From a virus: a stretch of 64,000 bases of DNA. This document shows positions 1 through 64,000 of this stretch, piece by piece. Location: positions 62,001-126,000 of IMG/VR virus record IMGVR_UViG_3300034117_002447; one strand, given 5' to 3'. The translations under genes were made by a program, and so were the position numbers. A model generated the notes under the pieces. The model had not been told where the DNA came from and searched no databases. It worked only from the letters and a program-made list of their open reading frames with translations. The stretch's first letter is position 1, and each line of letters begins with the position of its first letter.

Positions 1-188
1 AGGCGACCGTTAGATCGATCGCCTTAATTCAATTTACCTTGCCAATTGTAAGTAGGTTTAGTTGTGGACTTTTACTTCTTATGCGTCCATAAGAATCCTT
101 CCAGTCAGTGTTTCTTTTTCTACAGTCTTTAAACTATCGTTGCACGTTATCTGACAATTTCAACACGAAGCAAGCGTGTTAACAATCG
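1..188. other. non-coding stretch with hairpins
   Basis: No credible gene. Two inverted repeats are visible: GGCGA/TCGCC near 2-24 and AACACG/CGTGTT at about 162-180. The stretch lies just downstream (minus sense) of a tRNA-like RNA, so it may be the 3' part of a stable-RNA transcript. Its function is unknown. Confidence 0.3.
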
Positions 189-309
189 TAGTCAGGACAG
201 GATTCGAACCTGCATGGTCACATCTCTTACCTTTGTTTTCCCCGCTAAGGGAGTGGTGAACGAAGCGAGTTCCGCACCACATAGCGTCTACCAATTCCGC
301 CACCTGACT
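189..309 (-). ncRNA. tRNA-like RNA A, aberrant, about 120 nt
   Basis: Read on the minus strand, the ends form a 7-bp acceptor stem AGTCAGG/CCTGACT. The T arm is GCAGG-TTCGAAT-CCTGT and the D arm is Leu-like (GGCGGAATTGGTAGACGC). Between the D and T arms are about 70 nt containing a GTGGTG/CACCAC hairpin, but no 5-bp stem with a 7-nt loop and U33, so no anticodon can be assigned. No CCA is encoded and the discriminator is A. Acceptor and T arm match the elements at 51411, 55360 and 55560. It could be an intron-bearing or degenerate tRNA-Leu, or a tRNA mimic. Confidence 0.6.
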
Positions 310-464
310 ATTTAAAACATACCACTCAAATGGGTATTTGTTACAGTGTCACAATTGTTGCCTATACTCCGGTTAATTACTCCTTCTGTACCCAACGGCT
401 TTATGTTGGCTTATAATTGGCTATTTCAAAGTAACTCACATTTTTATTTGTGATATGTGTTTGG
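310..464. other. spacer without a recognised gene
   Basis: About 155 bases between two tRNA-type genes. I see no ORF and no convincing long stem. It is probably transcribed with the flanking RNAs. Confidence 0.3.
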
Positions 465-542
465 TACCCTCTGAGAGACTCGAACTCTCACCCTAAGACT
501 AGATCCTAAGTCTAGCGCGTCTACCAATTCCGCCAAGAGGGC
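465..542 (-). tRNA. tRNA-Leu (anticodon TAG)
   Basis: Normal cloverleaf on the minus strand: acceptor GCCCTCT/AGAGGGT, Leu-type D arm, anticodon arm CTAGA-CTTAGGA-TCTAG giving TAG, T loop TTCGAGT, discriminator A, no encoded CCA. It is the well-formed counterpart of the aberrant Leu-like RNA downstream. Confidence 0.9.
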
Positions 543-573
543 AACTTAAAGAACGTTTGTTTTGTTATAAAGT

Positions 574-581
574 TATTATAC
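574..581 (-). promoter_or_regulatory. TATAATA-type promoter for tRNA-Leu
   Basis: The minus strand reads GGGTATAATAAC about 30 bases before the 5' end of tRNA-Leu. The same box precedes the tRNA-like RNAs at 51.5 and 55.65 kb and many minus-strand genes. Confidence 0.55.
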
Positions 582-634
582 CCAATAACTATTAATAATT
601 TCCTGAGGTCATTTTTTATTTTCAGCAATTCTCG

Positions 635-1177
635 TTAGAATGGGCTGATTAACTCTTTAAACGGGGTTCCCAATTGATCTTTATCCGAAATGATAGGATT
701 TTCAATTTCCCAATCAATCGCTAAGTCCGCATCATTCCATAATATACAGCCTTCATGTTCTTTTGAATAACCGTTTGTGCATTTATAGGAAAAAATAGTG
801 TCGTCTTCTAGGCTAACGAAGCCATGCGCAAAGCCTGGTGGAATCCAAAGTTGATTGCGATCAGTCGTATTTAATACAACTTGAAAGGATTTACCGTAGC
901 TTGGAGAGTCTCGACGAATATCTACCGCAACATCCAACACGCTTCCTGTAATTACCTGAACCAATTTTCCTTGATCAAACGGTGGAGCTTGAAAATGCAA
1001 TCCACGAAGGACTCCTTTTTTGGATCTAGATAAATTATCCTGAACAAATGAATGCTCATTAAGAAATTCAGAATATTTCAGCTGATTAAACGATTCTAGA
1101 AAAAATCCTCTTTCATCGCCAAACACGGATGGATAAACTGATATAAGCCCGTTAGGAAATTCTTGTACAACTTTCAT
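635..1177 (-). CDS. rfbC: dTDP-4-dehydrorhamnose 3,5-epimerase
   Basis: 180 residues, the usual length for RmlC cupin epimerases, which convert dTDP-4-keto-6-deoxyglucose to the L-lyxo isomer in dTDP-rhamnose synthesis. Family motifs are in order: GDERGFFLESF (20-30), VLRGLHFQ with putative catalytic His61, Lys71, WIPPGFAHGF (111-120) and Tyr131. The other rml genes are not nearby, so the enzyme probably acts on a host- or phage-made dTDP-sugar, perhaps for surface or virion glycans. It is the last gene of a minus-strand run and ends just upstream of the tRNA-Leu promoter. Confidence 0.92.
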   Translation of the reverse strand: MKVVQEFPNGLISVYPSVFGDERGFFLESFNQLKYSEFLNEHSFVQDNLSRSKKGVLRGLHFQAPPFDQGKLVQVITGSVLDVAVDIRRDSPSYGKSFQVVLNTTDRNQLWIPPGFAHGFVSLEDDTIFSYKCTNGYSKEHEGCILWNDADLAIDWEIENPIISDKDQLGTPFKELISPF

Positions 1178-1198
1178 TAGTTAATCTATTTTTAATAA

Positions 1199-1672
1199 TT
1201 ACATTACCGTGTGAGGTATCTGAACTCTCACGCAGTTTTGAGGTTCTCCCTCATTCATGAAGAAGTTATTAATGTAACCCATCATGTTCGCTGATCCAAT
1301 TGGATTCGCTGAGTGTACGTAGACTGCTGGAAACCGAATCGGCACATTACGCTTATCGAAACGACTCATCTCAATTCTCTTTGGATTCTCGTCGTAGAAC
1401 TGATTCACCAACCACTTAGTGCAATCCATTCCAGTTTTTTCAGTAATGTTCGTGTAGTCTAGCTTATAGTTAGGACTTACATTCGTGAAGTACTCTGACA
1501 TAGCTGAGTCACCCAAGTCGTGATCCAATGAGATCATGTGAATGTTCTTTAATCCAATTTCCATCACCTTGTCCTTGAACTCCTGGTATGATCTAACAAC
1601 TATCCAGTCCTGTTCAATTGGTGTTCGAACGTCATCTAAATAGATTCTGATCGGTAATTTTTCTTCTTCCAT
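1199..1672 (-). CDS. cyclic-phosphate receiver (cREC-like) protein
   Basis: 157 residues. It begins with the acidic pocket motif IRIYLDDVRTP and has MISLDHDLG at about residues 46-54. Both are the signature of a receiver-like fold predicted to process cyclic phosphates (cREC family), found near RNA-repair and ADP-ribose 1''-phosphate enzymes. It lies 14 bases downstream of an RNA ligase gene, which fits an RNA-repair role. The family assignment is from memory of the motif; the substrate is unknown. Confidence 0.6.
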   Translation of the reverse strand: MEEEKLPIRIYLDDVRTPIEQDWIVVRSYQEFKDKVMEIGLKNIHMISLDHDLGDSAMSEYFTNVSPNYKLDYTNITEKTGMDCTKWLVNQFYDENPKRIEMSRFDKRNVPIRFPAVYVHSANPIGSANMMGYINNFFMNEGEPQNCVRVQIPHTVM

Positions 1673-1686
1673 TTGTATTTGTTTTA

Positions 1687-2889
1687 TTAATGTGAGTCTC
1701 CAATATCGTGCTTTTCTCCGTAAATCAAATAGTCTGGATTAATTACCTTTGCTACTCGATTACGCTCACCGCTTATGTGCTTAATAACAATGCCTTCATG
1801 CGGCACCTTAGTTCCTTTGATCATATTACCAAAGACGAACTGGTCTTGTGTCTCTTGTGACCACGGTCCTGTGTATAGGACTCCAACGTGAGGTAACTCT
1901 AGCGCTTCTTTGAAAAGGAATTCAGTGTAAATAGTGGACTCGTATTTGCCGTTTACTGTGGCATCGAATCCAACGAATTCAATATCAGTCAGACCGTACT
2001 CGTAATTCTTTTGAATACCTGCACCGTAAATTTCTCCGTAAATTACAATACCAGCTCCAAGTTCACCAATCCTATTTTTAGTTTTTGCTAAGGTAAGCAA
2101 CCTGTTCTTGATATCGTACTTCTCGGCAATTGTTCTCCAGACATCAGTTGAATAGAACCCTTGAGAATCAGAACCCTTCTCGACATTATGAGATCCATAA
2201 ACGTACTCGTACTCAAAGAGCTCTCCGGCGAATCCAAAGAATTTTTTAATCCTATCCATGAAGGACAAGCGATTCTTCTTAACTATACCGTATCGTGCAT
2301 TCGTACCGTGGATCTTACGCGTGATTTGCACAATATCCTCTTCAGTAAACATTCCACTAACATTTTTCAAGTTAGGAAACTTGTAGTAGACATGAAAGTT
2401 TGGATTGTCTTGATAACGAACCTTTTTACCTGAAGCAAGTTGGACCTGTCTAACTGGCGGTTCGTACTTGAAAATTCCAAGCATCTCACTAACGTCAACT
2501 CCTTCTTCAATAACGAGTGCATCGTCATAAGGGCCCAACTGTAATTGATCGCCCCAAGGCTGTTTACTAACTCCGATCTTCATTTCTTCTGAACCTTCAA
2601 GCACATTAAGCGGAATGATTAGACACTCACTGTAAACTCCTCTCAACTTAACTGTTCTAACTCGATTGCCCTTACGCAGGTAACCGGTTACTCCCAATTT
2701 TTCGGATAACTCTTCCGGAATAACTGCATCAGTTGTTGCAATGATAACAAATTCGTCCGCCTTGTGTAGTCCTTTTTTAGTAATACAATTCCATCCACCG
2801 ATGATCGCTAACTCAATATTGTCAGCTCCTTCGATTGCCTTGATTTCTGTTACTTTTCCAATGTAACATACGCTGTTTTGATTTTCCAT
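1687..2889 (-). CDS. RNA ligase, DRB0094 (Rnl5) type
   Basis: 400 residues. The N-terminal module (about 1-100: GKVTEIKAIEGADNIELA, GGWNCITKKG, RTVKLRG) matches the OB-like domain of DRB0094-family RNA ligases. The nucleotidyltransferase domain follows, with motif I KIHGTNARYG; Lys192 is the expected AMP-accepting lysine. EIYGAGIQ near 290 resembles motif IV region, and EGIVIKH near 365 fits motif V. Such enzymes seal 3'-OH/5'-P nicks in RNA. With the neighbouring cREC and CCA-adding genes it suggests repair of cleaved tRNA, the T4 strategy against tRNase defences. Confidence 0.88.
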   Translation of the reverse strand: MENQNSVCYIGKVTEIKAIEGADNIELAIIGGWNCITKKGLHKADEFVIIATTDAVIPEELSEKLGVTGYLRKGNRVRTVKLRGVYSECLIIPLNVLEGSEEMKIGVSKQPWGDQLQLGPYDDALVIEEGVDVSEMLGIFKYEPPVRQVQLASGKKVRYQDNPNFHVYYKFPNLKNVSGMFTEEDIVQITRKIHGTNARYGIVKKNRLSFMDRIKKFFGFAGELFEYEYVYGSHNVEKGSDSQGFYSTDVWRTIAEKYDIKNRLLTLAKTKNRIGELGAGIVIYGEIYGAGIQKNYEYGLTDIEFVGFDATVNGKYESTIYTEFLFKEALELPHVGVLYTGPWSQETQDQFVFGNMIKGTKVPHEGIVIKHISGERNRVAKVINPDYLIYGEKHDIGDSH

Positions 2890-2908
2890 TATATTAATTT
2901 TTTTATTT

Positions 2909-3463
2909 TCAGTCTTCGAATAATTTACTTAAGTATACAAACATATTGGCATACTCATGAAGATATTTTTCTTCAGCCGTCCAGCCTAATTGCTGCATGA
3001 ATTCGGGATTTTCTTTTCTGTACATCTCGAACATTCTGCTGCCAGACATTTTTGAGTACTGCACGTTTGCAATTCGGTCGCATAACTTAACGAATATCGC
3101 ATACGGCGTTGTTCTGATTCCATCGTAGTATCGGTAGTTAGCCCGATCATTACGACTCTTGCCTTTCTCGTTTGAGCACGCATAGACAATATCTGCTGCC
3201 ATTTCTCCAAGCGCCTGCTTAACATCATTGTATGAAACTCTGGTGTCTTCAATAAGATCATGGCCCCATGCTCCAAGTAGTACATGCTCAAAATCTTTCT
3301 CATACGTAATTAAAGATTGAAATTTCTTTGCAACTTCAACGACCATACGTAAATGAAATTCATAAGGCAAGTACTTATCGTACATGTGATTCGTGTCTCT
3401 ATGTTGGTCTAGAACCCAGTTTATTTTTGCTTCCATTATTCTTCCATTTATTGTTGCTTCCAT
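2909..3463 (-). CDS. HD-domain phosphohydrolase, MESH1/SpoT-like
   Basis: 184 residues. Metal-binding HD motifs are visible: His in PYEFHLRMV, WGHDLIEDT and VKLCDRIANV. Spacing and length resemble small (p)ppGpp hydrolases of the SpoT/MESH1 type, so it may remove alarmones during infection, but other nucleotide substrates are possible. The start is ambiguous: a 25-bp duplication at 3427-3474 repeats the stop/start junction, so translation may start at residue 1 or at Met10 (EAKINW). It directly follows the CCA-adding gene. Confidence 0.7.
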   Translation of the reverse strand: MEATINGRIMEAKINWVLDQHRDTNHMYDKYLPYEFHLRMVVEVAKKFQSLITYEKDFEHVLLGAWGHDLIEDTRVSYNDVKQALGEMAADIVYACSNEKGKSRNDRANYRYYDGIRTTPYAIFVKLCDRIANVQYSKMSGSRMFEMYRKENPEFMQQLGWTAEEKYLHEYANMFVYLSKLFED

Positions 3464-4200
3464 TATTCTTCCATTGTTGGTTTTAACCAGATTTGTGTTC
3501 TAAAAATGTATTCCATAAGGAAAGGGTACTCTGATAACTTAAGTATCGTTGCATGAGTGTCATGTTTGAAACACTTAAAGAGCTCTTCCCTGATTCTCTC
3601 AGCTGATACTACACACATCTTAACTTCGTAATCGTAGTGCTTTATTACTTGAGACATTTCCTCAGGGATAGTAAATCCTTTAGTGATTGAAAATCTAATA
3701 GCTCTCAAGATTCTCAAAGGATCATCGTGAAACGTTTCCTCGCAAGGTAATGGCGTTACTAATAGCCCAAGCTTCAAGTGAGTCAGCCCATCAAAGTAGT
3801 CAATGATCGAGCCGTCCGCTTCTCTTGCCAGGGCATTAAGAGTAAAGTCTCTTCTCTGTAAATCGTCGAATAGGGTTCCAGGCTTAATGATCGGAGTTCT
3901 GGTAAACGGCACGTATCCAGTCTCTTTTCTAGACATTACAAAATCAGCAACTCCTTGGTACTTATGTCCGTCTGGAAATTTTGCTCTGATTGTGTAACAT
4001 TCTTTGGTGATCAGGAATATCTGGAATTTTTCACGAGTTAAGTAGTCAACTAGCAAGTCAAACATATCAGCCGCCTCAGGAAATTCCTCAAGCAGAGTTG
4101 CTTTCGGCACGGCTACGTAATCAACGTCTTTGGACTGAAGTCCCAAGATCTCGTCTCTTACCTTTCCGCCTACTTCGTAAAATTCAAATGGTGCTGTCAT
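3463..4200 (-). CDS. cca: CCA-adding enzyme / tRNA nucleotidyltransferase
   Basis: 245 residues, shorter than the roughly 400 of bacterial enzymes and lacking much of the C-terminal body and tail. Class II motifs are clear: YEVGGKVRDEILG, KDVDYVAV with the catalytic DxD, RRDFTLNALA, DDPLRILRAIRF and ERIREELFK. It adds CCA to tRNA 3' ends. This fits the window: many of the phage tRNAs do not encode CCA. A TATAATA box and a terminator lie upstream of its start. Confidence 0.92.
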   Translation of the reverse strand: MTAPFEFYEVGGKVRDEILGLQSKDVDYVAVPKATLLEEFPEAADMFDLLVDYLTREKFQIFLITKECYTIRAKFPDGHKYQGVADFVMSRKETGYVPFTRTPIIKPGTLFDDLQRRDFTLNALAREADGSIIDYFDGLTHLKLGLLVTPLPCEETFHDDPLRILRAIRFSITKGFTIPEEMSQVIKHYDYEVKMCVVSAERIREELFKCFKHDTHATILKLSEYPFLMEYIFRTQIWLKPTMEE

Positions 4201-4231
4201 GTTATTTCTTTTTACTATTATACCAAAATAA

Positions 4232-4262
4232 AAAAGTCTCTAGACAAATCTAGAGACTTTTT
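4232..4262. terminator. bidirectional terminator
   Basis: AAAGTCTCTAGA/TCTAGAGACTTT stem with a caaa loop and flanking A/T runs, between the flotillin-like gene and the CCA-adding gene. Confidence 0.8.
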
Positions 4263-4281
4263 GTCTTAAATTTATTAAAAA

Positions 4282-5715
4282 TTATTCTGCGCCTGGTGTA
4301 AGCTTGTTAAGCATAGCCAGTAAGCCTTTACCTTCAGGTGTCTGTTTCAATGATTCAAGAAGCCCGTTAATCTGTGAACCTCCTTTAGCTGTGAATAGGT
4401 CGCTTAACTTGCCAATTCCTGAGTGTACGTCTCCACTATTTACCAATAGTTTCAAGTCAGCTCCAGCCATTGCTTTTGCCATCGATTCGTATTGTGCAAC
4501 TCCGACTACTTGAGTTACTTCAACTTCTCTAATTTTGATCAAGTATTCTTGGTAAGATTTGTTTTCGCCAATCTCTTTTGCTAGGGTTGTTTGGGCAGTT
4601 ACTCCAGCAAGCTCCATTGCTTTCTTGGATTCAGCCTGCGATATACCCTTTGCTTTAATAATATCTGCTTCTGCTTGGCCCAGAGTTTTAACACCTTCTG
4701 CATTTTTGATCTGTGCTTCAAGTGTAGCAGAAGCCTCAGTCTCAATTCTAAATTTATTAGCCTCTGCGTCAATTTCAGTTTTGCGTTTTTGTTGCTCAGC
4801 TGCAATAATTGCCTTTTCCTTATCAATTTCAGCCTGCTTAATCTCATTAACTTTAACGACCTCCATTTGCTGTTCAGCAGTAGCTCGTTCAGCTTGAGCG
4901 ATATCTGATATTGACTCTTGTTCTGCAATACCTGCCTTTTTTGTAGCCTCTGCTTTGGCAATACCGATTGCCTGTATTGATTGAGCTTGCGCCTCTCCTG
5001 CAATTTTCTGAGTTTCTGCTTTAGTTACATCAATTTCTTGTTGAGCAGTTAGTTCCGCCTGCTCTGCCAATTTAGTGTTTTTAGCAACTTCAGTTCTGGA
5101 TTCCATATCAATCGCAGACATTCGCTTAGCCATAATCTGGTGAATAACGCTCGAACCGTCAGTATCTCTAACATCCATTAACTCGATATTTTTAATAGGC
5201 TCAACTCCCCAATTAGATAAATCAACTTTAACACTTTCAGTAAATTTTTCGCCAAAGATAGATCGTTCTTCCATAATTTCCTCCAATTTAGACTTTGCTA
5301 AAATAGAACGAACTGCTCCTTGAACTACATTTTCCAGCTGCTTTTTCAACTCGTCAAATGATTCTACTTTCTCGGCAGCTTTATTTGTATCAGCAATGTG
5401 GAAGAATGCCTTAACGTCAACTACGAAAGGGACACGGTCCTTATCATACGCTGAATATTTAGCTAAGTCAATATCAAAGTTAGATACTGGCAATGATCTG
5501 ACCATAACTCCGATTTTAGGTAACCACTTCGGCCACTCATAATAAACGTTAGAGCCTTTACCTACGCCATAGGAAACAGTTTTGTCTCCTCGTTGAACGA
5601 TGTGGACTACGTTAGTTGGCACGATTCGACGTAGAGATAGTGCATAAAAAAATACGATTACCCCTATTAAGGCCGGTAGTCCGTACATAAGTGATGATGT
5701 GATGATTTCTGTCAT
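4282..5715 (-). CDS. flotillin-like SPFH/band 7 membrane protein
   Basis: 477 residues. One N-terminal membrane segment (about 7-26) is followed by a band 7/SPFH domain (about 30-210: VNVVHIVQRGDKTVSYG-like region, VPFVVDVKAFFHI, RSILAKSKLEEIMEER). Then comes a long Ala/Glu/Lys coiled coil (about 215-400) typical of flotillins. In bacteria these proteins organise membrane microdomains and interact with membrane proteases. A phage copy is unusual; it could remodel the host membrane or guard against superinfection (inference). It has its own terminator downstream. Confidence 0.85.
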   Translation of the reverse strand: MTEIITSSLMYGLPALIGVIVFFYALSLRRIVPTNVVHIVQRGDKTVSYGVGKGSNVYYEWPKWLPKIGVMVRSLPVSNFDIDLAKYSAYDKDRVPFVVDVKAFFHIADTNKAAEKVESFDELKKQLENVVQGAVRSILAKSKLEEIMEERSIFGEKFTESVKVDLSNWGVEPIKNIELMDVRDTDGSSVIHQIMAKRMSAIDMESRTEVAKNTKLAEQAELTAQQEIDVTKAETQKIAGEAQAQSIQAIGIAKAEATKKAGIAEQESISDIAQAERATAEQQMEVVKVNEIKQAEIDKEKAIIAAEQQKRKTEIDAEANKFRIETEASATLEAQIKNAEGVKTLGQAEADIIKAKGISQAESKKAMELAGVTAQTTLAKEIGENKSYQEYLIKIREVEVTQVVGVAQYESMAKAMAGADLKLLVNSGDVHSGIGKLSDLFTAKGGSQINGLLESLKQTPEGKGLLAMLNKLTPGAE

Positions 5716-5789
5716 TTTTTTTTGTTTTTATTAATTATTAAAATATAGAGATTACATTAGCCCGATTAGCTAACTACTTTGTTATTATA

Positions 5790-6176
5790 CTAAATTTCCA
5801 TACCAATTGATTTCCAATATTCAGGCCCTCCGTAATACGAGCACAATTCGTCTCCTGGATTAATATCGACTAGTGCAAAGAACGTAAAACAATTCTTTTC
5901 AGTATCATGTCTCCAATTTATATTTGGAGTTTCACTGTGATTGTAGATTCCTCCGAATCCAAGAAGAACGCCATACTCTACGCAGCCTAATTTCTCAGAA
6001 CGGCCGACTATGAATCGATAATCATTAAAAATAGGATCATCTGATGTCGCATCGAATGTTATGAAATGACATTCTTCAATAATCTCGCCTGGGCTAATAG
6101 ATTGCGTTGCGAATACTCCAAGTCCGTGTATTGGACTGGATGCGACTACTAGTTTAGAGGGTCCCGTTAATTCCAT
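5790..6176 (-). CDS. SET-domain protein (lysine methyltransferase-like)
   Basis: 128 residues, a minimal SET domain. The SAM-binding start SSPIHGLGVFATQSISPGE (11-29), the YNHSETPNINW motif (76-86, equivalent of NHS.PN) and the end motif INPGDELCSYYG (105-117) with the catalytic Tyr are all present. Substrate unknown. It overlaps the next upstream gene by one base, so the two are probably co-translated. Confidence 0.85.
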   Translation of the reverse strand: MELTGPSKLVVASSPIHGLGVFATQSISPGEIIEECHFITFDATSDDPIFNDYRFIVGRSEKLGCVEYGVLLGFGGIYNHSETPNINWRHDTEKNCFTFFALVDINPGDELCSYYGGPEYWKSIGMEI

Positions 6177-6613
6177 TATTGGCTCCTCTTTGTGTACCAG
6201 TCAACAAAAGAAACGCAACAGTCCCATGCAGCAATTCGCTTAACATCTCCAGAATAATCATCTAAGAAGTCTTCATCGATAATTAGGTCAGTCGCTTCAA
6301 ATCTTCGATCCTTGTCGTACTTAATAATTTGAATTCCTCTACGGTGAATGCTGACGCAGAAACCAAGACTCTCGATCTTTTCGATTACTGGAAAAATCCA
6401 GCTCCATGAGGTTTCATATCTAAATATTCCAAGTGCAGCCAATTCCTGATCGTGACTGGGAATTCCAGAGAGTCCACCCCATTTTTCAAAGACGCCTTTG
6501 CCGTTTGAGCCGTGTGGCATTTCGTAGGTTTCACTAGAGACAATTGTGCCTCCCATGAATTGCGCAAGGAGTCGATTACCCTCGCCGATTTTATTGTGTG
6601 TATTCTGTATCAT
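6176..6613 (-). CDS. conserved-looking phage protein, unknown
   Basis: 145 residues, soluble and mixed charge, no motif I recognise. It overlaps the metallophosphoesterase gene upstream (ATGA type) and the SET gene downstream, so it belongs to a tight operon. TM segments and a signal peptide are absent. Confidence 0.65.
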   Translation of the reverse strand: MIQNTHNKIGEGNRLLAQFMGGTIVSSETYEMPHGSNGKGVFEKWGGLSGIPSHDQELAALGIFRYETSWSWIFPVIEKIESLGFCVSIHRRGIQIIKYDKDRRFEATDLIIDEDFLDDYSGDVKRIAAWDCCVSFVDWYTKRSQ

Positions 6614-7278
6614 CTTCCTTCGTTTGTTTCATGGTGATCGTTCGGTAAAACCAAACACTTAACTGGACGGTCTCTCATAATCTTTGCGATTTCTTGAAGA
6701 GAATATGGGTCCATGAAGTTGCCGTCCATGCCAACGTCCATTGCTTTACCTGCATGTAATTTATTGTGTGGGCCTAAGTGAACGTGACCATGTAATTGAA
6801 TTACTCCACGGTTCATATCGTGCCAACTTGCGATTGGGTAATGACATAGCACAAACGTTTTCTTAATAGTCTTCGCTGGATTTATTTCGTTCGGCACGTT
6901 TGGAACAGTAAGTTCCAGTCTAACGTAATGATTCACTGATGCAAATAGAGCCTTGACTCCTCCCTTGTCATTCTCGATGTGCTGGTCGTGATTACCTAGA
7001 ACCAAATGAATGTTCTTACAGAGCAACCTGTCTCTGAACTCCTGGATGTTATCAAATCCTCCGAACGACCAGTCTCCTAAGTGGAAAAGAATATCGTCTT
7101 CGCTGACTAGGTGATTGATATTGTTAACAATCGTATCATTCATTTTATCCAGGGTATCGAAATCTCTGGTCTTACTCTCGGCCGGCCAATTAGACGTTCC
7201 TCTACAAATATTTGAGTGTTTGTAGTGAGTATCTGACGTGAACCATATTCGCTGATGAGGCTGTAATGTAATTTTCAT
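6610..7278 (-). CDS. calcineurin-like metallophosphoesterase
   Basis: 222 residues. All five metal-ligand blocks are seen in order: FTSDTHYKHSN, HLGDWSFGG, LVLGNHDQH, CHYPIASW and LHGHVHLG. Similar small phosphoesterases are frequent in T4-like phages; the substrate (nucleotide, RNA end or phosphoester) cannot be told from sequence. First gene of a three-gene overlap operon with a terminator upstream at 7293-7320. Confidence 0.88.
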   Translation of the reverse strand: MKITLQPHQRIWFTSDTHYKHSNICRGTSNWPAESKTRDFDTLDKMNDTIVNNINHLVSEDDILFHLGDWSFGGFDNIQEFRDRLLCKNIHLVLGNHDQHIENDKGGVKALFASVNHYVRLELTVPNVPNEINPAKTIKKTFVLCHYPIASWHDMNRGVIQLHGHVHLGPHNKLHAGKAMDVGMDGNFMDPYSLQEIAKIMRDRPVKCLVLPNDHHETNEGR

Positions 7279-7292
7279 AAATCTAATTTACC

Positions 7293-7320
7293 AAAAAAGG
7301 AACCTAGTCGGTTCCTTTTT
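7293..7320. terminator. bidirectional terminator
   Basis: AAGGAACC/GGTTCCTT stem with loop tagtc and T runs on both strands, between 7278 and the small membrane protein gene at 7359. Confidence 0.8.
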
Positions 7321-7358
7321 ATTTTTAATAGTTGACTAGTTTTAAACTGGGCACCGTA

Positions 7359-7625
7359 CTAATCGTTGTCATCTGTGCTCGATGGGGACTGAGTCGTAGT
7401 TAGTACTTCGCGATAAAGATTCTCGCTTGGCTTTTTAGTAGACTCACAAAATAGAGGTTCGCCGTTGGCTTCCGCCTCTTTGTTTGCTCTTTTAAATTCG
7501 TCAAGCGATTTCATATAGTGCTCTGCTGCAATTCTATCGCGTCTGTTGCCTAGTGCCAAGCCTAGCACAACAAATAGAACAAAGGCTGCCACTGTTGTAA
7601 TAAGGAGGGTAGTTATACCTATCAT
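7359..7625 (-). CDS. small single-span membrane protein
   Basis: 88 residues: one hydrophobic segment at about 5-26 (LLITTVAAFVLFVVLGLALG), then a charged cytoplasmic tail ending in Asp/Ser-rich residues. No family recognised. Confidence 0.6.
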   Translation of the reverse strand: MIGITTLLITTVAAFVLFVVLGLALGNRRDRIAAEHYMKSLDEFKRANKEAEANGEPLFCESTKKPSENLYREVLTTTQSPSSTDDND

Positions 7626-7647
7626 AATTTATGGGTTTTTTATGTTA

Positions 7648-8577
7648 CTAAAATAAGTTAAATTGTTTTACGAAATCTGCGCTAACTGTGTAGTCAGAGT
7701 ACTCGTCAGCTTTAATATCCTGTACTGAATTTGTACAGTAAACTTTTTCGAAGTATGCAGAAAGATCAAATAATCCTGAACTGAAAATTCCATGGGTCGC
7801 TATCAAGTATATTTTCGAATCTTGAGTTCTCTCCTTGATTGCTTTTGCTAATTCAATTGAAGTTCCAGCACTATCGCAAATATCGTCCACGATAACGAAT
7901 TTCTTGCCGTACTCATGCACTAATGGTTTTAAGGAAATATCGGTGTGAGTGATTTTACTGGTTTTTGGATCTCTGTGCTTTACCGCAGTCACCACCTCAT
8001 TTAAGTCAAACCAGTCAGCGACTTTGTAAATTTTCCTTAGAGCACCTGCGTCTGGAGAAACAAGAACAATATTCTCTCTTGCCTGATTCGTGTTATCAAT
8101 ATCAGTAAGCGCGTACTTAACGAGTAAGTAATTAGATACTTTTTGGAAATTATTGAGACAGGCTTCCAATACATCAGAGTGAGGATCCAGAACCTGCACA
8201 GATTCAAATTTCTGAGAATTAATGATTGGGCAAATAACGGTCTTTAGGTAATTTGAAGAACCTTCTGAGAATTTACGGTCACTACGTGCTCCCAAGAAAT
8301 AGGGAACATACAGGGAAACTGTCGCGACTCCACATTCGCGAAGAGCCTGATTTGCACAGATAATTAACTCAAGATCCTTGAAGTTATTTAGTCTAGATTT
8401 TATTACGACATCAGCTTCGTGTAGGTAACTTAAGTTTCCACGCATATCGCCAGTTAGAGTTAATGACTGTTGACCGTCAGCAAACTTTGAAACTTTGAAA
8501 TCAACGAATGCACTTCTTTCAAAGTGGTCTCGTCCTTCGTTTTCCGGATTTGCTAGATTAAGAGTTAGTAGTCTCAT
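7648..8577 (-). CDS. prs: ribose-phosphate pyrophosphokinase (PRPP synthetase)
   Basis: 309 residues, close to the usual 310-320. Landmarks: PYFLGARSDRKFSEGSSNYL (catalytic flexible loop region), LDPHSDVLEACL, VSPDAGALRK and the PRPP-binding loop VIVDDICDSAGTS (about 230-242). It makes PRPP from ribose 5-phosphate and ATP. In phages such genes usually feed NAD salvage or nucleotide synthesis; a nicotinamide phosphoribosyltransferase partner is not in this window. It overlaps the gene at 8558 by 20 bases. Confidence 0.9.
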   Translation of the reverse strand: MRLLTLNLANPENEGRDHFERSAFVDFKVSKFADGQQSLTLTGDMRGNLSYLHEADVVIKSRLNNFKDLELIICANQALRECGVATVSLYVPYFLGARSDRKFSEGSSNYLKTVICPIINSQKFESVQVLDPHSDVLEACLNNFQKVSNYLLVKYALTDIDNTNQARENIVLVSPDAGALRKIYKVADWFDLNEVVTAVKHRDPKTSKITHTDISLKPLVHEYGKKFVIVDDICDSAGTSIELAKAIKERTQDSKIYLIATHGIFSSGLFDLSAYFEKVYCTNSVQDIKADEYSDYTVSADFVKQFNLF

Positions 8578-9106
8578 GTGTATGTTTTGCTATTTTAGTT
8601 AAGGTGTCAAACGTTTGGGCAATACCATCGTATTCAGTATTGTATTTTAAGATTGCTTTATGAAGCTTACGTTCAGTAGAGATAATCTTCTTAACGTCCC
8701 ACCAATTACATGCCAATAGATCTGAACTAATTGACTCAATTTCATGAGCTCTCTTCTGATACAATTCAACAAGTGTCATCATCTTTTCCTGGATGGTCAT
8801 TGCTCTCTGTAATTTAAAATCTCTATCGGAAATCTCAATTAGAGCTGACTGTAGTAATTGCTGAACTTGGTAATGATCTATTGCAACTGGCAAATCTGAT
8901 CCTATTAAGTGATCAATATTACTTATCGTAACTGGTGTAGCGAGGTCAGACTCGCCGGCCAATCGCTTTGCGGAGTCCATTGTATTTGCAACAATAGCAA
9001 AGGGTCGATCGTAGTGATTAGTTCCTTGCCTCATTAGCTCAGTATGGCCAATTCCTCTTTTTGAAATTGCTGAAATTAGGCTCTTAATTTTATCTACAGT
9101 TGTCAT
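8558..9106 (-). CDS. unknown protein in the prs operon
   Basis: 182 residues, mostly helical. No recognised motif. It overlaps prs and follows 9109..9495 by two bases, so it is co-transcribed with PRPP synthetase and may serve nucleotide or NAD metabolism (inference only). Confidence 0.65.
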   Translation of the reverse strand: MTTVDKIKSLISAISKRGIGHTELMRQGTNHYDRPFAIVANTMDSAKRLAGESDLATPVTISNIDHLIGSDLPVAIDHYQVQQLLQSALIEISDRDFKLQRAMTIQEKMMTLVELYQKRAHEIESISSDLLACNWWDVKKIISTERKLHKAILKYNTEYDGIAQTFDTLTKIAKHTHETTNS

Positions 9107-9108
9107 AG

Positions 9109-9495
9109 TTATTCTCCTTTTTTTATTTTACTCAAGATTTCCTCAGGGATTTGGCGAATGCAATATTCTACAATATGTTTTAAGTCGTCGGTCGGTAGTA
9201 CCATTACCTGAAACGTGTATAAGGTCTCGCCTCCAATGATTGGATGAGGTTCTGTTGTTATCTGATCTTCAAACTCGTCAATCATGTGCTTTGCGACTTT
9301 CTGCATCAGCTGAGCACTTACCATCTTATCAATATCTAACTGCGGATTGGCTGACTTAAGTTCTTCACTAACAACATGTTTAGTCGTAAGTAAAGATCTT
9401 TCAAGCAGAGCAGCCTGTTTAAAATTACGTAACTGCACCAGAGCTTTTGAGATGTACTCATTTGGTGTAATGCCGTCCATGTTTACGTCTCTCAT
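9109..9495 (-). CDS. unknown protein
   Basis: 128 residues, helical, no signal peptide or membrane segment. Two-base gap to the next gene and two-base gap to the one before, so part of the 7648-10006 operon. Confidence 0.65.
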   Translation of the reverse strand: MRDVNMDGITPNEYISKALVQLRNFKQAALLERSLLTTKHVVSEELKSANPQLDIDKMVSAQLMQKVAKHMIDEFEDQITTEPHPIIGGETLYTFQVMVLPTDDLKHIVEYCIRQIPEEILSKIKKGE

Positions 9496-9497
9496 TT

Positions 9498-9752
9498 TTA
9501 TTGATTGTTAAAAAGTTCAAGGTACTTATTTCGGATTTCGATCGCTTTTCGTCTTTTAGAAAACGAGGCGCCGTCCGGTAAAACGATTGCGTTTAATTCG
9601 GACTCTTCTGCATTTTCGCAAATGAAATCAAACTCATCGTCAGTTATGTTAAAGCTGGAGATCATCATGTCATCCATTAGGTCAGTTATTCCATGCTTGC
9701 CAGGTAGGACTGATTTTAGGCAAGCTTGTACTTCAGGTCTTAATACTTTCAT
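9498..9752 (-). CDS. small unknown protein
   Basis: 84 residues, acidic middle (DDEFDFICENAEESE) and basic end. Its start overlaps the stop of 9752..10006. No function assigned. Confidence 0.6.
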   Translation of the reverse strand: MKVLRPEVQACLKSVLPGKHGITDLMDDMMISSFNITDDEFDFICENAEESELNAIVLPDGASFSKRRKAIEIRNKYLELFNNQ

Positions 9753-10006
9753 TATATTCCGTTTTGTATACAGTACCTAATATAGAGAGCTTGTTGTCGA
9801 ATCCCAAACTCTCTTGTTAATAAATTAGCAGGAGCTCCTTCGTAGATTACTGGGCCGATGCATATAGACATTCTCTTTGCATCAAAGCTTTTAAGTCTGC
9901 CTTGGATTCTGCCAGTTTCAGGATCTGCTAATTTTATTAGCGTATCAGCTAACTCCTTAGGAGTTTCGCAAGAATTTACTATTTGAAATTTTTCTAACTC
10001 AGTCAT
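9752..10006 (-). CDS. small unknown protein
   Basis: 84 residues, first gene of the operon that leads to prs. A TATAATAAC box lies about 12-20 bases before the start, and a terminator for the preceding operon lies at 10034-10064. No recognised domain. Confidence 0.6.
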   Translation of the reverse strand: MTELEKFQIVNSCETPKELADTLIKLADPETGRIQGRLKSFDAKRMSICIGPVIYEGAPANLLTREFGIRQQALYIRYCIQNGI

Positions 10007-10033
10007 TTTATATTTTTAGTTATTATACTATCG

Positions 10034-10064
10034 AAAAAATAAACGGCCTCCAATCGGAGGCCGT
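10034..10064 (-). terminator. rho-independent terminator
   Basis: ACGGCCTCC/GGAGGCCGT stem with an aatc loop, followed on the minus strand by a T-rich stretch. It closes the 10081-12523 gene group. Confidence 0.8.
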
Positions 10065-10080
10065 CGGTCCGCCGATACTA

Positions 10081-10353
10081 TCAACGGAGGGGTTCACGGT
10101 TAAGGGAAGAGTCTTTACGTAAGTACTCTTCAAGAGTTTCAAATACAAATTCGTCACTGTCGTCAAGCGGATCGTATCCAATTTTAACTGTGCCGTCTTC
10201 TTCTTTGACGATCATTCTCATTACGCAACCTTCGCATAGAACTGGCATGTAATATCCCGGTTCAAGGCCAGTTGCAATTGATTCAACTTGAATATCCGGT
10301 GAAGCATCTTCGCCGAACATTTCGTCTGCGCATTTATTACAAAAGTCTGCCAT
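10081..10353 (-). CDS. small zinc-ribbon-like protein
   Basis: 90 residues with two CxxC pairs: CNKC at 5-8 and CEGC at about 39-42, then an acidic half. This looks like a zinc ribbon. Role unknown. It is separated by two bases from the transglycosylase gene. Confidence 0.6.
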   Translation of the reverse strand: MADFCNKCADEMFGEDASPDIQVESIATGLEPGYYMPVLCEGCVMRMIVKEEDGTVKIGYDPLDDSDEFVFETLEEYLRKDSSLNREPLR

Positions 10354-10355
10354 TA

Positions 10356-10871
10356 TTAATTTATCTTTGTGTTTATGATTGCGATTGCGTATGAGTTTAC
10401 CAAAGGTCTTCCAGTGTTATAACAGCCAAGAGCAATATCCCATCTGCCAAATCTCTTCTTTAATTTAGAAAGAACTCGCATTGATGTTTCGACATTGAAT
10501 TCAAGATCAGTCAACAGCATGTGTTTAGTTACCTTGACGTCTTTCCATGCAGATTGGCCAGTTGGAACCTGTATCTGCATTGCACCATACGCTGCGGCTG
10601 ATGAAGTTAATTGTGGATTGTATTTCCAATCAAATGGACCATCATAACCTGTTTCTTTGTGAGCCACTCCATACGCGATATTGAAAGGAACTCCATATTG
10701 TTCAGAGTATTTCTTTAAGTAGTCGTATAATTGAATTGACGGAGGGGCATCTTGAATATTCATTACCCCATCCGGCAATTCATTCGATTTCCTTTCACGC
10801 ATTTCGTAAGCCCATGTTGCGCCAAATACTACTAAGCATATTAGAACAACTAGAGATTTTACGGAGAACAT
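10356..10871 (-). CDS. membrane-anchored lytic transglycosylase (SLT)
   Basis: I take the start at MFSVKS (10871), because the upstream gene stops at 10876; the longer frame would overlap it. That gives about 171 residues: an N-terminal membrane anchor (about 4-22), then an SLT goose-lysozyme-like domain with catalytic Glu in GVAHKETGYDG, AAYGAMQIQ and the NTGRP motif near the end. It would cleave peptidoglycan from the periplasmic face. Confidence 0.8.
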   Translation of the reverse strand: MFSVKSLVVLICLVVFGATWAYEMRERKSNELPDGVMNIQDAPPSIQLYDYLKKYSEQYGVPFNIAYGVAHKETGYDGPFDWKYNPQLTSSAAAYGAMQIQVPTGQSAWKDVKVTKHMLLTDLEFNVETSMRVLSKLKKRFGRWDIALGCYNTGRPLVNSYAIAIINTKIN

Positions 10872-10875
10872 GATT

Positions 10876-11211
10876 TTATTGTTGAGCAGCTGGTGCCACT
10901 TGTTTGTAGATGCGATTGGCATACAGGTTAAAAATAACGATACCGATTGAATCCTGATAAATTGAATAGATTCCAGATTTTCGGTCGATTACAAGCAATT
11001 CATTTCGCTCATTGATTGCAACCGATGTTTCTGATAGGGGTTTAATATTTTCCCATTCAGTTTTTGCGGTTTTATTTGTTACCATCCAGTAGTAATAACC
11101 AATAAAGAAGCCTGCAACTAGAGCTAATGCTAAAATCATTAAGTTGCCCAATTTTTTGCTCAACTTTCCTAATTTATCTAGGATCGTTTGCATTACTTGT
11201 TTTTTGTCCAT
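10876..11211 (-). CDS. single-span membrane protein
   Basis: 111 residues from the start at MDKKQV (11211). A longer frame to 11313 would run through the TATAATA box at 11235 and the preceding gene. One membrane segment (about 25-42: LALALVAGFFIGYYYWM), then a soluble domain ending QVAPAAQQ. Four bases before the transglycosylase gene; they may act together at the envelope. Confidence 0.65.
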   Translation of the reverse strand: MDKKQVMQTILDKLGKLSKKLGNLMILALALVAGFFIGYYYWMVTNKTAKTEWENIKPLSETSVAINERNELLVIDRKSGIYSIYQDSIGIVIFNLYANRIYKQVAPAAQQ

Positions 11212-11239
11212 AACTTTTATATGTTTAAGGTTTATATTA

Positions 11240-11443
11240 TTATACCAAAATTGGCACGCTATTGTTAATAAGTTTCCAATTGAGTCCGTCAAATCCTTCC
11301 AGCTTAAACTCACTTGGTATTTTAAAAATATTAATTACCTCATTAAGTTTCTCATACCACTTACAGAAGCACACACCAGTCATGCCAGTCAACGGACATG
11401 AGTAAGTAATCCTATACTCCAGAAAGGACTCGGTTTTTATCAT
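11240..11443 (-). CDS. small cysteine-containing protein, unknown
   Basis: 67 residues with Cys in SCPLTGMTGVCFCKW. Its ATGA start overlaps the kinase gene upstream, which argues that it is real. No family known to me. Confidence 0.5.
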   Translation of the reverse strand: MIKTESFLEYRITYSCPLTGMTGVCFCKWYEKLNEVINIFKIPSEFKLEGFDGLNWKLINNSVPILV

Positions 11444-11856
11444 AATTTAATTTGGAAACGATCCCTCATTGCTTGTACCTTATCTGCTGGTACTCCATGC
11501 ACGTTCTCTCCACCATGACGGTTCTCAACGATTAGAGAAACTACTCGGTAATCGTATTGTTTTGCAAGATCGAAGTATGCCTGCATCTCCCACTCTTGGG
11601 TGAATGTGTTTGAGACAACAATCTCTGGGTAAAATTGTGGATTCACCAGACTGTCTTTCATTCTGGTCTCGACCTGGGATCTACACCATTCATGTGCATC
11701 CTTCAGTTTAGTAACATCAAATTCGTATGCACCAGTTTCCTTGTTGTGAAAATACTTGTCAGCTTCGCAAACGGCATACTCATTCCATATTGAATTGGCA
11801 ACAGTTGATTTACCTGCACCAGGAACTCCACGTAGGAGAATTAAGACTCTATTCAT
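11440..11856 (-). CDS. P-loop kinase, polynucleotide-kinase-like
   Basis: 138 residues. Walker A LLRGVPGAGKST (8-19) right after the start, then DKYFHN, KDAHEWCRSQVETRM and VVSNTFTQEWEM, the pattern of N4BP2/PNK-type nucleic-acid kinases. It could phosphorylate RNA 5' ends and so work with the RNA ligase. One base separates it from clpP. Confidence 0.75.
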   Translation of the reverse strand: MNRVLILLRGVPGAGKSTVANSIWNEYAVCEADKYFHNKETGAYEFDVTKLKDAHEWCRSQVETRMKDSLVNPQFYPEIVVSNTFTQEWEMQAYFDLAKQYDYRVVSLIVENRHGGENVHGVPADKVQAMRDRFQIKL

Positions 11857-11857
11857 A

Positions 11858-12523
11858 TTAAGGTTTCTTTGTGATTACTTGATCTATAATTCCGTACTTA
11901 ACTGCCTCTTCAGCATTTAACCAGAAATCTCTGGTTGCATCCTTCTTTACTTGGTCAGCTTTCTTACCACAGTATTTACCAAGTAGAACGAAAAGTTCAT
12001 GATTGACTTTTTGCCATTCAGCCCAGTCAACTTCAGCATCCTGAATATTGCCGCTAAAACCGCCAGACGATTGGTGCAGCATTGTGGTTGAGTGTCTTAG
12101 GGAACTACGTTTGCCTTTTGTTCCTGCGCCCAATAGCACTGATCCCATCGATGCGGCCATGCCAGTATTTACGGTTCGGATATCGGCTTTGATATAGTCC
12201 ATTACGTCGACCATTGATAGACCAGACTTAACCGATCCTCCTGGAGAGTCAACGTGCATTGTGATATCTGAATTATCAACAGAATCTAGGAACATTAACT
12301 GAGCCTGTACAATAGTTGACATGTAGTCGTTTACTGGTCCAGCGACCCATAGAATACGATCCCTCATTAATCTGGAGAAAATATCCATTTGAGTAACTCG
12401 CATTTCACGTTCCTCTAAAATATAAGGAGTCATCGATGACTCAACTTGTTTACCGTAATAATCTAATTTCAATGAGGACACCCCGTGCTCGCTCATTGCG
12501 TACTTTTGAAATTCATTCATCAT
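11858..12523 (-). CDS. clpP: ClpP-like serine protease
   Basis: 221 residues. Catalytic Ser in MAASMGSVLL, His in STTMLHQSSGG and a candidate Asp in ATRDFWLNAEEA; VDSPGGSV precedes them as in ClpP. Phage ClpP homologues are used either with host Clp ATPases or as prohead proteases. Its location beside RNA-repair genes rather than head genes does not decide this. The capsid-targeting peptides elsewhere require a head protease, so that role is possible. Confidence 0.88.
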   Translation of the reverse strand: MMNEFQKYAMSEHGVSSLKLDYYGKQVESSMTPYILEEREMRVTQMDIFSRLMRDRILWVAGPVNDYMSTIVQAQLMFLDSVDNSDITMHVDSPGGSVKSGLSMVDVMDYIKADIRTVNTGMAASMGSVLLGAGTKGKRSSLRHSTTMLHQSSGGFSGNIQDAEVDWAEWQKVNHELFVLLGKYCGKKADQVKKDATRDFWLNAEEAVKYGIIDQVITKKP

Positions 12524-12552
12524 GGTATTAATATACCAATATGAATAGACAA

Positions 12553-13422
12553 TTAGAAGTTATTAGTAGATGAATTATAGAAAACTAATCCGGTTACATT
12601 AGTCGTTTTAGTGATAGTCGGAGTTGAGTAGTTAAATGTTAGTACATCACCTCCACCGCGTTCGCCAAATTGAATTCGGACCGGATAATACGCGCCGGCC
12701 GTTAATGATGCTGTACCTGATGCTTCTACCGGCCCATGTAATCCACCATTATTAACCGTTGCATTTGTTGTAGTGAAACCGGTCTGAGCATTTGCACCTA
12801 TCCACATATACGATGCATCATCACTTGATGTGTAAAATGTATAAGTTTCAGTAGTAGCTGGTTTGAAATAACCTAACCATTGGCAACTAAAATCTGATCC
12901 ATCGTCTGTTCCCGGTTCAGTAATTACAGTAGTTTGTACTGAAGTAGCTGGATTTGCTCCGAATGTTTGAGGCGTTGCGGTTGCAAAGAAACTGACATTA
13001 TCTGCAAAATACCCAGAGTATGTAGTTTTATATAAACCTGCAACGTAAGGCTGAACCCATGAAGTCCAAAATCCATTTGAATTTAACCAAGTAAGAGCAG
13101 CCGATGCGCTAGCTAAATTAGGAGATCCTCCCAAGTCCCTCTTTAAATAATTCGCCAGGTCTAGAAAAGATTGATCGGTTTTAGCTGCACTTCTGGCAAA
13201 TCGAACTGTTCCGATTGCGCCTAATTGAGTTGGCTGATTACCTGCAGGTACAGGTCTACAAATTAAGTAACCGGTTGTATCTTCAGGTCCCATCCACCAA
13301 GTAACTCCGCCTGGCTGAGCTGAATAGTCTTGAGCAGACTCGCCTATTGCAAGATTTACTAAATTAGTAGCTCCTGAGATTGTAGCTTGCGATGGGTTGT
13401 ATGCAAATGGAGTAGTCGCCAT
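12553..13422 (-). CDS. GLEYA/PA14-type surface or tail-fibre protein
   Basis: 289 residues. The C-terminal part (about 160-289) has WLGYFKPATTETYTFYTSSDDASYMWIG split by short gaps, then AYYPVRIQFGERGGG: the signature of GLEYA/PA14 carbohydrate-binding domains. The N-terminal half is low in charge, like virion proteins. Expressed from a late-type promoter at 13443, so probably a virion adhesin that contacts glycans. No signal peptide. Confidence 0.7.
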   Translation of the reverse strand: MATTPFAYNPSQATISGATNLVNLAIGESAQDYSAQPGGVTWWMGPEDTTGYLICRPVPAGNQPTQLGAIGTVRFARSAAKTDQSFLDLANYLKRDLGGSPNLASASAALTWLNSNGFWTSWVQPYVAGLYKTTYSGYFADNVSFFATATPQTFGANPATSVQTTVITEPGTDDGSDFSCQWLGYFKPATTETYTFYTSSDDASYMWIGANAQTGFTTTNATVNNGGLHGPVEASGTASLTAGAYYPVRIQFGERGGGDVLTFNYSTPTITKTTNVTGLVFYNSSTNNF

Positions 13423-13442
13423 CCAATTAATTATTTTGTGTT

Positions 13443-13452
13443 ATTATTTATC
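13443..13452 (-). promoter_or_regulatory. late-type promoter
   Basis: The minus strand reads GATAAATAAT, 21 bases before the ATG of the GLEYA protein. Same box as the other late genes. Confidence 0.7.
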
Positions 13453-13456
13453 TCAC

Positions 13457-13483
13457 ATAAAAAAACCGGCTGACGCCGGTTTT
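13457..13483 (-). terminator. terminator of the non-coding RNA
   Basis: ACCGGC/GCCGGT stem with a four-base loop followed by a run of T on the minus strand. It ends the transcript coming from 13970. Confidence 0.85.
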
Positions 13484-13972
13484 AATTATTAATGAATGGT
13501 GGTTTAAAATCAAAAGAGTGCTGTGTCATCGCTGCTCTGTTCAGCTACACTCTTTTTATCTCCTCTTCCGGCAATTAAGTACCTTTCAATTCGATGTTTA
13601 TATAGTCAGAGTCTATAGTATCCCTTTGCCATATCCGCAAGACACGTTGCAGCGTAGTAACCATCCCGGCAAGGTTTATTGTACTGGGTAAAACATTTCC
13701 AATCAAGTAGTCATGGCTGCCTTTACTGTTCCTCACGCCTTTGTCCCAAACTCTACCCGCATAGTTACATGCTTTGGTCTTGCTGGTTGGGGTCAGCAAC
13801 CACTACTTCATAAAGACGCTAAATGAAATAGCTTGTATCGTTATTGGATGATTTGCCTCTGCAGGTAGTGTCACCCTTTACAACATAAACGTTACAAATG
13901 TTGGCCTTTTTGGAGTTTCGCGAAAAGTACTCATCGAAACTTTATTAACTAAAGTGCTAAAAGTTAATGTCT
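13484..13972 (-). ncRNA. long structured non-coding RNA candidate
   Basis: About 490 bases without a convincing gene between a coiled-coil gene and a strong terminator. On the minus strand many stems are visible: CTTTA/TAAAG, AGTTTCG/CGAAACT, CAACAT/ATGTTG, GGTTG/CAACC, CCTTGCC/GGCAA-GG and AAAAGAGTG/CACTCTTTT with an inner GCTG/CAGC. The only ORF (13575-13799) runs through several of these stems. Length suits a tmRNA, RNase P RNA or a phage-specific RNA, but none of their conserved cores was found. Confidence 0.45.
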
Positions 13973-14362
13973 TTAAACTGTCTCGTTTTCTCCTGCAAAA
14001 AAGTTCAGGATTGAACGGCTATTGCGTTGCTCATTTGATAAGCACTCAACTTGAATTTTCTTCTCTTGAATTTCTCTCTGTAAAGCGTCATGCTCTGATC
14101 GAAGGCCTGCTAATTCAGAATTGAACTTTGTACGCTCAATGAATTCAGCATCTCTTGCCTCTGCATTAGAGAAAGTTTTCTTTCCGTTTGCATCAACTTC
14201 AGAGTTAATTTCAACCTTGATTTTTGACTGGATATTGGAGATTAATTCGGTACTCTTGTTAGACTCAGTGTTTAGGTCTAAAATTTCCATTTGCAATTCT
14301 TGGATTGCTTGAGGCAATTCCATTAATCGTTCTACTGTGTTAGTTAAATTTGTATTTGTCAT
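13973..14362 (-). CDS. coiled-coil protein
   Basis: 129 residues from ATG at 14362 (the longer frame begins with GTG inside the leader). Heptad-like pattern throughout, e.g. ELQMEILDLNTE and LQREIQEKKIQVE; no other domain. A TATAGTA box lies about 30 bases upstream. Possibly scaffold-like; function unknown. Confidence 0.65.
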   Translation of the reverse strand: MTNTNLTNTVERLMELPQAIQELQMEILDLNTESNKSTELISNIQSKIKVEINSEVDANGKKTFSNAEARDAEFIERTKFNSELAGLRSEHDALQREIQEKKIQVECLSNEQRNSRSILNFFAGENETV

Positions 14363-14446
14363 TTGTTTTAAATTAAGATACACTATTACTATACTATTAA
14401 AAATCGATTTAGGTTTAATCGGATGATAAAAAATCTAAAAAATTTG

Positions 14447-14520
14447 TGGACCATTCAGGGCTCGAACCTGAGACCTTCGCATTATGAGTGCGCTGCTCTA
14501 ACCAACTGAGCTAAAGGTCC
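14447..14520 (-). tRNA. tRNA with anticodon CAT (Met or Ile2)
   Basis: Cloverleaf on minus: GGACC acceptor, GCTCAGTTGGTTAGAGC D arm, anticodon arm GCGCA-CTCATAA-TGCGA. CAT could be elongator Met, or Ile2 after lysidine modification; the body resembles Ile2. CCA not encoded. Confidence 0.9.
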
Positions 14521-14571
14521 TGGTGGAGGGATTATTTTTTTAGAGTAGAATTCGCCCACCTCAAAACTACT

Positions 14572-14658
14572 TGGTGCCGCAGGTAGGATTCGAACCTACT
14601 CAGCCTTACGACAACAGATTTACAGTCTGTCCTGACTCTCCAACTTCAGCGCTACGGC
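14572..14658 (-). tRNA. tRNA-Tyr (GTA)
   Basis: Class II tRNA with a variable arm: acceptor GCCGTAG/CTGCGGC, anticodon arm ACAGA-CTGTAAA-TCTGT, T arm GTAGG-TTCGAAT-CCTAC, encoded ACCA. Confidence 0.92.
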
Positions 14659-14800
14659 AGGTAAGGAAATGAGAAGATGGTTCAGTGGACATCTCATTTT
14701 ACGATTAGCATTACTCTGGTGAATGCCTGCAAACTCCGATTATGTCAGTCAGCATTCACTCTCGAACTATTGACACAATCATTCCCTAATCAACCTTGGC

Positions 14801-14870
14801 TGGGTGTCCAGGATTCGAACCTGGGACCACTCGATTAACAGTCGAGAGCTCTACCGCTGAGCTAACACCC
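14801..14870 (-). tRNA. tRNA-Asn (GTT)
   Basis: Acceptor GGGTGTT/GACACCC, anticodon arm CTCGA-CTGTTAA-TCGAG, T loop TTCGAAT, discriminator A, CCA not encoded. Confidence 0.92.
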
Positions 14871-14880
14871 AATAAAATAA

Positions 14881-14976
14881 AAGAACCTCGACCACCATTT
14901 CAGCGCAAGCGCGTGCTTTCAGCTAGGCTTGAACGTTACGTCCTAGCTGGTGGAGTCAGCCTCTACTAAGGTTCTT
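14881..14976. ncRNA. folded element between tRNAs (S1)
   Basis: Ends pair as AAGAACCT/AGGTTCTT. Inside are CCACCA/TGGTGG, an AGCGC-type hairpin and an 8-bp CAGCTAGG/CCTAGCTG hairpin, giving a branched, tRNA-sized fold without T loop or anticodon. Both strands end in T runs, so orientation is uncertain; the tRNAs around it are on minus. Perhaps a stable RNA like the non-tRNA species of the T4 tRNA cluster. Confidence 0.5.
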
Positions 14977-14979
14977 TTG

Positions 14980-15056
14980 TCGAGATGGCAGGATTCGAAC
15001 CTGCGAGTTCTCCTGCTCCCAAAGCAGGCGGGGTAACCGGACTCCCCAACATCTCG
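14980..15056 (-). tRNA. tRNA-Pro (TGG)
   Basis: Acceptor CGAGATG/CATCTCG, D stem GGGG/CCCC, anticodon arm CCTGC-TTTGGGA-GCAGG, T loop TTCGAAT, no CCA encoded. Confidence 0.92.
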
Positions 15057-15345
15057 ATAATTTGCTCCATACTGAGACTTGTACGAAGACTGGATTTTAA
15101 CGGGTTTCTCTGACTGTTTCGAGAACCATATCCCTTATTGACGTCTTAGACTATACGGTCCTCCCCCAATAAGTCTTTTTCATTAGTGTCTTACCACATA
15201 AAAACCTGTCAACTCTCTACGTCGGCGCGGCAGAGTCTTGCTCACGTTTACCCGAATCGATCCCCCATTAAGGTCGAGGACTTTTTCACTACCATCGCTT
15301 TTTTAAAGAATGCGACCAATCTTACTGAGTATCTCTTGCTCATAG
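15057..15345. ncRNA. folded spacer between tRNAs
   Basis: Nearly 290 bases with no credible ORF. One long stem CTTATTG/CAATAAG closes 15134-15173, and a CTCT/AGAG hairpin lies around 15215-15235. It may hold one or more small stable RNAs or be a processed spacer. Confidence 0.35.
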
Positions 15346-15418
15346 TAGTCCCTGTAGGATTCGAACCTACGACCCTCTGCATGTAAAACAGATGCTCTAC
15401 CAACTGAGCTAAAGGACT
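15346..15418 (-). tRNA. tRNA-Val (TAC)
   Basis: Acceptor AGTCCTT/AGGGACT, anticodon arm TCTGT-TTTACAT-GCAGA, T arm GTAGG-TTCGAAT-CCTAC, discriminator A. Confidence 0.9.
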
Positions 15419-15499
15419 GTTTGATACGCTTTCGCCCCCTGTATGACGTATCACCGATGTTTGAGGTCGGCCTCGAACCATTAAGGGAGCCACCGGTCG

Positions 15500-15572
15500 A
15501 GCGGATGGCGAGAATCGAACTCGCATCTCCAGCTTGGAAGGCTGGAGTAATAAGCCATTATACGACATCCGC
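15500..15572 (-). tRNA. tRNA-Gly (TCC)
   Basis: Acceptor GCGGATG/CATCCGC, anticodon arm CCAGC-CTTCCAA-GCTGG, T loop TTCGATT, discriminator T as in other Gly tRNAs. Confidence 0.92.
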
Positions 15573-15575
15573 TTA

Positions 15576-15651
15576 TGGAGCGGGAGGCCGGGTTCGAACC
15601 GGCGACCTCAACCTTGGCAAGGTTGCGCTCTACCAACTGAGCTACTCCCGC
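15576..15651 (-). tRNA. tRNA-Gly (GCC)
   Basis: Acceptor GCGGGAG/CTCCCGC, anticodon arm CAACC-TTGCCAA-GGTTG, T loop TTCGAAC, encoded TCCA end. Confidence 0.92.
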
Positions 15652-15830
15652 AAGTGGGTGGGATCAGACGCGTTCTGCCCACCGGGACCTCGTCGTTAGA
15701 AAGTCTTGCGACTAACCAGAGCGTACCGAGACACTATCTAACTTCGACTTGAGGTAGTCACGGCCGCCTCTGATCCTCTCAAGTCTATTTCGTATCGTGG
15801 CAAAATGCGGCACGACCCTAATACGATGTG
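15652..15830. ncRNA. folded spacer between tRNAs
   Basis: About 180 bases with GTGGG/CCCAC near its left end and a nested hairpin TCGTAT/ATACGA (15790-15826) around a CGTG/CACG stem. No gene seen. Confidence 0.35.
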
Positions 15831-15904
15831 AGCCTCCTGACGGATTCGAACCGCCGACATCCTCATTACAAGTGAGGCGCTCTGGCCAACTGAGCTAAGG
15901 AGGC
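15831..15904 (-). tRNA. tRNA-Thr (TGT)
   Basis: Acceptor GCCTCCT/AGGAGGC, anticodon arm CCTCA-CTTGTAA-TGAGG, T loop TTCGAAT, no CCA encoded. Confidence 0.92.
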
Positions 15905-15909
15905 AATGT

Positions 15910-15986
15910 TGGTGGACCGTGAGAGACTCGAACTCTCGACCCCCGCAGTGCAAGTGCGGTGCTCTAGCCAACTGAGCTAACAGCCC
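15910..15986 (-). tRNA. tRNA-Ala (TGC)
   Basis: Acceptor GGGCTGT/ACGGTCC with the G3-U70 pair that marks alanine tRNA, anticodon arm CCGCA-CTTGCAC-TGCGG, T loop TTCGAGT, encoded ACCA. Confidence 0.93.
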
Positions 15987-15990
15987 ATTT

Positions 15991-16130
15991 AAGAACAACG
16001 TTGGAGTACCCGTCTCGCTCCAATCTTAACAGCTTCATCAGAGTTTTCTCTGGGCCCAGGCTGAGGGTGGTGAACTCTTGATCCGACCGTGATTGTCGAC
16101 ATCACATTGGCCGGAGAGACCGTTGTTCTT
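15991..16130. ncRNA. folded element between tRNAs (S2)
   Basis: Perfect 10-bp closing stem AAGAACAACG/CGTTGTTCTT around about 120 bases that hold TTGGAG/CTCCAA, CAGAG/CTCTG and GTGAT/ATCAC hairpins. No tRNA features. The long perfect outer stem argues for a discrete processed RNA or a DNA cruciform. Confidence 0.55.
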
Positions 16131-16132
16131 AG

Positions 16133-16204
16133 TAGCCCGTACGAGAATCGAACTCGTCTCTCACCCGTGAAAGGGGCGTGTCCTAACCGATAGACTAACG
16201 GGCC
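16133..16204 (-). tRNA. tRNA-Glu (TTC)
   Basis: Acceptor GGCCCGT/ACGGGCT, anticodon arm CGCCC-CTTTCAC-GGGTG, T loop TTCGATT, discriminator A. Confidence 0.9.
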
Positions 16205-16209
16205 AAATA

Positions 16210-16391
16210 AAAGTATACCGTGCTCCGGTTTTTACTTATGGTTTGTTCCCCATAACCTGATACTGTGCACAGTAGAGCAGGGACCTGAACAGAGTACCTT
16301 GGGTCATTTATATCTCTCCGGTTGGGTAGCTAATCCCATGGAGCCAAGGTTCCTTTCATCCGTGCAAGTCGGACTTCTGTTGATATACTTT
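16210..16391. ncRNA. folded element between tRNAs (S3)
   Basis: Closing stem AAAGTATA/TATACTTT with TTATGG/CCATAA, the palindrome TACTGTGCACAGTA, ACCTTGG/CCAAGGT with an inner GGG/CCC, and TCCG/CGGA inside. No ORF of note. Confidence 0.5.
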
Positions 16392-16393
16392 CG

Positions 16394-16465
16394 CGGTCCC
16401 ACCGGGAATCGAACCCGGCATACCGCCGTGACAGGGCGGCGTTATAGCCGATTAACTACAGGACC
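16394..16465 (-). tRNA. tRNA-Asp (GTC)
   Basis: Acceptor GGTCCTG/TGGGACC, anticodon arm CCGCC-CTGTCAC-GGCGG, T arm CCGGG-TTCGATT-CCCGG, discriminator G as expected for Asp. Confidence 0.92.
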
Positions 16466-16516
16466 ATTTCTCTCCAGTTCACTCCTACCCTGTGGGTATA
16501 CCGTGACGGGTTGTTT

Positions 16517-16569
16517 ATCCATGCAAATCTACCTGAAGAGCGATTGGTTTGCGCTCGACGTGCATGGAT
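16517..16569. repeat. inverted repeat between tRNAs (S4)
   Basis: 9-bp stem ATCCATGCA/TGCATGGAT enclosing a GAGCG/CGCTC hairpin. A TACCC/GGGTA hairpin lies just to the left at about 16487-16500. Confidence 0.5.
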
Positions 16570-16574
16570 CCGGG

Positions 16575-16680
16575 TGATTAGAGCCGGACTCGAACCGGAT
16601 ACCGTGCAAGACGGAGTAGACAACCTTACCTCTTTCGAGTTCGGGACTTGGGTACCATCCCGCATTACGCCCATCTAATC
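16575..16680 (-). ncRNA. tRNA-like RNA E, aberrant, 106 nt
   Basis: Acceptor GATTAGA/TCTAATC and T arm TCCGG-TTCGAGT-CCGGC are intact, and a CCGT-CTTGC-ACGG hairpin sits where a class II variable arm would be. Between D region and that arm there are about 50 nt with no acceptable anticodon arm. Different acceptor from the AGTCAGG group, but the same kind of anomaly. Confidence 0.5.
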
Positions 16681-16685
16681 ATTAG

Positions 16686-16757
<72 letters not shown>

Positions 16758-16762
16758 ATATG

Positions 16763-16833
16763 TTGTCCCGCAAGGATTCGAACCTCGATCTTCTGGACCA
16801 AAACCAGACGTGCTGCCATTACACCACAGGACA
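16763..16833 (-). tRNA. tRNA-Gln (TTG)
   Basis: Acceptor TGTCCTG/CGGGACA, anticodon arm TCTGG-TTTTGGT-CCAGA, T loop TTCGAAT, discriminator A. A GTATAGTA box at about 16875 may be its promoter. Confidence 0.92.
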
Positions 16834-16929
16834 ATTTTCAATCTCCAATAAGTCAAAGAACTCTTGTTAAACTTATATGATTACTATACCACATTAGGTT
16901 TAATTTAGTCACTTTCTTTCGAAAGATTT

Positions 16930-17002
16930 GCACGGTCGGAGAGATTCGAACTCCCATCTAGGGTTTTGGAGACCCGCATGCTACCATTGCACCACATCCG
17001 TG
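16930..17002 (-). tRNA. tRNA-Trp (CCA)
   Basis: Anticodon loop CTCCAAA on a GGGT/ACCC stem, acceptor CACGGAT/GACCGTG with one internal mismatch, T loop TTCGAAT. The apparent discriminator is C rather than the usual G. Confidence 0.82.
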
Positions 17003-17010
17003 TATTCTTT

Positions 17011-17088
17011 TGGTTGCGGGACCCGGACTCGAACCGGGAACTTCAGCTTATGAGACTGACGAGATAACCGCTTTCTACGCATCCCGCA
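17011..17088 (-). tRNA. tRNA-Met (CAT), elongator-like
   Basis: Acceptor TGCGGGA/TCCCGCA, anticodon arm TCAGT-CTCATAA-GCTGA without the GGG/CCC initiator stem, encoded ACCA. An Ile2 identity by lysidine cannot be excluded. Confidence 0.88.
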
Positions 17089-17093
17089 ATGTT

Positions 17094-17170
17094 TGGTTGG
17101 AATAATAGGAATCGAACCTATAACCTTTCGCGTATCAGGCGAATGCTCTAACCAATTGAGCTATATTCCA
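17094..17170 (-). tRNA. tRNA-Ile (GAT)
   Basis: Acceptor TGGAATA/TATTCCA, anticodon arm TTCGC-CTGATAC-GCGAA, T loop TTCGATT, encoded ACCA. Confidence 0.92.
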
Positions 17171-17176
17171 GTTTAG

Positions 17177-17250
17177 TGTCCCCGACAGGACTCGAACCTG
17201 TGACTCCCTCATTAAAAGTGAGGTGCTCTAACCAACTGAGCTACGAAGAC
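17177..17250 (-). tRNA. tRNA-Lys (TTT)
   Basis: Acceptor GTCTTCG/CGGGGAC with two G-U pairs, anticodon arm CCTCA-CTTTTAA-TGAGG, T arm ACAGG-TTCGAGT-CCTGT, discriminator A. Confidence 0.9.
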
Positions 17251-17328
17251 CTGTGTATTTAGACCTGTAACTCTGGGAGTCACTGGGCCTTTAGCGTTTA
17301 CGTTTCATATTCTTATTCATTTTTTTGT

Positions 17329-17404
17329 TGGTGGTGAGGGGCGGGATCGAACCGCCGACACCAGGATTTTCAGTCCTGTGCTCTACCATCTGAGCTACCT
17401 CACC
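17329..17404 (-). tRNA. tRNA-Phe (GAA)
   Basis: Acceptor GGTGAGG/CCTCACC, anticodon arm CAGGA-CTGAAAA-TCCTG, T loop TTCGATC, encoded ACCA. First tRNA of the main cluster in the transcription direction. Confidence 0.92.
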
Positions 17405-17412
17405 ATGCTAAA

Positions 17413-17445
17413 ACAAAAAACCTCGAATTTTTTAGGTTCGAGGTT
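17413..17445 (-). terminator. hairpin with T run before the tRNA cluster
   Basis: AACCTCGAA/TTCGAGGTT stem followed on minus by TTTTTTG. It sits between the small gene at 17470 and tRNA-Phe, so it may end the late transcript or act as an attenuator. Confidence 0.65.
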
Positions 17446-17469
17446 CGTTGTTGTTAGTTATGTAATTTC

Positions 17470-17601
17470 TTAACTTATACCACTAGAACCTCGCAATACC
17501 CCAAAATCTTTAATCGTCTCCATTGCAATCACATTAACTGTGCCTGCCGGATACTGATTCCAGTTTTGAGTATTTTTTGATATGTTCGTAGTTATTTGCA
17601 C
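17470..17601 (-). CDS. small late protein, GTG start
   Basis: 43 residues starting at GTG, with no ATG available. It reads VQITTNISKNTQNW, then QYPAGTVNVIAMETIKDFG, and ends GSSGIS. Support comes from position: it fills the space between a TATAATA box plus late promoter (17622) and a terminator. Family unknown; short virion protein possible. Confidence 0.5.
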   Translation of the reverse strand: MQITTNISKNTQNWNQYPAGTVNVIAMETIKDFGVLRGSSGIS

Positions 17602-17621
17602 GAGTTTAATTTTTTTGTCTA

Positions 17622-17631
17622 GTTATTTATC
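17622..17631 (-). promoter_or_regulatory. late-type promoter with a TATAATA box beside it
   Basis: The minus strand reads GGTATAATAACTAGATAAATAAC: both promoter types back to back, upstream of the small gene at 17470 and possibly of the tRNA cluster. Confidence 0.7.
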
Positions 17632-17677
17632 TAGTTATTATACCAACTTTTTAAAAAAGGTTTCCCTTTACTAAAAA

Positions 17678-18241
17678 TTACTTTATCATTGCTGCAAGTT
17701 TTTCGTTTGCTTGATCGATCTTAGAGAATTTAGACTCAAAGAAAGACTTTAACTTGGCAACGATTGCTGTGATTTTACCAGACAACCTAGCAACGATCGC
17801 TTTAGCTTTATCAGTTAATTTAGATTCATCTAGTTTTTCAATATCGTATGAGTGTTTTACGTTTGATATTGCTGTGTTTTGTCTAACACATTCGTTGATA
17901 ATTGCTTGAGCAGCAGCATCGACTAACCCTAGTGCCTGCTCTACAGCTTTAGCATAAGATGGGTTTTCAGAAGATCCGCCGTATCTTGAAATCTTGATAA
18001 CGTATTTTTCAGTTGTTGCAAGCTTATCATTTAGGACTTTCATTGCATCAAAGATCGGCTTCATTGTTGCATCAAATGCACCAAGCTCAGTATTGATAGC
18101 TTTTGTTTCAGCTGTCAATTCTTTTAATCGAGTTTTGATTTCGTGAATTCTATCAAGCTTAGCAACGATAGTTTTATCTTTGATTTGAGCTTCGTTAATC
18201 TTTGCTTCGTTAACAAATTGTGTGAATCTTTTAAGTTTCAT
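17678..18241 (-). CDS. capsid-targeted internal protein candidate
   Basis: 187 residues, helical and Lys/Ala-rich. It begins MKLKRFTQFVNEA, matching the T4 internal-protein leader (MKTYQEFIAEA) with the VxE cleavage signal at residue 12. The rest is coiled-coil-like with no enzyme motif. AATAAATAA late box 20 bases upstream. Probably packed in the head and cut by the head protease. Confidence 0.65.
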   Translation of the reverse strand: MKLKRFTQFVNEAKINEAQIKDKTIVAKLDRIHEIKTRLKELTAETKAINTELGAFDATMKPIFDAMKVLNDKLATTEKYVIKISRYGGSSENPSYAKAVEQALGLVDAAAQAIINECVRQNTAISNVKHSYDIEKLDESKLTDKAKAIVARLSGKITAIVAKLKSFFESKFSKIDQANEKLAAMIK

Positions 18242-18260
18242 TTTAAAAAGTAATTTTTGT

Positions 18261-18269
18261 TTATTTATT
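18261..18269 (-). promoter_or_regulatory. late-type promoter
   Basis: The minus strand reads AATAAATAA, 20 bases before the start of the gene ending at 17678. It overlaps the stop of the upstream gene. Confidence 0.6.
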
Positions 18270-18819
18270 AATAACGATCATCGTCGTAATCATCGTAGTC
18301 AGGCTCATCAGGTTCAAAATCCTCAACCGCTCTATCGAGAGCAGAGTCAGTTCTTTTTTTGAAAGTACCAGTTAAATCGACTAGAGTATTTGAATCGTAA
18401 AGAGCTTTGAATTTATTAATGAAGTCCTTGAGCTCTTCTCCTGTAATTTCTTCTTGCTCTGCATCGTATATTAAATCGCCAATTGCTGCATATTCATCAG
18501 CTCCTTCAAATCCCATGCTTTTTAACTCTTCAGCTTCAGGGGAATCTAGCATGGCTTTAACCTGCGAAATTACTGAAGGATCAGTTACTTTATACACTCC
18601 GTCTACTCCATCAAAGTCAACATCATCAACTGAATAGCCGCCAACGAATCCGACACTGCTATCGTCAGGCTCATAATCGAAAGATACGTCTAGTGTAACA
18701 AGCCAAATTATGTAGATTATTTCGTCTATTAAGAATATATTTTCTTCAACTTCAATAACTGACGAAGATTCTGTTATCAAGCTCTCTTTTACAAATTGTG
18801 AAAATCTCTTAAGTTTCAT
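18268..18819 (-). CDS. capsid-targeted internal protein candidate, acidic
   Basis: 183 residues starting MKLKRFSQFVKES, the same leader as its neighbour with VKE at 10-12. The body is strongly acidic (many D/E, ending in YDDYDDDRY) with no domain I know. Could be head-packed protein or part of a prohead core. Confidence 0.65.
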   Translation of the reverse strand: MKLKRFSQFVKESLITESSSVIEVEENIFLIDEIIYIIWLVTLDVSFDYEPDDSSVGFVGGYSVDDVDFDGVDGVYKVTDPSVISQVKAMLDSPEAEELKSMGFEGADEYAAIGDLIYDAEQEEITGEELKDFINKFKALYDSNTLVDLTGTFKKRTDSALDRAVEDFEPDEPDYDDYDDDRY

Positions 18820-18835
18820 TAGGGATCTTATTTTT

Positions 18836-18845
18836 ATTATTTATC
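18836..18845 (-). promoter_or_regulatory. late-type promoter
   Basis: The minus strand reads GATAAATAAT, 17 bases before the start at 18819; it overlaps the end of the upstream gene. Confidence 0.65.
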
Positions 18846-19098
18846 CCTTAGTTCTGCCCAAAACTTCTACTGATACAGATACTCCATCTGGATTCTTTCT
18901 AACTCTGATAGTCGCTTCATCGAATCCCCTAATCCACAGTAGATCTTCAAGTACTTCCTGAACATCGTCCGGATAGACTTCCGGATGAACTAGCCCCGGT
19001 TGGTACGGGTCATGTTCTAATTTCTCAGTAAACTCAAGAACGAGACGTTTCATGTCCGCCTCGTTCTTTAGTGCATTTAATATAGAGCCTTTTGCCAT
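18841..19098 (-). CDS. small unknown protein
   Basis: 85 residues, mixed charge, C-terminal beta pattern (ATIRVRKNPDGVSVSVEVLG). Its ATG overlaps the stop of the next upstream gene. No known family. Confidence 0.6.
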   Translation of the reverse strand: MAKGSILNALKNEADMKRLVLEFTEKLEHDPYQPGLVHPEVYPDDVQEVLEDLLWIRGFDEATIRVRKNPDGVSVSVEVLGRTKG

Positions 19099-19796
19099 TA
19101 CGATACGTATTTTGCAAAGTTAACTGCTGCCTTGTAAGCATCTTCATACGAATGAATTGTCTTAGCACCACGTAGTCTAAAAGGAATATGATCTACTGCC
19201 CAACCAGCAAGGGTCATTTCTTCTTCTGACGCTTTATGGTCAGAGGTACTCTTTGCCCATTCTTCGCACTCTTTATAATACGAGTCCAGGTGCTTGCCGT
19301 AGAACTTTTCGTATTGAGGAAGGTCTTGTTCAGCAGGTTTCCATTTAGCATCAAATAGTTTATCGCCTTTTCCGAATGCACAAGAAGCACGGTGAGAATA
19401 ACCAATCCACTGCTTTGCCTTCTTACTCCATGCAGTATGAGGATGAGATCCCTTTGTTGCTCTGAGGCCATTGTTGTAGTACCACCAACCTTCTTCAATT
19501 GATCCAACGTAAACTCCGTCTGGATTCATGCATGAATTGGGTAATGAGTACTCATCGTCTGGTCCGAACTTATGAACTCCTACCTTTAGCCCAGTAGTTG
19601 CTTCAATTTGTTTAATACATTCAGGATTTACAGCCCAACCTTCCAAATCTCTTTCAGGTCGGATTCGGCTTACTAACTTAGTAAATCCCAGATCCAAGTG
19701 GATCTTATTTAATTTAGTTTTGCCAGTGTAGTGAGGAAATCTCTCGAACTTCAACTGAATTTTGCCAAGGTATGGCGTTTGATTTTTAATTAACAT
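19098..19796 (-). CDS. unknown phage protein
   Basis: 232 residues, rich in Trp, His and Lys (EEGWWYYNNGLRATKG, HPHTAWSKKAKQW). No recognised domain, signal peptide or membrane segment. Overlaps the following gene by one base. Confidence 0.65.
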   Translation of the reverse strand: MLIKNQTPYLGKIQLKFERFPHYTGKTKLNKIHLDLGFTKLVSRIRPERDLEGWAVNPECIKQIEATTGLKVGVHKFGPDDEYSLPNSCMNPDGVYVGSIEEGWWYYNNGLRATKGSHPHTAWSKKAKQWIGYSHRASCAFGKGDKLFDAKWKPAEQDLPQYEKFYGKHLDSYYKECEEWAKSTSDHKASEEEMTLAGWAVDHIPFRLRGAKTIHSYEDAYKAAVNFAKYVS

Positions 19797-19810
19797 ATAC
19801 TGTTATTTTT

Positions 19811-19999
19811 TTAATAAGGATCAACTACCTCATCGACTGCGTCAGATAAGTCTTCGCCGACCGAGTTTATTAAATCCTTTGTTGCGGTAGCTTCGCCACC
19901 GGTTGCCACGTCAACTGCATCCTTTACGACTGCGATTGGTGACAATGCTGTTTTTACTGTTGCGCTTGCTATATTAGCGATTGCTCCGAATAGTCCCAT
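19811..19999 (-). CDS. small Ala/Val/Asp-rich protein
   Basis: 62 residues, MGLFGAIANIASATVKTAL then an acidic end (EDLSDAVDEVVDPY). The N-terminal amphipathic stretch might touch membrane. Short gap to 19098..19796. Confidence 0.5.
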   Translation of the reverse strand: MGLFGAIANIASATVKTALSPIAVVKDAVDVATGGEATATKDLINSVGEDLSDAVDEVVDPY

Positions 20000-20015
20000 T
20001 GTTTATTGATTTTTT

Positions 20016-20103
20016 TGGCGGAGGATGTAGGATTCGAACCTACGGTACCTTGCGGTACAACAGTTTTCAAGACTGCCGCGATCGACCACTCTGCCAATCC
20101 TCC
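20016..20103 (-). tRNA. tRNA-Ser (TGA)
   Basis: Normal class II tRNA: acceptor GGAGGAT/ATCCTCC, anticodon arm GCAGT-CTTGAAA-ACTGT, variable arm GTACC-gcaa-GGTAC, discriminator G and encoded CCA. It lies outside the main cluster and shows what a regular class II tRNA of this genome looks like. Confidence 0.93.
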
Positions 20104-20109
20104 TTTGAG

Positions 20110-20373
20110 TTACTTAGACTCGATTATATTATACGTACCTTCCATTACGCCATAACTCGATTCTTCATGGAACTGATAGGTTTGAGCAACATCACTTGAA
20201 TCCATCGGCCGAGTCAAATACCAGATTTGAGTCTCTTTCCACGTTACAGTTACCAATTTTCTGCCCTTTGGTAAATTGATAGTGCCTTCACCGCCGAAGT
20301 TTTTAACTCGCGAGTTTTCAGTACATGAAGCGAATGAGAATAGGATCGCTGTTAAAATTACTAATTTTTTCAT
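20110..20373 (-). CDS. lipoprotein
   Basis: 87 residues. Signal peptide with lipobox FASC (Cys17 lipidated), then an exported domain rich in Thr/Trp. No family known. Confidence 0.7.
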   Translation of the reverse strand: MKKLVILTAILFSFASCTENSRVKNFGGEGTINLPKGRKLVTVTWKETQIWYLTRPMDSSDVAQTYQFHEESSYGVMEGTYNIIESK

Positions 20374-20381
20374 ATTGATTT

Positions 20382-20600
20382 TTATTTTAGAAAAAAGGAA
20401 AACGTTTCCTTAATGATTGTGATATTTACTTCATGCATGATTAACCATTTAATCCAAGCGAATGGCATGAAAAAGAAGTCCATGATCGCCCAAAAAATGC
20501 TATTGTGAATCTGATAACCGATCATCGCAGTTAGCAGTGCAAAGATTGAATAAATTCCAGGATTCCAAACAACTCGTGGTTTATTAGTTTCTATTTCCAT
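20382..20600 (-). CDS. small membrane protein
   Basis: 72 residues with two hydrophobic stretches (IYSIFALLTAMIGYQI and IFWAIMDFFFMPFAWI). A GTATAATAAC box sits 5-15 bases before the ATG. Function unknown. Confidence 0.6.
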   Translation of the reverse strand: MEIETNKPRVVWNPGIYSIFALLTAMIGYQIHNSIFWAIMDFFFMPFAWIKWLIMHEVNITIIKETFSFFLK

Positions 20601-20607
20601 AGAGTTA

Positions 20608-21291
20608 TTATACTAAATTTTCTGATCTTGGTTCAACGTTAATAACTGGCGGGCGATTATGCCATAGTCGATATCGTTCATCGACCACTGACGCATTAAT
20701 AAATGTAGTACCGCCTATTTCTACTTGGCCCATCTCTTCGTGTATGTGGCCGAATACATGAACTTGGGGTTTAATTTGATCAACCTTAGCCTTTAGACTT
20801 TTACAACCAACGCTCCAACCTTCTCTGATAGTTTTATCCAAGATTCCATGAGGAGGCCCGTGCGTTATCAGAACATCAATTCCTTCCGGAATAAGATCCC
20901 AATGTGGACCTATTTCATTTTCATATCGATTAAATGCCCAATTATGAAAGAATGGAGTTACTGGACTTCCCCAGAATTTAATACCCTCAATCGTTACGCC
21001 ACTATCATTTAAGTAGGTAATTCCAGGATACTCAGCAAGCAGAGCCTGAACCTCCTCTGGTTTTGCTACCTCAAAAAAGAAGTCGTGGTTTCCAGCAATT
21101 AGGATCTTATGCATATAGGGTTGTGAACTAAACCATTTAAGGAATACTCTAATTTCACGCTCAGTTCCACGCCCAGATACATCACCTGCGTGGACCAAGA
21201 TAGGACCTCCAGGCAGAAGATCATTTAGGTCTTCTGTATTAACTGGATCAGATACAATCCAATGTGTATCACTTATAAATGTAATTTCCAT
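20608..21291 (-). CDS. calcineurin-like phosphoesterase
   Basis: 227 residues. Motifs: FISDTHW, HAGDVSGRG, LIAGNHDFFF, LITHGPPHG and FGHIHEE. This spacing resembles the MPPED/YfcE-like group of small metallophosphoesterases. One-base overlap with the thioredoxin gene. Second of three phosphoesterases in the window. Confidence 0.85.
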   Translation of the reverse strand: MEITFISDTHWIVSDPVNTEDLNDLLPGGPILVHAGDVSGRGTEREIRVFLKWFSSQPYMHKILIAGNHDFFFEVAKPEEVQALLAEYPGITYLNDSGVTIEGIKFWGSPVTPFFHNWAFNRYENEIGPHWDLIPEGIDVLITHGPPHGILDKTIREGWSVGCKSLKAKVDQIKPQVHVFGHIHEEMGQVEIGGTTFINASVVDERYRLWHNRPPVINVEPRSENLV

Positions 21292-21569
21292 TATGAATTT
21301 TGTATTGTTTCGATTTCTTCAAGTATCTGATTCTTTGTTCTAAGACCACTAAGTCTCTTTACTTCTTGATCGTCTTTAACAAAAATAAGAGTAGGGATTC
21401 CCCTGATTCCAAATTTACTGGCAAGTTCAGGATTTTCGTCAACGTTTACCTTTCTAATCTCAATTTGAGAATCAGGTACATTAAATCGTTCCGATAATTC
21501 TGAAATAGCTGGCATCATTACTTTACAAGGACCGCACCATGGAGCCCAATAGTCTGTTATAATTAACAT
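21291..21569 (-). CDS. trxA: thioredoxin
   Basis: 92 residues, slightly short. Active site DYWAPWCGPCKVMMP, cis-Pro loop FGIRGIPTLIF. Cytoplasmic disulfide reductase; may serve ribonucleotide reductase encoded elsewhere. Confidence 0.92.
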   Translation of the reverse strand: MLIITDYWAPWCGPCKVMMPAISELSERFNVPDSQIEIRKVNVDENPELASKFGIRGIPTLIFVKDDQEVKRLSGLRTKNQILEEIETIQNS

Positions 21570-21572
21570 AAG

Positions 21573-21818
21573 TTAAGAGATAATTTTAGGTTTGTCAGTT
21601 GATTGAGGTTTAGCGTCCTTTACTTGAAACTGTTCATTTACGTGAGAGCACTTTGAGCAGGTAAAAGTAGGAACTGGGACAATCATATCCTCAGCTGATC
21701 CTGTTAATAATTTAGAAACTCTACGTAAGTAGCTCGCTTCTTTAAACGTATCGTTCCCGCAAGATTCGCAAACGATTGGGCTTGAATTTTCAAGACCGAC
21801 TCTGACATTTTGATCCAT
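21573..21818 (-). CDS. zinc-ribbon protein
   Basis: 81 residues with CESCGNDTF at 18-26 and CSKCSHVNEQF near 54-64, a four-Cys ribbon. Small zinc-ribbon proteins like this are common in T4-like phages. Three bases separate it from trxA. Confidence 0.65.
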   Translation of the reverse strand: MDQNVRVGLENSSPIVCESCGNDTFKEASYLRRVSKLLTGSAEDMIVPVPTFTCSKCSHVNEQFQVKDAKPQSTDKPKIIS

Positions 21819-21871
21819 ATTTCAGTTTAATTTATTCTACTATAAAAGTCGAAAGGGTTTAACAAGTTAAA

Positions 21872-21896
21872 CAAAAAATGCCTAGAAATCTAGGCA
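21872..21896 (-). terminator. rho-independent terminator
   Basis: TGCCTAG/CTAGGCA stem with a four-base loop, followed on the minus strand by TTTTTTG. Ends the lipoprotein gene at 21921. Confidence 0.85.
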
Positions 21897-21920
21897 CTTA
21901 GAGTCGAGAGGTTTCTCTGA

Positions 21921-22094
21921 TTACTTTACAGTAACTGTGTCAACTAGAGTTGAGTCAGTGGTTACTGAAGTTGAGTCAACTAGAGTTGAGTCAGCAACAG
22001 TAACAGTAGAGTCAGCTGGAGCAGAGTTAGAACAGCTAGTGATAGCGATCATTGCAACTAGTGCAAAAGCGAAAAGCAAAATTGATTTCTTCAT
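21921..22094 (-). CDS. small lipoprotein with repeated DST motif
   Basis: 57 residues, start ATG 22094. Signal peptide MKKSILLFAFALVAMIAITSC with lipobox ITSC, then a Thr/Ser/Val/Asp tail in which ADSTLVDST and TDSTLVDT repeat. DNA carries the matching 19-base direct repeat. Flanked by a TATAATA box and a terminator, so it is a monocistronic unit. Confidence 0.75.
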   Translation of the reverse strand: MKKSILLFAFALVAMIAITSCSNSAPADSTVTVADSTLVDSTSVTTDSTLVDTVTVK

Positions 22095-22135
22095 GTTTCT
22101 GGTTATTTTTGTTTTTAATTTAGAGAATTATTATA

Positions 22136-22537
22136 CTAAGAATTTGTGCAGAGTTTCCGAATAAGCCATCTTCTGGCCTCAAGTTGATCGCGATATCCTC
22201 TCTTATTACACGTTATCTCGTATGGATGTTTTTCGTAACTTGTTCGGTATTCTCCGTATTTTTCCATGTCCTGTTTGAAATGGGTGTATTCATGGATTAC
22301 TGTGCTGCACCAAGAAAGTAACGACCTGTGTCTTTTTGGATTTAAAATGATTGTGTTTTGACAAGGTTCATACATTCCGAAATGTATATGGTTCGGATCA
22401 ATCTGAATCTTCAACGTTTTGAGATTGTTGTACTTACTTGGGCCATACTTTTCAATACACCATCCCAAAAGAAGATTCGCACTCTTCTTATTAATGTATT
22501 CTCTCACGGTAAGGTTATTTATCATAGTTTTAAGCAT
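22136..22537 (-). CDS. putative zinc metallopeptidase
   Basis: 133 residues with STVIHEYTHFKQD, an HExxH zinc site, and a possible third ligand in the following EKHPYEIT. SprT/M48-like minimal protease is possible. The start is uncertain: a late-type box (22514-22523) lies within its first codons, so translation could begin at MINN or a later GTG. Confidence 0.6.
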   Translation of the reverse strand: MLKTMINNLTVREYINKKSANLLLGWCIEKYGPSKYNNLKTLKIQIDPNHIHFGMYEPCQNTIILNPKRHRSLLSWCSTVIHEYTHFKQDMEKYGEYRTSYEKHPYEITCNKRGYRDQLEARRWLIRKLCTNS

Positions 22538-22546
22538 AGCCTGTTA

Positions 22547-22556
22547 GTTAAATAAT
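22547..22556 (+). promoter_or_regulatory. late-like promoter on plus strand
   Basis: GTTAAATAAT, 23 bases before the ATG at 22579; a variant of the late box also seen before 57406. Confidence 0.5.
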
Positions 22557-22578
22557 AAAAAGTACAAAGGAAAATATT

Positions 22579-23181
22579 ATGAATTACACAAAAGAAATGA
22601 TCGAGGCTGCAGTTAAGGCAAAGGGTTATGCTTGGTTCGAAGGGGCCAAAGACTATGACCTAAATCTAGTTGGGGTTAGAAATAACTCAGCGGCAATCGC
22701 AGATAAAGTTACTAATCTATTTGACGATTGGATGACTGCTTCTTATAAAGTTAACGGCGTATGGCAATTTAACTGCTGGCCAATAACTACTGATCCGGGT
22801 AAGAAAGCTATGCTTGAATATCACAATCCAAATGGAGTTGCTCGAGTAGTTCCAGGACAATATCGTGGAATGTGGGCGATTGGATTACACCAGGGCAAAT
22901 ACGAAGCACTAAGACAGGTTAAGCCAGTTAAAGTTTATCGTGATAAAAACAAAGACATGAAGTATGACGAAACAACAATTCAAGAAGGAATCTTTGGAAT
23001 TAACGGTCACCGCTCTAACCCAAAAACTCAATCTGAATACGTTGAAAACTGGTCCGAAGGTTGTCAAGTATTTAAAAAGGTTGCAGACTTTAATGCCTTA
23101 ATGAAACTTGCAAATCTAGCTAAAGCAATCCACGGAAATTCATTCACTTACACTCTATTGGAATCAACTGATATTGTTTAA
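22579..23181 (+). CDS. L,D-transpeptidase-like phage lysis protein
   Basis: 200 residues. The C-terminal half has FGINGHRSNPKTQ and NWSEGCQVF, which resembles the HxxxSxGC active-site arrangement of YkuD-type peptidoglycan enzymes. It stands directly before the GH19 endolysin gene, so a cell-wall role is likely. Own terminator downstream. The assignment rests on the motif only. Confidence 0.55.
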   Translation: MNYTKEMIEAAVKAKGYAWFEGAKDYDLNLVGVRNNSAAIADKVTNLFDDWMTASYKVNGVWQFNCWPITTDPGKKAMLEYHNPNGVARVVPGQYRGMWAIGLHQGKYEALRQVKPVKVYRDKNKDMKYDETTIQEGIFGINGHRSNPKTQSEYVENWSEGCQVFKKVADFNALMKLANLAKAIHGNSFTYTLLESTDIV

Positions 23182-23201
23182 GAATTTACGAGTTTACTAG
23201 T

Positions 23202-23229
23202 AACCCCCAGCTTAAACTGGGGGTTTTTT
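23202..23229 (+). terminator. rho-independent terminator
   Basis: AACCCCCAG/CTGGGGGTT stem followed by TTTTTT on plus. Confidence 0.9.
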
Positions 23230-23255
23230 AATGACTCTTTTTTAGGTCAGTAATT

Positions 23256-23265
23256 GATAAATAAC
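23256..23265 (+). promoter_or_regulatory. late-type promoter on plus strand
   Basis: GATAAATAAC, 17 bases before the endolysin ATG. Confidence 0.7.
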
Positions 23266-23281
23266 AAAAAACCCTTTTCAA

Positions 23282-24106
23282 ATGCTATTAAAGAATGGAT
23301 CTAATGGCCCAGAGGTTGCCAAAATGCAAGCACTCCTAGGAGTAGGCGCAGATGGAAGCTTCGGACCTGGAACAGAAACCGCTGTCAAAGCATGGCAGCA
23401 AGCAAACGGGCTTACTCCTGACGGTATCGTCGGAGATGCTACTTGGGCTAAGATGTTTGGTGCAGCTCCAGTTGCAGCTCCAGCAGCTACGCCAATCCCA
23501 CCATCAAGTTTTAAACTTGAAAAACTAGCTGGACATGTACCAGCAGCAGTAATCGCTCAAATTCCTGACACAGCTGCAAAATTCGGAATCACTAATCCTT
23601 TAAGATTAGCTCACTTCCTTGCGCAATGTGGACACGAAAGTGGAGGATTCAAAGCAGTTAACGAGAATCTAAACTATTCAGCTGACGGTCTTAAAAAGAT
23701 CTTCGGAAAGTATTTTCCTGGTAACTTAAACGAGTCTTATGCTCGTCAACCTGAAAAAATCGCTGCTAGAGTGTATGCTTCTAGAATGGGTAATGGAGAT
23801 GAAGCTTCGAAAGAAGGTTTTAAATTCAGAGGTCGCGGTTACATTCAATTGACTGGTAAATCGAATTACACAAACTTTGCAAAATTTATCGGCGAGGATA
23901 CTGTTGCTAATCCGGATCTAGTCGCTACAAAATACCCACTCGCATCGGCTGCTTTCTTTTTTCAGTCTAATGGCTTATGGGCGATTTGTGATAAAGGAGC
24001 AGACACTGCTGCTGTAACTGCGGTAACTAAGAGAGTTAATGGTGGAACGATTGGTTTGGCTGACCGTATTAAACACTTTAACGAGTATTACGCTTTATTA
24101 AAATAA
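23282..24106 (+). CDS. endolysin: peptidoglycan-binding plus GH19 domain
   Basis: 274 residues. Residues 1-60 form a PG_binding_1 domain (NGPEVAKMQALLG, GSFGPGTETAVKAWQ). After an Ala/Pro linker, a GH19 lysozyme/chitinase-like domain follows (about 80-274: HFLAQCGHESGGF with catalytic Glu, FKFRGRGYIQLTG, ITKRVNGG-like TKRVNGGTIGL). Cleaves the peptidoglycan glycan chain for lysis. No signal peptide, so it needs a holin; candidates are just downstream. Confidence 0.9.
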   Translation: MLLKNGSNGPEVAKMQALLGVGADGSFGPGTETAVKAWQQANGLTPDGIVGDATWAKMFGAAPVAAPAATPIPPSSFKLEKLAGHVPAAVIAQIPDTAAKFGITNPLRLAHFLAQCGHESGGFKAVNENLNYSADGLKKIFGKYFPGNLNESYARQPEKIAARVYASRMGNGDEASKEGFKFRGRGYIQLTGKSNYTNFAKFIGEDTVANPDLVATKYPLASAAFFFQSNGLWAICDKGADTAAVTAVTKRVNGGTIGLADRIKHFNEYYALLK

Positions 24107-24124
24107 AAAAACAAATGTTCTTCG

Positions 24125-26047
24125 ATGAAAAAAATAATCTTTATTCTATTCGCACTAGTCACGTGCGCACTCTCTACTGGAGTTTATGCTCAAAGTGGAC
24201 CTCCTGCCCCAGGCGCAGGAATTTGGACAATCATTGATACGACATATCAAGTTGGTACAAGTACGCTAGGTCAGTCCAAAGCCAGAATCACGCTAAAGAA
24301 TGCAACTATCTCAAAATACACAGGTATTCAAACTCGAATATTTTACGATAAGGATGCATTTGCTAGTGCATCAGTTGCGCTAGTTGGATCGCCTACTAAC
24401 TTATATTTACAGTCAGTAGATAGTAATGCTACCGGTTACGTAACCCTTTCATTAGTGTATACTGGAAACAGCAGTACTTATACTCTAGCGGACGGTGAAA
24501 CCTTTGAAATAACCTTTACTCACGTTGCAGCTGCATCGTTTTATGCGTTACCCTCAATCAGTGCTCTTACGTTTAGTGGCGCAGCTTCTTTTACTACACT
24601 CGCTGCATCTCAGACAGGTTTAGATACTACTCTAAGCAAGCATAGCTACGGCGGTGTATGGGAACAGCCTACTTTAGACTTCCATGGTAAATTTACAAAC
24701 GTTACTGGAACTGGAGCAAAGAACTTAACTTTAGCTCTTGAGAAAAAGGTAAAAGCTGGAGGTACTTGGGGAACTCATGATACGTACGTAACTGACCTAA
24801 GTGGAAATTTTGCATTTAGCGAAATTATTGATACTACTTATTATGATGTACGCCTTGCAATTAAAGGTGATACGATGACGGTAGGAAACGTTATATCAAC
24901 AGCAGATGCTCAATTAATTAATCAATGGGTGTTAGGGTCAGCGACTCCTTCCGGATTCGACTTCTATACAGCAGATGTTAACGGTTCAACTAACGTAACA
25001 ATAACTGATGCATACGGAGTATTTGGTAGAATTGCTGGAAGATTCACTGAATGGCCTAATGCCGTTGAGGATGTTAAGTTCTTTACTGCTGCCCAATACA
25101 CAACAATCACAGGATCTCCATCGACTAACTATACTTCAACTTATGCTGGAGTAACAAACTTCTACTACGACATTTTACCAGGACAACCTGATTCAGTTCA
25201 ATATTACGTACTTGTTCCAGGAGATGCAAACGGTACGGGTTACAACATGGCTCGTTTAACGCCAATTGAAGTAATGATCAATCCACCGGCTGGAACCCCA
25301 GCTCAAACTGAAAACGTAATTGATATGACAGTTGAATACGATTTTCCAACGAGCTCAATTGAAGTTAATCTTCCTAATCTTTCTGTAAATTCAGGAAATC
25401 TAGTAGAAATACCGGTTACTGTTAAAACTGGAGGAAAGGATATTTCGTCTCTTCAATTAGCAATGTTATACGATCAGACCTTATTGGAATTTAAAGACAT
25501 TACTAACTCTGCTAAATCAATGCAGTGGATGTCTTCATTCAATCCAACTGGCGGAATTATCGAATGGGCCGGTTACGATCCATCAGCTAACAAAAGCTAC
25601 ATGATTCCAGATAATTATGAAGTTTTTAAATTGAGATTTATCGCACTTAAACCTCAAATTGATTGGGAGGCATCGCCTTTGTATACTTCTAGAAAATTCT
25701 CAGGAGACAATCAATCTAGGGATTTATCAATCACCGCAGCAAACGGCATCTTAATCGTTGCTAAAATGGCTGGACCTTCTGGTCAATTGGATAACTTTGA
25801 AATTACCGCATTTCCCAATCCAACTACTGGAGAGATAAGCTTTGACTTCTCAGTTAAGAATAGCGGAATGGTTAAGTTAGTAATCGTTGACCTAAACGGA
25901 TCAGAACAATTTGTTATACTTGATCAAGACATGCCAGCTGGAAAATACGTATACTCTTCCAATATTAATCAGTTAACTAGCGGATTATACGTTGCTTCTT
26001 TACAGGCAGTTGATCAAATTAACTCTACTAAAATCATAAAAAAATAA
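24125..26047 (+). CDS. secreted T9SS-sorted protein with cohesin- and dockerin-like domains
   Basis: 640 residues. Signal peptide 1-22 (ends VYAQ). Cohesin-like beta repeats around 25-170 and 415-530 (NLVEIPVTVKTGGKDISSLQL). A dockerin-like segment at about 270-330 (YTADVNGSTNVTITDAYGVFG). The last ~80 residues match a type IX secretion C-terminal sorting domain: FPNPTTGEISFDF, VIVDLNGSEQF, LTSGLYVASLQ, KIIKK. If real, the host T9SS exports it to the cell surface. Not a usual phage protein; possibly a late surface modifier or lysis aid. Confidence 0.8.
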   Translation: MKKIIFILFALVTCALSTGVYAQSGPPAPGAGIWTIIDTTYQVGTSTLGQSKARITLKNATISKYTGIQTRIFYDKDAFASASVALVGSPTNLYLQSVDSNATGYVTLSLVYTGNSSTYTLADGETFEITFTHVAAASFYALPSISALTFSGAASFTTLAASQTGLDTTLSKHSYGGVWEQPTLDFHGKFTNVTGTGAKNLTLALEKKVKAGGTWGTHDTYVTDLSGNFAFSEIIDTTYYDVRLAIKGDTMTVGNVISTADAQLINQWVLGSATPSGFDFYTADVNGSTNVTITDAYGVFGRIAGRFTEWPNAVEDVKFFTAAQYTTITGSPSTNYTSTYAGVTNFYYDILPGQPDSVQYYVLVPGDANGTGYNMARLTPIEVMINPPAGTPAQTENVIDMTVEYDFPTSSIEVNLPNLSVNSGNLVEIPVTVKTGGKDISSLQLAMLYDQTLLEFKDITNSAKSMQWMSSFNPTGGIIEWAGYDPSANKSYMIPDNYEVFKLRFIALKPQIDWEASPLYTSRKFSGDNQSRDLSITAANGILIVAKMAGPSGQLDNFEITAFPNPTTGEISFDFSVKNSGMVKLVIVDLNGSEQFVILDQDMPAGKYVYSSNINQLTSGLYVASLQAVDQINSTKIIKK

Positions 26048-26054
26048 ACAAACA

Positions 26055-26396
26055 ATGTCTGAGGAAACAAACGCAGCAGAAACAAATGATGGAACATGGT
26101 CAGGTCTTAAGAAGACCCTGATCGGTACGATCTCTACGGCAGTTTTAGCTGGAGGTACATGGCTTACAACTACTCTATTTAACGGAGGTGACCATGAAAA
26201 AGAAGAAACGAAAACTGAACAGGTTGCACCAGCAGCTCAACCAGTTATCAACGTTAATCTTGAAAACAATAATACAAATCAACAAAAACAATCAGGCGGA
26301 ACTAACACAGTAATCCGTGAGAGAGTTGTTGAGAAAGCTCCAGCTGAAAAACCAGCGGAAAAGAAGAAGAGCGAGTCTGAAGACGCTCCTTGGTAA
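26055..26396 (+). CDS. single-span membrane protein, holin candidate
   Basis: 113 residues: one membrane segment at about 21-41 (TLIGTISTAVLAGGTWLTTTLF) and a long hydrophilic Asn/Gln/Lys/Glu-rich tail. Position after the endolysin suggests a lysis role. Ends at a terminator. Confidence 0.5.
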   Translation: MSEETNAAETNDGTWSGLKKTLIGTISTAVLAGGTWLTTTLFNGGDHEKEETKTEQVAPAAQPVINVNLENNNTNQQKQSGGTNTVIRERVVEKAPAEKPAEKKKSESEDAPW

Positions 26397-26400
26397 TCAG

Positions 26401-26430
26401 AAGGCGGATTAACGTCCGCCTTTTTATTTT
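26401..26430 (+). terminator. rho-independent terminator
   Basis: GGCGGA/TCCGCC stem followed by TTTTT on plus, directly after the stop at 26396. Confidence 0.88.
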
Positions 26431-26457
26431 CAGAACTAAAAATAAACTACTACTACA

Positions 26458-26820
26458 ATGTCTAATTTGAAAAAATTATTAATCGGTGAATCTGCATACG
26501 TAAAGGTTGAAGACAAGAATCGCTTCTACTACATGCTACAACAAATGCAGTCAAACCGTTGGAAAATTACAGGAATCGTTCTATTTCTTTTCTTCTTTAT
26601 TATTGCTGGAATTAATTCAGCTGTATTTTTTGGAGTAACAATCGCAGAAGATTGGAAAGAATTACTACTTCTTTTATTGGGAGCCTTTGTTGGTAACCTA
26701 AATAAAGTAGTTGACTACTGGTTCAATTCAGAAGATCGTGATAAAATGTTAATTCAAAAGGTTGACGAAGAAGATGGAGTATCTCTTTCTAATACTACTT
26801 CAAATAACGTAACCGAATAA
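26458..26820 (+). CDS. two-span membrane protein, holin candidate
   Basis: 120 residues with two hydrophobic stretches (about 39-60 and 68-84: GIVLFLFFFIIAGINSAVFF and LLLLLLGAFVGNL) and a charged C-terminus. Size and topology fit a class II holin, but the operon context of exported proteins leaves other roles open. Confidence 0.5.
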   Translation: MSNLKKLLIGESAYVKVEDKNRFYYMLQQMQSNRWKITGIVLFLFFFIIAGINSAVFFGVTIAEDWKELLLLLLGAFVGNLNKVVDYWFNSEDRDKMLIQKVDEEDGVSLSNTTSNNVTE

Positions 26821-26822
26821 TC

Positions 26823-27542
26823 ATGAAGAGATTAGCACTTATCTTAATAATGCTTTTCTCAGTAAGCTTATGTATTGCTCAGCCTGGTTCAATCAAGACT
26901 GAGCAGTACCGAGCTTCTTTTGAAAAGAAGATGTCAATTGACTCTGTTCCGGAATATACTGACACAATTAAAATTCCTATTCAATTATTAAAGATTGGAA
27001 TTAATGAGGAGCTTTACGAAATGTATCCTGAGTTAAAGGATAAACGGGTTGGTCTTGGTGTAACAAATATTGTATTGGAATATTTGGAATACACAAACCG
27101 TTTTGTATTTACTGAAGACAAACTTGAAATTAAAGAGAGAATGATTAGTCAATTTAAAGCGTCTGATAAAGGATTCACTGAGAATAAACTAGACGGCCGT
27201 GGTAAAATCAAGTTAGCAAAATACTTTGTCTATATTGAAGTTTACGATTTCTCTGTATCAGAAGATGAAGTCGTTAGAATAAACGGCGAGTCTAAAACAA
27301 CTCAAACAACTCGACTGGGTTTACAGGTAAAATTCGTTGATGCTGAGACTGGAGAAGTTCTAGTTGGTTCAGGATTAGGCGAAGCTTCCACTATTAAAAC
27401 CGTTTCTATTTTAGATGGAGTGGACGATAGTGAAATTAAATTTAACCAATCTACCATTGGTATTACAACTAAAAAGGCGTTAGAGACAGCATCGTCTAGG
27501 ATAGTGGTGAGAATGATTAAGAAGAATATCTTCAAAAATTAA
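26823..27542 (+). CDS. CsgG-like exported protein
   Basis: 239 residues with signal peptide 1-19 (LCIAQ). The body resembles CsgG-family curli secretion lipoproteins: VGLGVTNIVLEYLEYTNRF, FTEDKLEIKERM, VKFVDAETGEVL, TTKKALETASSRI. The lipobox Cys of true CsgG is not obvious (Cys17 is followed by IAQ). CsgG forms an outer-membrane pore. The C-terminal half also resembles the product of 30718..31191. Confidence 0.65.
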   Translation: MKRLALILIMLFSVSLCIAQPGSIKTEQYRASFEKKMSIDSVPEYTDTIKIPIQLLKIGINEELYEMYPELKDKRVGLGVTNIVLEYLEYTNRFVFTEDKLEIKERMISQFKASDKGFTENKLDGRGKIKLAKYFVYIEVYDFSVSEDEVVRINGESKTTQTTRLGLQVKFVDAETGEVLVGSGLGEASTIKTVSILDGVDDSEIKFNQSTIGITTKKALETASSRIVVRMIKKNIFKN

Positions 27543-27556
27543 AATATGAAACGCAA

Positions 27557-29227
27557 ATGTATGTTAAAAAAATTATACTGCTTATTGCGTGGATCTTAGT
27601 ATCGTCATTGGGAATGGCTCAAACCTTTTCCTACAATTACACTGATCCATGTACTGGAATAAACAAAACAATACAAGTTCCATCAAACGGAATAACAGTA
27701 ACCTATTACGGTCAAGTAAATACATTTCAACCAACGGATTTTTACAATGGAGGTTTTGAGACATGGGCTCAAGGCGTTTATTCTTCCTTTGGTAATAACA
27801 ACCCATGTGCAAGTTTAGTAGGAATGCCTACTTCAGTTAATATAGCACAAAATACAGCAATTAGTTTTCTAGGAATAGTAAACTCATTATCGGCTCTATC
27901 TGATATGGCTGGCGGATCAAGTAATATGATTGGCGGAACTGTCTCTAGTGTACAAAATTCCTCCAAGTCAAAGGGTAACTCCAAAAATAAAGGCGGGGCG
28001 GATAAACCTGCAGAAAATAGTACTTCAACAAATGCACAATCTAATGGAAGTACTGGTGGTAGCTCTAACTCTGGGACCACTAGTAACAATGGGAGCTCTA
28101 CTAGCAGTAGTGGATCTTCTACGACACAGGGCTCACAGACTCAAGGTTCGAACGAAACTGGCTCGACAAGCAGCGGAGGATCTGGAGAACCAGGATCAAC
28201 TGCCGGTAACGGAACAGCTGGGTCTCAAGCTGGCAATGGAACCTCTGGGTCTCAAGCAGGTGGATCAACCACTGGAAGCGGTTCAACGACCGGCTCAACT
28301 ACCGGAAGCGGTTCAACGACCGGCTCAACTACCGGAAGCGGATCAACAACCGGCAACGGAACTACCGGATCTCAAGCTAGCGGATCAACTTCAAATAGCG
28401 GCAATGTTAATGGAGGCGGGTCTGGAACGACCGCTGGCTCTGGAACAAGCGGCTCAAATAATCAGTCAACGCCAACTTCTGAAACAGAAGCAGGTGGAAA
28501 AACTAACTTAATTGGCGGATCAGTTGGTTCAGTACAGGAATCAACTTCCGCAGGTGGAGGAGCAGCCGGTGCCTCTAATAAAAATGGGAATCGACCTAGT
28601 ATTTTAGCAAGCAGCGATTTCGTTGGATTCAATTTTAAAAATTCAGATGTTACAGTTGGAGGAAAGGTCACTGGAGGTTACTCATCAATGAGATGGGACG
28701 GAAAGAGATCTCACGGAATTAGTGCAGACTATACGACTGCTATAAAGGGTCCAAATATTACAGGCTTTTATGCATTCATGAATAAGCGAAGAATAGATTT
28801 AATCTCTACATCGCTTACTATTGGTTTTGAAAGACAAATGACTGTCTATGGAACATTAGCAGTAGGTCAAATGTGGACTCTAAATAAGCCGAAAAACCTA
28901 AAAGCTCTTTATATGCTAACCGGTTCAGTCGGCCAAGTATCAGGGACTGCTTTTATAGGAACTGCTGCTATTGCTGGAGGAATGTATGACTGGAAAATCT
29001 CTAAGAGAATTTCAGTAAAAATGTTATGTTTGTACGTGTATGCCCCATACGTTAGTTACTATAATGATGTTCTATTAAAATCACCACATGTGGTTTTACC
29101 TATTATGGGAACTAATATCGGGATAACTAAACGATTTAAGCTTAACATAAACGCCGGTGGAGCTTGGGCGATTAATGAATCCACATTAAACTATACCATC
29201 ATGCTGGGAACTCGCATGCTATTATGA
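27557..29227 (+). CDS. exported protein with Gly/Ser/Thr repeat linker and beta-barrel-like end
   Basis: 556 residues. Signal peptide 1-21 (GMAQ). Residues about 135-315 are Gly/Ser/Thr/Asn repeats (GSGSTTGSTT units). The same phrase, NxIGG(T/S)V(S/G)SVQ, stands on both sides of the linker. The last ~200 residues alternate like an outer-membrane beta-barrel and end TLNYTIMLGTRMLL. The long plus-strand ORF 27930-28511 in another frame is a shadow of the repeat. Confidence 0.65.
   Translation: MYVKKIILLIAWILVSSLGMAQTFSYNYTDPCTGINKTIQVPSNGITVTYYGQVNTFQPTDFYNGGFETWAQGVYSSFGNNNPCASLVGMPTSVNIAQNTAISFLGIVNSLSALSDMAGGSSNMIGGTVSSVQNSSKSKGNSKNKGGADKPAENSTSTNAQSNGSTGGSSNSGTTSNNGSSTSSSGSSTTQGSQTQGSNETGSTSSGGSGEPGSTAGNGTAGSQAGNGTSGSQAGGSTTGSGSTTGSTTGSGSTTGSTTGSGSTTGNGTTGSQASGSTSNSGNVNGGGSGTTAGSGTSGSNNQSTPTSETEAGGKTNLIGGSVGSVQESTSAGGGAAGASNKNGNRPSILASSDFVGFNFKNSDVTVGGKVTGGYSSMRWDGKRSHGISADYTTAIKGPNITGFYAFMNKRRIDLISTSLTIGFERQMTVYGTLAVGQMWTLNKPKNLKALYMLTGSVGQVSGTAFIGTAAIAGGMYDWKISKRISVKMLCLYVYAPYVSYYNDVLLKSPHVVLPIMGTNIGITKRFKLNINAGGAWAINESTLNYTIMLGTRMLL
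28265..28350 (+). repeat. 30-bp tandem repeat inside the Gly/Ser linker
   Basis: GGAAGCGGTTCAACGACC followed by GGCTCAACTACC is repeated almost exactly two and a half times. It encodes GSGSTTGSTT and may vary in copy number. Confidence 0.8.
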
Positions 29228-30402
29228 GAAAGTTTATCATCACACTAATTGCTACATTGATTATAGGGTCGGTGTATGCTCAACCATTTACTTATTCAGG
29301 ATATGTTTATGGAGCTAATGGTCAAGGCTTACAAAATATACCAGTCTTGCTATACGGCAAAAGGATTGTTCAATATGAAGTAACTTTTCCTACTTATCCG
29401 ACTTCTCCTAGTTATACAACCGGTACCGTAATTCCATCATCGGACGATGCTACACATGGACCATTTAATATAGGATTTAGTTTTACCTACTTTGGAAATA
29501 CGTATACTCAATTTTACGTTGGATCAAATGGATGGATCGGGTTTAGCTCGGGCCAAACAACTGGATATACTGCAGCCTTTATTCCAAATGCAGGGTCTCC
29601 ATTAAACGCAATTTTAGCGGATTGGGAGGACTTATTTCCTGGATCAGCTAACATCAGATACGTAACATCAGGAACATCGCCCAATAGATCGTTGACTGTC
29701 TCTTTTAATGCAGTTCCGCATTATGGGTGTAGAACAAATCTACACACATTTCAGTTCATTCTATATGAAACGTCGAATTTAATAGATATAAATTATGCCT
29801 CAAAACCTTTATGTGGTAGTAATAACGCGACCGCCGGTCTAATATCAACTTCTTCGTCAACGGTTGTTCCAGTCGGTGGAAAGAATGCATCTCAATGGAG
29901 CGCAACTAATTATTCAGTTAGATTTACACCAGCTTCACCGGAAACTACATTCAGCATAAAGGGAACATATTACACTAATTCGTTGGGTCTATATTCAATG
30001 GTACCTAATTTAGATGACGCGTCCCATGATTTCCAAATTAGATTAGAAAATCTGACTATTAGTAATCCAATATCAACTGCTGCTCAATACCCTATTCAAA
30101 TGTTATTATACTCGGTGATGCCAAGCTCTAAATTGTATTATACAATGGACGTTAATCAAGATACTCGGTTTAATGTAACGGATTCCTATTGCATATTCGG
30201 TAAAATTTCAGGTAGATTTCCAAATTGGATAAATGCATATCCGTCGTATCGGATATTTACGCCAGCTCAATGGACAACTATTAATTCCGGGACAAGTGAT
30301 CTACGCTCCAGTATACCAGGAGTTCAATCAATGATTATTTCAACACCAACTAATGGAGGAACTACTAGCTTTTATCTGTTACGGACTGGCTATACACAAT
30401 AA
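29224..30402 (+). CDS. secreted protein sharing a domain with the T9SS-tagged protein
   Basis: 392 residues; signal peptide 1-19 (VYAQ). Carboxypeptidase-regulatory-like start (YSGYVYGANGQGLQNIPV), nidogen-like stretch (FNIGFSFTYFGNTY, VGSNGWIGF, LADWEDL). C-terminal dockerin-like segment MDVNQDTRFNVTDSYCIFGKI and a following GRF-W-NA-FTPAQWTTI pattern also found in 24125..26047. It lacks the sorting domain. ATG overlaps the stop of the previous gene. Confidence 0.68.
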   Translation: MRKFIITLIATLIIGSVYAQPFTYSGYVYGANGQGLQNIPVLLYGKRIVQYEVTFPTYPTSPSYTTGTVIPSSDDATHGPFNIGFSFTYFGNTYTQFYVGSNGWIGFSSGQTTGYTAAFIPNAGSPLNAILADWEDLFPGSANIRYVTSGTSPNRSLTVSFNAVPHYGCRTNLHTFQFILYETSNLIDINYASKPLCGSNNATAGLISTSSSTVVPVGGKNASQWSATNYSVRFTPASPETTFSIKGTYYTNSLGLYSMVPNLDDASHDFQIRLENLTISNPISTAAQYPIQMLLYSVMPSSKLYYTMDVNQDTRFNVTDSYCIFGKISGRFPNWINAYPSYRIFTPAQWTTINSGTSDLRSSIPGVQSMIISTPTNGGTTSFYLLRTGYTQ

Positions 30403-30422
30403 ATAAAAAAAACAAATTAAAT

Positions 30423-30704
30423 ATGGCAGAAGAAACAAACCCTACTTCAGGATTTACGGATACCTTCTTTTCTAAACTAAAAGAACAATCATTTACCATC
30501 GTACTTATGATAGCGGTTATTTGGTATCAAGGCGTGATGATGGAAGAGCGTGTAGCGTATTGGCAAAAACTATATGAAGCACAAAAAGCCTATACTGAGC
30601 AAACAGTAAAGGATGATAAACAAATTATGCTCGATCGAATACAATACTTACAAGACCAACGTGATAAATACGTTGAGGATGCAATAATTGAACTAAAAAA
30701 ATAA
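30423..30704 (+). CDS. membrane protein with coiled coil
   Basis: 93 residues: one membrane span at about 24-40 (SFTIVLMIAVIWYQGV), then a charged helix (EQTVKDDKQIMLDRIQYLQ). Resembles an inner-membrane spanin or a small scaffold; no certainty. Confidence 0.5.
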   Translation: MAEETNPTSGFTDTFFSKLKEQSFTIVLMIAVIWYQGVMMEERVAYWQKLYEAQKAYTEQTVKDDKQIMLDRIQYLQDQRDKYVEDAIIELKK

Positions 30705-30717
30705 TAAATTTTATAAG

Positions 30718-31191
30718 ATGAAGAAGTTTATTTTATTGCTTGCAGTTTTACTATTGGTACAGCTGCTGGCTTTTTCGCAAACTAGCCCAATTCACATGTG
30801 TATTAAAATAGACACAGTATATTCTACCGCAAAGGTTAGGGAATTAGGAAACCGTGATATTCGGTTTGGTGTAAAGCAAATAGCAGAAGACCTACTTTCT
30901 TCTAAATACTGTCTATCTGATGCAGGATCCCCAATTAAGATTGAGATCTATTATTTCGGTATTCCTAAAAGTACCATACGTATTGCTGGAATAGAAAAGA
31001 CTGAGCAGGTTACACAAGTCGCTGTTCGAATTTATTATAACGGGCAAAAGTACGAAGGGACTGGCGAGTCTGAGACTGAGGTGAGAGCCGTAATGATTGA
31101 ATTGGAAGAGGGTGCTATGCCGTTTTCTAAAATGACAGTATCTAATTCTATCAAAAAAGCACTTGAACAATGTATTTTAAAAATGCCTTAA
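30718..31191 (+). CDS. exported protein, CsgG-related half
   Basis: 157 residues with signal peptide (LLAFSQ). IEIYYFGIPKSTIRIAGIEK-like region and SNSIKKALEQ parallel IEVYDFSVSEDEVVRING and TTKKALETA of the CsgG-like protein, so the two look like divergent paralogues. Periplasmic or outer-membrane role inferred. Confidence 0.55.
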   Translation: MKKFILLLAVLLLVQLLAFSQTSPIHMCIKIDTVYSTAKVRELGNRDIRFGVKQIAEDLLSSKYCLSDAGSPIKIEIYYFGIPKSTIRIAGIEKTEQVTQVAVRIYYNGQKYEGTGESETEVRAVMIELEEGAMPFSKMTVSNSIKKALEQCILKMP

Positions 31192-31637
31192 TTGTATTAA
31201 TATTAACGATTCCAGTATTTGGATTTTCTCAAATAGTAATAGACGATGTCGGAGACGGCTGGAAGGCTAGAGTCGAGAGGGCTATTTTACTTGTAAAAGA
31301 TACTGACTCAGTTAGTTACCAAACTCTGATTACGAATTGTAAACGAATTGAGTTTATAATGGGCGATAGATCTACTAACCTTCCACCCAATACTATTGTG
31401 ATTAATACAAAGGACGTAACTAGTCCGTCTATTAATAATTTAGCGGCCGTATTGGTGCATGAGTCGTATCACCTGTACTTATGGAATAACTTGATTAAGT
31501 TTACAGCAAGAGAAGAGGAGCTCATGTGTTACATGCATGAATATAATTTTTTATGTAAGTTAACTGATGTCGAGGACTGGTTATTCCTAAATGCAGTTAA
31601 CCAAATAATACAGTTAAAAAATACACGTAACAAATAA
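31170..31637 (+). CDS. exported zinc metallopeptidase-like protein
   Basis: 155 residues; signal peptide 1-20 (GFSQ). Zinc site VLVHESYHLYL (HExxH), followed downstream by EEELMCYMHEYNF as a possible third ligand region. Overlaps its neighbours. A periplasmic protease could aid lysis or processing of the exported set. Confidence 0.65.
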   Translation: MYFKNALIVLILTIPVFGFSQIVIDDVGDGWKARVERAILLVKDTDSVSYQTLITNCKRIEFIMGDRSTNLPPNTIVINTKDVTSPSINNLAAVLVHESYHLYLWNNLIKFTAREEELMCYMHEYNFLCKLTDVEDWLFLNAVNQIIQLKNTRNK

Positions 31638-32380
31638 TGAAGTTTATATTAACGATACTATTACTGACAGTCTCATTACCTGTATTTAGTCAAATTAAAA
31701 AATCAATATCGGTTGGAGGAGATGGAACTAGGGGAAACTTTAGTGCAATTGGTATTACAACGAAAGCTGAATTAAAAAGAGATACTGGATCGTATCAATG
31801 GAATCTAAATACTACTTACCGTTGGAGCAAGCAATCCGCGTATGGAAAATCTGAAATGACTCAGTACGAAAATGAAGTCTACTTGACTGGAAATATTTCA
31901 AAACAGATAGGTAAGTTTAAAGTTATTGGATTTACTGAAGATGAGAGATCATACATGAGAAAAATAGATCTTCGAAGCTCAGCTGGTTTGGGATTAGGCG
32001 TATCAATTATCAAGAATAAGAAGTTCGATATTGTTTTCTCTGAAGTAATTTTGCCAGAGTATTTTTGGTCCAGCATTAAGGTTTCAAATAATAACTTTAC
32101 AGTAAGAGCATCATCTAGACTTAGAGCAAATTACGAAAGCGGATTGATTAAGATCTCGTCAGTTACTCTATTTCAGCCAGCAATTTATTCAAGCAGAGAA
32201 GTTTCTTTTCTAGATAATTTAAACATGCGAAGTACAAACACAATCGCACTTAAGATTAAAAAGAATTTAGAAATAGGATTAGTTTATACGTATAGCTATC
32301 AAGGTTACCCTCATTACATAACAGACTCAGTTAATCCTTCTCAGGAAACTGCGTCAGTTCTTTTAAAGTATATCTTTTAA
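31637..32380 (+). CDS. outer-membrane beta-barrel protein (DUF481-like)
   Basis: 247 residues; signal peptide 1-18 (PVFSQ). Alternating beta pattern throughout with a C-terminal aromatic end (ASVLLKYIF), typical of Omp assembly signals. Resembles DUF481 proteins. Last gene of the plus-strand block; the convergent minus gene stops one base away. Confidence 0.65.
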   Translation: MKFILTILLLTVSLPVFSQIKKSISVGGDGTRGNFSAIGITTKAELKRDTGSYQWNLNTTYRWSKQSAYGKSEMTQYENEVYLTGNISKQIGKFKVIGFTEDERSYMRKIDLRSSAGLGLGVSIIKNKKFDIVFSEVILPEYFWSSIKVSNNNFTVRASSRLRANYESGLIKISSVTLFQPAIYSSREVSFLDNLNMRSTNTIALKIKKNLEIGLVYTYSYQGYPHYITDSVNPSQETASVLLKYIF

Positions 32381-32557
32381 TTACTCGAAAGTAATTTCAT
32401 TTACTTTAACGTATTCAATAAGAGCAGCTTCAGCTGCTTCTTTGGTTTTAAATGGGCCTGCCACTAGGACCTGATCAAATTCAGTAGGGTCAGTTACGTT
32501 CCACTCTCCGGAAAGCGTTTCATAAACGAATGAGTCTAAGATTTCTTGAGTTATCAT
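32381..32557 (-). CDS. small acidic protein
   Basis: 58 residues from MITQEI (32557), one base after the upstream stop. A beta/alpha pattern (VAGPFKTKEAAEAALIEYV) like small SPOR-type folds, but too short to assign. Confidence 0.5.
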   Translation of the reverse strand: MITQEILDSFVYETLSGEWNVTDPTEFDQVLVAGPFKTKEAAEAALIEYVKVNEITFE

Positions 32558-32558
32558 G

Positions 32559-33014
32559 TTATTTGTTTTTATTTTTACGAGTTGACATTTCGTCTGGATC
32601 AAGTAGAGCTCTGCCGAATTCCTTAACTCGATCAGTGTATCTAACTTTGACTCCTTCGCTAATTGCTAGGGAATTACCCTCATCGTCAATCCGAACGAAT
32701 TTTATATTTGTGTGAGTAACTACTGTTTGAACTCCAGTGTAAACATTATGCTTACGAACTTCAATGTATAGAGTAACTGAAGTTGTTCCAAACGCCTTTA
32801 CTGATCCGTATATTTTTATAATATTACCGACCTTTACTGGCTTTGAAAAAACCAGCTCGTCAATTTTTAGGGTTACTACTCGTTGGGTGTCGCATATTTG
32901 AGATGCATAACTTGCAGCAGCATCGTCAATAATAGAAAGGATAATTCCACCAAACATATTATTGTGGACACCAATATCTCCTTGCTTGCAAATGTATGTA
33001 CTAATTAATTCCAT
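32559..33014 (-). CDS. hotdog-fold acyl-CoA thioesterase-like protein
   Basis: 151 residues. GDIGVHNNMFGGIILSIIDDAAA, VVTLKIDELVFSKPVKVGN and VTLYIEVRKHN follow the YciA-type thioesterase pattern with Asp in the catalytic helix. Unusual in a phage; may act on host acyl-CoA. Overlaps the upstream gene by 10 bases. Confidence 0.7.
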   Translation of the reverse strand: MELISTYICKQGDIGVHNNMFGGIILSIIDDAAASYASQICDTQRVVTLKIDELVFSKPVKVGNIIKIYGSVKAFGTTSVTLYIEVRKHNVYTGVQTVVTHTNIKFVRIDDEGNSLAISEGVKVRYTDRVKEFGRALLDPDEMSTRKNKNK

Positions 33015-33556
33015 TCTTCTTCGATTCGACTGTCGTCAGGTTTTGAATAAACTATTTTATGAGCAGCGACTTCATGCCGATTACCATTAAATAAGTCAAC
33101 GTATTTCTTGCCGGTTCCAGGCTTTAGGTACCCGATTGTTGCATGTGGATGGTAGTCTGGGAAATCAGTAGTGTGAGGTAACTTACTAAGTTCTGCATTA
33201 ATCTCAGCCAACACTGGATTTTCTACATCAAACTTAAGTACATCGTATTTAGCATTCTCAAATAGAGATGCATTATGTAGAGTCAGTTGACCGATTGGTT
33301 TAGATTTACATATCTCTAATACCTTAGCGTCATTAATATCTGCCGAATGAAGTCCATATAAAAGAGTTGTATGAGGTTCATCCTCAAGACCGTATGAACG
33401 ATCGCCCTCTTCTGTGTAGATATCTGCTTCATCTATTTTTGAATGCAGTTCAGGCATTGTTGGAAAATTGAAATAGACCATTGCACATCCATAACTATGA
33501 GCGTCTCCTTTCTTTTCAAATAATCCAGTTACGAATTGGCTAAATGATTTTAACAT
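33005..33556 (-). CDS. 2H phosphoesterase with capsid-targeting-like start
   Basis: 183 residues. Starts MLKSFSQFVTGLFEKK, close to the capsid-targeting leader. Two HxT/S motifs of the 2H (LigT/2'-5' RNA ligase-like) fold: EPHTTLLYGL and YHPHATIGYL. Would open cyclic phosphates or 2'-5' bonds, e.g. in RNA or in signalling oligonucleotides. If the leader works, the enzyme is delivered with the DNA. Confidence 0.72.
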   Translation of the reverse strand: MLKSFSQFVTGLFEKKGDAHSYGCAMVYFNFPTMPELHSKIDEADIYTEEGDRSYGLEDEPHTTLLYGLHSADINDAKVLEICKSKPIGQLTLHNASLFENAKYDVLKFDVENPVLAEINAELSKLPHTTDFPDYHPHATIGYLKPGTGKKYVDLFNGNRHEVAAHKIVYSKPDDSRIEEEWN

Positions 33557-33578
33557 GGTTGATTACTTTATTTTTATT

Positions 33579-34940
33579 TTACTTTGAAGAATACTTTAGG
33601 TTTTTCTTTAGCTCAAATAAATCTTCTCGATACATCTCAGTTGGATCCTTCTTTTTAATATCGACTAATAGCGATTTAATATCAGCAACTTCTTTCAATA
33701 ATTGCTCGTAAGTTTCTTTAGTCAGAGAGTGGATTGGCATGTTGAGTAAGTAGTTATACGATCCATTAACTTCGTCGAAGTCTGCCGTTTGCAGGTAGAG
33801 AATGATCTCTTTACGTGGAACGTTATTTACTTTAAGTTTACCATCAATAATAAGCTTAATGAATTTAGCTCGGTTCGATAAGTAAATTAATTCTTCACCG
33901 TACTTCTTGATTAAGAATGCTTTGCGTTTATCATAGAAACTTAATCTAAAGTTTACAAAGTAATCTACCACTTGAGTAATGTCCTCAAAGATTGCAAGCT
34001 TGCCCTTTTCATTTAAGCAGGTTAAGTTCTCAGTTTCAGTCTCAATCATCTTAAGGGTTTGGTCGAGCCGGCCTTTTCCAATTAGGTCAGCTAGTGTAGC
34101 TCTTGCAAATTTAAGAGTGTAGTTGATTCCATTTGAAGAATTGTCATCGTACGAAACAATAATTCCTCTATCTTGTAGAGTATTCAAATGAACTTCGTAT
34201 TTCTGAAAAGTCATTGATGGCGGAAGCTCTGTAATCTTGACAGTAGTAGTATTCAGAACTTCGTATACTCCACGCATAATGTACTGGTTAGTTCCAACGA
34301 CTGACTCGACTGGGCCAATGTAGTCTCTCCACCATGGAAGCAGTTTGCCTATTTTCTTGCCATCTAATACTTTAAGACATGAGTCTACTAAGTCTAATGG
34401 ATTACGATTTAATATGTTAGTGGCAAATCCTACTGCAATACCTGAGCTTCCGTTTAGTAGAACGGTTGGGATAATTGGCAAGAAGAATTTAGGTTCAATC
34501 GTATTTCCTTCTTCGACTTGATTCTCAAGCAATTCAAAATCCTTGTAAAGAAGTCTAAAATTTCCAGTAAGTTTAGTTGAAATATAACGAGCCGCACCAG
34601 CTTCAGGAGATCTTAGAGATCCGAACTGGCCTATCTCGTCAAGAAGAGGTAATGAATTCTTAAATGACTGAGCCATCCCAATGATTGCACCATTTAGAGA
34701 CCCGTCACCGTGATGGTAGTGGGCATCTGCTGCGATCTTACCACCTAACTGGAATATCTTTAATGGCTTTTCATTGCCTGATTTCCAGACTTTATCTGAG
34801 ATATAAATGATTTTACGCTGAGTAGGTTTGAAACCATCTATTACAGAAGGAATTGCCCGGTTTTCTAACGTGTACATTCCGTACATCGCATAGTCCTGAT
34901 CTAAGTATTCAGTTACTGTTTTATTCTTTACGTGTGTCAT
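33579..34940 (-). CDS. 52: T4 gp52-like topoisomerase II subunit
   Basis: 453 residues. GyrA-type N-terminus: RAIPSVIDGFKPTQRKIIY, HYHHGDGSLNGAIIGMAQ, FGSLRSPEAGAARYISTKL with catalytic Tyr, LLNGSSGIAVGFATNI. Same size as T4 gp52 (about 440). Forms a DNA topoisomerase with the gp39-like subunit at 37825; four genes lie between them. Start overlaps the SulP stop by 20 bases. Confidence 0.93.
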   Translation of the reverse strand: MTHVKNKTVTEYLDQDYAMYGMYTLENRAIPSVIDGFKPTQRKIIYISDKVWKSGNEKPLKIFQLGGKIAADAHYHHGDGSLNGAIIGMAQSFKNSLPLLDEIGQFGSLRSPEAGAARYISTKLTGNFRLLYKDFELLENQVEEGNTIEPKFFLPIIPTVLLNGSSGIAVGFATNILNRNPLDLVDSCLKVLDGKKIGKLLPWWRDYIGPVESVVGTNQYIMRGVYEVLNTTTVKITELPPSMTFQKYEVHLNTLQDRGIIVSYDDNSSNGINYTLKFARATLADLIGKGRLDQTLKMIETETENLTCLNEKGKLAIFEDITQVVDYFVNFRLSFYDKRKAFLIKKYGEELIYLSNRAKFIKLIIDGKLKVNNVPRKEIILYLQTADFDEVNGSYNYLLNMPIHSLTKETYEQLLKEVADIKSLLVDIKKKDPTEMYREDLFELKKNLKYSSK

Positions 34941-36063
34941 GCTTTAATATTAATTTACTAAAATAGAATACAATTGACCCGATGATTACACCGATTGCTA
35001 AGTTATGAGTAGCTAACGAAATAATAACTGTCAATATAATACTCAATAAGTTAAGTTTATTTCCTGATTTTATGCTTTGCCAATCCCCAGTTTGATATAC
35101 AACTACCAACATTACTCCAATTAATCCAACTAGCGGTAGTTGTTCAATCCATTTCCCAAACAATAGAATAATTAGAGAGAGCCCAATCCCTGCAACTATT
35201 CCAGAGAGTCGATGCTTTGCTCCAGCATTTACGTTTAAATTAGTCTGTCCGACTAGGACGCAGCCTCCCATTGTTCCAAAGAATCCGCTAACTATATTAC
35301 CAAGCCCTTGAGCAAATGTCTCTTTTGCTTTATCGCCGTGTTCATTTAATTTATGAGACACAGTATCGACAGTCAACAGAGATTCAGTTAAGCCAGACAC
35401 AGCCATCCCGAATGAATACGGTAAGACTGTCAATAGCAGACTCCAACTAAAGGTTGGGATAGCTAGCGTTGGCAAGCTTGCGGTTACTGGCGATAGATCG
35501 CCGACTGTCGCTAAGCCTAATGGAATTCCCATTAAGCAACCAACTGTAATCGACACTAACGCTGGAGGAAAACTAAATTTCCGTGAGGACCATATCATTG
35601 CAGCTGCGCATAATAATATAGTTGATATAGTTAATATTAGGCCAGTAGAAGATGGATTACCGATAGTTAAGTATTTAAACTGGCTTACTAAAATCATAAT
35701 CGCTAGTGCAATTAAGAAACCTGAAATAGCAGAAGGCGGAATCTTTTTAAATATTTTCCATGCACCTGAAGCCCAAATTATCAATTGAATAATTCCAGCA
35801 ACTACTACTCCAAGGAAAAGCGATTCAATTCCAGCAATTGATACGAGGCCGGCCATAATTACGGCAGTTGCCCCAGTCGCTCCACTAATTAAACCAGGTC
35901 TTCCGCCGAATATTGCAGTAGACAGAGCCATGAAGACTGCTGCCCATAATCCAATTTGAGGAGAAGCTCCGACTAATAAAGCAAATGAAATTGCTTCAGG
36001 TACAAGAGCAATTGCAATAGTTAAACCTGAAAGAATTTCTGTTTTTATTTGGTTTACATTCAT
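34921..36063 (-). CDS. SulP-family anion transporter
   Basis: 380 residues with about 10-12 membrane spans. SulP signature near the start: GLTIAIALVPEAISFALLVG, and GRPGLISGATGATAVIMAG; no C-terminal STAS domain (full SulP proteins are 500-600). Might carry sulfate or bicarbonate. Intact frame between topoisomerase genes. Possibly taken from a host. Confidence 0.85.
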   Translation of the reverse strand: MNVNQIKTEILSGLTIAIALVPEAISFALLVGASPQIGLWAAVFMALSTAIFGGRPGLISGATGATAVIMAGLVSIAGIESLFLGVVVAGIIQLIIWASGAWKIFKKIPPSAISGFLIALAIMILVSQFKYLTIGNPSSTGLILTISTILLCAAAMIWSSRKFSFPPALVSITVGCLMGIPLGLATVGDLSPVTASLPTLAIPTFSWSLLLTVLPYSFGMAVSGLTESLLTVDTVSHKLNEHGDKAKETFAQGLGNIVSGFFGTMGGCVLVGQTNLNVNAGAKHRLSGIVAGIGLSLIILLFGKWIEQLPLVGLIGVMLVVVYQTGDWQSIKSGNKLNLLSIILTVIISLATHNLAIGVIIGSIVFYFSKLILKHDTRKE

Positions 36064-36085
36064 TTAGTTATTGTACTTTAATTGA

Positions 36086-36790
36086 TCACCAATAGTTTAT
36101 GTTTTTTCTAAAGTGGTCTAGGTTTTTACGATTAATGTAATTATTGAATATAAATTTAAACATTCCAAAGTAACCCATTTTTTTAAAACGCCTATCGTCT
36201 TGAGTAACTCCGTCTGGTAATATTAAAAACTTATCTTTTTTGATATTCCTAGATAATAAGTAGTCTTCTGAATGCTGCACGCTCTCGTCAAATTTACCAA
36301 ATTGCAGGTATGTTGATTTTCTAATTAAGAAGAATACTCCTGGGCAAAATGATTCCGGTAAAATAGCTTGGGTCACTCTAAATAACTTATGTGCAATCCA
36401 TACTTTAGCATTAGGTTCAGCCGGTTTAACCGTGCACGTTATTATATCGTAAGTTCCAAAGATGGTATGGTAGACGCAATTAAATAAGGTTTCATGATTT
36501 AGTAATTGAGTATCCGCATCTATGAAAAGTAGCCAATCAGTAGTTACTAAATCTGCTCCAGTGTTTCGGCCTACTGCAACTGGACCTCCATCAATTATTT
36601 CAACACATAGTTTACTATCAGTTGCAAAGTCTTCGATTAAACTCCGAGTAGAGTCAGTTGAGTTTGCATCAGCTATTATAACTCGTAAGCCCTCTGAATA
36701 TTTCTGTCTTTCAATTGATTCTAGTGTTTTAATTATGTAAGTCTCTTCGTTCTTACAGGGAATTATAATGGTTAAAATGTCCTTTATCAT
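36086..36790 (-). CDS. family 2 glycosyltransferase
   Basis: 234 residues. IIIPCKNEETYIIKTLESI, VIIADANSTD, GRNTGADLVTTDWLLFIDADTQL: GT-A fold with a DAD metal site. The C-terminus has HSEDYLLSRNI. May glycosylate virion protein or surface sugar. Overlaps the phosphoesterase gene by about 40 bases. Confidence 0.85.
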   Translation of the reverse strand: MIKDILTIIIPCKNEETYIIKTLESIERQKYSEGLRVIIADANSTDSTRSLIEDFATDSKLCVEIIDGGPVAVGRNTGADLVTTDWLLFIDADTQLLNHETLFNCVYHTIFGTYDIITCTVKPAEPNAKVWIAHKLFRVTQAILPESFCPGVFFLIRKSTYLQFGKFDESVQHSEDYLLSRNIKKDKFLILPDGVTQDDRRFKKMGYFGMFKFIFNNYINRKNLDHFRKNINYW

Positions 36791-37445
36791 AAATGATGTA
36801 ACTGTTATTTTCTATCCAATCTCCACAGTTAAGATAGTGGATTGAATCAATCGTTCGGTTTTCAGGTTTATGTATGTGTCCGCATATAACTCCTTTGCAA
36901 CCTCGGCGTTTTGCTTGATAAACTAATTGATCTTCAAATGAAGTAATGAATTTAACTGCACCTTTCACTGAATCCTTTGCCCATTTCGACAGAGATTTTT
37001 TGTATCCTAATCGTTTCATGAATCGGTCAAGGGTAATTGCTAATTCATAACCGGCTGATCCTAAATGAGCTAGCCATTTTAAGCTAACGACTCCATCGTA
37101 TAGGTCTCCATGAGTTATGTAATATCCCTTCCAAATAACTTCATCCACGATTTCGATATTACTACCGAAAGTCTGTGGAGAATAGTGTCTTAGAAACTCA
37201 TCGTGATTTCCAGTAATGTAGGTTACAATCGTTCCCTTCTTTGAGTAGGACAAGATTTTTCTAATTACGTTAGTGTAGTCTTGAGTCCAATAGTGTCTCT
37301 TCTTCAAGAGCCAGCCGTCAATGAAGTCTCCCACAATGAATAACCTTTTAGGTTCGTACTTCTTTAGCGTTTCCAATAACGCAGCCGCGTTTGAGCCCTT
37401 ACTTCCAAGGTGAACGTCTGATATGAATAGTGCTTCTATTTTCAT
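36753..37445 (-). CDS. LpxH-like metallophosphoesterase
   Basis: About 230 residues from MKIEALF (37445), whose ATGA overlaps the upstream stop. Motifs LFISDVHLGSKG, IVGDFIDGW, YITGNHDEFLR, HGDLYDG, CGHIHKPE match UDP-2,3-diacylglucosamine hydrolases of lipid A synthesis. Third phosphoesterase of the window and next to a glycosyltransferase, so envelope lipid modification is plausible. Confidence 0.82.
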   Translation of the reverse strand: MKIEALFISDVHLGSKGSNAAALLETLKKYEPKRLFIVGDFIDGWLLKKRHYWTQDYTNVIRKILSYSKKGTIVTYITGNHDEFLRHYSPQTFGSNIEIVDEVIWKGYYITHGDLYDGVVSLKWLAHLGSAGYELAITLDRFMKRLGYKKSLSKWAKDSVKGAVKFITSFEDQLVYQAKRRGCKGVICGHIHKPENRTIDSIHYLNCGDWIENNSYIIYDKGHFNHYNSL

Positions 37446-37825
37446 GAGTTTAATTCTAGACAAACTTTCGTTAGGAACCTGTGATCTTCGGGTAATTGCA
37501 CAAGCTCAGCAATATGGTTTTGATTAAAGGCTTCAGCCTCTTCCGGATTTCTATTTCCCCAAACCGTTGCCTGATCGAAATGGTTTAGCTTAGCTAATCT
37601 AACTAACTCAGCATAATCTTTATCTCGTAAATGGCCTTTAAGTGGCATAAGACCTCCAACGCAAGTATTCCATTTGAGTTTTCGGCCATCGTATGTTATC
37701 CAGTAATAGTCCATCTCGTCTTCTCCGACTGCTACTAATCTTTCGATATCCCAGCTTGCATTGATTACAAATTGTCCTTTAAGTTTTTCAAACTCTGCAA
37801 GGATTAACGTTTTGTTGTCTGTCAT
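37442..37825 (-). CDS. unknown protein
   Basis: 127 residues, YYWITYDGRKLKWNTCVGG and HFDQATVWGNRNPEEAE; no known domain. Overlaps the gp39-like gene upstream and the LpxH-like gene downstream, so it is co-translated. Confidence 0.6.
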   Translation of the reverse strand: MTDNKTLILAEFEKLKGQFVINASWDIERLVAVGEDEMDYYWITYDGRKLKWNTCVGGLMPLKGHLRDKDYAELVRLAKLNHFDQATVWGNRNPEEAEAFNQNHIAELVQLPEDHRFLTKVCLELNS

Positions 37826-39660
37826 TATATTGAAAGTTTAAGTAGTTTCTCTTTACGTGGTTCTGAATCTGACCCGAACCAGTTTGATAAACTGTCCTTG
37901 TACAGCTTGTCATTCTGTATATTAACTAGAACTGGGCTGTGAATAATGTCTCTGTACTCTACATCCTCTAGTGCAGCAAGACCCTTTTTGTATTCAACAT
38001 CCCAGCCCCTTGCGCCGGTTTTCTTTTCCCATGCAGAGTACTCGTCATTTGAATAGAATGGCTTTACCTCTTTTCCTTTCTTAGCTACAACTAATGGGGT
38101 CATTACCTTAAAGATTCTGCCCTGATTAAATAGTTCCGGCCAGTACTTATTAAAGAAGTTGATTAGTAGACTTGCAATAGAGTCTCCGTCTGGATCTGCA
38201 TCAGTATAGATGTATACTTTTCCATATCTCAGATCACCCGGTTCCTCTCCTAATTTGATTCCTAATGATGCCATAAGCTGGACGACCTCATCATTCTGGA
38301 TGACTCCAGAGTTTGTCATCTCACTGACGTTTAAGAACTTACCTTTTAATGGAAAGGCCCCAAAATTTTGAGGATCTCTGAATTTACGAACGGCAGATAG
38401 TGCTGACATACCTTCAAATATTCCCAAGACACATTTGCTACGATCCTTACCTTTTGCATCAATTAATTTTAAAACTTTTGTATTCGCCAAGGACTTGTTT
38501 AGTTTACGAAGCTCTGCTCGTTCCTCGGCATTTTTCTTTTGTTCAATCCAATCAAGTAGAGACTGGATTACTTCTGATGTAAAGACTGCTTTTGCGAACT
38601 TTTCAGTTACGTCATGCTTGGTTCCAAATTCTTTTGCTTCAGTAATAAGCTTCTCTTTAGTTTGCGAAGAGAATGCTGGATTAATTACTGTACAATTTAT
38701 AAAAAGGAATATGTGATTCTTGATTTCAGAAGGTTTAACATCAACTTTATGCTTCTTCTTTATCATAACTCTGAGATGCTCAATAACCTGATTCAAGATA
38801 TAGTTCTCATGAGTTCCACCGTCTTTTGTTTGAATTGAGTTAACGAACGATATTGATTGGTATCCATCCTTTGAAACTCCCATTGCAAACTCCCAGTCCT
38901 TTGACTTTTCCCAAATGGAATCCTTTACGTAAAGATCAACGTACTCCTTAAATGTTTTAAACTTGTATTTCTCTCCACAGAATTCTAATTTAAGTCCAGG
39001 ATTTGCAGCAGCAATATCGATTACTCGCTTACGCATCATTTTCCAATGAGCCGAGTCAATCTCTTCCATTTCAAAACGAGCAAGATCAGGTACGTAAGTT
39101 ATTTCAGTAAAGCCTTGAGCCGTTTTTGAAATCTTAGCAGAGGTTCTCTTTGACATGTTATCTGTAAAGATTTGTAAAAGTCTATTCTTGCCGTCTGCTG
39201 TATCAATAATAAACTTCTTTGAAAAGATATTTACTAGCGATGCACCAACTCCATTTGTTCCAGCGACAGTACGACCTTCATCGTCATTGAAATTAGAACC
39301 GGCTCTAAGATTAGAGAAGATTAATTCAGGAATCCAAACTTTATGGTCAGGGTGTTGTACTACTGGAATTCCGCCGTTATCCCATACCGTAATTGTATCG
39401 AGAGTAACGTTTACTTTAATTGTATTGATTTTACCAGTTCTCTTGTGTTCGTCCACTGAGTTTGAAATGATTTCATCGAATAACTTCAAAAATCCTGGAT
39501 TGTAGCTTAGCTCGTATTTTTCGTAAACATCATCTTCAAGGATCCATTCGTTTCCTGTGTGAGGTTTAGTCGAGCCAATGTACATACCCGGTCTTTTCAG
39601 AACGTGTTCGATCTCGTCAAGTAACTGGTACTTTTTACTGATTTCTTTGTTTGATGCCAT
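37825..39660 (-). CDS. 39: T4 gp39-like topoisomerase II subunit (ATPase plus TOPRIM)
   Basis: 611 residues. GHKL ATPase motifs: EIISNSVDEH, WDNGGIPV, GTNGVGASLVNIFS. Transducer about 230-370. TOPRIM: VLGIFEGMSA and IYTDADPDGDS (metal DxDxD). Same architecture as T4 gp39 (GyrB-like). Promoter: GTATAATAAC about 80 bases before the start. Confidence 0.94.
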   Translation of the reverse strand: MASNKEISKKYQLLDEIEHVLKRPGMYIGSTKPHTGNEWILEDDVYEKYELSYNPGFLKLFDEIISNSVDEHKRTGKINTIKVNVTLDTITVWDNGGIPVVQHPDHKVWIPELIFSNLRAGSNFNDDEGRTVAGTNGVGASLVNIFSKKFIIDTADGKNRLLQIFTDNMSKRTSAKISKTAQGFTEITYVPDLARFEMEEIDSAHWKMMRKRVIDIAAANPGLKLEFCGEKYKFKTFKEYVDLYVKDSIWEKSKDWEFAMGVSKDGYQSISFVNSIQTKDGGTHENYILNQVIEHLRVMIKKKHKVDVKPSEIKNHIFLFINCTVINPAFSSQTKEKLITEAKEFGTKHDVTEKFAKAVFTSEVIQSLLDWIEQKKNAEERAELRKLNKSLANTKVLKLIDAKGKDRSKCVLGIFEGMSALSAVRKFRDPQNFGAFPLKGKFLNVSEMTNSGVIQNDEVVQLMASLGIKLGEEPGDLRYGKVYIYTDADPDGDSIASLLINFFNKYWPELFNQGRIFKVMTPLVVAKKGKEVKPFYSNDEYSAWEKKTGARGWDVEYKKGLAALEDVEYRDIIHSPVLVNIQNDKLYKDSLSNWFGSDSEPRKEKLLKLSI

Positions 39661-39768
39661 ATTGTCTATTGTATTTGTAAAAGTCCTAAAAGTTTTAAGA
39701 CATAGATATTTCTGTCAAGCCCAATAGTATTTACGCTTGTTGTTATTATACTACAGTAAGTGATAAGA

Positions 39769-40914
39769 TTAGTCGAAAGAAACTCCGGGAATTGACATTA
39801 ATGTACGACCCATGTCGTTTAGTAGAGTTTGATGATTCGTGTACTTAACGGTTTGGTGCCAGTATGGGGTCTTGGTTTTTGAATTTAAGACTACTGTATT
39901 GCTGGAAAGACCTGCGAACTTCTTTAGATTAGCAGCATTCATGTTAACCTGCTTTGCAACAAGTCTACCGTCTTGATTAACAACCAGACTTGGAGCGCCA
40001 AGTCCAACCATTTTTACTTGCCAACCGTTTCGTTCAACTTCATTAATGTATTCTGCATGAAACGCGAATAGTCTCTTTTGACCCTGAACTTCAGGACCAA
40101 GTACTAGAACGCAACTGCCTTTTCCCATTGAGATATTTTCGTTTACATCAGATGGCTTATCGTCTAGTGAATCGTTTGGTTCAGAATAGATATGGGAATA
40201 TGCATCAGCGCCTAAGTCAATCAATCTCTCAAGGTAACCTTGATTACGCAACTGTTTAAATACTAGATTCTCGATAGAGAACTCACCGTTTGCAGCAAGA
40301 CCCTCTTTACGAGCCTTCATGATTTTCTGTTTAAGAGCAGAGATTCTGTCCTGTACTTCTCTAGCCTGATCTGAATCTGACTTAACTACTTCCTTTTCAA
40401 GTTCCTCAATTTCAGTAATGAATGCCTCTACTTTACGGTAAACATCCTTTTCGTCAATCTGTGGATTACTTGGTTCAGGAACCGTGATCCATTCGTCTTT
40501 CATTAGGGAATATAAACCTGATGCAACGTGTGGTTCGTCCTTGTCTTGTGCATACAATTCAACATCAAAACCTTGGATCTTTACTGGGTGTCTAAGATTC
40601 CAGATAAAACGTAATCCATCAACTGCTTTCTTTACAAGCTCAACGTCATCTCCGATAATAGTAAAGTCTAGAATAACATGGACGTCCAAGTCAGAGTGTT
40701 CTGTCCAGTTAAAGTTAGCTAGAGATCCAGTCAAATGAATGTCTATGATTGGTGCTTCAACTTTTAGGTCAGTATAGAAATCAGTTGCAATCTGCAAAAG
40801 TTTCGTACGAACCTCTGGGTTAAACTTCTGGTCCTGCCAGAATATAGAGTTCAATTCTCCTTTGTAGAATTCTCCCTCATTAAGGAACTGGTTGTATGGT
40901 TTTAAGTGTTTCAT
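39769..40914 (-). CDS. capsid-targeted nucleotidyltransferase-domain protein
   Basis: 381 residues. Leader MKHLKPYNQFLNEG with LNE at 11-13. The domain at about 40-150 has IDIHLTGSLANFNWTEHSD then LDVHVILDF: the GS...DxD pattern of a polymerase-beta-type nucleotidyltransferase. A coiled coil (about 160-210) and an unrelated C-terminal domain follow. If packed in the head, it would be injected and could modify RNA or protein. Late promoter five bases upstream. Confidence 0.72.
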   Translation of the reverse strand: MKHLKPYNQFLNEGEFYKGELNSIFWQDQKFNPEVRTKLLQIATDFYTDLKVEAPIIDIHLTGSLANFNWTEHSDLDVHVILDFTIIGDDVELVKKAVDGLRFIWNLRHPVKIQGFDVELYAQDKDEPHVASGLYSLMKDEWITVPEPSNPQIDEKDVYRKVEAFITEIEELEKEVVKSDSDQAREVQDRISALKQKIMKARKEGLAANGEFSIENLVFKQLRNQGYLERLIDLGADAYSHIYSEPNDSLDDKPSDVNENISMGKGSCVLVLGPEVQGQKRLFAFHAEYINEVERNGWQVKMVGLGAPSLVVNQDGRLVAKQVNMNAANLKKFAGLSSNTVVLNSKTKTPYWHQTVKYTNHQTLLNDMGRTLMSIPGVSFD

Positions 40915-40918
40915 CTAA

Positions 40919-40928
40919 GTTATTTATT
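40919..40928 (-). promoter_or_regulatory. late-type promoter
   Basis: The minus strand reads AATAAATAAC, five bases before the ATG at 40914; such short spacing suggests a near-leaderless transcript. Confidence 0.7.
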
Positions 40929-40938
40929 AGACAAATTC

Positions 40939-41745
40939 TTAACCGATATACGTTTTTGCGTACCTGCCCCAAAGATCTTGACTGAACTTATCTTGATTTG
41001 CTCGTAAGAAATCAAAGTACTTTTGATAGAACTTAGTAATCTCTAGAGAGCCGCAGCGATCTAGTGGCTTATCTGAAATATCTCTTGAACTTAACTTATG
41101 GTTCTCAAAGTTATTTGGATTGTTGATATCGCCGCTCTGTTTATGGCCAGCCAATTCAGCTGGATCTGACCAGTTAAAGCAGTAAGAAGGAATATATCGT
41201 GGGTTGTGCTCGTCCAATTGACCCTCATCTCTAAGCTTGGTGTACCAGCTTAAACCTTCATACCCGGTTGCATCAGTTCGGAAACCAATCTCTCTGATTC
41301 TGTGCATCTTTACAATAACGGATGCCTCCATTGTATTACGAACAAGCTCTAGCTTATTAGGAGCCGCAAACATACTCATCTCAGGTTTCCATGAATCGTG
41401 CCCGATTTCAATTATACCTTCAACTGCTTGTCTAAAATGCCAAGGCAAGTAAACATCATCGTCATCAGCTAACATGAAGTAGTCGCCAGTTGCATGGGAG
41501 ACTGCATCTCTACAAATGGCTCCACGATTAGTATACGGTAATCCAGTAACGTAATCAATTGAATTATTAATTACTGTAATATTTGCATACAGCAATCCAT
41601 CAGATAACCGAAATGGATTGTCAGTATCAGTATTTAAGATAATTAGCTCAGCATTTCGATAGTCTTGTTGTAAGTACTGTTCGATTATTCGTTCAACGCA
41701 ACGGTACCTACGATAGGACGTGCAAACGAAACTTAATTTATGCAT
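40939..41745 (-). CDS. family 2-like glycosyltransferase
   Basis: 268 residues. FVCTSYRRYRCVERIIEQYL, GDYFMLADDDDVYLPWHF with the DDD metal motif, Lys-rich acceptor domain after. Late promoter upstream, which fits modification of virion components or of the surface late in infection. Confidence 0.8.
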   Translation of the reverse strand: MHKLSFVCTSYRRYRCVERIIEQYLQQDYRNAELIILNTDTDNPFRLSDGLLYANITVINNSIDYVTGLPYTNRGAICRDAVSHATGDYFMLADDDDVYLPWHFRQAVEGIIEIGHDSWKPEMSMFAAPNKLELVRNTMEASVIVKMHRIREIGFRTDATGYEGLSWYTKLRDEGQLDEHNPRYIPSYCFNWSDPAELAGHKQSGDINNPNNFENHKLSSRDISDKPLDRCGSLEITKFYQKYFDFLRANQDKFSQDLWGRYAKTYIG

Positions 41746-41756
41746 AGTGCTTTCTA

Positions 41757-41766
41757 GTTATTTATC
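41757..41766 (-). promoter_or_regulatory. late-type promoter
   Basis: The minus strand reads GATAAATAAC, 11 bases before the start of the glycosyltransferase gene. Confidence 0.7.
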
Positions 41767-41971
41767 GAGACCAATAAAGTTCTCCGTCAACTAGGGCTTG
41801 AGAAACATCTTGTGCTTTCGATATTGATCCAATGTAGGCTTTGGGATTCTTTACGTTATTATAAACTCGCTTGTCGCCGTTTGAATATACTACGGTAACT
41901 GTGTACCCACCTGGGTTTAGGCTTAGTTCGTTTGTTCTGAACTGTTCTTTTACTACTACGGTTTTTGCCAT
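41762..41971 (-). CDS. small beta-rich protein
   Basis: 69 residues from MAKTVVVKEQF (41971), three bases after the upstream stop. Beta-strand pattern (GGYTVTVVYSNGDKRVY). Function unknown. Confidence 0.55.
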   Translation of the reverse strand: MAKTVVVKEQFRTNELSLNPGGYTVTVVYSNGDKRVYNNVKNPKAYIGSISKAQDVSQALVDGELYWSR

Positions 41972-41973
41972 TG

Positions 41974-42171
41974 TTAATTGTTTAATGATTTTCGAATTAG
42001 GGTTAGGATCCCAATGAATGCGGCTAGCGGCCACGTTACGATAATTACTATTCTAGCAATTACAGTTAACTGTTTCTCAGGTTGTTTGGAGTCGATGTAC
42101 TCAACGAGTATCATCCAACAAATACCGAATAAGAAATAAAGACATACGTCTTGAATGATTTGATTTTGCAT
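41974..42171 (-). CDS. small two-span membrane protein
   Basis: 65 residues; hydrophobic stretches at 9-25 (CLYFLFGICWMILVEYI) and 37-60 (VIARIVIIVTWPLAAFIGIL). Two bases after the previous gene. Confidence 0.6.
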   Translation of the reverse strand: MQNQIIQDVCLYFLFGICWMILVEYIDSKQPEKQLTVIARIVIIVTWPLAAFIGILTLIRKSLNN

Positions 42172-42173
42172 AA

Positions 42174-42788
42174 TTAATCTAAACTATTTGGATAATATAA
42201 TAAAGTAGGGTTCTTCTTTTGAATATCTGGAACATCTCCTTGAAGTTTCATGTATTTTGTAAACTCCAATACATCAAAACGCTTGGTGATCAGGTGATAA
42301 CCGTTCTTGGTTGGAATACATGTAATAATCTTTGAGCCCTCAGGCTTTATATTTGAATCGATTATATGAACGATCCTATGAACTGTGATCTCATCTTTAG
42401 TATCGATATCAACAATCCATCTCTTTTCTTGAGTTTTGATTTGACCGACGACTGAGTCGAACAGACCCTTTTGATTGGTGTTGCCGTCTTGAATTCTTTG
42501 AGCAAGAGCAACCATCATGTTTAAGCTAACGTCAAAATGATTCTGTTTTTGTACATGAATGTATGCACGAGCCTTAAACATCTCACATAACTGCAAGATC
42601 TCTTCCCATCTTCTATCTAAATGGTCAAGGCTTTCAATACAATAGGTTTTGATTGTTCTAACTGACTGGTGATTGTCTCTCTCTCCCTCCGGCTGATCCT
42701 TCTTACGTTTAAACACGTACAGCATATAGAAGTCTCCCTTCTCTGAAAAGTTTAAAAGGGGTTTAATAAGTTGTAAATTGTCTATCAT
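42174..42788 (-). CDS. possible archaeo-eukaryotic-type primase domain protein
   Basis: 204 residues. RWIVDIDTKDE and the later CIPTKNGYHLITKRF resemble the DxD and G-x-H motifs of AEP primase-polymerases, and the length suits a minimal catalytic core. This is an inference from two short motifs. TATAATAG box nine bases before the ATG. Confidence 0.4.
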   Translation of the reverse strand: MIDNLQLIKPLLNFSEKGDFYMLYVFKRKKDQPEGERDNHQSVRTIKTYCIESLDHLDRRWEEILQLCEMFKARAYIHVQKQNHFDVSLNMMVALAQRIQDGNTNQKGLFDSVVGQIKTQEKRWIVDIDTKDEITVHRIVHIIDSNIKPEGSKIITCIPTKNGYHLITKRFDVLEFTKYMKLQGDVPDIQKKNPTLLYYPNSLD

Positions 42789-42812
42789 TAAGACTATTAT
42801 ACTAAATAAGTC

Positions 42813-44249
42813 TTAGACAGTTCTTGCTAAATTCAGAATTTGATCTTTCGCGGCAAGCACGGCAGTAATCTTTGCCTTAATCTTTGGATCAGGCCAGTTG
42901 TTTACATTTCTGGTTAAGAGTTCAAAGCCTCTTTCTGTCTTAGCAAAGATTGCATCAACATCTTCTTGAGAGATTTTACCTACTAGAAGTTTATGGTATA
43001 GCTTAGCAGCGAACATTGAAAGTATTCCATGTTTCTTGAATCCTTCCAACATTGCTTCAGTTGAGAAATTCTCTGATTCAAATTCGTTATCAATAATAAT
43101 TAGCAAATCTCTTTCAACCTGTTCTCTAGCGACTGGATCAGTTAGGGTTTCTAGATCATGACCTGCAACCGCAAGTGATTGGATCTTTGCATCAACTCCT
43201 GCTTTAGACATAATATTTGCAAGAACAGTCTTCACCACTATCTCAGACGGAAGTAGTGCAATTACTTGATTAACAAGATCTTCCGGATAGCCGTTCATTT
43301 GTAAATGAGTAGCTGGATCAGAATCTTTCTTTATATTGCGGTCGTTTGCATCGTGTGACGCTTTAACACTTGAGTCTGAGGCAAGGACTGTTGTTCCAGT
43401 TACAAACATTGGATCACTATTCGGAACATTAAAGTTAAGGATATTTAATTGAACTCCACGACTTACATAAGAGTCCCAACTTCCAGTGTTTAGACACCAG
43501 TTAGCCATACGGAATATTGCTTTCTGTGCAGCTTCAGTCCTAACTGAAAAGACCACGTAATTATTATCATCGTACATTACCTGAATTTCAGGAGAAAGAC
43601 TTTCAGCTTGAGCTACTAATTTTTGAGAACCTTCATCTGAGCTTGAAATATCTAATGCATACTTCATGAAATCTTGAATAGTTCGGTAGCGAGCAACTTT
43701 GGACATTACTCTCTTTTGAATAGCTTCGCCCTGATCAGCGATTGTCCAACCAATACGAATAAGTTCCTTTTGTTTTTCCGGATCAAGAGCACGAGCCTGA
43801 TCTCTAAGTTCTCTAGGAAGAGCATCAATTATCCATTTACCTTTGGAATTAAATTCAAATGTTCTGAACTGGTCCATTAGCGCTTCAAAACCTGAAACTG
43901 TAGATCCAGGTTCAGGATTTCCGTTTGAATAGGCATCTAGTGTATATGGAAGAGTGCTAACTAGTTGACGGTACTTAATCATTTGGTCCAATAGTTGTTT
44001 CAATTGGTCTACTGAAATTCTCTGTTCGAAATGGAATTTAACGAAAGTTCCTAAGTAACCATTGTATTTTTGACCAAGTAATTCAAGTACTTCTAGGTAT
44101 TGACGATTGTTTAGAGCACGAGTCTGTTCCTCAGGAGTAAGTTCACTTACTTCTTTTCCTAGAGACTGTGCTGCTCTCTTAAGCATGTATGCTTTTGCTG
44201 CTTGGACATTCTCAAATATCCAGCTTTCGTATAGCTGTATGTGTTTCAT
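42813..44249 (-). CDS. capsid-targeted protein, large
   Basis: 478 residues starting MKHIQLYESWIFENV. Helical N-terminal half. The section around 245-300 (RMANWCLNTGSWDSYVSRG, LNILNF) recalls a WC...Y phage domain of unknown role. C-terminal helical domain. Start overlaps the stop of 44246..45385. Confidence 0.6.
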   Translation of the reverse strand: MKHIQLYESWIFENVQAAKAYMLKRAAQSLGKEVSELTPEEQTRALNNRQYLEVLELLGQKYNGYLGTFVKFHFEQRISVDQLKQLLDQMIKYRQLVSTLPYTLDAYSNGNPEPGSTVSGFEALMDQFRTFEFNSKGKWIIDALPRELRDQARALDPEKQKELIRIGWTIADQGEAIQKRVMSKVARYRTIQDFMKYALDISSSDEGSQKLVAQAESLSPEIQVMYDDNNYVVFSVRTEAAQKAIFRMANWCLNTGSWDSYVSRGVQLNILNFNVPNSDPMFVTGTTVLASDSSVKASHDANDRNIKKDSDPATHLQMNGYPEDLVNQVIALLPSEIVVKTVLANIMSKAGVDAKIQSLAVAGHDLETLTDPVAREQVERDLLIIIDNEFESENFSTEAMLEGFKKHGILSMFAAKLYHKLLVGKISQEDVDAIFAKTERGFELLTRNVNNWPDPKIKAKITAVLAAKDQILNLARTV

Positions 44250-45385
44250 CGACGTTGGTCTCTGATATTTTTGATTTCATTAACTTGAATAGTTGGGTAC
44301 ATGTCCAAGTCAATCTCTTCAGTTGGACACTCAAGCTTCTGTATGAATTGCAGTCCAGCTTGAGATAATTTAGTTAATAACTGATTCGTAACCTGAGTAC
44401 TAGCAGCCGATACGTAATCAAGAATAGTCGTAGACTCAAGCTTGATATTTAATCTGCTAATATCGGTTGGGATATTGTTGTCGTAAGGGTAGCCTAACCC
44501 AAATCGGAGCTGGCCGTTTGCTGAAACGGTCCATACTAAATTAGGATTAGACATTGCATCTATTTCTGACTGAGTGTATTTACTCCACTCGTTTAACGGC
44601 AGCTCAAGAGGTTTTGACTGATCGGTTTGCTTTTGTAGCAGCTTTATTAATTTTGCCATCTCAACTGACCCGTGATACAGACCTCGAATTGGAAGAGCTT
44701 TAATTTGTGTTCTATCTAAATTAACGCCGCGCTCTGCAAATTTAGTCTCAAGAGTTGAATACATTAATTCGACTTGATTCTCTTTCTTTACATCACTTGC
44801 ATAAGCTCTTTTACTTGGAAGGTAGTCTACTTCTAGAACTAAATTCTCCTGAACCCATAGACTTGCCTGCTTCATGAACTCTACTGGAGAAAGACCTCCA
44901 TCTAGTTCTTTAAGCTTTTGATCCATGTAAGTCATCTTAGGATTAGGCTTCTGCACGATTCGACGTACTACATTAATTGAAGAAAAGAATCCAATTGCTG
45001 TATCAGTTAATGGAGAATAGTTAGGATTTTTAGATAGCATTAAGGTACGGTTTCCCAGTTGAATATTACTTGAACATGGATAAAATCCTTTTGCCAATAG
45101 TGACTGTAATTCAGGCGAAGCTAGCGAATCAGTTAACCAAGTAAGAGAAGGGTACTCAGAAATTTCAGCTAACCACTCAGCTGACCATCGAGGATGAGTC
45201 GCATCAGCGTCTTTAAGAAGTTTACGATTAATTCCAGCGATCTTGCTCAGAAGAGCCTTTCCTTGTTGAGCGTAATCGTCTGCTGATATAATTGCGAAAT
45301 CGCGCAGAGCATCGAGCTCAGCCAATTGAGATTGGCTTGTAGATAATTCGTCTTTCCAGTTTTCAAACAGTTGTAAGTGCTTCAT
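44246..45385 (-). CDS. capsid-targeted protein
   Basis: About 379 residues from MKHLQLFENWKDEL (45385). KDE at 11-13 could serve for cleavage. No enzyme motif recognised; conserved-looking hydrophobic core around 60-140. ATGA-type overlap with the next gene shows tight co-translation. Confidence 0.6.
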   Translation of the reverse strand: MKHLQLFENWKDELSTSQSQLAELDALRDFAIISADDYAQQGKALLSKIAGINRKLLKDADATHPRWSAEWLAEISEYPSLTWLTDSLASPELQSLLAKGFYPCSSNIQLGNRTLMLSKNPNYSPLTDTAIGFFSSINVVRRIVQKPNPKMTYMDQKLKELDGGLSPVEFMKQASLWVQENLVLEVDYLPSKRAYASDVKKENQVELMYSTLETKFAERGVNLDRTQIKALPIRGLYHGSVEMAKLIKLLQKQTDQSKPLELPLNEWSKYTQSEIDAMSNPNLVWTVSANGQLRFGLGYPYDNNIPTDISRLNIKLESTTILDYVSAASTQVTNQLLTKLSQAGLQFIQKLECPTEEIDLDMYPTIQVNEIKNIRDQRR

Positions 45386-45395
45386 TAACAATTAA

Positions 45396-46229
45396 TTAGA
45401 TTTTACCTGCGGTACCAGCCGTACCTGATGTACCGGTAGAACCAGCATTCATTAACTGACTTTTAATTACTTCAGTTCTAGCTGCAACCTTTTTTCTTAT
45501 TTCAAGATATTTTGCATCGATCTTTCCATCCTTCGTTTTTCCAGTAGTAAAGTCAACAACGTTTGTTAACTTAGCTTGCTCTTCAACCTCTTTCATTAAC
45601 TTTAAAAATTCAGCATCCGAATTAAGTCTCTTGTTTAGTTCCTTGTTTTGAAGAGATGCTTGATACGCTGGAATACTGGTTGCTGCTTGATATGCAACTC
45701 CAGTAACATCGGCGACATGCGATCTAAAAGCTGTCATAATATCTTTTCCAAAGAAACCTTCTGCGTAATCTCCCTTGCTTCCAGCAGTTCCAGCTGTACC
45801 GCTTGTTCCAGTTGAACCAGTCGGTGCTGTGTTAATAGCAGCTGCAATTTTACCAAGAATTTGATCTCCTGCAACTGGATCAGTTAAATTAAATATGTAG
45901 GATGCTTGATACTTGTAGACTCCACCTCCAGCTGCAGGCGGTTCGTTAATTTCGCTAGCTTGAAGAGCCGCAGCCACTCCACCAAGATCAGTAAGTTTTT
46001 TCTCAACGTCCTTGTTCTTAGCCGTTAAAAGGACTAATACGTTTCCTGGTGCTTTTTTGGTGGATTCATTATCTTCAGTCGCAATATAGATTCGACCTAG
46101 TGTAAATTTAGCGTATGATGTTCCAGCACTGTATACTGCAGCTCCAGTTAAGACTGATTTAGTTGGATCGAACTTATATGCTTGGGCTTCGTTTTGGAAA
46201 GCTTCAAATAATTTAATGTACTTTGGCAT
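45396..46229 (-). CDS. capsid-targeted protein with Gly/Thr/Ser repeats
   Basis: 277 residues starting MPKYIKLFEAFQNEA. Two collagen-like GSTGTSGTAGTAG patches, about 135-150 and at the very C-terminus. Central region beta-rich. Late promoter 20 bases upstream. Confidence 0.6.
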   Translation of the reverse strand: MPKYIKLFEAFQNEAQAYKFDPTKSVLTGAAVYSAGTSYAKFTLGRIYIATEDNESTKKAPGNVLVLLTAKNKDVEKKLTDLGGVAAALQASEINEPPAAGGGVYKYQASYIFNLTDPVAGDQILGKIAAAINTAPTGSTGTSGTAGTAGSKGDYAEGFFGKDIMTAFRSHVADVTGVAYQAATSIPAYQASLQNKELNKRLNSDAEFLKLMKEVEEQAKLTNVVDFTTGKTKDGKIDAKYLEIRKKVAARTEVIKSQLMNAGSTGTSGTAGTAGKI

Positions 46230-46248
46230 TTAATGTAATTATTTCAGG

Positions 46249-46258
46249 GTTATTTATT
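46249..46258 (-). promoter_or_regulatory. late-type promoter
   Basis: The minus strand reads AATAAATAAC, about 20 bases before the start at 46229. Confidence 0.7.
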
Positions 46259-46681
46259 CTAGTATTCAGAGGTTAAAGCTCGGCTGAGATCTCGTTCTTT
46301 AATAACATGTCGCTTATCCCAATCCTTCTTTCCTTTGGCTAGAGCAATCGCAATCTTAATTAAACCTGACGAGTTAACGAAGATCTTTACTGGAACGATT
46401 GTGAGGCCCCTGTCCATCAGTTTATTTAGTTTCTTTAGTTCCTTTTTAGTTAAGAGTAGCTTCCTCTCTCGTTTACCTTGGTGACTGTATGCTGAGGTTG
46501 ATTCTTTTATGTACAGTTCTCGACAGAAGCATTCACCTGACCGAAGTTCGCACCAGGATCCAGTAAAGTCAAGGTTACCCGCCTTAATTGACTTGACCTC
46601 TGATCCAGTTAAGGAGATCCCAGCGGTCCATGTCTCTAAAAATGTGTATTCGTGTCGGGCTTTTCGGTTTTCTGCTATCAT
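46259..46681 (-). CDS. smpB: SmpB, tmRNA-binding protein
   Basis: 140 residues. Hallmarks: NRKARHEYTFLETWTAGI, LTGSEVKSIKAGNLDF, SYARI-equivalent SWCELRSGECF, RERKLLLTKKELKKLNKL, GLTIVPVKIFVN, IALAKGKKDWDKRHVIKERD. Slightly shorter than bacterial SmpB (150-160) because the C-terminal tail is trimmed. SmpB binds the elbow of tmRNA and places it in the stalled ribosome. It sits among late, capsid-targeted genes with its own TTTAGTATATTAT box. Confidence 0.92.
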   Translation of the reverse strand: MIAENRKARHEYTFLETWTAGISLTGSEVKSIKAGNLDFTGSWCELRSGECFCRELYIKESTSAYSHQGKRERKLLLTKKELKKLNKLMDRGLTIVPVKIFVNSSGLIKIAIALAKGKKDWDKRHVIKERDLSRALTSEY

Positions 46682-46702
46682 CTTAGTAATAATATACTAA
46701 AG

Positions 46703-47548
46703 TTATGCAGATTTAACAATGTTAGATAGAGTTATTGCTCGATTACCGACCTGTTTTGCCCATGAAGAATTTAACATCTCTTTGGATGCAGCCTTGAAAT
46801 TCTTTGAAGCTATGTGAAGTAGAAACGTGTTAAACTCAGATAGGCCTTTAGCTCCTAAATTAAATACCATTTCAATTAAGACTCCTTGTACTGATTGTGG
46901 CAAGCTTGGCCAAACTTTAGCTATGCTGACTTTCCCATTATCTGATACTAAAGTTTTAGCTAAAGACTTTGCGGCTTGAAGATCAGTATGCAGAAGAGCT
47001 TTAATCTGCTGATCGGTTAATGCAGACTGGCCTGACTTTATCTTTATTGGATTTGCACCAACTGACCTAAGCATTGACGTTGAGTCAGAGCGGTTTAGAT
47101 TGAATCCTACACCGACTGTTGGATTTCCTTTAGAGTCTATGTACTTCTTTGGTTTGTAGCCTTCATGTTGGATTACCCTAGGCTCAATAACCTTTAATAC
47201 TGTATCTTCAGGTGGAGGAGGAGCAACGAAAGATCCTAAGTACTTCTCAGCTCTAATATTCTTTATGTGAGTGTTGATTTGATCCAAGTAATCTTGATCA
47301 AAGGATCCAAGTTCTCCGGTAATTGCATCGCCAACACTTGCGTAATCCCAGCTCTTTGTATCGAACCCGGTTTTAAGTGCTTTGTTTACACGAACCATGG
47401 ATGCAGCATCGGGAATAGACTTGATTGCTGATACTAAATCACCCTCTGCAGTTCCTGAACCAGCAACGGCTATTTGAATTTTATCAGCGATTTGATCAGC
47501 AGTAAGGGATTCGTTGACCCAACTTTCAAATATCTTAAGATGCTTCAT
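46703..47548 (-). CDS. capsid-targeted GH24-type lysozyme
   Basis: 281 residues. Leader MKHIKIFESWVNESL-like (actual residues 1-15 MKHLKIFESWVNESL) with VNE cleavage signal. After a helical linker and Pro-rich stretch, a T4-lysozyme-type domain starts at about 120: VIQHEGYKPKKYIDSKG with catalytic Glu, PTVGVGFNLNRSDS. Position in the head would deliver a lysozyme with the DNA, an alternative to a tail-tip lysozyme. Confidence 0.82.
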   Translation of the reverse strand: MKHLKIFESWVNESLTADQIADKIQIAVAGSGTAEGDLVSAIKSIPDAASMVRVNKALKTGFDTKSWDYASVGDAITGELGSFDQDYLDQINTHIKNIRAEKYLGSFVAPPPPEDTVLKVIEPRVIQHEGYKPKKYIDSKGNPTVGVGFNLNRSDSTSMLRSVGANPIKIKSGQSALTDQQIKALLHTDLQAAKSLAKTLVSDNGKVSIAKVWPSLPQSVQGVLIEMVFNLGAKGLSEFNTFLLHIASKNFKAASKEMLNSSWAKQVGNRAITLSNIVKSA

Positions 47549-47551
47549 TAC

Positions 47552-48910
47552 TTATTTAAGTAAGTTACTTAACCTTTCAACTTCAGCGAAGTCTCTATTA
47601 TCTAGAGCTGCATCAATCATGTTCTGAATATCAACTTGATCAAGTTCTCTATCGTTGGCTGGCATAGTAAAGTCAGGCTCATCGTAGCTAGAATCAGATT
47701 GAGAGTCTTCCCAATCAGCAAGTTCCTGTTTAATTAGACGGATCAAGTTATTTACTATGGCTTTGGCTTTAGGAAAAGATTCTTTAGCAGCAGCGATTTC
47801 AGACTCTGTGTATTGAGGTTCCTGTTCGCCAACTGTTCTGTATAACGGAGCTGCTGTGAATATTAATTTCATTAGGTCCAAGAAGTCAGAATCAGATACG
47901 ACTGTTGAGTCAATCATTTTACCCCATACGTATTCTCTACCGTTTTCAATATCAAATACTTCTTCGAAAGATTGGATAAAATCTCTAAGATCAGCTGCAG
48001 TTAATTTAGCACGTTTAAGATCCTGTACTTCGTCAGCGGCAGTATCAGTATTCATGAACACTTTTCGGATAGTCTCATCGTCTAGATTAGCAAGACCTCC
48101 TTGATTAATCAGTCCCCAAATTGCTTTAATAGATTCATGGAATAACATTGCTTGGTCCATTCCTCTAATAACTAAGGTAGGAACAGTCGTTTCGTCAACT
48201 GTCTCTTCTTCAGACTCTCCGTCTTCTTGACCTTGATCATCATCGTTATCCTTTTTAGATTTAGGTTTCCATTCAATTTTTGAAATACCGGCAAGGGAAT
48301 CTCCTTGCTCAATCATTTTTGCTCCAACCTCTTCAGGTATTCTCCAGTCTCTAGCATTACAAATATCAGTAATCGTAACTAGCAGCTCTACCATTTTACG
48401 GGCATTAGCCTCTCCAAATAATTGAGTTAGACCTTCCATGTTCTCATCGCCCATTAACATCTTCTTTGAATTAATGGCTTCGCCTTGAGCGATCATGTTT
48501 AGGATCTTACGTTTATTGATTGCTGTTTTAGTATCCTCATCCTCAATCTCTTTGAAATTGGGTTTGTCCTGATCTTCTTGATCGTCGTCATCAGTCTCCT
48601 TCATCTTCGCTTTCATTTCACGAGGATCGTTTGGAATCTTAATGTCTAACTCAGTTTCTCCAAGAATTGAACCGTACTGGCTTAGGATTACTGAAGTAGT
48701 TAACTCTTCAAGCTGGCGTTCTTTACCGCGTTGTAACATCTGTACTTCACGGACAGCTCTCATTAGGCTACCCATATCTCGACCGTGTCTCTGTTCAACT
48801 TCACGAGCGCTCTGTTCTGCTCGTTTATCAAGAGATCCTAAGTATTCTGGAGTTATTGCTGGGTTCTGACGAATGTCAGCTTCATTTAAGAATGTTTTAA
48901 AGCTCTTCAT
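47552..48910 (-). CDS. capsid-targeted acidic protein / scaffold candidate
   Basis: 452 residues starting MKSFKTFLNEADIRQ, nearly identical in form to T4 MKTYQEFIAEA. Long helices with two acidic low-complexity linkers (EIEDEDTK and DNDDDQGQEDGESEEE). Size and charge fit a prohead core or scaffold protein. Three bases before the lysozyme gene. Confidence 0.62.
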   Translation of the reverse strand: MKSFKTFLNEADIRQNPAITPEYLGSLDKRAEQSAREVEQRHGRDMGSLMRAVREVQMLQRGKERQLEELTTSVILSQYGSILGETELDIKIPNDPREMKAKMKETDDDDQEDQDKPNFKEIEDEDTKTAINKRKILNMIAQGEAINSKKMLMGDENMEGLTQLFGEANARKMVELLVTITDICNARDWRIPEEVGAKMIEQGDSLAGISKIEWKPKSKKDNDDDQGQEDGESEEETVDETTVPTLVIRGMDQAMLFHESIKAIWGLINQGGLANLDDETIRKVFMNTDTAADEVQDLKRAKLTAADLRDFIQSFEEVFDIENGREYVWGKMIDSTVVSDSDFLDLMKLIFTAAPLYRTVGEQEPQYTESEIAAAKESFPKAKAIVNNLIRLIKQELADWEDSQSDSSYDEPDFTMPANDRELDQVDIQNMIDAALDNRDFAEVERLSNLLK

Positions 48911-49121
48911 TTGATTCTAGACTTTTTAGGCGAGCAATTACATCCTCAGCTTGAGCCTTAGCTGGCTCAGGTTGTTTAAACGGTTGTTTGCTAGGAATTG
49001 GACTAGGTTTGGGTCTAGTTGCAGGTCGAGTGCTAGGCTCTTTAACTGGCGCAGGTTTAACAATCGGCTCAGTCATTGTGAATTCTGCTATAAATTGTTC
49101 GAATAATTTAATATGTTGCAT
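48897..49121 (-). CDS. capsid-targeted small Pro/Lys protein
   Basis: 74 residues: leader MQHIKLFEQFIAEF with IAE exactly as in T4 internal proteins, then a Pro/Lys/Arg-rich basic body (PTRPATRPKPSPIPS-like). Reminiscent of DNA-condensing internal proteins. Overlaps the next gene's start. Confidence 0.65.
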   Translation of the reverse strand: MQHIKLFEQFIAEFTMTEPIVKPAPVKEPSTRPATRPKPSPIPSKQPFKQPEPAKAQAEDVIARLKSLESNEEL

Positions 49122-49139
49122 TAAAGATTAATTCTTTTG

Positions 49140-49149
49140 GTTATTTATC
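49140..49149 (-). promoter_or_regulatory. late-type promoter
   Basis: The minus strand reads GATAAATAAC, 18 bases before the start at 49121. Confidence 0.7.
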
Positions 49150-49155
49150 CGTGGG

Positions 49156-49248
49156 CTATCCGAACTTGATAGCAATCCAAGCGATAAAGACGAACCATCC
49201 TGCAACAAGCAAGAATCCGAGCCAATCATTTGATTTCCAATTTTTCAT
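49156..49248 (-). CDS. 30-residue membrane peptide
   Basis: MKNWKSNDWLGFLL then VAGWFVFIAWIAIKFG: one membrane helix. The ATG overlaps the stop of the ECF sigma gene as ATGA, so it is translationally coupled to it. Could be an anti-sigma-like anchor or an unrelated small toxin-size peptide; no evidence beyond position. Confidence 0.55.
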   Translation of the reverse strand: MKNWKSNDWLGFLLVAGWFVFIAWIAIKFG

Positions 49249-49769
49249 GTATTTGGGTTTATTCGTTTTTGTAAAAAATCCTTTGCCTTAAATAGCTGTG
49301 ATCTACTTGAGGCTTCTTGTATGTTAAGTTCCTTTGCAATTTCCCTATGGGAAAATCCGTCAATTACGTACATGTTAAAAACGGTACGATATCCAATCGG
49401 AAGAGTGCTAATCAGAGACATTAACTCTTCGGCTGATGCTGTTTCATAGTAAGTTGGATCTATACTGACTGCCTCCGCTGTTACTAAGTTACACTCATTA
49501 AACTCGTGCTTGTTCTGCTTGAGTTTAGTAAGCGCAGTATTCACGATGATTCGTCTCATCCACCCTTCAAAGGAACCTTCTCCTTTGAATTTCCCAAGAT
49601 TCTTGTATATTTTATAAAATCCTTCCATCAATACGTCTTCGGCTAACATAGGGTCTTTCATGTACCTCTTTGCGATAGTCATGAATTTACCAGCAAACTT
49701 ATCGAACAGGGTCTTTTGGTATTCTCTATTGTTTTCAATACAGCCTTGAATGAGTTGTTCGTATTCCAT
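49245..49769 (-). CDS. ECF-type RNA polymerase sigma factor
   Basis: 174 residues from MEYEQLIQG (49769), right after a GTATAGTA box; the longer frame would cross a terminator. Region 2: LFDKFAGKFMTIAKRYMKD, AEDVLMEGFYKIY, WMRRIIVN. Region 4: LPIGYRTVFNMYVIDGFSHREIA. It is a candidate for reading the late RATAAATAAY promoters, as gp55 does in T4 (inference). Confidence 0.88.
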   Translation of the reverse strand: MEYEQLIQGCIENNREYQKTLFDKFAGKFMTIAKRYMKDPMLAEDVLMEGFYKIYKNLGKFKGEGSFEGWMRRIIVNTALTKLKQNKHEFNECNLVTAEAVSIDPTYYETASAEELMSLISTLPIGYRTVFNMYVIDGFSHREIAKELNIQEASSRSQLFKAKDFLQKRINPNT

Positions 49770-49785
49770 TATTCTACTATACCAA

Positions 49786-49811
49786 CAAAGGCTTCCATGT
49801 GGAAGCCTTTG
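49786..49811 (-). terminator. hairpin terminator
   Basis: CAAAGGCTTCC/GGAAGCCTTTG stem with an atgt loop between the gene at 49834 and the sigma gene. Confidence 0.7.
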
Positions 49812-49833
49812 CTTTAATTTTATATAGTAGTAA

Positions 49834-50148
49834 TTAATTATCAAGCATTGTTACGAATTCAAACCAGCCTACGTCATCAACTCCATTGTCGTATACCCAT
49901 GATACTCGTTGGTCAAATTCAGTTTCATCCTCATCGTCTGAAAAATCTATCCATTTTTCAAGGATTTCAGTTGATTTTCTTTTAAGAAGAGCGATTGCTG
50001 CAGTTACTTCAGGATCTTGATACCACTCTGATACAGCTTCGTCGAATCTTTCGTCAGGTGAACCGTCTGGCTTGCTACGGAAGCCCATGGATTTTAATTC
50101 TTCTTGGTCGTTATCGAATTCTTCGAATAGGTTTACGTGCTGCTTCAT
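49834..50148 (-). CDS. capsid-targeted small acidic protein
   Basis: 104 residues. MKQHVNLFEEFDNDQEEL is a degenerate form of the leader. The body is acidic with IDFSDDEDETEFDQR. Shares SMGF / ALGF-type phrase with the protein at 52201 (E-L-xxxGF), so the two may be paralogues. Confidence 0.55.
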   Translation of the reverse strand: MKQHVNLFEEFDNDQEELKSMGFRSKPDGSPDERFDEAVSEWYQDPEVTAAIALLKRKSTEILEKWIDFSDDEDETEFDQRVSWVYDNGVDDVGWFEFVTMLDN

Positions 50149-50151
50149 AGA

Positions 50152-50161
50152 GTTATTTATT
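50152..50161 (-). promoter_or_regulatory. late-type promoter
   Basis: The minus strand reads AATAAATAAC, four bases before the ATG at 50148. Confidence 0.7.
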
Positions 50162-50738
50162 TGCTAAAAGCTGCAACGATTTGACCTGATAAGATCTCGT
50201 CCTGCTCCTTCATTCGTCGCTTGTTTGAAGCAATTGCATCCTTTATCAAGGCTGGAACACCTGCACCTATTTTAATTACAACAGACTCCCATTCTCTAGG
50301 AATGTATTCACGGCCCTCTTTGTAGAATTGTCGAGCAAGATCGCCGGCTGGATTATCAGCTAACTGAATTACTTTTTTATCAAGCATATAACTTACGGAA
50401 AGGAACGGATAGTCTCGCATATCGATTTCCCATTGAATGGATACTCCATTTGACAAGCGAACCCAACCATTTGAATTGTCTGTACCTTCTTCAGCTTCAA
50501 CAACTTCGCTTACGCCAGCTTGGGTCTTTAACCAACCGGAATATGTCTCTGGCTCAGTAGGCTCTTCTGCTTTAGGTTCTTCCTGAGTATCGGGCTTCTC
50601 CTCTTCAGGTTCAGCCGGGTCTTCTTCAGTCTCAGCAGGTTTAGTCTCTTCAGGTTCTAGCTCAGGCGCAAATCTCTTACGATCAACGTTATCTTCTACG
50701 TCCTGAAACCAGTTCTCAAAAAGTTTAATATGCTTCAT
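50157..50738 (-). CDS. capsid-targeted protein with acidic Pro/Glu linker
   Basis: 193 residues from MKHIKLFENWFQDVE (50738); the late promoter at 50742 lies inside the longer frame and excludes that start. Glu/Pro-rich linker (about 30-75), then a compact domain ending in a Lys-rich helix. No enzyme motif. Confidence 0.6.
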   Translation of the reverse strand: MKHIKLFENWFQDVEDNVDRKRFAPELEPEETKPAETEEDPAEPEEEKPDTQEEPKAEEPTEPETYSGWLKTQAGVSEVVEAEEGTDNSNGWVRLSNGVSIQWEIDMRDYPFLSVSYMLDKKVIQLADNPAGDLARQFYKEGREYIPREWESVVIKIGAGVPALIKDAIASNKRRMKEQDEILSGQIVAAFSK

Positions 50739-50741
50739 AGG

Positions 50742-50751
50742 ATTATTTATC
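50742..50751 (-). promoter_or_regulatory. late-type promoter that fixes the start
   Basis: The minus strand reads GATAAATAAT, four bases before ATG 50738; overlaps the stop of the peptide gene upstream. Confidence 0.7.
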
Positions 50752-50857
50752 CTACGTACCAATCTAATACTCTGATCAAGATTTGAGAGAAGCCTATTCC
50801 TGCAAAGAAATAGATTAGGTTATTCAACCATTTTGGGTAATTTTCCATATCTAACAT
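50747..50857 (-). CDS. 36-residue membrane peptide
   Basis: MLDMENYPKWLNNLIYFF then AGIGFSQILIRVLDWYVG: one membrane helix. Follows RNase H by four bases. Confidence 0.5.
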   Translation of the reverse strand: MLDMENYPKWLNNLIYFFAGIGFSQILIRVLDWYVG

Positions 50858-50860
50858 AAT

Positions 50861-51292
50861 TTAAAGTTTCTGATTTTTTGCTGCGGTCGTTGCTAAGTAA
50901 TCGCAACGCTCGTTTTCAGGATGGCCGTTATGACCCTTAACCCAACTGATAGTCAAGTCGAAGTTAGGAGCAACCATCAAGTATCTTCTCCAAAGATCCT
51001 CGTTCTTTTTACCTGCGAAATCAGGCTTCCTTGCCCAATTGTCAACCCAACCCTTAGAGATTGAGTCAACCACGTATTTAGAGTCTGACTCGATCTTGAC
51101 TGGATACTTTGTCTTGGGAATTGTTTCAAGAGCCTCAACCACGGCAGTGAGTTCCATTCGATTGTTTGTCGTGGCCGGTGTAGATCCAGATAATTCCATG
51201 GTCTTGCCTCGGAATTTCATGACTACGCCCCAACCGCCTGGGCCAGGATTTCCTAACGAACTACCGTCCGTCCATATTTGAAGTGTTTCCAT
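50861..51292 (-). CDS. rnhA: ribonuclease HI
   Basis: 143 residues from METLQIWTDGSS (51292), start overlapping the upstream stop as TAATG. Catalytic residues: D in WTDGSSLGNPGPGG, E in MELTAVVEALE, D in VKIESDSKYVVD, and the C-terminal D region ERCDYLA. Removes RNA primers in RNA:DNA hybrids. Confidence 0.94.
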   Translation of the reverse strand: METLQIWTDGSSLGNPGPGGWGVVMKFRGKTMELSGSTPATTNNRMELTAVVEALETIPKTKYPVKIESDSKYVVDSISKGWVDNWARKPDFAGKKNEDLWRRYLMVAPNFDLTISWVKGHNGHPENERCDYLATTAAKNQKL

Positions 51293-51390
51293 TATTGTAC
51301 AGCAATTAAGAGCTGAGCGATTGCCCATACGGATATAGTAACGCTAGCTAAAATAATAATAAGCTTTGCTATTGCCTGTCTACGATTCAT
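51292..51390 (-). CDS. 32-residue membrane peptide
   Basis: MNRRQAIAKLIIIL then ASVTISVWAIAQLLIAVQ: a basic start and one membrane helix. Stop overlaps the rnhA start (TAATG). Possibly a leader peptide or small membrane protein. Confidence 0.5.
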   Translation of the reverse strand: MNRRQAIAKLIIILASVTISVWAIAQLLIAVQ

Positions 51391-51410
51391 ACTCTACTTT
51401 TTAATTTTAG

Positions 51411-51512
51411 AAGTCAGGACAGGATTCGAACCTGTTACCGCTTTGCCATAAAGAGTCGGCCTTACCGCTACTCAACCTTGGGGAGGTGCTTCCAACCAAT
51501 GGACTCCTGACT
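51411..51512 (-). ncRNA. tRNA-like RNA D, aberrant, about 101 nt
   Basis: Acceptor AGTCAGG/CCTGACT and T arm ACAGG-TTCGAAT-CCTGT identical to elements B and C. The D region is changed (TCCATTGGTTGGA) and the inside holds a CTTT/AAAG hairpin where a variable arm would be. No valid anticodon arm with U33. Discriminator T instead of A. Confidence 0.55.
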
Positions 51513-51517
51513 AAAAA

Positions 51518-51685
51518 TGTACGTTTTTGTATTACCCCCAGAACGTACAAACTGTGCCGACACACGATTCGGTGGGCGTAGTGCGCATTGACTAAAGAGT
51601 ACCGAAGTACTCTAACCTAACGGTCAAGAGGCTATCCCCGTCTTCGATCCTTACTCAGCGCTAAGCAGAGGGCTTGCTGTTAGGA
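51518..51685 (-). ncRNA. folded RNA upstream of tRNA-like D
   Basis: Begins right after a TATAATA box (51687-51694). Stems: AGAGTAC-cgaa-GTACTCT, CCGA/TCGG and a final TGTACGTT/AACGTACA followed by TTTTT on minus, which could be a terminator or processing hairpin. No ORF. Confidence 0.5.
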
Positions 51686-51686
51686 T

Positions 51687-51694
51687 TATTATAC
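51687..51694 (-). promoter_or_regulatory. TATAATA-type promoter for stable RNAs
   Basis: The minus strand reads TTTAGTATAATAATCC just before the folded RNA and tRNA-like element D. Confidence 0.6.
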
Positions 51695-51784
51695 TAAAAA
51701 ATGGGCTACAGTTTCCTGAGGCCCATTAGCAATACGAATGAAATCGTAAAGGTTGCTGTTGATTTAATCGATCACAAACGCTTG

Positions 51785-52180
51785 TTAGTTCTGATAGTCT
51801 TGGTAAGATTTTTCTTCAACTAATTTAGAACCGGTTAACGCATTAATCTGTTTCTTTACCTCAGCTCTGTCATCGTTTGTGTAGTACACAGACCTTGCAA
51901 GTTCAATAAAATCAGACCCGAAACTTTCATCTCGTTCGCATTCTCTGATTTGATCTTCGATGTTCCATAGTGTTTTATTAATATTTAGTAAATCTAAATA
52001 AAGAACCCTAAGCTCTTCTGTTTCAAGAGTTGCATCATATATTTCTTCGGCGGCTGCTACCAGTATTACATATTCCTGTAACACGTTATTTCGTTTAACT
52101 GGGTCTAAGATATGCTCAAGCTTAATTTCTAGGATAGAAAGTTTATCTAAGATCTCGCCAGTAGATACTTCAATTTTCAT
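51785..52180 (-). CDS. DUF6165-like protein
   Basis: 131 residues. IEVSTGEILDKLSILEIKLEH at the start and LWNIEDQIRECE, FIELARSVYYTNDDRAEVK, GSKLVEEKSYQDY later agree with my memory of DUF6165, a helical family of unknown function seen in bacteria and phages, often near glycan genes. Confidence 0.75.
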   Translation of the reverse strand: MKIEVSTGEILDKLSILEIKLEHILDPVKRNNVLQEYVILVAAAEEIYDATLETEELRVLYLDLLNINKTLWNIEDQIRECERDESFGSDFIELARSVYYTNDDRAEVKKQINALTGSKLVEEKSYQDYQN

Positions 52181-52200
52181 TAGTTGTTAAATTATAAGGT

Positions 52201-52503
52201 TTATATGTTTCCAAGCCCAAGTTCCCAAGTAATCGAGCGCCATTCAAAGTCAGCAATTACTTCGTCTGCTGTGATATCGTTGTCTGAACAAAGTTCCTTT
52301 ACGTACTTGTACATTTCTTCGGGGGAATATTCTCTAGCAGATATTCGGCCTGAGTCTACCGCATAATCGTATTCGTCAAGGATCTCGTCCGAAACTTGTT
52401 GAGCAAATCGTCTAAGTTTAAGGTCGTCTGTGTCAAAGCCCAATGCAGATAATTCGTCTTCGTCTTCTCGGTTAATCTCTTCAAATAGTTTAATGTGCTT
52501 CAT
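52201..52503 (-). CDS. capsid-targeted small acidic protein
   Basis: 100 residues starting MKHIKLFEEINREDEDEL, followed by SALGFD. Similar in layout to the protein at 49834. Acidic, no motif. Its upstream box is weaker (AATATAACT). Confidence 0.55.
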   Translation of the reverse strand: MKHIKLFEEINREDEDELSALGFDTDDLKLRRFAQQVSDEILDEYDYAVDSGRISAREYSPEEMYKYVKELCSDNDITADEVIADFEWRSITWELGLGNI

Positions 52504-52516
52504 TGCTCTAGTTATA

Positions 52517-52969
52517 TTAGCTTCTAGATGGAAATACTCCTTCTACGCAAATAATGTAGTTTATACCTAGGTAAGGTTGGCGATTATTAATTGGTGCCCA
52601 TTCTTCTGAAGCAGTTACGCTTGTTACAACACTAGGAACTCCATCTCTACCAGTTTCTTTGATATCGAAATTTTTAGTTAAGGTATTAATGTTAACATGG
52701 TGTTGAGTTAGAACATTTGCTTCAGTTCCACCCTTTTCGCCAGTATTAACTGGAGTCAGCCCGTTACCTGAACCTGCACCAACTGCAACTCGACCTCTAA
52801 GGTCAGGCAAACAGAAGGTATTGACACCGTCTCCGCCGAAATTTGTTCCGATTACTGCATACAGAGCAGTGTAGTTTCTAATTGATAACGCTCGACCATC
52901 GCAGTACATCCAGCCGATTGGCTCGTATCCGCCTGCAAATAATTTAATCATTGCTAAAAATTCATCCAT
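52517..52969 (-). CDS. tail collar-domain protein
   Basis: 150 residues. AGGYEPIGWMYCDGRALSI, YTALYAVIGTNFGGDG, FCLPDLRGRVAVGAG and QPYLGINYIICVEG: the classic tail-collar/MdpB pattern found in phage tail fibres and short fibres. Late promoter upstream. Confidence 0.9.
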   Translation of the reverse strand: MDEFLAMIKLFAGGYEPIGWMYCDGRALSIRNYTALYAVIGTNFGGDGVNTFCLPDLRGRVAVGAGSGNGLTPVNTGEKGGTEANVLTQHHVNINTLTKNFDIKETGRDGVPSVVTSVTASEEWAPINNRQPYLGINYIICVEGVFPSRS

Positions 52970-52993
52970 TGTAATTTAGTATTTTTTTACAGG

Positions 52994-53003
52994 ATTATTT
53001 ATT
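52994..53003 (-). promoter_or_regulatory. late-type promoter
   Basis: The minus strand reads AATAAATAAT, 24 bases before the tail-collar ATG. Confidence 0.7.
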
Positions 53004-53011
53004 AGCAAGAG

Positions 53012-53515
53012 TTACTGTTTTTCGATTGTCTTTTGAAGCTTGGTCTTTAGCTGCTTAAGTTTGATTAGGGTCTCTTTGCCATCCGGTACCTGGACTTGTA
53101 TAGGTTCAGGCTCTACTGAATAGGCCATCCTTGGCTCGTTTGGGTCCTGTGCGATTTCTTCGTGCATGATTCGTCTTTCATGCACCTTTTTAGAATTGAT
53201 ATTACGCTGAGTCTCATCAATCATTTGGTTAACGATACTCATGATCTCTTGCTGCTTTTGAATCAGGTTGGCCGTACACTCGGTCTGGCCGGAAATTAGA
53301 TTTGAGTTGAGCTGCTCGACCTGTGAGGTAAGAGCAATGATTTGTTTCTCCTGACTTGCGATTCTAATATTAAGTTCATCGCACGTGTTCGTGTGGCGGT
53401 CAATAGTGGAAGGTCCAAGCGTCACGATCACAATCGTAAACACCAGGATAAGTAGGGCAGTTATACGCTGCGCTGGAGTAAAGCTCTTTAATATTTCGGC
53501 AATGTACTTAAACAT
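53012..53515 (-). CDS. membrane-anchored coiled-coil protein, inner spanin candidate
   Basis: 167 residues: membrane span at about 19-37 (LLILVFTIVIVTLG), then coiled coil (IASQEKQIIALTSQVEQLNS and later). This topology fits an inner spanin, but no outer partner is nearby. Late promoter four bases before the ATG. Confidence 0.5.
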   Translation of the reverse strand: MFKYIAEILKSFTPAQRITALLILVFTIVIVTLGPSTIDRHTNTCDELNIRIASQEKQIIALTSQVEQLNSNLISGQTECTANLIQKQQEIMSIVNQMIDETQRNINSKKVHERRIMHEEIAQDPNEPRMAYSVEPEPIQVQVPDGKETLIKLKQLKTKLQKTIEKQ

Positions 53516-53518
53516 GGA

Positions 53519-53528
53519 ATTATTTATA
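53519..53528 (-). promoter_or_regulatory. late-type promoter
   Basis: The minus strand reads TATAAATAAT, the closest match in the window to the T4 late consensus TATAAATA. Confidence 0.75.
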
Positions 53529-53543
53529 CAAGAGCTGGGCCTG

Positions 53544-53708
53544 CTACTTTCGCTTCTTAAAAATGTTGTGTTGATAGCTCAGGTCCCAGATAAATCGGGT
53601 TCTACAGGTCCATACCCACAACTTGACTCTCCACCAACGTTTGAGCTTGACTGGCCATGGATCGTTCTCCATTTCCTTAAGCAGTCTCTCTACTACTTTA
53701 CTTCTCAT
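53544..53708 (-). CDS. small basic Trp-rich protein
   Basis: 54 residues: MRSKVVERLLKEMEN, then VKLKRWWRVKLWVWTCRTRF and a KKRK end. Start overlaps the stop of 53698..54153 in another frame. Basic and Trp-rich, so it could bind membrane or nucleic acid. Confidence 0.5.
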   Translation of the reverse strand: MRSKVVERLLKEMENDPWPVKLKRWWRVKLWVWTCRTRFIWDLSYQHNIFKKRK

Positions 53709-54153
53709 CTGACTCAGGTTTAGTAGTTATGTCAAAGGTTGCATAGATCTTTCGTGCCGCAATCTCGTGCCAGTCAGGAATGTTGCGTTCGTGTTTCTTC
53801 TGTTCCTCCTTGATTCGTTGAGTAATTGCCTTTATGATCTGTTCTTTATCAGCAGACTCTTCCGATCCCGGCCAGTCCGTGTACTTAAGACCCCATTGTA
53901 AATTGACCCACATCATTTCCTTCTCGGCCTGAGGCTTGCGCATTTTCAGGTGCTTACGCAGGTAGGCGACGCCCCATGCCTTCCATTCCTCTGCCTGTGC
54001 AAAGGTCATGGTCCATTCCTGGTACCAGGCATCCTTGCGGTCCTTGATCTCGTCATAGGTTACTGAATGACCGGCAATGGTAAACATCTGGTTAATTAAG
54101 TCAGCCACAGCATGCTGCAGCTTCTGTTCTCGGGTTAATCTTTTCTGTGTCAT
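53698..54153 (-). CDS. unknown protein
   Basis: 151 residues, helical, Trp- and Lys-rich (WYQEWTMTFAQAEEWKAWG). No recognised domain. ATGA overlap with the gene at 54150. Confidence 0.6.
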   Translation of the reverse strand: MTQKRLTREQKLQHAVADLINQMFTIAGHSVTYDEIKDRKDAWYQEWTMTFAQAEEWKAWGVAYLRKHLKMRKPQAEKEMMWVNLQWGLKYTDWPGSEESADKEQIIKAITQRIKEEQKKHERNIPDWHEIAARKIYATFDITTKPESDEK

Positions 54154-54344
54154 AATTTTACTTCGTGTGACCTGCTTTTTTTATTATAAAATACGTTTGC
54201 TGTGTCTATAATTTTTACTGCGCTAACTAGAATTTTACACGGTTCGTCTAGGTACCAAATGTAGTTAGGATCCGTTTCTGAAATCATACCCACTTCGCAG
54301 TATTTAGGGTTGATTCCTTTTGGTTGAAAATATATCGGTGTCAT
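54150..54344 (-). CDS. small unknown protein
   Basis: 64 residues: IYFQPKGINPKYCEVG, LDEPCKILVSAVKIID. Soluble, beta-like. Part of the 53.5-55.2 kb group. Confidence 0.55.
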   Translation of the reverse strand: MTPIYFQPKGINPKYCEVGMISETDPNYIWYLDEPCKILVSAVKIIDTANVFYNKKSRSHEVKL

Positions 54345-54385
54345 AATTTATTGGGTTCTTTGGGGTCCTCTTCCTCCGGGCTCTA

Positions 54386-54736
54386 TCATTTCCAAAATAA
54401 TTGTATTAATAGGATTGTCATTGCGAGAGTCAGGCAGACCCAGGTCTTTGGGGTTACTGGCTCGCTAAAGATGGCCCAACTTAACCACGTAAACACAATA
54501 GCTCCTATCGAGAAGCCTATTAGTCTGGACGGCCACAACTGCCCGTTGAATGCGATCACCATGTTCTTTACTGAGTACATGAACAGCATCGAGACCGGAA
54601 TCCCCATGAGGACCGTTAACCAGTAATGATTCTTGAACCACTCAAACTTCAGCGAGCCTTGCAACTGAAAGAAGGTTAGGGACTGGGCAAGGAATCCAAA
54701 TATGATGCCAGTAAGTAGTGCGCTAATATTTACCAT
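54386..54736 (-). CDS. four-span membrane protein
   Basis: 116 residues with about four hydrophobic segments (ISALLTGIIFGFLAQ, WLTVLMGIPVSMLFM, LIGFSIGAIVFTWL, VCLTLAMTILLIQLF). Looks like a small EamA/SMR-type or phage-specific membrane protein. Confidence 0.65.
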   Translation of the reverse strand: MVNISALLTGIIFGFLAQSLTFFQLQGSLKFEWFKNHYWLTVLMGIPVSMLFMYSVKNMVIAFNGQLWPSRLIGFSIGAIVFTWLSWAIFSEPVTPKTWVCLTLAMTILLIQLFWK

Positions 54737-54750
54737 AGTTTATTCTTTTA

Positions 54751-54954
54751 TTAATTATAGAGCCAGTAATTTGCCTGATAGCCAAGGCACAGTAGAAATA
54801 GGATCACGTCAATCCACTGAAAGACTGGAGGTAGCTTACGCCAGTACAGGGTATCGAGCAGTCCGCCAAGAGTAGTATCAAATAGCTTGGTACGGGTCAA
54901 GAGACTCAAGACTCCAAATACAAAGGTTGCTGAGAATAGGATTTGTTCTAACAT
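54751..54954 (-). CDS. small two-span membrane protein
   Basis: 67 residues; segments at 4-18 (QILFSATFVFGVLSLL) and 46-62 (WIDVILFLLCLGYQANYWL). No function assigned. Confidence 0.6.
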   Translation of the reverse strand: MLEQILFSATFVFGVLSLLTRTKLFDTTLGGLLDTLYWRKLPPVFQWIDVILFLLCLGYQANYWLYN

Positions 54955-54964
54955 GGTTTAAAGT

Positions 54965-55225
54965 TTATTCTTTTATTAATTCAAAAGCGTGCCACACGAA
55001 ATACTCGTCAAAGTAGGTCGTGATGTAGCGCATGGTGTCTTCAACATCCCAGCCGGTACCAACAATAAGGATATGGCGATCTTCCAATTCAGCACAGGCT
55101 GGATCGACCAGAGCCCAAAGGTTTAGGGTACCCCTCTGTAATTTTAGGGTTAGGAGCTTTGCACCTTTAGGTAATCTTACGGTACAGTCCATTGAAGGTA
55201 CCTCGTATTTATAGACAGTTTTCAT
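54965..55225 (-). CDS. small unknown protein (DUF7352-like)
   Basis: 86 residues: VYKYEVPSMDCTVRLPKGAK, LWALVDPACAELEDRHILIVGTGWD. This layout (KYE..., LP.GA, WALVDP, GTG) occurs in many phages as a short beta protein of unknown role. Two TATAATA boxes (about 55265 and 55288) lie upstream. Confidence 0.6.
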   Translation of the reverse strand: MKTVYKYEVPSMDCTVRLPKGAKLLTLKLQRGTLNLWALVDPACAELEDRHILIVGTGWDVEDTMRYITTYFDEYFVWHAFELIKE

Positions 55226-55359
55226 TGTTCCTGTTTTTAAAAGTTATATTTTTATGATGCACAATTATTATACTTTTATGTTTTTCTATTATACCTAAAA
55301 AAGACTTGTAAAACCCGGCCTTTGCAGGGTAGGGAAACTCCGTCTACCTGTTTTTTGCG

Positions 55360-55485
55360 TAGTCAGGACAGGATTCGAACCTGTATGATAACTTATGAGC
55401 AGTCTTAACGGGTCTTTCGAGGTTACTCACGTTATCCTTACTATTAACCTTTATTCATGCGTCTAACCAATTCCGCCACCTGACT
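55360..55485 (-). ncRNA. tRNA-like RNA B, aberrant, about 125 nt
   Basis: Acceptor AGTCAGG/CCTGACT, Leu-type D arm GGCGGAATTGGTTAGACGC and T arm ACAGG-TTCGAAT-CCTGT. A very long variable-type arm is seen: GATAAC/GTTATC continued by GTGAG/CTCAT. The remaining ~20 nt cannot form an anticodon arm with U33. Discriminator A, no CCA encoded. Confidence 0.6.
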
Positions 55486-55489
55486 AAAT

Positions 55490-55554
55490 GAATGAGGTGC
55501 ATTAACCTATTGTGAATCCATAATGGAGTGCATCGGTAAATTGTGAACTCATTC
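55490..55554. repeat. inverted and direct repeats between tRNA-like B and C
   Basis: GAATGAG/CTCATTC closes the element. Inside, GTGCAT-N6-ATTGTGAA occurs twice, 31 bases apart. No gene. Confidence 0.5.
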
Positions 55555-55559
55555 TTTTG

Positions 55560-55650
55560 TAGTCAGGACAGGATTCGAACCTGTAAGTTTCCGATCGCAA
55601 CGATACCATATCCTATTTTTGGAGTCGAACCAACTTTAAGCCACCTGACT
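55560..55650 (-). ncRNA. tRNA-like RNA C, aberrant, about 90 nt
   Basis: Acceptor AGTCAGG/CCTGACT and T arm ACAGG-TTCGAAT-CCTGT as in B. The D region has only AGTTGGTT, and the middle gives ATCG-ttg-CGAT but no proper anticodon stem-loop. TATAATAG box 10-18 bases upstream. Confidence 0.55.
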
Positions 55651-55658
55651 ATAGAGTC

Positions 55659-55666
55659 TATTATAC
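55659..55666 (-). promoter_or_regulatory. TATAATA-type promoter for tRNA-like RNAs
   Basis: The minus strand reads TTGGGTATAATAGAC, just before tRNA-like C. Confidence 0.6.
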
Positions 55667-56152
55667 CCAATGGGTCCAGGCCCGGGCCATGGGTACGTTT
55701 GCGTCCCAAAGCTTAGAGGCGCGCCCTACTACTCTAAGAAATTATACTACTCTAAGAAGAAACTCTATAGGCAAGACTCTGTCTACTTATATACATAAAA
55801 AGAAAAATAACGGGTATACCAGACCCTATACCCAACCCTATTCAGAACCCTATCCTATAGACCCAGACCTAGACTAGCCAAGACCAAGGTACCGGACTCT
55901 TACCTAGGCCAGGACCCGGACCCCAGCCTGCCCAGCCAACCACCGGCCTACTCGGGACTAGGGAGTACAGGCAGCTGGCAGCGCCCAAAGGATACAGACT
56001 GTGCATTTATGGGGACTAGGGAGTAACCCCTGCCTCGGCTCCGCGGCCCGACCGGAAGCCCCAGAGTCTAGAGGGGCCCGAGTAGGCGGGGTCTAGCCGG
56101 AAACCGCGGGAACCCGGGCCCGTGGACTTCTCGACCAGCAGCTGGGTACCCG
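55667..56152. other. GC-rich, palindrome-rich non-coding island
   Basis: Base composition switches abruptly from AT-rich to GC-rich. Many hexamer palindromes (CCCGGG, CCATGG, GGCGCGCC, GGTACC, CAGCTG, CCTAGG) and a CCCTAT-type pyrimidine-rich repeat (55815-55870). Two copies of ACTAGGGAGT. A 62-residue frame at 55689-55877 is probably a product of the repeat. Looks like the flank of an acquired element. Confidence 0.5.
55957..55966 (+). repeat. ACTAGGGAGT motif, copy 1 of 9
   Basis: First of nine exact copies, all on the plus strand. Others: 56015, 56357, 57554, 58985, 59741, 62697, 63364, 63604. Confidence 0.9.
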
Positions 56153-56162
56153 GATAAATAAC
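56153..56162 (+). promoter_or_regulatory. late-type promoter on plus strand
   Basis: GATAAATAAC, three bases before the recombinase ATG. The foreign-looking gene thus has a phage-type promoter. Confidence 0.65.
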
Positions 56163-56165
56163 CCC

Positions 56166-56804
56166 ATGGAACAGGAACAAACACAAGAACTAAGACCCTT
56201 CCCTAGCGGGGAACTCATGTACAAGAAGCAGGCCGCGGAATTCCTAGGGGTTTCGTTGAAGACTCTAGAAGGTTACGTAGCCCAGGGCCGGGTGGATAAG
56301 TGGAAGAACTCTATAAACGGGCGGACCTACTACGACAAGCAGCAGCTACTCTACCTACTAGGGAGTAGACTACCTCAAACTCGAGAGGTGATAGTATACT
56401 GCCGGGCGGCTGGAATCCCGGACCAGGGCAAGGCCGGTGTCTCTAGCCAGAAGCGGCTGCAGGCTCAGCAGGACAGGGTCCTAGAGTACTGTACCCGGGC
56501 CGGGATCAGGGTAGACCAGGTTATAGGGGATATCGGTAAGGCCGGTAGCCTAGAAGGTAGGGGCGGATTCGACAAGATTATGGAGTCTGTCCTGCGCAAG
56601 CGGGTCTCGATGGTTGTTATGGAAACCCCGGACCGGATGGCTCGTTTTGCTGGTGCAGATCTATTCGAGAGATTCCTAACCTGGCACGGTGTTGAATTAC
56701 ATGTTATACAAAAAACCCTGCACAGACAAGAGTACAGGGACGAGATTAAAGACGACCTTACTAACCTTATACTTGAGGCCAGGAATCTGATGGGGGAATT
56801 GTAA
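56166..56804 (+). CDS. IS607-like serine recombinase (TnpA type)
   Basis: 212 residues. N-terminal MerR-type helix-turn-helix (about 15-55: YKKQAAEFLGVSLKTLEGYV, GRTYYDKQQLLYLL), then a resolvase catalytic domain: VIVYCRAAG, GVSSQKRLQAQQDRVLEYC with the probable nucleophile Ser, DIGKAGSLEGRGGFDKIM, METPDRMARF. The small insert before VSS is unusual. GC-rich codon use unlike its neighbours suggests transfer. No tnpB follows. Confidence 0.82.
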   Translation: MEQEQTQELRPFPSGELMYKKQAAEFLGVSLKTLEGYVAQGRVDKWKNSINGRTYYDKQQLLYLLGSRLPQTREVIVYCRAAGIPDQGKAGVSSQKRLQAQQDRVLEYCTRAGIRVDQVIGDIGKAGSLEGRGGFDKIMESVLRKRVSMVVMETPDRMARFAGADLFERFLTWHGVELHVIQKTLHRQEYRDEIKDDLTNLILEARNLMGEL

Positions 56805-57276
56805 TCCGGACCTCTTCGCCTACAGTAGAGAGACTGAAGCCTGATGGGCTAAGGTTACCATAGTACTCCAGGTAGTATTGCGTCCGTGGACTACTCATTT
56901 CATCCTGAGTCTCCACCACTGGTTCGCTATAGATTGCTTCATCCCTTCTGCCCCATTCACGTAGTAGGACTGCAGCTTTAGAATTAGCTTCATTCTCCAG
57001 GTCTGACCCATCCGAACCATCCATCTGCTGGCCCAACTCGCGCTGGCGCCAATGTACCAATTCATGGGCTAGGGTCCGGTACCAGTCAGCTGCTACCCGG
57101 AGTCCGCGTAGTACCCAGATCTGGTTATCCACTGGTGTATAGTAACCCATAGCTCGGACCTGCTTGGCCTTGTTATGGTCGTCGCCTATGCTGATATTGG
57201 GGCTGGTCTCGATCTCCAGTTCTTCTATACAGAATCTGATAAAATCAAGATCCTCTGCTGCTAATTCCTTTTTCAT
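56767..57276 (-). CDS. putative zinc metallopeptidase
   Basis: 169 residues with TLAHELVHWRQRELGQ (HExxH) and ENEANSKAA as a possible third ligand, an ImmA/M78-like or SprT-like layout. Convergent with the recombinase, overlapping its 3' end by 38 bases. Late promoter four bases upstream. Confidence 0.68.
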   Translation of the reverse strand: MKKELAAEDLDFIRFCIEELEIETSPNISIGDDHNKAKQVRAMGYYTPVDNQIWVLRGLRVAADWYRTLAHELVHWRQRELGQQMDGSDGSDLENEANSKAAVLLREWGRRDEAIYSEPVVETQDEMSSPRTQYYLEYYGNLSPSGFSLSTVGEEVRITIPPSDSWPQV

Positions 57277-57279
57277 AAG

Positions 57280-57289
57280 GTTATTTATT
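57280..57289 (-). promoter_or_regulatory. late-type promoter
   Basis: The minus strand reads AATAAATAAC just before the ATG at 57276. Confidence 0.7.
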
Positions 57290-57375
57290 TCCGGCGGTTG
57301 AAGGTTACTGTGCGCGAAAACCCCTCGAGCTGGGGTAGGGTCCAGAACCCATGCCGGGACTGCACGGATTTTGGG

Positions 57376-57385
57376 ATTAAATAAT
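57376..57385 (+). promoter_or_regulatory. late-like promoter on plus strand
   Basis: ATTAAATAAT, 20 bases before the ATG at 57406. Confidence 0.5.
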
Positions 57386-57405
57386 AAGAAAATATAATAT
57401 CACTG

Positions 57406-57549
57406 ATGGCTAAAGCAAAAGCGGGAGCTACCGGTTCTGTACACAGACCGAGCTCTAAACGTAAACGTCCGGGCGTGCATGCAAAGAGCAAGAGCTCTCG
57501 CAGCAAGGCGGCTAAGAACTACCTTAAGAGATCAGTTGGTCAGGGGTAA
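57406..57549 (+). CDS. small basic protein
   Basis: 47 residues: MAKAKAGATGSVHRPSSKRK, then RPGVHAKSKSSRSKAAKNYL and KRSVGQG. Very rich in Lys/Arg/Ser. RPG-HAK-K-S...KNY...GQG resembles, in my memory, small basic proteins found in many Bacteroidota phages and possibly linked to DNA packing. An opposite-strand frame (57285-57506) looks like its shadow. Confidence 0.65.
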   Translation: MAKAKAGATGSVHRPSSKRKRPGVHAKSKSSRSKAAKNYLKRSVGQG

Positions 57550-57578
57550 TGGGACTAGGGAGTGATCCCTATTCACAC

Positions 57579-57609
57579 AAAAAAGGGGTCCCTTCTGAGG
57601 ACCCCTTTT
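57579..57609. terminator. bidirectional terminator
   Basis: AAAAGGGGTCC/GGACCCCTTTT stem between convergent units. Confidence 0.88.
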
Positions 57610-57635
57610 AGGGTAGTCATAGTTGTATTTAGTGT

Positions 57636-58754
57636 TTAGATTTGAGCTAATCCTGCGTGCTCAAGGTCCCATGTTTTAGTGAAGAGGCTTCCACCCGCTA
57701 CCTTGAAGTTTTTATTGTTCTTCAGGTCGAAGATTGTATCGTGACTTCCAATCCATGTCAACTCGTTAACAACGTCCCAGATAGTTGCATCAGTCTTGAT
57801 GAACTTCTTTTGAGCATCGGTCAACTGCATAGAGTTAAAGCCTGCACGGAAGATTCGTTTGGTTGCCGCATCGTACTCTGGAAAGAATTGTTCCTCAGCT
57901 CCACGTACTAATTTAGCGTGCATATCGAAATTTTTATTATCGATAGCTCCAGTTACCGAGTGTAGAGCTCGCTCAACTTCGGCGTAGCTTGCTTTGGTTA
58001 CCATTGCTCGCTCCAATCTGTCTTGGAAAGTTTTAGGTACGAACCCGGTCTTGGCCCAACCATTCATTTGGTCTAGCAACTTGCGGAAAGCATCGTCGCC
58101 GTTTCCAAACTCGAACGCAGTGTTTAGGTTTCTAGCGACTGCACCGTTTGCGCATGACAGACGGTAGAAGAAATCGTCCACTCGACTTGCGGTTCCGGTA
58201 TTTACCAAGGATACTCCGAATCTGAAGACCTCGTCCTTACCGATTCTCTCGTAGCCAACTTGGCTGCCGTGGATAAGGTTTATACTTACTCCGCCTGGCC
58301 CGTTGTTGTCGATTGACTCGATATGCATGTCCGGGATTTCATTCATCATGGTCTCGGCTGTCGCGAATAGAGTCTCATTAGACAATCTATTGTACTTATC
58401 AGCTCGGACAATATTGGTTACCTGATGGCTTCCAGCGTCTCCGATAAGAAGGAACTCTTTTGCTCCGTCTCTGGTTTCTGAATAAGACTTTATAGTCTGC
58501 AACAACTTGGTCTCAATATCCTTGTCCTCGTTCTTGTTCATCTTATTGATTAGGCCGGCGTTAAGGTTAACCATTTGACCTAGTCTATTAAAGAACTTGT
58601 TGGACACAGGGACACGTGAACCCTCTATCTCGATAGAGTTGTGTTTGATTGAATTGTCGTTAAGGACAATATCAGATAATTTTACGCGTTTCACTAGTGG
58701 ATTGTTTCCTGCTAGGTCCGCTTTGGCTTGATCGAATTGCGATTGACTTATCAT
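57636..58754 (-). CDS. DUF932-family phage protein
   Basis: 372 residues. EFLLIGDAGSHQVTNIVRADKY-like start of the core, FRFGVSLVNTGTASRVDDFFYRLSCANGAV matches the DUF932 (phage/plasmid-like TIGR03299) pattern; such proteins are abundant in phages and plasmids and of unknown function. Early-type neighbourhood. Confidence 0.72.
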   Translation of the reverse strand: MISQSQFDQAKADLAGNNPLVKRVKLSDIVLNDNSIKHNSIEIEGSRVPVSNKFFNRLGQMVNLNAGLINKMNKNEDKDIETKLLQTIKSYSETRDGAKEFLLIGDAGSHQVTNIVRADKYNRLSNETLFATAETMMNEIPDMHIESIDNNGPGGVSINLIHGSQVGYERIGKDEVFRFGVSLVNTGTASRVDDFFYRLSCANGAVARNLNTAFEFGNGDDAFRKLLDQMNGWAKTGFVPKTFQDRLERAMVTKASYAEVERALHSVTGAIDNKNFDMHAKLVRGAEEQFFPEYDAATKRIFRAGFNSMQLTDAQKKFIKTDATIWDVVNELTWIGSHDTIFDLKNNKNFKVAGGSLFTKTWDLEHAGLAQI

Positions 58755-58809
58755 TTTCTATTTGTTTTTTATAAGATTAATATACTAAATTTTCTTCAAC
58801 AGTTTCCGA

Positions 58810-59943
58810 CTATTCTACTTCAGTTGCGGTCGGGGTCTCGTCAGTTGCTGGGCGTTTTACGCTTAGGAAAAGATTGTTGAACTCTCCTTCCAATCGTTGA
58901 CGGCGGTCAGACTCTTGTTCCGCAAGATCTGCTACAACATTCTCCTGTCTCCATGCGTTCTCGTCCCATTTAACCTCTCCGTCTACTAGGGAGTAGTACA
59001 ATCGCTTGCCGACTAGGCTACCTCCACGGCGGTTCTTTGTAAATTCAGCGTAGCGGCGGCCGGCTTCGTCCTTGCGGATTTCCATCATGCTTGTGGTTGC
59101 GTGTTTGAGGTAGGTCGAGCCTACGTACTGTCCGCCTTTAGTCATGTGTTGGATTGCAAAGATTGCTTTTCCTTTCTTGTCCGCAGCTTCGATGATGAGG
59201 TTAGTTAACCATGTCTCGGCTTTGGTACTCTTCCAGCCTAGAACATCTTTCAGCTTTACAATAATGTCTTGGTGCGAGTCGATTAGGATTACGTCGTAGT
59301 CTCCGTTGATTGCCTTCTCCAAGGTCTTGTCGAAACGACCCATTAGATAATCCATAATCAAGAGGGTTGGGATTGTCTCGATGATCGGCATCTTTCTGTA
59401 ATAGAAGTAAAGATCGTTACGTGTCATTTCACTTGAGATGTAGAGGACCTTCGCATCCGGTTGCTTCTGTTTAATCTTAGCTAAGAGGTCTAATGTAATA
59501 GTTGACTTACCAACTCCCGACTCTCCGATAACAATATTGGCAGTACCAGCGAATACTCCTCCTTCTTCGTCATGGTCAGACATTAACTTGTCGAACACAG
59601 ATCCAGTTAAGAACTTCTTGAAGTCTGGAAAATCCATTGCTCCAATCTCGAAGATCTCTGGCTCGTCGCTGATCTCAACGTCTGCGTCTGCTTGGGCTTC
59701 GGCGGTTGGACGTGCGACAGTGCTTTGGCCTGGACCGGGGACTAGGGAGTCTCCCGTCTCGAAGCGTAGTTTCTTAATTACGCCGTTAAATAATCCGTAT
59801 GATATTCCTGTGCAGTCAGCTTCTTGCGTCATGAACTGCGTGTACAGTTGCTGTACGGTTAGGTTAGGAACTCGGCCGTTGTGGTGGCGCTCGAAGAAGT
59901 TTCTAACAGTTAACTCTTTTTTTCCGATTTTAAGTTCTTGCAT
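58810..59943 (-). CDS. RadA/DnaB-type RecA-fold ATPase
   Basis: 377 residues. N-terminal winged-helix-like part (1-90), then a RecA-fold: Walker A VIGESGVGKST, LYISSEMTRND, Walker B YDVILIDSHQ, QHMTKGGQYVGSTYLKHA, close to the RadA/Sms pattern. Likely a recombination or replicative helicase-loader ATPase. Contains two in-frame ACTAGGGAGT motifs (coding SLV). Confidence 0.78.
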   Translation of the reverse strand: MQELKIGKKELTVRNFFERHHNGRVPNLTVQQLYTQFMTQEADCTGISYGLFNGVIKKLRFETGDSLVPGPGQSTVARPTAEAQADADVEISDEPEIFEIGAMDFPDFKKFLTGSVFDKLMSDHDEEGGVFAGTANIVIGESGVGKSTITLDLLAKIKQKQPDAKVLYISSEMTRNDLYFYYRKMPIIETIPTLLIMDYLMGRFDKTLEKAINGDYDVILIDSHQDIIVKLKDVLGWKSTKAETWLTNLIIEAADKKGKAIFAIQHMTKGGQYVGSTYLKHATTSMMEIRKDEAGRRYAEFTKNRRGGSLVGKRLYYSLVDGEVKWDENAWRQENVVADLAEQESDRRQRLEGEFNNLFLSVKRPATDETPTATEVE

Positions 59944-60009
59944 AATTATTTTGGTTTGATTGTTTATACTAATGTACTACAGTTTTATCTATTTGGGCTA
60001 CAGTTTTCT

Positions 60010-60177
60010 CTAAAAATAGAGGAACTCTACAGCCTCAGCGAATTCAAACATTCCTTGATCTTCGAACATTGTGTAGGCTCCGTCTGCGTCAGACATTGCG
60101 ACTACCTCCATTACTTGGAATACGACGTCCTCGCCGAATAATTCCTTTGCTTCGTCTATTGCTTCTTGTGTTGCCAT
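60010..60177 (-). CDS. small acidic protein
   Basis: 55 residues (MATQEAIDEAKELFGEDV, then MEVVAMSDADGAYTMFED and FAEAVEFLYF). A-rich leader, 13 bases after the SH3-fold gene. Unknown. Confidence 0.55.
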   Translation of the reverse strand: MATQEAIDEAKELFGEDVVFQVMEVVAMSDADGAYTMFEDQGMFEFAEAVEFLYF

Positions 60178-60190
60178 GATCCTTTTGGTT

Positions 60191-60448
60191 TTAGTGGTTA
60201 ATAAAGAATTGAGTTTCTACTTTAGCGCTTCTCCAATCTCCCGCTAAGAGATCCCAGAACACGATTACAGATGGTGGCGTTTCTCGTACGCCCTGTGGGT
60301 GTTTATCCGCGGGGATGTGGTTCAAATTAGTGGTTCCCATTACTTCTCTTAGGGATCCATCTTTCTTTACGAAGAAGAACTTCGTGATTGCTACGTGGAG
60401 TCTTTGTTTTAAAACTTCCGGTGTGATTGGCTGAAATGATGTCTGCAT
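60191..60448 (-). CDS. SH3-fold phage protein (DUF2693-like)
   Basis: 85 residues. FFFVKKDGSLREVMGTTNLNHIP and IVFWDLLAGDWRSAKVE match DUF2693, a small phage SH3-like fold of unknown role. Preceded by early promoter module 1. Confidence 0.75.
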   Translation of the reverse strand: MQTSFQPITPEVLKQRLHVAITKFFFVKKDGSLREVMGTTNLNHIPADKHPQGVRETPPSVIVFWDLLAGDWRSAKVETQFFINH

Positions 60449-60536
60449 ATTGGTTTGTTTTTAATTGATTAATATAGTACAAATATAAGCAGAAACTTTG
60501 ACACTAAAAAATTATTTGTGAATTATTTTTAAAAAA
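60449..60536 (-). promoter_or_regulatory. early promoter module, copy 1
   Basis: On minus: AATAATTCACAAATAATT, TTTTTTAGTGTCAAAG, TATATTTG (Bacteroidota -7 type TAnnTTTG), then leader ATATTAATCAATTAAAAA and CAAACC before ATG. Same order and spacing as at 61344 and 63513. Confidence 0.7.
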
Positions 60537-60630
60537 AGTTATTAACAATTGAGTGTTCATAACTTCTGGGTACCACGTAGGTCGGAGTCTACCCTCTGCG
60601 CTTGTTAGGCGAACCGTTTAATTATAGAGT
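60537..60630 (-). ncRNA. small RNA candidate
   Basis: On minus it starts after TATATTTACTC (about 60625-60636), contains GGGTA/TACCC and GTAG/CTAC stems, and ends with AGTTAT/ATAACT followed by TTTTTTT (60537-60562). No ORF. About 80-90 nt with own promoter-like box and terminator. Confidence 0.5.
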
Positions 60631-60639
60631 AAATATACA

Positions 60640-60671
60640 AAAAAAACCCCGAATCTAAAAAATCCGGGGTT
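60640..60671 (-). terminator. rho-independent terminator
   Basis: AACCCCG/CGGGGTT stem followed on minus by TTTTTTTT, after the gene at 60699. Confidence 0.85.
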
Positions 60672-60698
60672 AATTATTTTCGGGAAAGTTATTAACAA

Positions 60699-60911
60699 TT
60701 AGTGGGCTGGTATTTCAAGTTCGTGGTCTCCGACCTTTACTGTTTGGCCTATGAACTCTCGACTTGAACCCATCTTTACACGACCGCCGTACTCGAAGTC
60801 TAGGTCTATGTCTGCTTTGGATTTGGAAAGAATCTTTATCATTTCCTTTGGGTCTTTAACGCAGGTCTCTTGACCTTTTGTTTCGATGTATAACCTTAGA
60901 ATCTCTTTCAT
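60699..60911 (-). CDS. small unknown protein
   Basis: 70 residues: ILRLYIETKGQETCVKDPKE and GGRVKMGSSREFIGQTVKVGD. Soluble. Followed by AATTGTTAATAACTTT, a sequence also found at 60537 and 61428. Confidence 0.55.
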   Translation of the reverse strand: MKEILRLYIETKGQETCVKDPKEMIKILSKSKADIDLDFEYGGRVKMGSSREFIGQTVKVGDHELEIPAH

Positions 60912-60953
60912 AAGAATTAATTATTTGATTATATTTAACCGAGAAAAGAACCC

Positions 60954-61343
60954 CTATCCGAGGTTCTCTAATTGTTGACGTTGATCTTGGGTTAAAGAAT
61001 CAATTCCGTTTTTCGAGATGAGGTCTAACAACTCGTCCATTGTATAGACTCTTTCGGTCTCGTGAGGAGTTGGAGTTGAGGTCCCCATTGCTTTGTGGAT
61101 TACTTGTATAAGTTCTTCCGGTAACTCGATATTGATATCGTTGAATCGAGCTAAGATGAAGAACGCTCCGGTCTCCTTGATGTCATCGCATACCCGATCC
61201 AAATTAGAATCTGTATTGAATACTGAAAGGATCGCGCCTGGGACAGGAACGGCAACTGCTTGACCAACGATGTGTGGTGCTAATGCTCTTGATACTACTG
61301 GACTTGGTGCTTGTCCGAATCTAACTAAAACTAATTTTTCCAT
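60954..61343 (-). CDS. unknown early protein
   Basis: 129 residues with VRFGQAPSPVVSRALAPHI at the start, an acidic middle and a C-terminal helix. No known domain. Transcribed from early module 2. Confidence 0.6.
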   Translation of the reverse strand: MEKLVLVRFGQAPSPVVSRALAPHIVGQAVAVPVPGAILSVFNTDSNLDRVCDDIKETGAFFILARFNDINIELPEELIQVIHKAMGTSTPTPHETERVYTMDELLDLISKNGIDSLTQDQRQQLENLG

Positions 61344-61445
61344 GGTTTGTTTTTTAATTGATTAATATAGAGTAAATATAAAAAGAATCTTTGAGACTAA
61401 AAAACTTTTTCACAATTATTTTCAACTAAAGTTATTAACAATTTG
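61344..61445 (-). promoter_or_regulatory. early promoter module, copy 2
   Basis: On minus: AATTGTTAATAACTTT, AATAATTGTGAAAAAG, TTTTTTAGTCTCAAAG, TATATTTA, then ATATTAATCAATTAAAAA and CAAACCATG. Near-identical to copies 1 and 3. Confidence 0.7.
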
Positions 61446-61448
61446 AAG

Positions 61449-61757
61449 TTAAGCGGACGGTCCGCCAGGAGAAGAGGTCGTAGTAGGAGGAGCAGCGGTC
61501 GTAGTTGTTGTCGTAGCCGCCGTGTTGAGATCGTTGATAGACGCAATACCGGTTCCACTGTTCATAGCTGTCTCGAGCAAGGTCAGCTTGGCCAACGCGT
61601 CGGCCGGGCTGGGCGTTACGAAGTCTATTGTGTATCCGCCGACAAGAGCAATACGGATATTGTTTTCTCCAGAATTATATTCAATTACCTGAACCTGGGC
61701 TGGGGTAAACTCTAGAATTCGGGTACCCATTGTAAGTTTAATTAATGCAACTGCCAT
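61449..61757 (-). CDS. unknown protein with Thr/Pro-rich tail
   Basis: 102 residues. A beta-rich first part (MGTRILEFTPAQVQVIEY, IRIALVGGYTIDFV), then AATTTTTTAAPPTTTSSPGG. The Thr/Pro tail looks like a linker or a glycosylation-prone end. A terminator and TATACT box precede it. Confidence 0.6.
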   Translation of the reverse strand: MAVALIKLTMGTRILEFTPAQVQVIEYNSGENNIRIALVGGYTIDFVTPSPADALAKLTLLETAMNSGTGIASINDLNTAATTTTTTAAPPTTTSSPGGPSA

Positions 61758-61799
61758 TTGTAATAAGTATTATCTTTTATATCTTATACTAAGAAACCA

Positions 61800-61828
61800 G
61801 AAAAGGGCTCCTTTCGAGAACCCTTTCT
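61800..61828 (-). terminator. hairpin terminator
   Basis: AAAGGG/CCCTTT stem with TTCTCGAAAGGAG inside, followed on minus by TTTTC. Confidence 0.7.
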
Positions 61829-61858
61829 TTATCAACTGATCAAACCAATAATCAATTA

Positions 61859-61933
61859 TTAATATTCTTCTTTCTTGAAATTGTACAGGATAGCTACTAT
61901 AACTAGGATTCCTGCTAGGATACACATTGGCAT
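61859..61933 (-). CDS. 24-residue membrane peptide
   Basis: MPMCILAGILVIVAI then LYNFKKEEY: one membrane helix with charged end. Three bases after the stop of 61937..62206. Confidence 0.45.
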   Translation of the reverse strand: MPMCILAGILVIVAILYNFKKEEY

Positions 61934-61936
61934 AGG

Positions 61937-62206
61937 TTAGTGGTTTACGGGTTTATAGGTTGGATCTAATTCGTCAGCTAACTTCTTCAAGTCAGCGCAT
62001 TTCTCGAACTCTTCGTTCTTCTCAAAATGTTTTATCATAGTCCATATTGCTTGAGTCTTATCTTCAACTGGACTCTTATCATGTATTACATCTTTAAATT
62101 CTCCAGTCAAGGCTTCGTACAAGCGATTCATAAAGGCCGAGTAATCCGTCTGTCTTAGATGGATGAGGTCCAATAGAATCTTTGTATAATTATTTAAGTC
62201 TGACAT
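61937..62206 (-). CDS. small helical protein
   Basis: 89 residues, acidic and helical (NYTKILLDLIHLRQTDYSAF, EEFEKCADLKKLADEL). AATAAATAA box eight bases before the ATG. Unknown. Confidence 0.6.
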   Translation of the reverse strand: MSDLNNYTKILLDLIHLRQTDYSAFMNRLYEALTGEFKDVIHDKSPVEDKTQAIWTMIKHFEKNEEFEKCADLKKLADELDPTYKPVNH

Positions 62207-62213
62207 AACCTTT

Positions 62214-62222
62214 TTATTTATT
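62214..62222 (-). promoter_or_regulatory. late-type box with TATAATAG upstream
   Basis: The minus strand reads TTTAGTATAATAGATAT then AATAAATAA; both promoter types serve 62206. Confidence 0.6.
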
Positions 62223-62242
62223 TTGGCTATATCTATTATACT

Positions 62243-62278
62243 AAAAAAGGGGTCAAAGATTCTCGCCTTGACCCCTTT
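62243..62278. terminator. bidirectional terminator
   Basis: AAAGGGGTCAA/TTGACCCCTTT stem with T run on minus. Confidence 0.85.
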
Positions 62279-62295
62279 AGTTAAAAGATGGATTA

Positions 62296-62556
62296 TTATT
62301 GTTCAGTTAAACACTCTTTGCATAGACTCGAGAACTCGTTAATACTCTGTGTAAAGTACGGTCCGTCGAATCCGTTTCGCTTGGCAATGATTGCGTTCCA
62401 AAGCGGTTCGGATTCCGTATGGTAATTGACATCTTCAAAAGAATCGTGCAATTTTTCCAAGTCTTCTAGAGAAGTATCCACTGTTACTTCCGAGCCAGCC
62501 TTTAGCATTCCGTCGTAGTCGAAGTTGTGCGACCATTTGTTTCCTAATTTATACAT
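62296..62556 (-). CDS. small unknown protein
   Basis: 86 residues, acidic (LEDLEKLHDSFEDVNYHTESE), a Cys pair LCKECLTEQ at the end. No domain known. Confidence 0.55.
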   Translation of the reverse strand: MYKLGNKWSHNFDYDGMLKAGSEVTVDTSLEDLEKLHDSFEDVNYHTESEPLWNAIIAKRNGFDGPYFTQSINEFSSLCKECLTEQ

Positions 62557-62574
62557 GGTTTTAGATTTTAAATA

Positions 62575-62790
62575 TTAGTTACTGTTTTTCTTGGCATTTT
62601 CCAGACAGGCTTGGAACTCTTCTTCGGTTAAGAAGTCTGAATCTTCTATAACCAGCTTCTTTAAGGTTGCTGCCTGGATCTCTTTTACTAGGGAGTCCTT
62701 ATCTACCTTACCTTTAAATAGATCTCCTTCTGCAAAGAGTATATCTACCGCCATCTCGGCCATGGTACTTGCGTGTTCCATTGTTAGCAT
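62575..62790 (-). CDS. small helical protein
   Basis: 71 residues: MAEMAVDILFAEGDLFKGKV, ending LENAKKNSN. Overlaps the sigma gene stop; carries an in-frame ACTAGGGAGT copy (DSLV). Confidence 0.55.
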   Translation of the reverse strand: MLTMEHASTMAEMAVDILFAEGDLFKGKVDKDSLVKEIQAATLKKLVIEDSDFLTEEEFQACLENAKKNSN

Positions 62791-63512
62791 GATACTACCT
62801 CCTTTCTCATTTGCGCTCTAGCAACTTTAAGAGAACGATTTACTTCTGATGGAGTCTTACCAATTAACTCTGCAATTTCTTTTGTTGATAATCCATCGCC
62901 AACCAATCCATAAAATAACTCTACGATTTGGCGATCGCTTGCTTTTAATTTGCCAAGTAATCGGGCAAGAATCATGTCTCTCTCTTGGTTCTCGAATGGA
63001 TCAGCGAAATCGGTCTTAAGAATCAAGTCGCCGATTGTTGTTGCACTGTCCTCGTCCCCGACTGGTTTGTCAATCGCAACGTTAGTAAGATTGATTTCTT
63101 CGCCTTTCATTTTACGTTTGTAAAGATCGTATTCCTGATTTACTGGAATTCTAACGGTTCTTCCCAAGTCGCAAAGAGCAAGGTTAAGACGCTTGCGAAT
63201 CCAGAACTGAGCGTAAGTAATAAACTTAACATCTTTGTCTGACGTAAACTTGCGAGCGGCTTCGATTAGACCAGCGTTTCCTTCTTGGATGAGGTCATCG
63301 ATTGGCAGACCCATACCAATAAACTTGTTGGCTAAGGTTACAACGAACTTAAGGTTCGCGGTGACTAGGGAGTTAAGCGCTTCGTCATCTCCTAACTGGA
63401 TTCTGTCAGCTAACGCTCCTTCTTCGCATTTACTTAACGGTCTAGCCAATCCGTCCAGGCTTTTAAAGTATTGGGGTAGTCCCGCACTTGTTTCGAATCT
63501 TGTATTTTTCAT
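62784..63512 (-). CDS. primary-type RNA polymerase sigma factor
   Basis: About 242 residues from MKNTRFETS (63512). A longer frame would cover the promoter leader. Region 1.2 (LPQYFKSLDGLARPLSKCEE), region 2 (NLKFVVTLANKFIGMGLPIDDLIQEGNAGLIEAA, ITYAQFWIRKRL), region 3 and 4 (ATTIGDLI, DRQIVELFYGLVGDGLSTKEIAELI). This is the Bacteroidota RpoD pattern without region 1.1; it would redirect host polymerase. Confidence 0.9.
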   Translation of the reverse strand: MKNTRFETSAGLPQYFKSLDGLARPLSKCEEGALADRIQLGDDEALNSLVTANLKFVVTLANKFIGMGLPIDDLIQEGNAGLIEAARKFTSDKDVKFITYAQFWIRKRLNLALCDLGRTVRIPVNQEYDLYKRKMKGEEINLTNVAIDKPVGDEDSATTIGDLILKTDFADPFENQERDMILARLLGKLKASDRQIVELFYGLVGDGLSTKEIAELIGKTPSEVNRSLKVARAQMRKEVVSC

Positions 63513-63600
63513 GGTTTGATTTTTTAATTGATTAATATGATACAAATATAAAAAGAATAATTGATATAAAAAAATATTTTATGACTTATTTTTAAAAAGT
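63513..63600 (-). promoter_or_regulatory. early promoter module, copy 3
   Basis: On minus: AAAATAAGTCATAAAATA, TATATTTG, then ATATTAATCAATTAAAAA and CAAACCATG. The middle TTAGT block is altered, the rest matches copies 1 and 2. Confidence 0.65.
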
Positions 63601-63612
63601 TTTACTAGGGAG

Positions 63613-64000
63613 TTAAGCAGCTACTTCCTCTTGGCTGTTTCGGACGAACGCTTTGTCTGCCCAAGTCTTAGCGTTACACAGTCTGTAATTAGTTTGACTG
63701 TATAGATTACTATTAGACCAGTCCTGATTGATATCGCCTACCTCCATTTCAAGAAACATTGCAGTATCCATTAGGATTATCGTGTTACCTTTGCGGGCGA
63801 AGACAGTTAACCATGTATTAAAGCCTTCCGCTCTGAACTCGATGGTTTGTAAAGCTCCCTTCTTGAATCCGCGGAAAACATCCATTGCTGTCTTCCAGCT
63901 TGCGCCGCTAGACCATTTAGACTGGATTCCATGGTCGTTTACTACCGTCATGAATCCGGCCTGAACTTTAACGATTGCGCGGTATTCGCCTGCTTGACCT
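63613..64000 (-). CDS. unknown protein, 5' end outside the window
   Basis: The frame stays open from Met at 63951 to the window edge (GQAGEYRAIVKVQAGF precedes the Met), so the gene very likely begins beyond 64000. Visible part about 129 residues: SGASWKTAMDVFRGFKKG, AEGFNTWLTVFARKGNTI. No domain recognised. An ACTAGGGAGT copy overlaps the stop. Confidence 0.65.
   Translation of the reverse strand, partial: GQAGEYRAIVKVQAGFMTVVNDHGIQSKWSSGASWKTAMDVFRGFKKGALQTIEFRAEGFNTWLTVFARKGNTIILMDTAMFLEMEVGDINQDWSNSNLYSQTNYRLCNAKTWADKAFVRNSQEEVAA

Follow-up and report, generated by a model that had tools for sequence, protein, structure and literature searches.

The stretch of DNA analysed here (the window, 64,000 nucleotides) belongs to a virus record of 271 kb with 323 genes in total, for which a DNA-level search found no near relative in the phage collection. 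On the plus strand, to which all coordinates below refer, an endolysin gene is followed by ten genes, A to J, the first beginning at 24125 and the last finishing at 32380, an interval in which a previous sequence-only reading had counted nine. The endolysin (23282..24106), identified by family matches to PG_binding_1 and a GH19-type domain, is encoded in the same direction and is the first gene of the operon. A T4-type late-promoter-like element, GATAAATA (23256..23263), stands 26 bases 5′ of its start codon. No other 8-mer is as enriched in front of the genes of this record (26 occurrences versus 1.4 expected), and the genes preceded by it include those of the tail sheath, the baseplate wedge and virion structural proteins. 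An intrinsic-terminator-like hairpin with a 9 bp stem and a T tail (23202..23225) sets the operon apart from the upstream gene, and is the strongest site, lying between genes, of a terminator scan that, as a whole, did not rise above the shuffle mean. A second terminator-like hairpin detected by the hairpin scan lies between B and C (26399..26424), where attenuation is possible. The gene at 22579-23181 was also considered as an L,D-transpeptidase and rejected, since it gave no Pfam match and only 1 of 23 relatives passed the motif test.

The N termini of A, D, E, F, H, I and J confirm the seven signal peptides ending in AQ or SQ proposed from the sequence, whereas B, C and G show no such N terminus. 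A simple signal-peptide rule is matched by 11 of the 323 genes of the record, seven of them within A-J (hypergeometric P = 6e-10), and signal peptides recur among the relatives of A (117/129), D (99/102), E (107/110) and F (86/96). About 150 related viral contigs (153 loci) from phages of Bacteroidota keep the gene set together as a unit; they include the cultured Flavobacterium phage immuto, in which the module is gp013-gp019, with F as gp013 and D as gp017. All of A, B, D, E, F and H are present in 50 of 50 loci anchored on A and in 57 of 57 anchored on H, and these six genes are thus an obligate unit. This unit is phage-restricted and nearly absent from bacterial genomes: a single MAG is the only one of 395 Bacteroidota genomes to contain it, and the genome collection yields two loci, which likewise belong to MAGs.

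Protein A (24125..26047) shows by domain and profile matches a signal peptide (a VYAQ site in a pattern test), an N domain, a transthyretin-like domain, a dockerin-like module, a cohesin (residues 412-511; PF00963, 42.2 bits versus a cut-off of 24.1) and, at the very C terminus, a type A sorting domain of the type IX secretion system (T9SS; residues 563-640). The latter had been proposed in the sequence-only reading and is recognised above cut-off by both PF18962 (32.0 bits, cut-off 27) and TIGR04183 (31.6 bits, cut-off 23). Among distinct full-length A proteins, the sorting domain is present in 34 of 34, the cohesin in 30 and the dockerin in 19. Together with the T4-like promoter motif, this universal T9SS tag supports the earlier proposal of a late phage operon of exported envelope or surface proteins. 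In immuto and some 30 other loci, A is divided between two genes whose products both have a signal peptide: one ends in the dockerin-like part, and the other carries the cohesin and the sorting domain. Such an arrangement would be expected of halves able to associate non-covalently; among those listed, 30 split second halves are matched by the sorting-domain profile. The N domain was tried as a second cohesin and discarded, as it has no similarity to the cohesin of A.

Protein F (29224..30402) has a signal peptide and, according to its domain matches, combines an exchangeable ligand-binding domain with a C-terminal dockerin-like module; it has no T9SS sorting domain. The ligand-binding domains of 35 relatives were C-type lectins in 20 cases, Laminin_G_3 in eight, GEVED in five and PA14 in three; no recognised lectin domain was found in the F of the window itself, and no glycosidase family occurs among the 25 domain families listed for F proteins. 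Between loci whose D proteins are at least 90 percent identical, F ranges from 21 to 97 percent identity outside its last 150 residues, and is among the least conserved genes of the module. A diversity-generating retroelement was rejected as the source of this variation, as the record holds no reverse transcriptase. The dockerin-like modules of A and F are homologous to each other (hhalign 99.8 percent, E 3e-30; unrelated controls 0.17-0.37), with calcium loops DVNGSTNVTITD at residue 284 of A and DVNQDTRFNVTD at residue 309 of F. A calcium-binding loop of the form D-x-N-x-[DSN]-x6-D is present in 33 of 34 A proteins and 28 of 35 F proteins. The Pfam dockerin matches of both window proteins fall below cut-off, with one of the two calcium loops intact, and the best E values in relatives are 8e-5 and 6e-4. 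Across the whole record, the cohesin of A and its sorting domain are each the only one of their kind, and dockerin-like modules number exactly two, those of A and F. The dockerin carried by A itself makes it possible, judging from its modules, that A forms chains or pairs in cis instead of docking F.

Phage virions commonly carry lectin-type and Ig-like domains, and this, together with the T4-like late-promoter motif, could suggest that A and F are parts of the particle, for example fibres or capsid decorations, with incidental signal peptides. Nevertheless, the recurrence of these peptides across relatives and the invariable sorting domain of A, as well as the presence of an outer-membrane barrel, which is no virion component, render such an explanation highly improbable. 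Three features that the sequence-only reading did not mention shift the weight toward the surface display of a ligand-binding protein: the pairing of cohesin with dockerin, F's exchangeable lectin-like domain and the obligate conservation of the six genes.

The best conserved gene of the core encodes D (26823..27542; 239 aa), an exported protein whose resemblance to CsgG, as initially claimed, holds for the fold, by structure and profile comparison, but not for the family model: PF03783 matched neither D nor anything else in a search of the record. CsgG is the top structural match of the AF2 model of D (Foldseek E 9e-8, probability 1.00), a model with a pLDDT of only 65, and a comparison by VIA aligned 175 residues at 4.1 Å with a Z of 12.9, versus 11.3 for PelC and 9.5 for LptE. 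D shares its fold with these outer-membrane lipoproteins without matching their sequence family. At the sequence level, a 17-sequence CsgG profile detects D with an E of 9e-6 (0.1 for the reversed control), whereas the similarity is not significant with only two CsgG sequences, and phmmer and profile searches of PDB sequences returned nothing significant. A lipobox-like motif occurs in 38 of 102 relatives, with none evident in the D of the window. The single-chain model predicts extended strands at residues 134-195, with low confidence at 195-207. The core protein H (30718..31191; 157 aa), also exported, is a shorter homologue of D (hhalign 97 percent, E 3e-11); H alone gives no significant match to the CsgG profile, so that its link to CsgG runs through D.

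Two barrel-like proteins had been suspected, and both are recovered. The first, E (27557..29227), is predicted to contain, after its signal peptide, an N-terminal domain with two invariant cysteines, a long, disordered Gly/Ser-rich linker (residues 120-345) and a 12-strand outer-membrane barrel (348-555). The second, J (31637..32380), is an accessory DUF481 outer-membrane barrel (35.1 bits, cut-off 21.1) found at 19 of 153 loci. The remaining core protein, B (26055..26396; 113 aa), shows a single weak membrane-anchor-like segment and a tail rich in Pro, Glu and Lys. As accessory genes, G (30423..30704; 93 aa), with a hydrophobic N-terminal segment and a helix, occurs at 16 of 153 loci, and I (31170..31637), an exported, zincin-like protein, at 94 of 153; the HExxH motif noticed in I from the sequence is kept in 61 of 61 distinct relatives.

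The CsgG fold of D and the barrel of E, which resembles in structure, among others, the amyloid exporter FapF and the translocators of autotransporters, could be read as a phage-encoded outer-membrane channel that secretes F, a protein free of any sorting domain, independently of the host T9SS, with A serving merely as an anchor. A precedent for such a pairing is pelagiphage HTVC008M, which combines true CsgG and CsgF with a protein of PA14 and curlin repeats. This conduit seems quite unlikely, however, given that D fails the CsgG family model and lacks confirmed membrane hairpins, and that generic 12-strand barrels match E equally well.

The neighbourhood of the operon recalls lysis. An endolysin lies directly upstream, under a late-type promoter, and 93 of 153 loci have a homologue of it close to the module. 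The accessory protein C (26458..26820; 120 aa), an inner-membrane protein with two hydrophobic segments and no family match above cut-offs in profile searches, is possibly holin-like to judge from these segments, and occurs at 77 of 153 loci. Moreover, a role as pinholin-like regulator of lysis has been suggested for the CsgG of methylophage Melnitz (PMC9004378). In this reading, B, D, H and E could make up a trans-envelope complex and, acting with the co-transcribed endolysin and C, open up the outer membrane when the cell lyses; A and F would be its surface parts. As a lysis cassette the operon offers the endolysin, a C that is holin-like by hydrophobicity only and, in a search of A-J, no spanin family match. 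Only about half of the loci have the endolysin in the neighbourhood (25/50 anchored on A, 28/57 anchored on H), whereas A and F are always present; in immuto, the annotated endolysin is located about 5.7 kb past the last module gene, with unrelated genes in between; and breaking a membrane requires no variable lectin with a dockerin. Egress through the outer membrane is thus rather unlikely, although the endolysin next door fits lysis and display equally well.

The reading that we favour, to which we give about an even chance, is a late surface-display module of a T4-like Bacteroidota jumbo phage, in which A is exported by the T9SS, F is docked through cohesin and dockerin, and D, E, H and B form an envelope apparatus. 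The products of the module would cross the inner membrane by Sec. The scaffold A would then pass the outer membrane through the host T9SS by virtue of its C-terminal sorting domain and remain on the surface. The dockerin of F would bind A's cohesin, whether at the surface or already in the periplasm, in which case F would travel out with A. In the case of the CsgG-fold proteins D and H, the barrel E and the membrane protein B, the apparatus would most probably help F or A across the outer membrane, or assemble them there; if the T9SS is the exporter, however, these obligate genes need a second role to be explained, which counts against display. As a result, the infected cell would be covered with a lectin of the phage's choice shortly before lysis. 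Such a coat would most likely mask the glycans of the host surface, keeping progeny from being wasted on spent cells, or else hold neighbouring cells together. Receptor masking, cell capture and outer-membrane egress are candidate purposes, next to the lysis, surface exclusion or biofilm changes of the sequence-only reading, for a set that appears to export sugar-binding proteins and fix them to the infected cell's surface at a late stage of infection.

The module is similar to the curli (type VIII) genes of pelagimyophages and Melnitz, where T4-like phages also encode a CsgG-type exported protein beside secreted proteins, one of which, in HTVC008M (gp014-gp018), has a PA14 domain like some F proteins. 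However, those curli genes comprise true CsgG (PF03783, 180 bits), CsgF and curlin repeats, none of which the module has at family level (PF10614 and PF07012, both found in HTVC008M, gave no match in A-J); T9SS tag, cohesin and dockerin take their place. Proteins that bear T9SS type A sorting domains and vary between phages are likewise encoded by Cryophage (PMC7468147), where the tagged cargo was described as separate enzyme or PA14 genes, whereas here a single tagged scaffold belongs to a fixed six-gene unit with cohesin, dockerin and envelope proteins. With the cellulosome the module shares an anchored cohesin protein and a dockerin-bearing cargo, and an adaptor with both kinds of module, such as A, resembles ScaB, one of whose dockerin entries (4uyp) is matched at profile level; the module differs in the lack of enzymes, the lectin-type cargo, the T9SS anchoring and the phage origin. 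It is conceivable, though we advance it tentatively, that the obligate six genes constitute a machine into which exchangeable lectins are plugged by cohesin and dockerin, using the host T9SS for one part and the phage's own CsgG-fold and barrel apparatus for another, as a cellulosome-like phage scaffold. The parts are known and the combination is new, and the set appears not to have been described before.

Phage CsgG genes have been puzzling since they were found in pelagiphages, with a pore, a lysis regulator or a cell-capture fibre as possible roles. The present set, independent and widespread in Bacteroidota phages, brings a CsgG-fold protein together with an exchangeable ligand-binding domain and a scaffold that bears a T9SS tag, and so indicates surface display as the common theme. 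If true, a lectin machine built on cohesin and dockerin would be a kind of phage system new to description, its parts suggesting a natural phage-borne display scaffold, and the cultured pair of Flavobacterium sp. LMO8 and immuto makes its purpose directly testable.

The ten plus-strand genes A to J extend from 24125 to 32380 with no large gaps between them, and seven of their products carry a signal peptide ending in AQ or SQ, as against 11 of the 323 genes in the whole record (P = 6e-10, signal peptides being scored by a simple rule and not by a trained predictor). The signal-peptide-rich run described in the sequence-only reading is thus borne out, and its gene calls in this region were right except for the count, which is ten.

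The sorting domain that had been noticed by eye in A, the putative scaffold, scores over both curated type IX cut-offs and is the only one in the record. A additionally carries a cohesin domain and a dockerin-like module, both overlooked before, and searches of solved structures with its profile retrieved a cohesin, a ScaB dockerin entry and Por sorting domains. The C-terminal dockerin-like module of F, the putative ligand-binding protein, is homologous to that of A (hhalign E 3e-30), and most relatives keep the canonical calcium loop in this module. For F, the same kind of search returned C-type lectins, and its middle part is swapped from one phage to another (C-type lectin in 20 of 35, Laminin_G_3 in 8, GEVED in 5 and PA14 in 3); two loci, L094 and L123, have two F genes each. 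A is split in the cultured Flavobacterium phage immuto and in some 30 further loci: there, one gene product ends in the dockerin-like part, another contains the cohesin and sorting domains, and both have a signal peptide. The existence of split and fused forms suggests that both halves belong together, and cohesin-dockerin binding would be the obvious candidate for the bond between them.

Regarding the remaining core proteins, the proposed CsgG resemblance holds for D at the level of fold (in a structure model of modest confidence, pLDDT 65) and against a profile of 17 CsgG sequences (E 9e-6; 0.1 for the reversed control and 0.009-0.5 for unrelated families), but the Pfam CsgG family model does not match D. 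H is homologous to D but shorter. In the model of E, a long disordered linker follows the N-terminal domain and leads to a 12-strand barrel predicted with confidence; by structure, this barrel is nearest to those of autotransporters, and FapF comes lower in the list.

Two IMG/VR searches gave 251 and 113 candidate stretches with D relatives. Among 153 loci, a count that takes in near-identical contigs, A is present in 146, B in 146, D in 153, E in 152, F in 132 and H in 131, the absences being largely due to contig ends; C, G, I and J are accessory, and an endolysin lies near the module in 93. When linkage was checked on loci with enough flank, fetched through either A or H to avoid bias, all six core genes occurred together in 50/50 and 57/57 loci, respectively. 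Some carriers are contigs of over 430 kb. The bacterial genome collection yielded only two loci with the unit, both in MAGs, one of which is the single positive among 395 Bacteroidota genomes. This near-absence from bacterial genomes shows that the unit is phage-borne, and not a host gene set acquired occasionally.

The whole record (271,290 bases, of which the window is bases 62001-126000) has a gene for a major capsid protein of the T4 type (Gp23, E 1.5e-41), with 20 tRNA genes in the window. Among cultured phages, the operon's nearest relative is vB_FspM_immuto, a 160-kb Flavobacterium phage with Flavobacterium sp. LMO8 as host. Judging from these markers, the virus belongs to the T4-like jumbo phages and infects Bacteroidota; among the carriers of the unit, this record is the one for which T4-like character was tested. 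Upstream of the operon, a gene at 22579-23181 (+), followed by its own terminator-like hairpin, encodes a conserved 200-aa protein with no Pfam match, found near the module in 39 of the 153 loci. Downstream lie genes for a 4HBT thioesterase (32559-33014, minus strand), a 2'-5' RNA ligase-like protein (33005-33556, minus strand), which also matches anti-CBASS Acb1 just below the cut-off (25.0 bits, cut-off 27), and topoisomerase IV subunit A (33579-34940), the latter adjoining a SulP-type sulfate permease gene (34921-36063, minus strand; 137 bits).

Surface display is the favoured mechanism: A would cross the outer membrane via the host T9SS, F would be docked on A, and D, H, E and B would serve as envelope apparatus. 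The purpose, which is the weakest step, may be masking host glycans from progeny, capturing neighbouring cells or aiding egress. A parallel that supports display comes from pelagiphage HTVC008M: it has genuine CsgF and CsgG genes, and the product of a gene four positions away from CsgF (gp018, L174:10638-11963) scores over the Pfam cut-offs for both PA14 and curlin repeats. Its gp016 (L174:8871-9557) is annotated as CsgB-like and shows curlin-type repeats by eye. Together, both genes suggest that this curli set may be complete, contrary to the pelagimyophage paper, where CsgA and CsgB were called missing (PMC7029224). Brevundimonas jumbo phages ON529855, ON529860 and ON529853 also contain a gene, listed in their annotation as hypothetical, with distant similarity to CsgG (E 2e-6 to 7e-6). 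T9SS-tagged phage cargo (PMC7468147; in crAss-like contigs, PMC6949934) and phage CsgGF (PMC7029224, PMC9004378) were already known, but separately, and no cohesin or dockerin within a phage-encoded display set was found in the open-access literature. We therefore file the unit as a variant among phage-encoded secretion/display operons, and not as a category of its own.

With respect to expression, the most enriched 8-mer upstream of the genes of the record is GATAAATA (26 occurrences, 1.4 expected), which precedes, among others, the genes for the tail sheath, a baseplate wedge subunit and a virion structural protein. GATAAATA closely resembles the T4 late promoter, TATAAATA. A copy at 23256-23263 follows a terminator-like hairpin, with the endolysin gene that heads the operon starting 26 bases further on, and [TG]ATAAATA occurs in 19 of 118 distinct regions upstream of A in relatives (1.3 percent by chance), all of which makes late expression of the operon likely. 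Another terminator-like hairpin, between B and C (26399-26424, plus strand), could keep the level of A and B higher than that of the genes behind it. A second motif, TTAGTATAA, precedes genes for a single-strand DNA binding protein and a helicase-like protein, among others, and both enriched motifs, the late-like GATAAATA and TTAGTATAA, could yield a promoter map for this group of phages.
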